The notes under the pieces: generated by a model | What the model was told of the DNA's origin: nothing | The model's input: the letters and a program-made list of their open reading frames with translations, nothing else | The model's database searches: none | Translations under genes and position numbers: made by a program | In this document: positions 1-64,000 of the stretch, one piece after another | Position numbering within the stretch: the first letter of the stretch is position 1 | How the letters are laid out: the number at the start of each line of letters is the position of its first letter | From: Rhea pennata | Lineage: Eukaryota; Chordata; Aves; Rheiformes; Rheidae | Assembly (NCBI RefSeq): GCF_028389875.1 | Contig: NC_084673.1 | Span: forward strand, 15,599,501-15,663,500 | Length of the DNA: 64,000 nt | Direction: 5' to 3'

Positions 1-833
1 TAGATATATTACTGAAACAGAGAATAGAGCTTTAGTCTTAAAAAGTGAATTGAGGAAAACTCAGGGCCTACAGCGGTTTGAGTTCAGCTCAGCAACTGCC
101 ATTACCCCCGCAAAGGTTACCATCCATTAATACTTCAGCAAAATGAATTCTGGCTTAATTCTGCACCCCCCAGAAACAGGGTCCCGTGCCCGAGCGAGGG
201 GGTCGGTCACACGTAGCTGCGAGGGCCTTCGCTGGCACTGCCGCGGGTCTCACTGAGCTCCAGCACAACGTGTGAGAAATTCGTTCTTGATCATTGGCAG
301 GCTAGAAAATGAGCATACGTTTCCTATGGCAGTTTACCTGCAAAGAAGCTGTGGGATCACTTTTCCACCTGATTGTGGAAAATGGGAAGCTCCTGCGTTA
401 AGAAAATGATCATGAGGACAAAGACACCTATTTTGTCTTCAAAGACCAAGTGCACTTTGCCTTTAGTCTTGCCTTAAAGCATCCAGGGCCAAAATGTGTG
501 AAGGAATGTCTACATTTGTGCGGGGAATTACTAGTACAACTGCTCACATAGACCCTGTAGTCTTGCTAGGGTAGAGTGGGACTGTGACTCTGCACTGGTG
601 TTTCTAATCTATGGCTGTTCAGCACTTGCATTTATTCACAGCTTGTAAAGCAGTATGACAACACTGCTCTTAGCACCTTGTATGTGAGTGTGCGTGTGAG
701 TGTGCGTGTGAGTGTATGAGCTGTGCAAAGCCAGTGACTCCAAATGAAAACTCTTCAGGGACCTGTTTGTCAGGGTTGTTGCATAAAGTAAATATTCAAT
801 GCTTACATTCAATGCCTACCACTGAATAATTGT

Positions 834-866
<33 letters not shown>
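1..866 (+). other. Intron upstream of the first visible CLOCK-like exon
   Basis: No exon of the CLOCK family is recognisable here; the preceding coding exon, expected to end in the PAS-B/PAC region, must lie before the window. The stretch holds a 12-base tandem repeat (three copies, 684-719). It ends in a long run of T (about 837-863), which serves as the polypyrimidine tract of the acceptor at 864-866. Confidence 0.6.
684..719 (+). repeat. 12-base minisatellite, three units
   Basis: GTGAGTGTGCGT twice, then a diverged third unit. Confidence 0.85.
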
Positions 867-948
867 TTATGCAGAAGTTCGAGCTGAAAGAAGGCGAGAT
901 CTTGGCCTTGAAGAGTCATCAATTGAACTGGCATCCTCCTCTTTAAAG
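867..948 (+). CDS. PASD1: CLOCK-like exon A (post-PAS linker)
   Basis: Acceptor AAG after a long T run, donor AAG|GTACCG. The first base completes a split codon, then residues 1-27 begin [23 protein letters not shown] has the almost identical [17 protein letters not shown] directly after the PAS-B/PAC region, so this exon fixes both family and position in the protein. It ends on a codon boundary. Confidence 0.9.
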
Positions 949-3900
949 GTACCGTGGGCCTTCTCAGTTAAATGAATAGGCTTTTGGCCCACACAGAATC
1001 ATTGCTTGTTAATCTTAGGAAAATACCTTCTCTCTCCCTCCAAGCCATCTATTGGGTTACAACTCCAACAGACCCTGAGAATTTTTAATGCTACATGGCT
1101 GTAAACTGCCCCTTCTTGTTTCAGGCATAAATAGGCAAATTGCAAATTCAGGAGTCGCACTGCTGCTGTTCTGCTTTATCAGATCTTCCTGAGACCTTTA
1201 CTCAAATGATAACTGAAGCAAGCTCGGTTCAGAAGGCGAATAATAAAGCTGGAGCTGGAGCATAAGTTGATGCCGTTATCACCATTCCTCAGCCGCAGCG
1301 AATCTGAATGCAGAGCAGCACGGCAGGGAGCACAGCCCTCTTCTGCTAATGCTGGCTCACGGGTGGTGATGGGGCAGTGCCTGGCAGGGAAGGGGAAACG
1401 ATTCTTATTCGAGGTCTCTTTCCAGCACTGGGCAGGATCCTACCCAGAGCAGGACTGAGATTAAAGCACTAATTGCCATGGCTTGAATCAGTCTGGCATC
1501 CCAACACGCCTGCTCAATTAACAGGGTCATTTCGATTACATTTAAGCTCTTCTTCTCAATAGTTTACAAATAAGACCAGTAATCAAAGTGATTTTAAGTG
1601 GATTGTTGGGTAATTATCATTCCATTAGCCTTATTGCTCTTCAGATATTATTTTACAGAAGCCCTTTGGAGGGAAGAGCAGGGGAAGCTGTCCCAAAGAC
1701 CTTTCTGCACTCGAGCAAAGGCCACTTTGCAAACAGCTGCTTCTATCTTACTACAGCACAGTTCCTTCTGTGTCTTCCTTCCCTCCTCTGTCGATAGCCG
1801 AGATATTTTTCTACAGACATTAAGGTGCATCTGTCAGTGTAAGGTGTTGGTGGCTGGAGGAGAGGCAGAGGGAGCAATTGGTTCATCTGCTGGAGGGGAA
1901 CAGGAAGCTGCGGAGCTGCCAGGGAGGCATGTGGAGGGTGACACCACGGCCAGTGTGGTCACCCATGCCTGGGAGGTGGAAAGTCTCCCCAAAGAAACAG
2001 GGCAGAAGGCAACTAATTATAACCGCGCATTTCCGTTCGCACGCAGCTCCGCGGGTGCCAGCGGGGAGGAGCAAGCAGTGCGGCAGCGCAGGGCGCAGTC
2101 CCCGCGCACTGCCTGTCGCGCCGGCAGCGAAACCTCTCGCCCCATCGCGCGGGCGGACAAGCGTGTGCTCGGGGAGCCCGGGGAGCTGCTGCCGCCGCCG
2201 GCGACTGCCGCGCGGCGAGCTCGGATGCCGAGCGGGGCTCTCGCGTGCCCGGCTCGGGGCACCCGGGGCTGCGGGTCCCCGTCCCGCGGGCTGGCGGTGG
2301 GAACGCGCGCCGGCAGCCCAGGGCCGAGGTGAACCTGGGGATGATCCCGAGGACCCCGTCTGCACCCGGACACGCTGCGCTTCGGCCGGCGGTAGTGCAC
2401 CGGGTGGCTGCTGCAGCCTTCGGTGCTGTTACGCTGCAGTGGGGCCCTCTGAGAACCCGATCTCAGCCTTTTTCCCCCGAAACCGTGCAGTCAGAGAGGG
2501 GAGTGAAGCAGGAGGTCCCCTCCGATGCTGCCTTGTCCTGCTAATAGTGTCGCTGCTTGTGCTTCGCCCTCACAGAGCCACGGCAGCTACCTGGACGTGC
2601 GGCAGTGCGGGAAGAGCCAGGAGCCGAGCCGAGAGGGAGTGTCGCTCTCGTCCCACAGCTCCCGGCGCTCCTCGCACACGGCGCTCTCCGACTCGGCGTG
2701 TAGGTGTCGGCGCCGCCCGGGGCCGCGCGGGGGGCCGTGAGGAGCGGGGCTCGGGGCACAGCAGCCTGCCAGCCCGCAGGAGCTCGGCTGGGAGCTTTCC
2801 AGCGGCTCCGCGTGGCTCTTTGCTGTGGCTCAGCTGATGGAAAGTGCCTTGCAAAGCTGGAGTAATCTGGTGTTTATTGGAGCCCACGGCATGTGCGGTG
2901 TGGGGATCCAGCTCAGCCCGAGCTGACTCCTGCGTAATTCCCATCTTTAGGAAATTATTGCTGCAGATGTGTTGGTGAGGACCACCAACAGCCTTTGGCT
3001 GTGAGCAGCAGCAGCTGCTGCGCATTGCCTATGCAGAGAGTTCAGGCTTAGCCAGGGTAAGCGGGCATGGGTTTGATACGGCCTCTGATTGCTGCTGTAT
3101 CACAATAAACCTTCCTTTTTCCAGCCACATCGTCAATGCGGCACACAGACACCAGCACTCCCACCAGGCCGTCAGTGCCAATGGGTCAATCAGAGAAGGC
3201 AGCTTTGCGCCTGGCATCAAGTGGAAGCACTCAGGTAGGAGGCCCTACAAACCTCCCTGACAGATATCATAAAGAAATGAGCTGTCAAAAGCCACTTCAC
3301 AGCAATGAGCCTTGCAGGCCTACATCCCCCCGTCAGCTGGGTGCACAGAGCCCTCAGAGAAGTCTGATCCCATCCCATGATCCCATCCCATCCCTCTATG
3401 CTGGCCTTCAGGGTTGCTGAAGTTTCCCAGGGCTGTGAAGGAACTGCCTGCTCTCAGCGCTGGTGGAGCGGTTGGGCAGAGGTTGCATGGCTGCCCCTTG
3501 TCTTCTGGAAGTCAGTTCACGCCTCCAGGTCATGTGCATCCTCATACCACAAGCCCAGTTTTCTCAGGGCTTGTACACATGAAATGAATTTCATCCAGGA
3601 TGTTCAAATGATGTTCAAACTGAGGATTTAGAGTTAGCAGGCAGGCATGCCAGAGGTTAAATTCTCTCTTTAGACACATCCTCAAACCTCCATGTGGAGT
3701 TCATCAGTGATGTCTGTTTGGCTAATATGATTTGATACAACACCAATGAGCAAGTCTTCTGGCATTGTACAGTAGAAGTGCTGTGGACCTAAAATAAGGT
3801 AAAGTTTTCATTTCTAGGCCATAGCAACTCCTCAAGCCCCTGTTGACCACCTCAGTCAGCATCCTGTGGCTCAGCCGGCAGTTCCCTCTCAGCAAGCTGT

Positions 3901-6900
3901 GATGGTACGTGTTTTATTTGTGTTAAACGCGCTCATATGTCCTGTCCACTGGGCAGACTTAGTGGCTGCACTCCACTTTGTTGCTGAACGGGGGATTGAA
4001 GAGGCTTGTGCAGGCTGTGCAGGGCTATTCTGGCCATGAAGGTAGTGCAGAATGTCCGCTGGAGCACGTCACTCAGGCGTGCCTTTGGGTGAGAGCCATT
4101 AAACACACGTAGGAGTAACAGGTACTAGGTTAGTGATGATTGAGGTGAGAAGCACGTCTCTAGAAAGCTCCTGTGCTCTGTGCAATGCATTAGCGCTCTC
4201 TGCCTTTGTCTCACCCTTAGGACTAGCTCTAGGCATTACAACCAGCTCTAGACAGGAGATGACGCGTTTGCCTTGCTCCAGGAGCAGTGCAGGGGCTGTG
4301 ATGGGATTTCAGGCAATCACAGTATGGATCTTGTTTTGTTTCCTGTTCTTGGGAGGAGCAGTCTACCTCGTGCTGATAATTTCATTCTCTCCGTGCTGGT
4401 GTCTCTACATTGATTGGCATACCTTGGGGAGAACGAACTCTCCATCCTTCACACCTGTCCATGTGCCAGGGAGGGAGCAATGGTCTCTGGCTGCCCTTGC
4501 CAATCCAACTCACCACATGAGGCCAAGGTGGCTCCCAGGGACAACTGGAAAAGATGAAGTGTTCAATGCCCTTTTAGTTTCTCTCTCTGCAATGGAGATT
4601 TTCTTACAGTGAGATTCTTACTACCACTTACTCAGCAAGAGATAGAGCAGGTAGAACAACAAATGACCAGTCTAAAAGAGTATGTAGATTCATCCAGGCT
4701 GTTAGGGCCTGCTGAAGATTCAGCTCTGAATTATTAGTGACTGACTCTAAGATCTGGTAGAGGAAAGTGGTATCACAGAGGGATTGAGATAGGCAAGGGG
4801 GGAAAAAAGCTGGAGCTAGTACATCATAACTAGTCACTAAATCATAACTACATAGTGAAGTCTCATGCTCATAGGGTCATGTAGTAAATAAACATCCAGT
4901 ATCTGAGTGCCCAGAACATAACCAAGGGATTGAAGACAGCCGACTTGGGATGTTAAGGATAGGTCCCAGGGTGGGATTACAATCCAGCTTAAGCCTGGCT
5001 GTTGGGAAATACGACCAACAGCAGCACTGGACCTCCAGGCTGGAGACCTTGCAGTGGTTAAAATTCAAAATGTCTGCTGCAAAATGTAGGAGGTCCAAAA
5101 TCAGCACAGTATCATGTTTAAGAAGGAGGGGAATCACATGCACAGATGCTGCATCTAAGCAGAAGTATAGCAGAAGGCGATCTGGAGCGAACCACAGCGT
5201 GTGAGCTGCCATTCTGGCAATATAGTAGCACTTTGGGTTAACTAAGCAACTTGCATTTTTTTGTCAGTGTCATCTTTTCTATGTCAAAAGCTGTTTCTTA
5301 GGTAATAATGTTTCAGGAAGCTGCCTGCACAGGCACCATCATTTTTCTGAAGCCAGCACCATCACAAATTTGCGCAGCAGCGCTGGTCCCGCCTGTGACC
5401 TGTTCTCTGTGCTCCACAGCCAGTGTACCACTTCCCCGCGCAGCTGGGGATGATGCACCAGCTGAAAGAGCAGCTGGAGGAGAGGACTCGCATACTGCAA
5501 GCTGACATCAAGACGCAGCAAGAGGAGCTGCACGTCATCAAGGAGCAGCTCCAGCTAGTGCAGGACTCCAACCTGCAGGTGCGCAGCCGCCTGTGGGTGC
5601 CTGGTGCTCACCTCTCTGCTCTCCGGGGACCCACAGACCCTTTGCTTTGCCTTTTGAGCACTCATCAGTAACAAGATTGTCTGCAGCAAAAGTATTTAGA
5701 AATGTGCTCTGGTTAGATTGGTAGTACAGTGTCTCAGATGTGTGAGTGGCTGGAAAGGTATCCCAGAGAGAGGAAGCATCAGGATCTCTCTAAGTGTTGA
5801 ATCAGTAATTTTCCTGATTTGGAAAAAAAAAAATCCTGAAGAAGTGATCAAAATAATCAAAAGCACCCTCTGCAGGAACTGCTCCAAGGTTTAATGGCTG
5901 ATTAACCTTGCTGCATCCCTAGTCCATTCCCAGATCCCTAGTCCCATTCCCAGATCCTTTGTACCACTTCTATGAATGGGGTGGGCATAACGGGGCTGGA
6001 GCGCCCCTGGCTCTGCGTAAATATTCGGGCACAAGCCCAAATATTTGGTTCCTGTTATCCACCGTTCACTTTGCTGCTGGACTCAGCGTGGCTGCTGCTG
6101 CTGCACTGTAAACCCCCGTAGCTCGTGGCTGCCCGTGCAAGCCGTGGGGACGGGCTGGGGATGTCTCTTGGGACACACTGGAGGTGAGAGCGGTGGGTGT
6201 GAAGGAAAGGAGACCACAAACAGTTGCACACACACGACTGGCCGTGTCCGGGGGCAGTGAGAGACTGCCTGATAGCATTGCACTCACAGTACCACTTGCT
6301 TGATGCCACTGTGTCAGAAGCCTCAGAAAACCCAATTTTTAGTAGCAAAACGGAAGTACCAGCTAGCGGCAGTAGTGTAATAACTGCTGGGTCAGCTGGA
6401 AGGGTTCCTCCCCAGCCGCGAGGGCAGCGCTGCCCCGAGGACGGGCTGCAGAGGCCCTGCCAGAGCTGGTGCTGGCACCACCGGGCTGCTCACAGCAGAG
6501 CGGGGAGGCCAGGGGACGGCGTGGCTGCGCTCTGCCCGGGGCCAGCCAGCGCAGCGGGAGCAGTCCCTTCGCTCAGGCGAAGGAATTCACTCCCCGGCGT
6601 CGGCAGGCCACCAGCTCCGAGCGACGCTCGCTTTCCCCAGCCAGGCCACCCCCGAGCTAGGCGAGCAGAGCTGAGACGTTCCCCACCTCGTCACCCTGGG
6701 AGCTGCTTTGTTAGATGAGGGGGATGCAGAGCACGGGGATCGTTTCGTTCTGCGCTAGCGGTGTTATTGAGCAGAGCTTGCTGTTAGTTAGTCGAGCAGG
6801 TCGTTAAAACAAGAAACCAGTGTATAAACTGCAACAACTCCTGTATCTCTTTTTTCTTAAAGATGTTGATGCAGCAACCGATACCCTTAGTTTTTAACAA

Positions 6901-9220
6901 CGTGCCGCACCAGAGTCCAAGAAGGCCGTCGCAGCAGCAGCAGCAGCCTGAGACAACCAGGCAAAGCACAGCCAAGAAGTTGCAGCAGCAAGGCCTTACT
7001 GGGACAAAACACTACTGTGGCCCTCACTTACCGTCCCCACGCCAATTCCTTAGGGAACCTGGTGGCCCGTCCTCCCAGGTTGCTAGCTACCGCTTTATCT
7101 TCATGCTTGTTTTCTGGCTTTCTAAATAACTACGTGTCAGCTCCTAGGGATAAAACTGATGCGTAGGAGAGTGTCCCCTTGCTGGTTCGGTGTTACACCT
7201 AGGCTGAAGGGAGCCCTTGGTACCTGTACCTCCCTCTGTGGTCCCTCTTCTCTCTCGCTTGTGCATGTTTTAGTCTCTAAATGGCATTAAAAGATATGAA
7301 GAGGAAATTGCAAGCGATGTCAATCCCGTGTCAAAAAAAAAAAAAAAAAGAAAAGAAAAAGAAAAAAAAAGAGGCCTAAAAGCATTAAATCACTGCAGAC
7401 CAATGAAAGCATTTCTCCTAACTTCAGTAGAACTGTGTAGGAGAACGGTTTGGTCTTCTGTCTCATTTCCGTTTTCAGTTACACCAGAATGCATCTTTCG
7501 TAATCAGTGAGAGTTGTTATAACCTAATTATTTAGAGAACTAGGCGTAATTTTAAAAGTTTCTGTCTTTTTCTATCTGGGAATGCCTGGAAGCTAGCTTT
7601 AAAAAACAACAAGTTTATCCTCACTAGACCTAAGTCCAATACATAGATGGCCACATCTCCTTGGGAAAAAGCTTAGGTAACCAAAATTGAAAAAAGATTG
7701 AAAATGACTGCTTTAAAGGAAGCATTAGAAACATGTAAGGTTTGGATTTGCAGCCCTTCTCCCTCGCGCCTGTCCTCGCCCTTCCCCTGCGGTTTGGCCC
7801 GAGACCGTCCGCTTCCCCCGCGGGGCATCCCGGCGCTGCGGTGCGCGGGCGGCGGCGCGGAGGGCTTGTCGGCCCCGGTGGCAGATGCCCCGGCGTTGTC
7901 ACTTTGCTCAGGGAGAGCATGCCACCACTAACTGTCCTTTTGCCAACTGCATGCTTAAAGGCCTTATTTTAGCCTTCTGGTAGGAAATTAAAAAAAAATG
8001 TCGTGTGTGTCTGTGTCTGCGTTCAGGTGCAGCAGCAGCACCTGATGAGAGGGAGCCAGGCCCAGCAAACGTGTCTGCCGGGACAGATGAGCATTTCAGT
8101 GCCCCTCTACAACAACCCCGTGGTGTTTCCGCAAGCGCATCCCGTTACCGTGCCTGCGCAGATGCCGACTGAAGTCAGTGACAGGCAGCAGCAGGCTGAC
8201 TACAGCCAGGACAGGAGCCTGAGGTACGCGTCCAGCCCGCGACAGCCCCGGGTGCCGCGGCAGGGACGGTCCCTCCGCAGAGCCGGGGCTCTGGAATGGG
8301 TTACGGAGGGGCGAGATCTGGAGCCCGTCTCCGGCAGACTCTGTGTGGTTTAACAAATGCTGTCCCAATGTTCTTTCTTACACTTTCTTTTCCTCCGCTT
8401 GGCAGATTCGTCGCAGAGCAGCAGATCTTGCCTCCCCCAGTACAGATGCAGCCGATTACCGGCAGCACAGTCCGGCCTCCAGCCCCGTCGCCCATTTTCT
8501 CCCCGTCGCTGATGATCCCACACACCAGTTTCACTTCCCACCAGACCAGCACCCCAGTTCATCTCCATCAGTGGCCACAACAACAGGTTCAGCAACACCG
8601 TCTCTACCTTCAGGTAATGAAGGGGAGGAACCAGCAGGTCTAAGTCTTTGGGATCCTGGCCCCAGGGTGGTGGAGGGACAAGGCTGCTCTGCAGCTTCTT
8701 GAGCTGTTGCCCGAAGCTCCTTCCCGCAGAGGATGGAAGTTGCACATCCAGCAGAATTTGCTGGGCTTCCAAGAAGCATATTTTAGCTCTCCATCGCTGC
8801 TGGAGTCTTCTGCTGGGCTCCACAGAGGGTCTGTCAGTACAGGCAGGGCTTGGTTCACCTTTGTGCTCGCCAGGCGGCAGCTGTCATGCTGGTAACACCA
8901 GCATCCCCAGCTGCATGTCTGCAACCTGTAGCCTTGCCGGGTAGTGATGACCTTAGGGCTGTGGCTCACGCCCCTTGCTCAGGTCCTCAGCATCAGCCCC
9001 CACAGCAAGAGGGGCTGATCTGACCCGTGCCTCCCACCCCGCCCTGCAGATGCACAGCCCCGAGCCGGTGCCGGCAGGGCCGACCCAGCGCGTTTTCCAG
9101 CCGTCTCACGCCGCGCAGCAGAGCCCCTTGGGCTACTTCGTGCACCCGCAGCAGCCGAGCCGCCCCGCGCAGGGCCAGCCCTGCAGCCTGCCCGACGTGC
9201 CGGAGATGCAGCTGCCGTGA
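867..9220 (+). CDS. PASD1: Third CLOCK/NPAS2-family paralogue, C-terminal part; probable sauropsid orthologue of PASD1
   Basis: Nine spliced exons encode the C-terminal 450 residues of a CLOCK-type bHLH-PAS transcription factor. These proteins heterodimerise with BMAL in the nucleus and act at E-boxes. Exons are 867-948, 2576-2699, 3125-3234, 3818-3904, 5420-5578, 6863-7078, 8027-8223, 8406-8613 and 9050-9220. All phases join and all introns are GT-AG. Numbering from the first whole visible codon, residues 1-14 ([14 protein letters not shown]) are nearly identical to CLOCK just after PAS-B. A serine-rich block ([10 protein letters not shown]) follows near 57-66. A coiled coil matching CLOCK exon 19 is at 135-187, and a Gln/Pro-rich activation-like tail follows with no long polyQ. 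The mixture of CLOCK-like and NPAS2-like residues, the neighbours TBC1D8B and RNF128, and PASD1-like motifs ([19 protein letters not shown]) argue for a third paralogue. CLOCK or NPAS2 themselves are less likely. The family is certain; the orthology is inferred. Confidence 0.62.
2020..2760. promoter_or_regulatory. Intragenic CpG-rich island around exon B
   Basis: CpG dinucleotides and G+C rise sharply at about 2,030 and fall after about 2,760, in otherwise AT-rich intron. The island covers exon B. Intragenic islands can be alternative promoters or simply GC-biased exonic sequence; nothing here decides between these. Open frames through it are a by-product of high GC. Confidence 0.45.
2576..2699 (+). 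CDS. PASD1: CLOCK-like exon B (Ser-rich segment)
   Basis: Acceptor CCTCACAG|AGC, donor CGT|GTAGGT. Encodes residues 28-68 and the first base of Ser69. It contains [15 protein letters not shown], matching the conserved SRSSxKSSHTAxSD block of CLOCK and NPAS2, a phosphorylation-rich region in CLOCK. The exon lies inside a CpG-rich patch. A donor four bases downstream (G2703|GTGTCG) is possible, but its phase does not fit the next exon. Confidence 0.85.
3125..3234 (+). CDS. PASD1: CLOCK-like exon C
   Basis: Acceptor TTTTTCCAG|CC, donor CAG|GTAGGA. Two bases complete Ser69; the exon then runs to residue 105. [14 protein letters not shown] aligns with CLOCK around PTDTSTPPRQ and with the NPAS2 STPTK segment. 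The phase joins exons B and D without a stop. Confidence 0.8.
3818..3904 (+). CDS. PASD1: CLOCK-like exon D
   Basis: Acceptor TTTCATTTCTAG|GCC, donor ATG|GTACGT. Exactly 29 codons, phase 0 at both ends (residues 106-134), rich in Ala, Pro, Gln and Val. It occupies the poorly conserved linker before the CLOCK exon-19 coiled coil. Support comes mainly from splice sites, phase and composition. Confidence 0.7.
5420..5578 (+). CDS. PASD1: CLOCK-like exon E, counterpart of CLOCK exon 19
   Basis: Acceptor CTCCACAG|CCA, donor CTGCAG|GTGCGC. Codes 53 residues (135-187), phase 0 at both ends; mouse Clock exon 19 codes 51 residues, as I remember. The motifs [19 protein letters not shown] and [12 protein letters not shown] align end to end with that exon. 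This is the coiled coil removed in Clock-delta19 and, in CLOCK, the segment needed for binding [13 protein letters not shown] is closer to PASD1 than to the LKDQLEQRT of CLOCK. Confidence 0.93.
6863..7078 (+). CDS. PASD1: CLOCK-like exon F (Gln-rich)
   Basis: Acceptor TTTTTTCTTAAAG|ATG, 72 codons, residues 188-259. It starts MLMQQP, where CLOCK and NPAS2 both start this exon with MFLQQ. A run of five glutamines (CAG) lies near residues 211-215. The end [12 protein letters not shown] aligns with NPAS2 HLLRES-ISTQ. The donor CAG|GTTGCT is weak, but it is the only site that keeps phase and homology. Confidence 0.82.
7750..7920. other. Short CpG-rich patch in the intron before exon G
   Basis: About 170 bases of GC-rich, CpG-rich sequence inside the intron 7079-8026, flanked by AT-rich DNA. 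The open frames across it have no recognisable product and no convincing splice context. A similar GC-rich patch occurs at about 6,390-6,690 in the intron before exon F. Confidence 0.35.
8027..8223 (+). CDS. PASD1: CLOCK-like exon G
   Basis: Acceptor TGCGTTCAG|GTG, donor AG|GTACGC, residues 260-324 plus two bases of Arg325. [17 protein letters not shown] is shared in pattern with CLOCK (TAPLYNTMVISQP). It is closer still to PASD1 (SVPL-NHPV-F-QAQP) as I recall that protein. The exon ends SQDRSLR, equivalent to CLOCK TQDRQIR, which also ends an exon. Confidence 0.88.
8406..8613 (+). CDS. PASD1: CLOCK-like exon H
   Basis: Acceptor CGCTTGGCAG|A, donor CTTCAG|GTAATG. One base completes Arg325, then residues 326-394. 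Rich in Pro, Gln, His, Ser and Thr with hydrophobic patches ([11 protein letters not shown]). It occupies the place of the CLOCK segment after DRQIRF. It has only short Gln runs instead of the long polyglutamine of CLOCK. Confidence 0.85.
9050..9220 (+). CDS. PASD1: CLOCK-like terminal coding exon
   Basis: Acceptor CGCCCTGCAG|ATG; 56 codons (residues 395-450) and a TGA at 9218-9220. The end [17 protein letters not shown] resembles NPAS2 near its C-terminus (TLGYPQPPPAQPQP) as I remember it. The exon is GC-rich and contains many CpG. Confidence 0.85.
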   Translation: MHSPEPVPAGPTQRVFQPSHAAQQSPLGYFVHPQQPSRPAQGQPCSLPDVPEMQLP

Positions 9221-9984
9221 GCGCGGGGCCGGGCCCGCGGCAGGACCTCGGCCGCCGCAGCCCGAGGCGGAGAGGCCCCGCAGCAGGGCCGTGTCCATGA
9301 GCGTTTCCCCGCGGGCAGCCCTGCCGGCGCGCGGGGGGGGCCTCGGCCGCGAGCAGCTCCGGCTCCCGGCTCGGTCCGTCCTCCGGATTGGAAGTCCTAG
9401 AAGTCGCTGGAGGCGAGCCGGGGCCGCCTGGGGAGGGAGGGGGCCGCGTCGGGGGCCACCACGCGCCGGCGGTCGGCAGGACCCCGCCGAGGCGCGTGTG
9501 CATAGCTCACTGCGGTGTCGGGGGGCCAGCGTGGATTTTGGTGGGTTTTTTTTTTTTTTTCCTTTTCTCTATACCTCAAGCCCACAGGTTTTGTTTTCCA
9601 GCCGATTGGATAATGCTGCTAATTCACATAACACCACTTTTGCCTGAATTTCTTACTCTTGTTATACCAGCTCACAGCACAACCAGTAAGATATTTGTCC
9701 TGGTTCATTTTGGTTAACAAGTGCAGATGATAAATTTATGTGGTTCTGACTCCCTGTAGCCGATTTTTTTTTCAGGTTACAGACAAAGATTCCTTGCTCT
9801 TACGGCAGCGTTATTTTGTTTCAAGTGGGTGTTGCTGTACATGTTTCTTTACACCTAAAAACAAACAAAAAAACCCGTATGACAGCAAACTTTCTGGTTT
9901 TGCTAGGTCATGTTTCAATCTGACAAACCTAAAACTGCTTAAACTCGCAGTGCCGCAAGGGACGTCACAAGCCCGGAGGTCAGC

Positions 9985-9990
9985 AATAAA
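9985..9990 (+). terminator. PASD1: Proximal poly(A) signal AATAAA
   Basis: Canonical AATAAA 765 bases after the stop codon, followed by a T-rich stretch. A plausible end for a short transcript. Confidence 0.45.
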
Positions 9991-10379
9991 TTGTATTTTT
10001 GTAAATTGTCACTTTTTAACTATATATGTTTATATTTATGAATTGAAAAAAAAATGTTTATTCCTCAGTGGGTATATAGTAAAGTGTCCCTACTGTTCGT
10101 GTCTTTCCAAAGGAAAAATGAAAATGTACATTTTCGAGGCGGGGTTGGTAACCGAGTGCTGCTTTGGGCACTGTTAGAGCTCAGAGGTAGGCGCTGGTTT
10201 ATGCCATTACTAGACGCTTTCCAAGCTAACGGTCGGTCAGGAACAAATGCAGCTGGGGGCATGGTCCAGCCAGTCAGAGCAAAGTTTAGGGACAGGCTAG
10301 TGTTTAACCGCTAGCTAATCTAAGCAAAAGTCTTTTTATTTATTTTTTGCTTGCTTGCTTTTTTTTTGCGTTTGTTTGC

Positions 10380-10841
10380 TTTTCGCCCCGCGCAAGCTGC
10401 TGTTTTCCAGCTCCTTGCTGCACGGCGCCGGGGCGCTCGGCGCGGGGCTGCGGGGCGCCGCGGGGCCGCCCGGCCTTGGGGCTTGGCGCTGGTGGGACCG
10501 GGGGGGCACAGGAGGGCGGTGAGGGCCCCACCGGCGCCCACCTCCCGGTGACGGCGGGTCAGAGCGGCCGGAGGGGCTGAACCGAGGCCCGGTGCAACCC
10601 TCGTCCAGTCGAGCCCGCTCCAGCCCGGCCTCGGGGAAGGGCCGCGGCAGCTCGTGCTCGGGGGCAGCGCGCCGGCCGGCGCCAGCCCTGCGCCTGCGAC
10701 CGGCAGCCTTCGCCGTAACGTGTATGTGTATAAATATATATATAGTTTTATATATATATATTTATATGTATATAGTCACAGTGTGTGTATGTGTGTGTGT
10801 CTATATAGAGAGACACACACATATTGTATACACACATATAC

Positions 10842-10874
<33 letters not shown>

Positions 10875-11510
10875 CTCACACACATATATATATATAGGTT
10901 GGCTGCGGTTTTGTTTTTTAAAGCGCTATTACGTTTAGGATCCTCGCTGCCCAGATACCGAGGGGGTCTGGCTGGGGGGAGGGTGGGGGTGTTGCGTTGG
11001 GGTGTTTCCCGGGCTTGGCGCGTGCCAGCGGGCAGGAGGGGAGGCGCACGGGGAGGCGCACGGCGGGCGGGCGCGCGCGTTTCAGAGGCTGGGGCGGGGA
11101 AGGGGCTCTCTGGGGAGGGGTGGGCTGCTTTCCGAACAGGGCCAGGCAGGTAGCCGAGGCAGGGTGGCTTTGCTGGCGTTGCTACAGCCCTCGAAGCCTG
11201 GCTGCGGTCGGGTTCGGGGTCTTTCTTTGGGGGACGGGGGGGTTGCGCAGCGGGGCGGGGGCGCGCAGAGCCCCTCCGACGGCCGCGCGGGGCTGCACAG
11301 CGGCGGCCGCCCCGGCACGCGGCCTCGCTGCAGGGAGCGCGGGCGGGCAACGGGGATGTTTACACGTTAGATTGGCCTTGCCACAGCCGAGGCACTATAA
11401 ACCACGCACTTTATCCTGTGCCCTACGCGCTGCCCCGGCGCGTTCCCGCCGTCTGCCCCGGCCCCGCTCCTCGGCCGGGCGCTGGAGGGAAAAATCCTTT
11501 TTCGGGGGCC
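10380..11510. promoter_or_regulatory. CpG island downstream of the CLOCK-like coding region
   Basis: Two blocks of very high G+C and CpG density (about 10,385-10,715 and 10,960-11,510) flank a TA/CA microsatellite. Near the right edge are an inverted CCAAT (ATTGG, 11371-11375) and a TATAAA (11396-11401) 25 bases apart. Just after come pyrimidine-rich starts. This could be a promoter for a transcript running rightward, or GC-rich UTR. No protein-coding first exon is recognisable downstream. Confidence 0.4.
10725..10900. repeat. Compound TA/TG/CA microsatellite
   Basis: Alternating TA, TG and CA runs. Around 10,789-10,822 a TG run is followed after a short loop by a complementary CA run, so a stem of about 12 base pairs can form. 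Long TA runs lie on both sides. Confidence 0.9.
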
Positions 11511-11854
11511 TGCTCAGTCTGCCTCCAGGCCAGGGAAGACTGAACCAGGACCACGGGATTTTTGCCTTAAGCTCGTTCTGTCTCTCCTCCCGAACTAAAG
11601 CAAGCTCTTTATTCAGGTTGATTTGTATTCGTTTACCTCGGTGTTAGCTCCGACCTGTGTTTTGGGGAGCTGTTTGGAATTGGGGGTTGCTGGTGGGTTT
11701 GGTTCACCCTGGGTGAACCAGGTGCTTACAAGAAAACACACGTTTGGCCCCTCGGTCACAAGCAGACGGGAGGAACAGGGCAGAGGCCTCCCGAGTCAGG
11801 GATGCGGCTCCAGGCCGTGTAGACCTAGAAATGTCCCGAGGCTTTCTAGTACAT

Positions 11855-11940
11855 GAACACCTATATACTGTATACATACATATATGTGCGTTTTCAATAG
11901 AGATATGTGTGTATATATATCTCCACACATATATACAGGC
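11855..11940. repeat. Second TA/CA-rich imperfect palindrome
   Basis: Short TATACATA, TGTGTATATATA and ACACATATATACA units in inverted arrangement; another low-complexity patch in the same 3' region. Confidence 0.6.
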
Positions 11941-12004
11941 CACACAATTCCAGACCTCTGAAAACACAGGCAGCTTTAATACAGTCTTGCACTTTTAGCA
12001 TATT

Positions 12005-12344
12005 TGTACATATAAGCTAAAGTCTGATGGATATAATCAGGCTGGTTTGACAAACACAGTGAAAAGTTACTGTACATAATGTAACATAACATAACCATGT
12101 AAAAAAAAGAAAAAAGACAAGAAATACCTTAGAATTGTCTATGAATCTTGGTTTATTTTATATGAAGTCAAATATAGATACATTTATAAATGTTACTATT
12201 CTTAAAAGTATTTTGTAATGGGAAAAAGGAAGTGTCTTATGAAGATGAACAGTTAAGATTTTATTGTCTTGAATCTATGTTCCTGCATAGCTCCATTGGA
12301 TGGGAGCCTGTGCATTTTGACAAGCTTTAAACAGATTGTACATA
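12005..12344 (+). promoter_or_regulatory. PASD1: Cluster of three Pumilio response elements
   Basis: The octamer TGTACATA (UGUANAUA class) occurs at 12005-12012, 12071-12078 and 12337-12344, the last just before the poly(A) cluster. Pumilio proteins bind such sites in 3' UTRs to repress or destabilise mRNA. Three in 340 bases on the coding strand supports a long 3' UTR here. Confidence 0.5.
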
Positions 12345-12351
12345 GTATTTT

Positions 12352-12390
12352 CAAAAAAAATAAAATAAAATAAATAAAAATAAAAGCATA
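12352..12390 (+). terminator. PASD1: Distal poly(A) signal cluster
   Basis: Several overlapping AATAAA hexamers in an A-rich stretch, with a UGUA element a few bases upstream. Probable end of the long transcript. The A-richness also means mis-priming could mimic a site in cDNA data. Confidence 0.55.
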
Positions 12391-12399
12391 CTTATAAGA

Positions 12400-15300
12400 A
12401 CTCTAACACGCTCTGTAGTGCTTTTTGCTAGGCTGTGTGAGTCAGTCTGGGGATCAGAATCTGCTCCTGGCTCTCTAGGAGGTACAAAAGCAGCAGTCAT
12501 CTCACATAAATGCATAGGAAGAAAGAGAGGACAGGATGGGGGGGAGGCTCACGAGTGAGACTGGGATTTCCATAGCCAGCACCAGAAACAACAGGGGGAA
12601 CTCTCAGATTAGGAAGAACAAGGCATCAGAGGTAGTATCTGCACACTACAAATGTTTTAACTTGGGTTACAAAAAACAGATTGAGTTATGCTATTTTTCC
12701 TGGGCTAGTTTACCTGCCATTCCAACACCTGAATCAGGTTGTATGCAAGGCTGAGTTAGTCCCATGCATCAAAATCTGGGTCTCCTCTTTTATTTCATTT
12801 CCCCTCCGCTTTGGGGGAGATTGAAGTCCTGGAATGTTTTTAAATGGCTTGGACCTTGCTTTGGAAAGGACTGACTAAAAGTGGCTTTAATATGACCAAT
12901 ACTTTTGAAAGGATTTTTGAAAAATCCCATCATAAAGAATAGTGCCTCAATTGGATTTTTTTTCTTAAGTGAAAAAAAAATTATTTAACACCTCATTTAT
13001 TTTAAAGTATTTAACTGCATACAATACTTTGTATTTAAAAGCCAATCTGCCAACACAAATGTGTTGTCTTCTTGGTAAAGTGACAACACCAGCAAAAAAA
13101 GACAAAATATCTGATTTTTCTGGAAATAAATTGGAATATTTCATTTTGTTTTAATCCAGATAAAAACTGCAATCATACACAAGAATTTTGTATAGTACAA
13201 CTGGAGGAGAAACTTTTAATTGAATCAACACATAGCAAACCCCTCTAAAAAATTTTGTACGTTTTTATGCAGCCATTAGAGCGATGAGCAAGTGGCTTGT
13301 CTTAGGAACAGATCGAAACAGTGCTTTTGCTGAACCACACGGCAGACATCATTTCCAAGGCCCAGGAAATGCTTCTGATTGAAAGTGCTCTCTCCATGGT
13401 GGAAAGGGCTTGTTTTTTCGTTGTCATTTGAGCTATTCCCTCACGTTGCGTGTTCAGGCCCTTTGGCATGACCCCATAGAGACACCCCTGAACGGGTCAG
13501 AGAAAGGGAGTCAGCAGCCAGCTCCTGATGACGGTCAGTGCTGCCACCATCCAGCAGAGCATGGGGAACACTGACAGTCCCTCTGAGCAGCGCTTTCTGG
13601 ATTGCAAGCATGAGGGAACATGTTTACCAGCTCTGCTGGCCATTCCCATGGGCTAATAATTGGGTTGAAAAAAAACACATTTTATGTGCATATATAACAA
13701 TAATAATGGCCCAGTCATAAGAGAAGACTGTATAGTTTACACCAACAGCCACATGAAATTTTGGAGGACAACACAGCCATGGCATAGCTGCCCAGTCACA
13801 CTGGCACCACTGCAGCGGGTAGTTCAATTTGAAAACTGTATAAACAGCATACCACTACTGTCAGCAATCTGTACCCTAGCTGTAACTGTTGGTTTTGTAC
13901 TGATGATATACATTTATTTATTTCCTATGACTGAACCCTCTGCAAAAAAGCCAAATAACTTTATGAAAACTTTGTCCTCTATTTTTTGGTTTGCAGAAGA
14001 AATTCTTTTGTCAAAAAATTCCTCCCAACTTCCTCACTCCATTCAGCATGCCCTCCTACACTTCAAACCAGCTTTTTTTTTGTTACAGAAAGAAGTAACA
14101 TAAATATGTGAAATGATACATCAATACTCATTTAAGCACACTGCTTCCTATTGAGGAATGAGCCCTCTCAAATTCCCAAAACACTTCTAAAATCTTCAAG
14201 TTACAATATCAGTGGAAAGTCCCTCCTTAAGAAGGAGCTGAGTAACTCTGAGTTAGACATCCTGCAGCTGCCCAAACTCTTCCTGGCACTTCTGCTTAAT
14301 GCAGTAGCTACCAAGCTACATGCGGCAGCTGACCTCTTGCAAGAGACATGTGCTCACCCAGTGTCCTCATGCAACAGGATGTGAATCTGGGTTCATCTTT
14401 GCATCACCAAGAACTTCAGACAGCCATAAGGCATGGAGAGCTCTGCCCCGCCTCTGCAAGGCTAGAAAGAAGAGTGATAAAGTCGAGGAATCCCCCTTTG
14501 GGGCTGAAGACAGGGAAAGAGCTTCTATTGCTTTAGCCTCCTCCTTCCCAACTGAGCCTGCATGTATTTGTTAGCCAGGCTATCTGCACCACAGGAAGGG
14601 TAGGAAAGTGAGCTAACACTAGTTTTGGAGTTATTCTGCCCCATGCAAAGTAAGAGTGTTCCTCAACTTCAGTATGTTATGACAAACCAGGGCAGCAGCC
14701 CAGCAAACACACCTGCAGGTCACAGTCCTTGGCTCCAGCCTGGATTTACTACATCAAGATCTTCCCACAATCCATGAGCTCAAAGGAGCAAGAACTTGCC
14801 ATTTAGGCAGTCACTCAAGTCGTGCCAGTCTGCTGAAAGCAACCTTCTTCCAACCTCTGCCCTGCTGGGGCTGGACACATGGCCACTCTGACTAATCTTG
14901 GTGGATCAACCTGTAGATATGTGACGGGAAGGATTTAAATAGATATTACATTTTGAGGGTAAAAGATATAAAGAAGTTGAATAGAAAATCCATGCAGCTA
15001 ATAAACATTAGTATTCCCCTAAACATCCAAGCATTTTACTTTAAATGTATTTTTTTTTTAAAGTATATATATGCTGGTAATTCTCTGTTTACAAACAGAT
15101 TTAACTGCTTTATGGACAAAAGCTGCTATATAACTGGTAATGGTTCTACAGTCTCTCGGATTGACATTAATGAAAACTAACGTTTTTAAAAGAGTATTCA
15201 GTTTTGCATAACCAAACCATGTAATATCACAAGGCTTTGTATTTCGCAAGTTCCTTCAGTATAGCTTTTATATTTTTATTTTAACCTGCATAAAACTGTG

Positions 15301-17342
15301 TTTTTCCAAACATCCTGGTTCTCCACCAAAAAAGTCATTGAGTTTCACCGATTTCATGTCTCTATGATGCATTGCTTAGTAAATACTACAGATCTTTGAG
15401 TACATCTTGAAATTAAGTATCCACAATGATTCTACAAAAGCATTTTGTATGAGTAGCTGCATCTATTTTCAAGGGACTACATTAATTTCAGCATGATTGC
15501 TTTGCATAAGAATTACTCACTGAGCAAATCTTATCTAATTAAGTCCTGGATGAGAACATCAGTTCATCTGCTTTGTATTTTTAAAATAATATTGTAACTG
15601 TATTTACTCGCTGTTTTCAAAATCTACTACAGTGGTGCCCTAATTTGCCTCAGAAAAATACATCTGAATGGATAATTTGTGTATTTTATGGATAAATATA
15701 CAAAGCAGACTTATCAAATGTGATTACTTTATGAAGGCTTCTGAAGAAAGCTGCCTCATTTCTCAAATTAATGATATAGTTTTTGAAATTACTCTTTGTT
15801 CAATAAAACCTTATTTTACATTAATTCCTGAGAGCATGGGGCAGGAGGGTGGAAAATAATTCATACATTCACTACTCTTGATCAAAACTTCTTTAGAAGC
15901 AGCATTGGAACTTTAGTACCCATTGCAATGATGGCATTTCAACAACTGCTTATAAAACAAGTGGGATTTTAATTATATTCCTCATTCACTTTAGTATTGC
16001 AAAAAAGGCATCCAACACTGAGTAACCCTATCCCCATTCCACTTCTTAAAAAAAATACAACTTATAAAAATAATGCTGTTTTACAGAGAAAGATTGTCAT
16101 ATAGTCTTTAGAAACCCATTTTTAACCCATTTTAAGGTCAACAGAGAGATGTCTTTTTTTCCTTTTTTTTTTTTTTTTTTTGTTATAAAAATACAAGCAC
16201 TTTCCTCTTTCTCTAAAAACCCATTCTAGCACAAGCTACCTAAGGTCAACGCTTATCAGCATTAAAACCGCTCAAGCTTGCCTTCACAGGTTTTTCACCA
16301 TATCATTTTATATATATTAAAAATTCCAATTCAGATTCCAAATTTTGTTGTTGCCATTAATCCAGGCAGATACAAAAATATAACAGCAGCAATGATCCAG
16401 AGAGCTATAGAAAACAAGGAATAATTACAAGATTGAGGTGTGGACTCAAGAGCAGAAAAAGGAGCAACTATTCTGAACTATTCTATCCTTCTGTTATGTA
16501 AACACTAACAAAACCATACAACAAAAATCATACTTTTTATCATGCTCCTGAGAAGCCAACAATGGCTCCTCTTGCAAGACAAATAACAATCACTGTGCAG
16601 TGAGACAGCAAGAAAGATTTAGTCACTGCTTTCCCTTGATTTCAACTATGTACACCGGTCTTGGCATACACATGCCAAGTGACTTTCACCCCTTTCACAT
16701 GTATTTTAAGAGGATGGGTACGTAAATGGGAAAGAGTATCTCGTATCTAGCTAGAAAAGTAAGAAACTAGCTGTAAAGGGTACTAGCTAAGGGCCACGTT
16801 GGGAAAAAAAAAAAAAAAAAGAGAGAGAGATGTGGGCTGGGAGGATGCAGTCCATGAACTGCCAGTAAGGAAAGACTGCTGGGATCTGCAACAGTCCACT
16901 CCCATCAGCAACATCAGAGCAAGGGAATTGAGAGCCCAGCAACTTTCTTTTCTAACCATATGCTCTTGTAGCCAATACAGACACCATTTCAAAGCCTCTA
17001 ATTATAGTCTTTACTCTGCTTTGTCACTAGTCCACATGCAGGTTTAGAAATAACTATTTAAACTAATCTGGAAATCAATCTCCTAGCTGTCGCTATTCAT
17101 TTTAAGTAAAAGTGGATGGAAATCGTTACATTCATTGCAATAACAGAAATGAGTCTGGAGAGCATACAGTGTTAACAGCTGTCATTCAGAAAGGTTTGTC
17201 AAAGTGCCATTCATAGATCACACCTAGTATTTCCTAGCAATGTTGCATATTTTAGTAACATGGTAAAAATAGTTTATTCTTCAGTCCTTTTTGGACTGAA
17301 ACTTATGAACAATGCAAGAAAGTGATTGTGCTTGAAACTATT
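12400..17342. other. Convergent intergenic region / possible long TBC1D8B 3' UTR
   Basis: AT-rich, with many T and A runs (for example 16,160-16,181 and 16,804-16,820). No recognisable coding exon on either strand. Several minus-strand AATAAA sequences could end longer TBC1D8B transcripts. In particular there is no RPL31 exon, the gene that lies between NPAS2 and TBC1D8 in human. Confidence 0.5.
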
Positions 17343-17348
17343 TTTATT
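17273..17348 (-). terminator. TBC1D8B: Candidate TBC1D8B poly(A) signals
   Basis: Minus-strand AATAAA at 17348-17343 and again at 17278-17273, 150-230 bases after the stop codon. These would give a short 3' UTR; longer forms using signals further left are possible. Confidence 0.45.
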
Positions 17349-17499
17349 TACATAAAAGCATACTGGTATCTGATATTTAAAGCTAACTCTTCCAATCCCA
17401 TTTCCTATGTAAACTCCACACTCAATTTCCATAGTAGAAATCTTTTTGCAAGCGCAGAGTGCACTTACACTCTGCCCCAGAGTGCAAAAGTGAAGAAAA

Positions 17500-55080
<37,581 letters not shown>

Positions 55081-58000
55081 GCAGGGACCCCCTCGCCTGA
55101 GGGGTATTCTTAATCCAACTTTTATTTTATTTTTTAGTGAGCGCTCTCACTGTTAGTCAAAGAAGAATTTTAAGTCTTGGCCAAGCAGAAATCAGATTTC
55201 AGCCCAAATGAGAGACAACCATTTCCCCAGAAATATTTCTGTTTGCCTTTTACATTATTTTCTAATCAGAACCAAGCCTTACACCACTTCTGAGGCATCA
55301 GGAACGCTTTTCTGTTCCTGCAAACAAGCAGACCAAGGAGCAGAAAAAAGTACACGGAAAACTCGAAGGAACTGAGCCGGGACCGTCCACATCACTAGGA
55401 ACGCCTGACATGACTGCCCTACCTGCTTGCCTTGCTGCTGGGACTCGAGGAACAGGCCTGCCCCAACGGCTGCTAAAACAGGCATATATGGTCAGTATAT
55501 TTACATTTCACTTGCTCTGGGCTCTGCTTAGAGCTCTTGGTAGAAGATGGCACATACACTATGCACAGATTACAGACTTGGCACTTCTGTCACTTCATCC
55601 TTCCTTTCCTTCATCCCTTTCCACAGTCCCTAAGGATTTAATTCCCAAGAACATTTCTGCTAGCCACTCGTATAGCTGTGAGCACAGGCAAGGCAAGTTT
55701 TTGCCAAGCACTCACAGCAAGATACTTGACAATGTCTGTCCAGCTCCAATGACAGAAGAAAGCATTTACCGGCATGAAAGTAGAACCAAGTATGCAGTCA
55801 CACTTAATTCAGTACAAGTCTTCAAAACTGGATGAATTGCACTGGTGTGAGATTTAAAAAAAATCATTGCTTCATAGCAAAATAGCTCCAGTATTAAAAT
55901 GATTTACCTTTGTGACTGAGTATAGATTTGACTCTAATACTACCGTTTTCATTTTACCTGTGTTTATGACAGGACAGAGTAGGAAGCAACAAGTTTCCTG
56001 TTCTCTCCCTTTAGTAGTAAGGAAAAATGAATTCAAACTCATTAACCAACATGTAGTAACTAACAAGAATAAAACATTAATGAGACAAGGCAAACAGCTT
56101 CAAGATGTATTAGCAGATTGTTCTTCACAAGGGAATTTGTTCAGTCGGCCCACCTGAAGTGACTGAGAGTCTAACACGCACTAACTGTTCCCGTGGGTAT
56201 GTTATTACTGTGGCCGTTCCTGGAGATTTACCAGCAGAACTGATCCAATGATTCCTGCATGGATGCTGCTGTTCTATGAGCATTTCCAGAGGGAGTGTTT
56301 GCCATTTAATTTTCTTCAATTAGACAAGCCTTTGGATAGGAAACAGACATGTAGAATCTAACACGGCTTCTAATGCTGATGGCTAATTGTATGGGGAGAT
56401 GACAGACGACCTTAGCATTTCCTACCCAGAGCTTGGCACCTGGCATCTTACACTGGCTGAACACATTATGACATACATAACTTTCTTATTGAAGCTTCAA
56501 ACTTTGCTAATCAGATGGTTTTGCTGTTAAAAAAAATAAATAAAAAACAAATTCTTCTGCTTAGAAACTATGTCTGTTTTGTTTTCCTCTCTCCTTCTCC
56601 CTGGGTTCAAGGTCCTGGATATCTCTCTTACATTCCCTCAGGAGCTGACTTCTTAATCAAATACTATTAAAATGTCCTCTTGGAGGAATTTATTTATAGA
56701 CACAAATTCTTTCTTAATCAGTGCAGTCATCCTACAGTTTAATCAATGCATTCATAGCAAGAGAGATCCATTTAGAGCTGCAGAATTTTTCTTTCTCTGT
56801 ATTAAGGGCCTCCAGGAAATGTTATCCCTCAAGCAGCCACAGCCAAGCTATGTAACCAGATGTTTGCTTCTGTCTGTATTATTAATAAACAACCAGCAAC
56901 AGTGGGACACAGCAGAACAACCTGAATATCACAGTTCAGTCTTAAGTTTCCCTAAGACCCAAAATTAAATTGTCAAAGCCAGCAGATTTTCTTTCATCTA
57001 CTCCAAAATGCCAGCCATTATCCCTCTTTGGAAGCAGTGCACTATCCAATCTGCATAGGAATAACATTCGTATAAATCTGGCCGAGAAGGCAGGCTATCT
57101 TCTGAGCTAATGCATGTCAAACATGGAACAAAATTGCATTAAATCACACAGCCAGGATGCGTGCATTTATTTTGTCCAACTATTAGATCACTTGGTAACT
57201 GCAGATATAAAGTCTGAGATAGATTTGATCTCACCATTTTGTAGAGAGTTCAACTGCCTTTTAGACTCAGACTGTTTTTATACATTTGCAGTCCCTCCTG
57301 ACAATCCCTCTTTTTCTTTAAGCAAGACCTCACTGTTGTAACTACGTTTCTATAGTGACACCTGAAAAATTCCCTCTATGTGAACAAATTATTTTCTTTC
57401 AGCCTTGGATTAACAATAAAAATCACACTGCTGTATAGTCTGGTTTACAAAAGCCATAGCAACCTAGTATCAGGTCATAAGGCTACCTGTTCTTCCTCTC
57501 CTGCTGAGGAATTCTTTCCCAGGCTCTGTTAGAGAACATGGAAGCATTTCTGAGTGAAACGTCTAGATCAGAGCTCTTTCATGGGGAAGAGATAAATGAC
57601 AGCAGCAAGTAAACACACAGGAGACGCTTAACCTCTTCTGTTTTCTCTTTGGGGGAGAACAATTGAAATGTCTACGTGACCCAGTGGAAATATTAACAAA
57701 GTCAAACGAGGTATACATTTTTACCAACTGTTACCACCTGTAGGCACATTATTTCTAGCATCTTACATTCAAATGTTAGCATATACAGCAAAGCCCAATG
57801 CCACTGCATAAGAATTGCAAGCTTGCATAGCTTTTCAGGAGCAACCCTATCCTCAGGCAGACTCCTGTGTGCATCTTGCTTAAAGGAAGTCCATTATGCC
57901 ATAAAACATATATGCCTACAACATATGTACAAACAGACACTGAGTCATTTCAAGACTGCAATATCACAAACTCTGTTGCATAGTGCTGCGCACAGGTAAG

Positions 58001-59900
58001 GACTAGAGACAACCCTATTGGAACAATTGCTATCCACAGAAACTTGAAAATACAAAGTTAGCATGCAGTCTTGAAATTCCTTCTAAACTAGGAAGAAACG
58101 TAGCCATGTTCTCAAAGGAAAAACCTCTGCTGAGTTCAGTGAAATAAGAAAACATTTTCTCAAAGTGAGAAAGCAACTGATCTGATCTCACTGTAATAGG
58201 TTTCGATTGCATGAAATCTGCACTTTCATTTTTAAACAAAATGCCTCTATACCTGGTATTTGCAGAGTCTGCACACACACAAACATGTCTGACTCTCATC
58301 CTAAGATGCAAAACTAGAAAAGAAACATTAAGTGTCCTAGCTTAGCAGTAGTCTAAATACTGCTTAGTTACGCACACTGCTTTTATTCCCTTTACAGTAC
58401 TTCAGAGTTGTTGCAAGAACTTTCAGAATTTTTCTGCAGATCAGCATAGCTGTCCTGAGCTCAGCAAGTTCACAGCTTTACAGAATACATATACAGCATC
58501 TGATCCTACTGTAGTATGAGCAAAGATCCTGACTACATTGTTCTGCTACATCCTCCAGTACCAGTGCATTCCTTGAAAAAATGCTCTGTGAAACTGTACT
58601 CGTGGACTTGCCATCAGAAATATCAGCAGTAGAAAAAAATGCAGGCTTATTGCTCTTAGAAAATAGTAAATAGAAAGACTTGAAACCTATAAATACAAAG
58701 CACCACAGATGCATAGATCAGAAGTAAAAAATTCCAAAGCATTTTTTGACACAAAGAATTGACCTGAATCCCCCCCAGCCCTTTTTTTTTTTTTTTTAAA
58801 TGAAATCATTTTTCTGTTAAACACAGAAGATCAGCAATTTATTTCATGGCAGCATATTCTCATGAAACTACTGCCTTACTACTTGTACACCACCATTAAC
58901 TTGTAAATGGCTTTTGAAAAGAAAATAGTTAAACAACCAAATGTTTATTTTTATATTTACTTGTTTATATTTACTACTTGGCTGTTTCTTGCTCTGCTTC
59001 ACACTTCAGCTGTAGAGTAGAAAGATAATCACAGCTACCAGCACAATACAGCTTCAGAATGAAGTCAGACTACACTCAGACTTACAAATTGAGGACATAA
59101 CTAAGGCTTCCTGGACTGGACTTAGAAGTCTGCAAAACAGCATCAACATCAGACTGGTAGGGTAGCAATCCTGCACTTCATGTAGTCATTCCCTTGCCTT
59201 CCCTATGAAATAAGCTAAAAAAGCAGAAGCATAAGGCTGTAACTACTAAGGAATCTACCAAGGAATCTGACACCTTTTTACTACATTTAACATTGCAGTA
59301 CTGAACATCTGCAATTTAAGTACTTTCAAAATGCCTTAAGACCAAGTGAACAAATACCTTTAAAGGGATGGATGCCAAAGGCAGACCTGACCATGAAAAG
59401 GGAAATGTAACAAGCTGACTGATCCAAAGAGATCATGTAAGCCTGCCTTGTGCCAGCCTGCATCTAGAACAGCAGTTCAGAAGTACAATCAAGCAGCTCA
59501 CTCAACATCCTTCTGTACTTGCACACCCAGGAGGCCTCTTACAAAAGGGAGGATATGGCTCAAGACAACACATGCCCTTGTGTTACTCCTTTTCTCAGCA
59601 CACTTCAACCTCTTTTAGTTGCTTAACCTTGATAACCTTGCCCTAAAGCACTCGTTTTTCCTCCTTGTAAAGCACAGCTCCTAGGGCTTAGGTCTCTTGA
59701 CACAATTTCAGTCCATATGACAATAGTATCCTGTGTAACATTAGCAGTCCTTATTCCAAATAGTTTGATCAAGCACTGCTACTATCGGCCTTTCAAAACT
59801 CAGTTCTGGGGATGTGGAATGGGGCAAATTAAGATAACTGAAAACAGCATCAGTTTCTATATAACAGCTAGTACCAAACATTCAATGTCAGTCATAAGCA
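55081..59900. other. Intergenic region between TBC1D8B promoter and RNF128 3' end
   Basis: AT-rich; I see no exon, conserved coding pattern or RNA gene on either strand. Open frames are short and unlike any family I know. In particular, no CNOT11 exon is present, the gene between TBC1D8 and RNF149 in human. This supports the TBC1D8B/RNF128 assignment. Confidence 0.55.
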
Positions 59901-59917
59901 GGTCATCAGAATATAGT

Positions 59918-61208
59918 TTTATTTACATTTTCGTTTTCAAGTTCAATACAAATCATAAGTATTTACAACAATTGTAATTACACTACAGATAAGAAAATGC
60001 ATTGCTTTTCCCCTCCAGATTCAATAGTACTTTATTGTAGACTTTCAGACAAAGTTCTACTAGCATTAGAAATAAACCATAGGTACAGAGATAAAAATAA
60101 AGTGCATATGCAAGATGCCCTTAGTTACCTTTGTTAGACAAGGCCATAGACTTAATATTGAGGCACCCAGTGTTCCTCCTGATCCCAATTCAACTCCTCA
60201 AAGATGGCAGAAAACTTCTCCAATAATCTGTTGCATTTACAGGACATCAGCTGTCACTGCCACAAGCAAGACAATGTACAGCAATAGTCAGCAGCATTAT
60301 TCAGATGTTGGATTCTTTTCCTGATGTTGCATGAACAAAACACAGCAGATCCTTTGAGAAGAATACATCCTTTCATTTTAAGCTGTCTTCCTGAAGTCAT
60401 ATCAGACTTCCACAAAGCCAGGACTCCTGCATATTGCTGGTGCTAGAGATGATCATAACACAAAATCAGGTAGGCTCTTTCAGACTGTTTAATATTATTA
60501 TTAAAAGGTTTGAAAAGTTCCTGGAATTGTTCTTTCTACAGTATTGTGCAAGTCAGGTTTGGCCTGTCAGCCTGAAGCCCTTTTTCCCCTTTAGGACAGT
60601 GTTGTAGGTGGACTGGAGTTGAGAGATAAAGAGATTCAATCAGTTTACCAGATACCTAAAGACACTGTGGGCAAATTCCAGTTTGACAGACATTAGTTTG
60701 TATTTTGTCCTATCAAATTAGTGCACAGAAATGGTAAAACAGTGTTAAACTGAACAATTGTGTCTGCTAAGTATTAGACCAGATTAAAATGAATGTCTGC
60801 AATGAAAATCATAAATCAAAACACAAGGAAAAGAAAGAAAGTCAAACAATTCCTAGCAGAGACAGCTACTACATAACAAAGAATTGTCTCCTTATTTAAA
60901 AGTACTCAAAGGCTGAACAGAACCTTTACTGAAGATGGAACATTTGGTTTAGTGTTTAAATCTGATGGTTTTCTCTACATGCTTAAGACAGCTTTAACTC
61001 AAGAGTGCTAAAACTAAATTTCACATGGGAGATACAGTTTTAAGTATTGCAAACCATGTAATTATGATTTAAATAAGTCTACTCTCAACATTTCCAAGGC
61101 AACATTGCTGTTTCAGTCATCCACCAGGTTCTTATGGTGTTTTTTGTACATGTGACAGCAGTTGGCAGCTCCTTGCAGAAGGTTTTCACCATGTTGCTGG
61201 GCATGTTT
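59918..61208 (-). other. RNF128: RNF128 3' UTR
   Basis: Non-coding after the stop; minus-strand AATAAA at 60036-60031 and 59923-59918 are plausible ends, giving about 1.2-1.3 kb. Confidence 0.55.
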
Positions 61209-61327
61209 TTAGGTCCTGACTTCACGAACTTGTGTTTCATCTGCTTCAAAAGTTGGGTTATCAAGATGTGGAAGAACATTCACAGTTGAGGGTTGGGATT
61301 CATTATTTACAAGATGTATGTTGTCAT
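61209..61327 (-). CDS. RNF128: RNF128 terminal coding exon
   Basis: Acceptor CTGGATAG|AT; stop TAA at 61211-61209. Encodes [20 protein letters not shown], then [17 protein letters not shown], which aligns with the end of human RNF128 (VDNPTFEEDET and VREIKS). Confidence 0.93.
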
Positions 61328-63872
61328 CTATCCAGAACAAGAAAAAACAAGTTAAGGCAAGCTTCACTACCTTAAAGAAAACCCACATTTTTTCTTCTCA
61401 AGCCTACTGCAGTGGTCTCTTCACAACACTTCCTAAATAGTGGGAATCCAAAGCTATGCCTCAACTACCCCTCTTCCACTGGCCTTCATTAGTTTGTGAG
61501 CCTATTAGCTGTTATTTCTAGATGTGTCCACTAGGCTTTGGAATTCACTCCTCACTAGGGTTGAGCAAACAGACTGTACATCAAGTGACAGAAGGCAGTG
61601 AAGGCTACAAGATCCAGCTATAAGGAGATTGAGAAATCTCATATGACTTTAAGGGCTACTGAAGACAGGCATCTGGAATAACTCTCAGAGACTAGTTTCA
61701 GGATACAGAGTGATTCAGAGAGAAATTCTTTCCCCACAGACTAACTTTGTCAGGCTGACATTAATGCTTGTTTTTGCCACTCAGAGTGAGAATACATATG
61801 AGGGCCTGTGAAATCTAAATAGTTCAGATTCACTTAATTTACTTCTAGGAATGCAAACTAACTTTGATGTTTTGCTTAAAGGAAATACCCTCTCTTCTAG
61901 TGAGGTGCCTAAGCAGGAGCACTCCTATATACACTTTATTTGCTGGAGCAAGATGTCCCACAGGTGGCAGCAAATCCCATGCTTTCTAGGGATGGCTCCA
62001 GTGGGAAATAAAAGCTGACAACCAGAATGCATCCTTTTCACCTCTGAAAGCTTCCCCACTTACTCTTCTTTCCAAGTCCATTCTACAATTCAGCAGAGAA
62101 CCACACTAGTTTTGTTCTGTTTACCTAGAGTCTTTACACTTTCAAAATCAACTGCAACACTGAGCACATCTTGACAAAAATAAGCAGTAGGAAAAAATTT
62201 TTCAGTACATGTGTTCTTGTTTAAAAAGATAAGATATTCGAAAAAGCTAGTAGTCTTTCTCAGTAAAATTTCTCTGTGAAAGTGTTCAAAGATGACTCAG
62301 CCTCTGTAAAATCTGAAATTTGGTATGAAGTATTTGCAATTTCTATTCATCATCTATACAAGAGCAAAACTGACTCCCTAGAAGCTTTCTGTAAGTAACT
62401 GCTCAAAGCAGACAGATCTAGTGGCAAGGCAGCACCTGCTTATTCACAATGTAATTTCCAAAGAGATGAGGTGTGGGACATCTTCAAAAAAAAAAAAAAA
62501 AAAAAAAAAAAAGGCCCTTTGGCCTTTAAATAGCCTCAGATTTTCAGTTCAGTTTTTACTCAAGTTTAGGTTGTGCTTTAATAAAGAATAACTAGCAAGT
62601 ATAAATGCCAACTGCTTAAAAAACAGGAGGTTAAGATTACTCTGAAAAACAGCAAGCTCAAGGTGTTCAAGCACTATTAGATGTTACTCAGAAAGAAAAA
62701 GAAAAAACCCCAATTCATAGCATAACCAATGAAAGTGCAATGCAACCTAACAAGGCAGGTGAGGTGAAGTAATATACTCACTTTCTGATGGTGCATGTTC
62801 TTCCAGAACAGATTCATCTGCTCCTTGTACAGAAGCATATCCAGATGATGCAGTTTCACTATTACTATCCTCTTCATTAACTGAAGTAACATTTGATGTT
62901 TCATTGGATACTGTGGCTTGCACAGACTCTGCCCCATCTTCTATATCCGCCTTTACGAAAGGGAAGCAAAAATGGTTAAGTTACAACTTTGTGGAAAGAT
63001 GCATCTTTCAAAGAGGCCAATGCTTTGCAGAGACTGGAGTCTAATGGACTTCAGGCCAGAAAGAGGTTTAAAATTGAAAAAGCTCTACTGTAAACCTCCA
63101 GCCTAATAAGTGAAAGCCAGTTACTGCCTAGTTAGGGTGGGAGGTTCAGATGCAGCTTCTGTATTTTTCAGCCAGTTCTTCCCTTTTTTCTGCCCAATAT
63201 CAGGAAGAGAGATTCCTCCTTCCACTAAGTGCAGTTTTCTACCCTCTAGAAGATCTCTGCCATACATTTCAGCTGGTCCAGGCAGTGGCAGGCAATGGCA
63301 ACAGTATCTTTCTTCAGTATCTGCCACCATGACAAGTAACAGAACATACATCAGGCATTTCTTATGTTTCCCTACTACGAAGTTGCATGTGTTAACCTAT
63401 CCTCTGCTCAAGGACTCTGAGTATTTATAACTGAACAAAGGCTGGTTTCAAGTACAGTATTAATTACCAAAGCCTGCCTAAACTTCAAGAAACACCTCTA
63501 ATTGCAAATAGAGCAATTCTTCCGTCATACATAACAACCAATTTAGATTGCCACTTTGCCCAATGCTTTAGACAGATATCAACTCAGACCACATCAGCTG
63601 CAGGATTCACTAACAGGGGTATGCTCTACCATTAGTCATGTAGCATCCCACAGTTGACATGCAAGGTTGGTGCTTATTTGCATTCTAGAGGCAGCATAAA
63701 AGAGCTCAAATGCTGTCAACTACACCAGCAAACACTGCTAATGGCATTTGTCACTAGGAAAGAACACTGACTTACCTCAATGCCCAAAGCTTTGAGTATG
63801 TCACATTTGCACATGGGGCATGTCCTGTGTTCCAGAAGCCAGGGATCAATACAGTTCTTGTGGAAGAGATGG
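61209..63872 (-). CDS. RNF128: RNF128 (GRAIL) E3 ubiquitin ligase, C-terminal part
   Basis: The three last coding exons (63776-63872, 62782-62950, 61209-61327) give the C-terminal 128 or so residues. RNF128/GRAIL is a single-pass endosomal membrane protein with a PA domain and a RING-H2 finger. It ubiquitinates targets such as CD40L and CD3 subunits and limits T-cell activation. Visible here is the second half of the [25 protein letters not shown], with the two zinc-binding His and the last three Cys. The tail follows: [33 protein letters not shown] and [11 protein letters not shown]. This tail is diagnostic for RNF128; RNF149 has a different one. The PA, membrane and first RING exons lie to the right, outside the window. 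TBC1D8B follows in the same direction, as on human Xq22.3. Confidence 0.93.
62486..62512 (+). repeat. Poly(A) tract in RNF128 last intron
   Basis: About 27 A, followed by a short inverted repeat (AAAGGCC / GGCCTTT). Confidence 0.85.
62782..62950 (-). CDS. RNF128: RNF128 penultimate coding exon
   Basis: Acceptor TCGTAAAG|GCG, donor GAAA|GTGAGT. Acidic, Ser/Glu-rich tail ([20 protein letters not shown], then [17 protein letters not shown]). Composition is PEST-like. Confidence 0.93.
63776..63872 (-). CDS. RNF128: RNF128 exon with second half of the RING-H2 finger
   Basis: Acceptor TCCCACCAG|C, donor ATTGAG|GTAAGT. The first base completes an Asn codon (CNH in the family). It encodes H-x2-H-x2-C-x13-C-x2-C of the C3H2C3 RING and then [11 protein letters not shown]. 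Confidence 0.94.
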
Positions 63873-64000
63873 CTGGTGGGAGAAAGTACCCAACAAGTTA
63901 AGTTTCACACCAGAAAACTGTTTATACAGCTGCTGTCAAGGCTCATTTAGAAACACTGGGAATTCATTCATTCTAGAATGAATATACTTATTTTGCTCCA

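What the first reader, a model, noticed from the sequence alone, without database searches (positions are those of the whole stretch)
867..9220. A third CLOCK-family gene, probably the non-degenerate sauropsid orthologue of mammalian PASD1
The encoded tail is clearly of the CLOCK/NPAS2 family but matches neither cleanly. It combines a CLOCK-like start ([13 protein letters not shown]), an NPAS2-like ERTRILQA and a CLOCK-like PLYN/QDR segment. As I remember human PASD1, a CLOCK-derived, X-linked testis/cancer repressor of the clock, two motifs fit it best: LKEQLEERT and SVPL-N-PV-F-QA-P. PASD1 looks like a degenerate orphan in mammals. A well-kept CLOCK-like copy in an X-homologous block of a bird would explain its origin and imply a third CLOCK-type BMAL partner in sauropsids.
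Basis: partly seen in the sequence, partly recalled or inferred. Interest (0 to 1): 0.86.

Follow-up and report, generated by a model that had tools for sequence, protein, structure and literature searches.

The report
Third CLOCK gene, kept in birds
Besides CLOCK and NPAS2, this bird carries a third complete CLOCK-type gene, which gene order and sequence suggest is the intact counterpart of the stripped-down human clock repressor PASD1 and a sibling dating back to the early vertebrate genome doublings.

Summary
Window 867-9220 carries exons 11-19 of a CLOCK-family gene; extended into the assembly it has 19 coding exons and 804 aa, with bHLH, PAS-A, PAS-B, CLOCK-exon-19-like coiled coil and Q-rich tail. 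CLOCK and NPAS2 lie elsewhere in the same genome (NPAS2 exon 17 unresolved); no fourth CLOCK-type gene was found. Intron phases match CLOCK, 18 of 18. Each of the three genes lies within a few Mb of a CNG-channel gene and a GABA-receptor-type cluster; TBC1D8/9 and AFF relatives share their chromosomes, the signature of the early (2R) duplications: a third sibling of CLOCK and NPAS2, not a CLOCK copy. PASD1 is already named in chicken, king penguin and rattlesnake papers, so the gene is not unknown; I found no paper describing its full CLOCK-like architecture or 2R origin. Action as a third BMAL partner is inferred.

The parts
867..948 (+). coding exon 11 ([19 protein letters not shown]...), just after PAS-B
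   Evidence: tblastn to CLOCK
2576..2699 (+). coding exon 12, serine-rich stretch ([17 protein letters not shown]) matching the CLOCK/NPAS2 serine cluster
3125..3234 (+). coding exon 13 (TDTSTPTRP..., compare CLOCK TDTSTPPRQ)
3818..3904 (+). coding exon 14
   Evidence: splice phase as in CLOCK
5420..5578 (+). coding exon 15, coiled coil equivalent to CLOCK exon 19 / PASD1 coiled coil ([23 protein letters not shown])
6863..7078 (+). coding exon 16, Q-rich
8027..8223 (+). coding exon 17 ([24 protein letters not shown]...DYSQDRSLR), closest to PASD1
8406..8613 (+). coding exon 18
9050..9220 (+). coding exon 19 with stop codon TGA
9221..10010 (+). 3' untranslated region; the only AATAAA/ATTAAA in 9221-11500 is at 9985
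   Evidence: end inferred
27584..40138 (-). neighbouring TBC1D8/9-family gene (two GRAM exons, RabGAP-TBC exons) facing the CLOCK-type gene; these are the exons with significant Pfam matches, the gene itself is longer

Best explanation
The gene is the third vertebrate CLOCK-type bHLH-PAS transcription factor, born with CLOCK and NPAS2 in the two early vertebrate genome duplications, and it is orthologous to mammalian PASD1. In this bird it has kept the whole CLOCK design. The expected mechanism: the protein pairs with BMAL through bHLH, PAS-A and PAS-B, binds E-boxes through an unchanged basic region, and is held in check by CRY through the unchanged PAS-B HI loop (HQWNS). The coiled-coil exon recruits co-regulators, as CLOCK exon 19 does. 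Mammals kept on the X a fast-evolving remnant without most of the HLH and without PAS-B, which can still engage CLOCK:BMAL but not bind DNA, hence a repressor. Shown here: the intact gene, its two siblings, exon phases, gene neighbourhood, domain content. Inferred: BMAL pairing, E-box binding, CRY control, activator role, and the order of losses in mammals.
For: 804-aa intact frame in 19 GT-AG exons; HLH and PAS domains; PAS-B 92.5% and 94.2% identical to this bird's CLOCK and NPAS2 over 120 aa, basic region RNKSEKKRRDQF and HQWNS loop identical. Three CLOCK-type loci found in the genome (only the best candidates are scored). Intron phases equal to CLOCK, 18 of 18, and exons 3-10 of equal length in all three genes. 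Paralogon: GABA-receptor-type clusters on C4, C1, C11 and C14; CNG-channel genes 1.8, 1.5 and 3.7 Mb from CLOCK, NPAS2 and the third gene (9 of 2,000,000 random triples do as well, threshold taken from the data); TBC1D8/9 members on the same four chromosomes, with NPAS2 and the third gene each facing one, stop codon to TBC exon 23 and 20 kb; AFF members on the same four. PASD1 joins it 100/100 on three blocks, 100/99 on PAS-A plus coiled coil. Chicken PASD1 lies about 100 kb from GPR50 and was quantified by qPCR in diencephalon (PMC9911055); here Mel1c/GPR50 lies 240 kb from the gene. Rattlesnake PASD1 is named as a major transcription factor marking venom-gland cell clusters (PMC10289209), so sauropsid expression is not germline-only.
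Against: The all-column tree gives PASD1 plus this gene only 74/68, with a PASD1 end branch of 6 changes per column, and rejects neither CLOCK (p-AU 0.153) nor NPAS2 (0.068) as PASD1's partner. Six or seven sequences only: no second bird, reptile, fish or mammal PASD1 could be added. With fly CLK as root the third gene falls beside CLOCK (86/88, 83/88), whereas its TBC neighbour pairs it with NPAS2, so the branching order among the three is open. The HLH has diverged (72-76%, against 82% between CLOCK and NPAS2) with a two-residue loop insert, so dimer strength or DNA affinity may be altered. No expression, binding or reporter data for this protein were obtained.
Confidence: 0.78

Rival explanations
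1. It is the third 2R sibling, but works as a brake: the altered HLH pairs with BMAL yet binds DNA weakly, so the bird protein already damps CLOCK:BMAL output, and mammalian PASD1 merely sharpened an old repressor role.
For: Measured against the CLOCK-NPAS2 distance, the HLH has moved more than the other domains (72-76% against 82%; two-residue loop insert). The one studied member, mammalian PASD1, is described as suppressing circadian amplitude (PMC8836288, passage).
Against: Basic region unchanged and PAS-B over 92% identical to both activators; the Q-rich tail and the coiled coil are kept.
Confidence: 0.3
2. It is a lineage-specific duplicate of CLOCK or NPAS2 in birds or reptiles, unrelated to PASD1; the PASD1 motifs are convergence.
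For: The all-column tree does not reject a branch that holds this gene with CLOCK alone (p-AU 0.142) or NPAS2 alone (0.078).
Against: PAS-A is 63-65% identical to CLOCK and NPAS2 alike, while CLOCK keeps 93% and NPAS2 82% between bird and human, so the split is older than the bird-mammal split. The parallel gene blocks call for a block duplication. PASD1 affinity on alignable blocks.
Confidence: 0.04
3. The gene is NPAS2 or CLOCK itself seen out of context.
For: The tail mixes CLOCK-like and NPAS2-like motifs.
Against: Both genes are present elsewhere in the genome, CLOCK from residue 16 of the human protein to its stop, NPAS2 likewise save for exon 17.
Confidence: 0.01

Closest known systems
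CLOCK
   Same: Domain order, 18 of 18 intron phases, eight exon lengths, basic region, PAS-B 92.5% (own genome), coiled coil, Q-rich tail
   Different: PAS-A 63%, HLH 76% with two-residue loop insert, coiled coil 63%; other chromosome
NPAS2
   Same: PAS-B 94.2% (own genome), N-terminal MDEDEKDRAKR identical to recalled human NPAS2, TBC1D8/9-type gene facing it downstream
   Different: PAS-A 65%, HLH 72%; in exon 17, PASD1 shares 9 residues with the bird gene alone and none with NPAS2 alone
PASD1 (human sequence recalled; gene named in chicken PMC9911055, king penguin PMC13111634, rattlesnake PMC10289209)
   Same: Highest identity to human PASD1 over three alignable blocks (100 of 250, against 82 of 250 human CLOCK and 73 of 250 human NPAS2), LKEQLEERT and SVPL-N-PV-F-QA motifs; chicken gene near GPR50 as here
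   Different: Human PASD1 lacks nearly all of the HLH and PAS-B and has a very long branch; the bird gene keeps both domains
GPR50/Mel1c (a parallel, not a homologue)
   Same: Neighbour at 240 kb; a paper says the mammalian GPR50 form of MTNR1C has lost response to melatonin (PMC7541902, passages)
   Different: A receptor gene, unrelated in sequence

Membership tests
CLOCK-type bHLH-PAS family | Intact bHLH with CLOCK-type basic region | tested here: met
   Pfam HLH 39.1 bits, cut-off 20.7; RNKSEKKRRDQF identical
CLOCK-type bHLH-PAS family | PAS-A and PAS-B of CLOCK type | tested here: met
CLOCK-type bHLH-PAS family | Exon-19-type coiled coil and Q-rich C-terminus | tested here: met
CLOCK-type bHLH-PAS family | Shared exon-intron design | tested here: met
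   18 of 18 intron phases equal to CLOCK; exons 3-10 equal in length in all three genes
CLOCK-type bHLH-PAS family | Pairs with BMAL and activates from E-boxes | not testable with these tools
   no binding or reporter data
2R sibling (ohnolog) of CLOCK and NPAS2 | Lies in a paralogous chromosome block with the same other gene families | tested here: met
   on C4 the TBC and AFF members are 22 and 45 Mb from CLOCK
2R sibling (ohnolog) of CLOCK and NPAS2 | Branches outside both the CLOCK and the NPAS2 clade | tested here: inconclusive
   best trees place it outside both (CLOCK pair 98/100 and 100/100, NPAS2 pair 91/96 and 80/80), but with few rows, and p-AU for rival branches is 0.07-0.15
PASD1 orthologue | Groups with human PASD1 | tested here: met
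   100/100, p-AU 0.002 against rivals; 100/99, p-AU 0.014 without exon 17; all-column tree 74/68, not decisive; PASD1 letters recalled
PASD1 orthologue | Same neighbourhood as the gene named PASD1 | tested here: met
   for chicken only: about 100 kb from GPR50 there, 240 kb here; no chicken letters seen; human Xq28 neighbours recalled
Mammalian PASD1 protein type (truncated repressor) | No full HLH and no PAS-B | tested here: not met
   bird gene keeps both
Mammalian PASD1 protein type (truncated repressor) | Expression limited to testis and tumours | not testable with these tools
   papers name PASD1 in chicken diencephalon and rattlesnake venom gland

The most novel reading that the evidence does not exclude
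Jawed vertebrates inherited three, not two, CLOCK-type activators from 2R. The third ran as a full BMAL partner in the ancestor and still does in birds and reptiles, in somatic tissues (chicken diencephalon, rattlesnake venom gland), near the Mel1c melatonin receptor gene. Therian mammals lost it as an activator and reused the wreck on the X as the testis repressor PASD1, in step with the change of neighbouring Mel1c into GPR50. The teleost gene called npas2 might in truth be this third member: PMC3161366 speaks of two NPAS2 lineages, a teleost and a sarcopterygian one (passage), and PMC2364759 (2004) names zebrafish NPAS2 as the protein nearest to human PASD1 after the mouse homologue. The teleost point is untested here.
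Probability: 0.45. Interest if true: 0.82.

Novelty: new member of a known kind. Interest (0 to 1): 0.62.

Why it matters
Papers seen here name CLOCK and NPAS2 as the two 2R paralogs known in human and mouse (PMC6723592, PMC3161366; passages). A third one, complete in a bird, means that work that measures or removes only CLOCK and NPAS2 in birds may miss a redundant or opposing partner. It also offers an origin for the orphan cancer/testis clock repressor PASD1: decay of an old full-length clock factor, not a recent offshoot of CLOCK. This can be tested directly in chicken.

Tried and rejected
All-column tree with PASD1 (772 columns): PASD1's end branch is 6 changes per column and the placement is weak; kept and reported. 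Ideas rejected: CLOCK or NPAS2 itself (both found elsewhere), a processed copy (19 exons with introns), a pseudogene (no stop or frameshift in the model), a recent duplicate (about equidistant from both siblings).

Weak spots. This bird's NPAS2 exon 17 could not be modelled: the automatic join was wrong there. Before the tree I removed nine residues of that join and prefixed ten N-terminal residues seen at position 2887 of the NPAS2 stretch without fixing that splice; bNPAS2 is absent from the exon-17 block. CLOCK was modelled from residue 16 of the human protein. The 804-aa start is placed by analogy with NPAS2; the frame stays open for 16 codons upstream, so a longer N-terminus is possible. 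The random-triple control places genes uniformly and takes its 3.7 Mb threshold from the data. Single-gene names for CNGA1-3, TBC1D8/8B/9/9B, AFF1-4 and the GABA-A label for the clusters are recalled; the calls show Pfam family and position.

Papers. Michael et al. 2015 (PMC4458219) is not held; what I say of it is recalled or from other papers. Passages only were seen of PMC13111634, PMC6723592, PMC2364759, PMC9911055, PMC11884735, PMC1890293, PMC7541902, PMC3161366, PMC8836288, PMC10289209 and PMC6065191 (the last names PASD10 = NPAS4, not PASD1); of PMC9456351 and PMC10468136 only reference-list lines; a find in PMC7575087 gave nothing. All others were seen only as search listings. The statement that no paper describes the full architecture or 2R origin rests on searches (5 of 5 listed; 3 of 3; 2 of 2; 40 of 110; 9 of 9; 15 of 1,176; 10 of 16; 1 of 1, not opened; 8 of 8) and 69 (16 of 16) of an open-licence library; most listed papers were not opened, and subscription papers and database entries were not seen. 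Structure prediction was not run.
Full report
What was checked. The finding covers window 867-9220. Reading the DNA and aligning recalled human CLOCK, NPAS2 and PASD1 to 42.5 kb of genome that starts 31.5 kb left of the window gave a continuous series of exons. Splice sites were fixed by GT-AG borders and reading frame (a one-base slip in exon 17 was corrected). The result is 19 coding exons, 2,415 bases with stop, 804 aa, spanning C11:15581538-15608720 of the assembly. The start codon is placed by analogy with NPAS2; the frame is open for 16 codons further upstream, so a longer N-terminus as in CLOCK is possible. The only poly(A) signal in 9221-11500 lies 765 bases after the stop.

Domains. 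Pfam reports HLH (10-60), PAS (87-152), PAS_11 (251-354) and PAS_3 (264-350) over their cut-offs. The nearest solved chains to residues 1-552 are CLOCK (8osj, 4f3l). Within this genome PAS-B is 92.5% identical to CLOCK and 94.2% to NPAS2, PAS-A 63.0% and 65.2%, bHLH 76% and 72%, coiled coil 62.8% for both. CLOCK and NPAS2 of the same bird compared with each other give 90.0, 64.6, 82.0 and 67.4%. So the third gene is about as far from each as they are from one another: a little nearer in PAS-B, further in the HLH, where it also carries a two-residue insert in the loop.

Is it CLOCK or NPAS2? A protein search of the whole assembly (54 matches at E up to 10, best candidates only) finds three loci with CLOCK-type exons: C11 (this gene), C4:29.815-29.832 Mb and C1:147.868-147.894 Mb. 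The best match elsewhere is E 6e-6 (C5) to a single exon. The C4 gene is CLOCK and the C1 gene NPAS2 by alignment with the recalled human proteins; the models span C4:29803144-29832219 and C1:147867820-147913337. The third gene and CLOCK agree in 18 of 18 intron phases, and exons 3-10 have equal lengths in all three genes. NPAS2 exon 17 stayed unresolved.

Origin. If the three genes are products of the early vertebrate genome duplications, other families should run in parallel. They do. CNG-channel genes (CLZ domain, 4 of 13 listed matches over the cut-off) lie at C1:146.34, C4:28.07, C11:11.90 and C1:216.62 Mb, that is 1.5, 1.8 and 3.7 Mb from NPAS2, CLOCK and the third gene; 9 of 2,000,000 random triples matched this (a rough model). 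Clusters of ligand-gated channel genes with the layout of GABA-A receptor clusters lie at C4:27.3-27.8, C1:145.3-145.8, C11:12.0-12.2 and C14:8.2-8.7 Mb, among 97 matches over the genome (the GABA-A label is mine). The TBC gene downstream in the window has close relatives at C1:147.936, C4:51.57 and C14:16.10 Mb (75, 74, 71% identity; three further matches at 42-46%). NPAS2 and the third gene each face such a gene, 23 and 20 kb from stop codon to the matched TBC exon. AFF-family exons lie at C11:14.65, C1:147.18, C4:74.60 and C14:20.63 Mb (16 of 16 matches). On C4 the TBC and AFF members are 22 and 45 Mb from CLOCK, so linkage there is loose. No CLOCK-type gene was found on C14. Names of single human members are recalled; the calls show family and position.

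Branching order. With fly CLK as root the third gene falls beside CLOCK (86/88 with PASD1 in the set, 83/88 without), while the facing TBC gene pairs it with NPAS2. Neither settles which sibling is nearest.

PASD1. Against the bird protein it aligns over PAS-A, the coiled coil and exon 17, has a stub of the basic region (EKRRDKVN), no HLH and no PAS-B. With all columns (772) the best tree joins it to the bird gene at 74/68, and the AU test rejects neither CLOCK (0.153) nor NPAS2 (0.068) as partner. On three alignable blocks (269 columns) support is 100/100 and both alternatives fall (p-AU 0.002). Identity is 100 of 250 to the bird gene, 82 of 250 to human CLOCK, 77 of 250 to bird CLOCK, 73 of 250 to human NPAS2 and 69 of 205 to bird NPAS2. 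Residues shared with only one of the three number 19 for the bird gene, 7 for CLOCK and 5 for NPAS2; in PAS-A alone 8, 6 and 5. Leaving out exon 17, which had drawn attention beforehand, gives 100/99 and p-AU 0.014. Only six or seven sequences were available, so this is good but not final evidence.

What is known. Chicken PASD1 is listed at chr4:17,394,750-17,501,799, with GPR50 at 17,602,861-17,634,184, in an RNA-seq table and was quantified by qPCR in diencephalon (PMC9911055, passages). King penguin data name PASD1 (PMC13111634, passage), and it is listed among the major transcription factors marking rattlesnake venom-gland cell clusters (PMC10289209, passage). In this assembly the Mel1c/GPR50 gene lies at C11:15.34 Mb, 240 kb from the third gene's start codon. 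So annotations already hold a PASD1 gene in sauropsids; that it is this gene rests on the GPR50 neighbourhood and the PASD1 affinity, since no chicken letters were seen. Papers whose passages I saw name two 2R CLOCK paralogs in human and mouse. I found none that describes a full-length third member; the limits of that search are given under Tried and rejected.

How it probably works. DNA contact region and PAS-B, including the HQWNS loop that in CLOCK meets CRY (recalled from CLOCK structures), are unchanged. The simplest reading is a third BMAL partner at E-boxes under CRY control, with a co-regulator-binding coiled coil. In mammals the lineage lost most of the HLH and PAS-B, leaving a protein that can touch the CLOCK:BMAL complex but not bind DNA. 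The steps from structure to function are inference. The altered HLH leaves room for a damping role.

Verdict.

Noticed in passing
window 27584-40138 and about 54000-55000, minus strand: TBC1D8/9-family gene (two GRAM exons, RabGAP-TBC exons) with a GC 0.75, CpG-rich stretch at 54-55 kb as a possible promoter; recalled as X-linked TBC1D8B in human.
   Followed up: partly
window 62750-63396, minus strand: Exon-like frames that resemble the C-terminus of RNF128 by recall only; Pfam gave nothing over a cut-off.
   Followed up: no
C11:15582926-15583080 (third gene exon 2, left of window): Two-residue insert in the HLH loop (GHGHPLKMDK), absent from CLOCK and NPAS2 of bird and (recalled) human.
   Followed up: partly
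L047-L049, C1:147909300-147909600 roughly: This bird's NPAS2 exon 17 appears GC-rich and diverged; not resolved.
   Followed up: no
C11:15340509-15341117: Mel1c/GPR50 melatonin receptor gene 240 kb from the third CLOCK gene: two neighbouring timing genes, both changed in therian mammals.
   Followed up: partly
C14:8.2-20.6 Mb: Fourth block of the quartet carries GABA-receptor-type, TBC1D8/9 and AFF members but no CLOCK-type gene was found there: the fourth sibling seems lost.
   Followed up: partly
PMC10289209: PASD1 is named as a transcription-factor marker of rattlesnake venom-gland cell clusters, an unexpected somatic site for a gene known in humans from testis.
   Followed up: no
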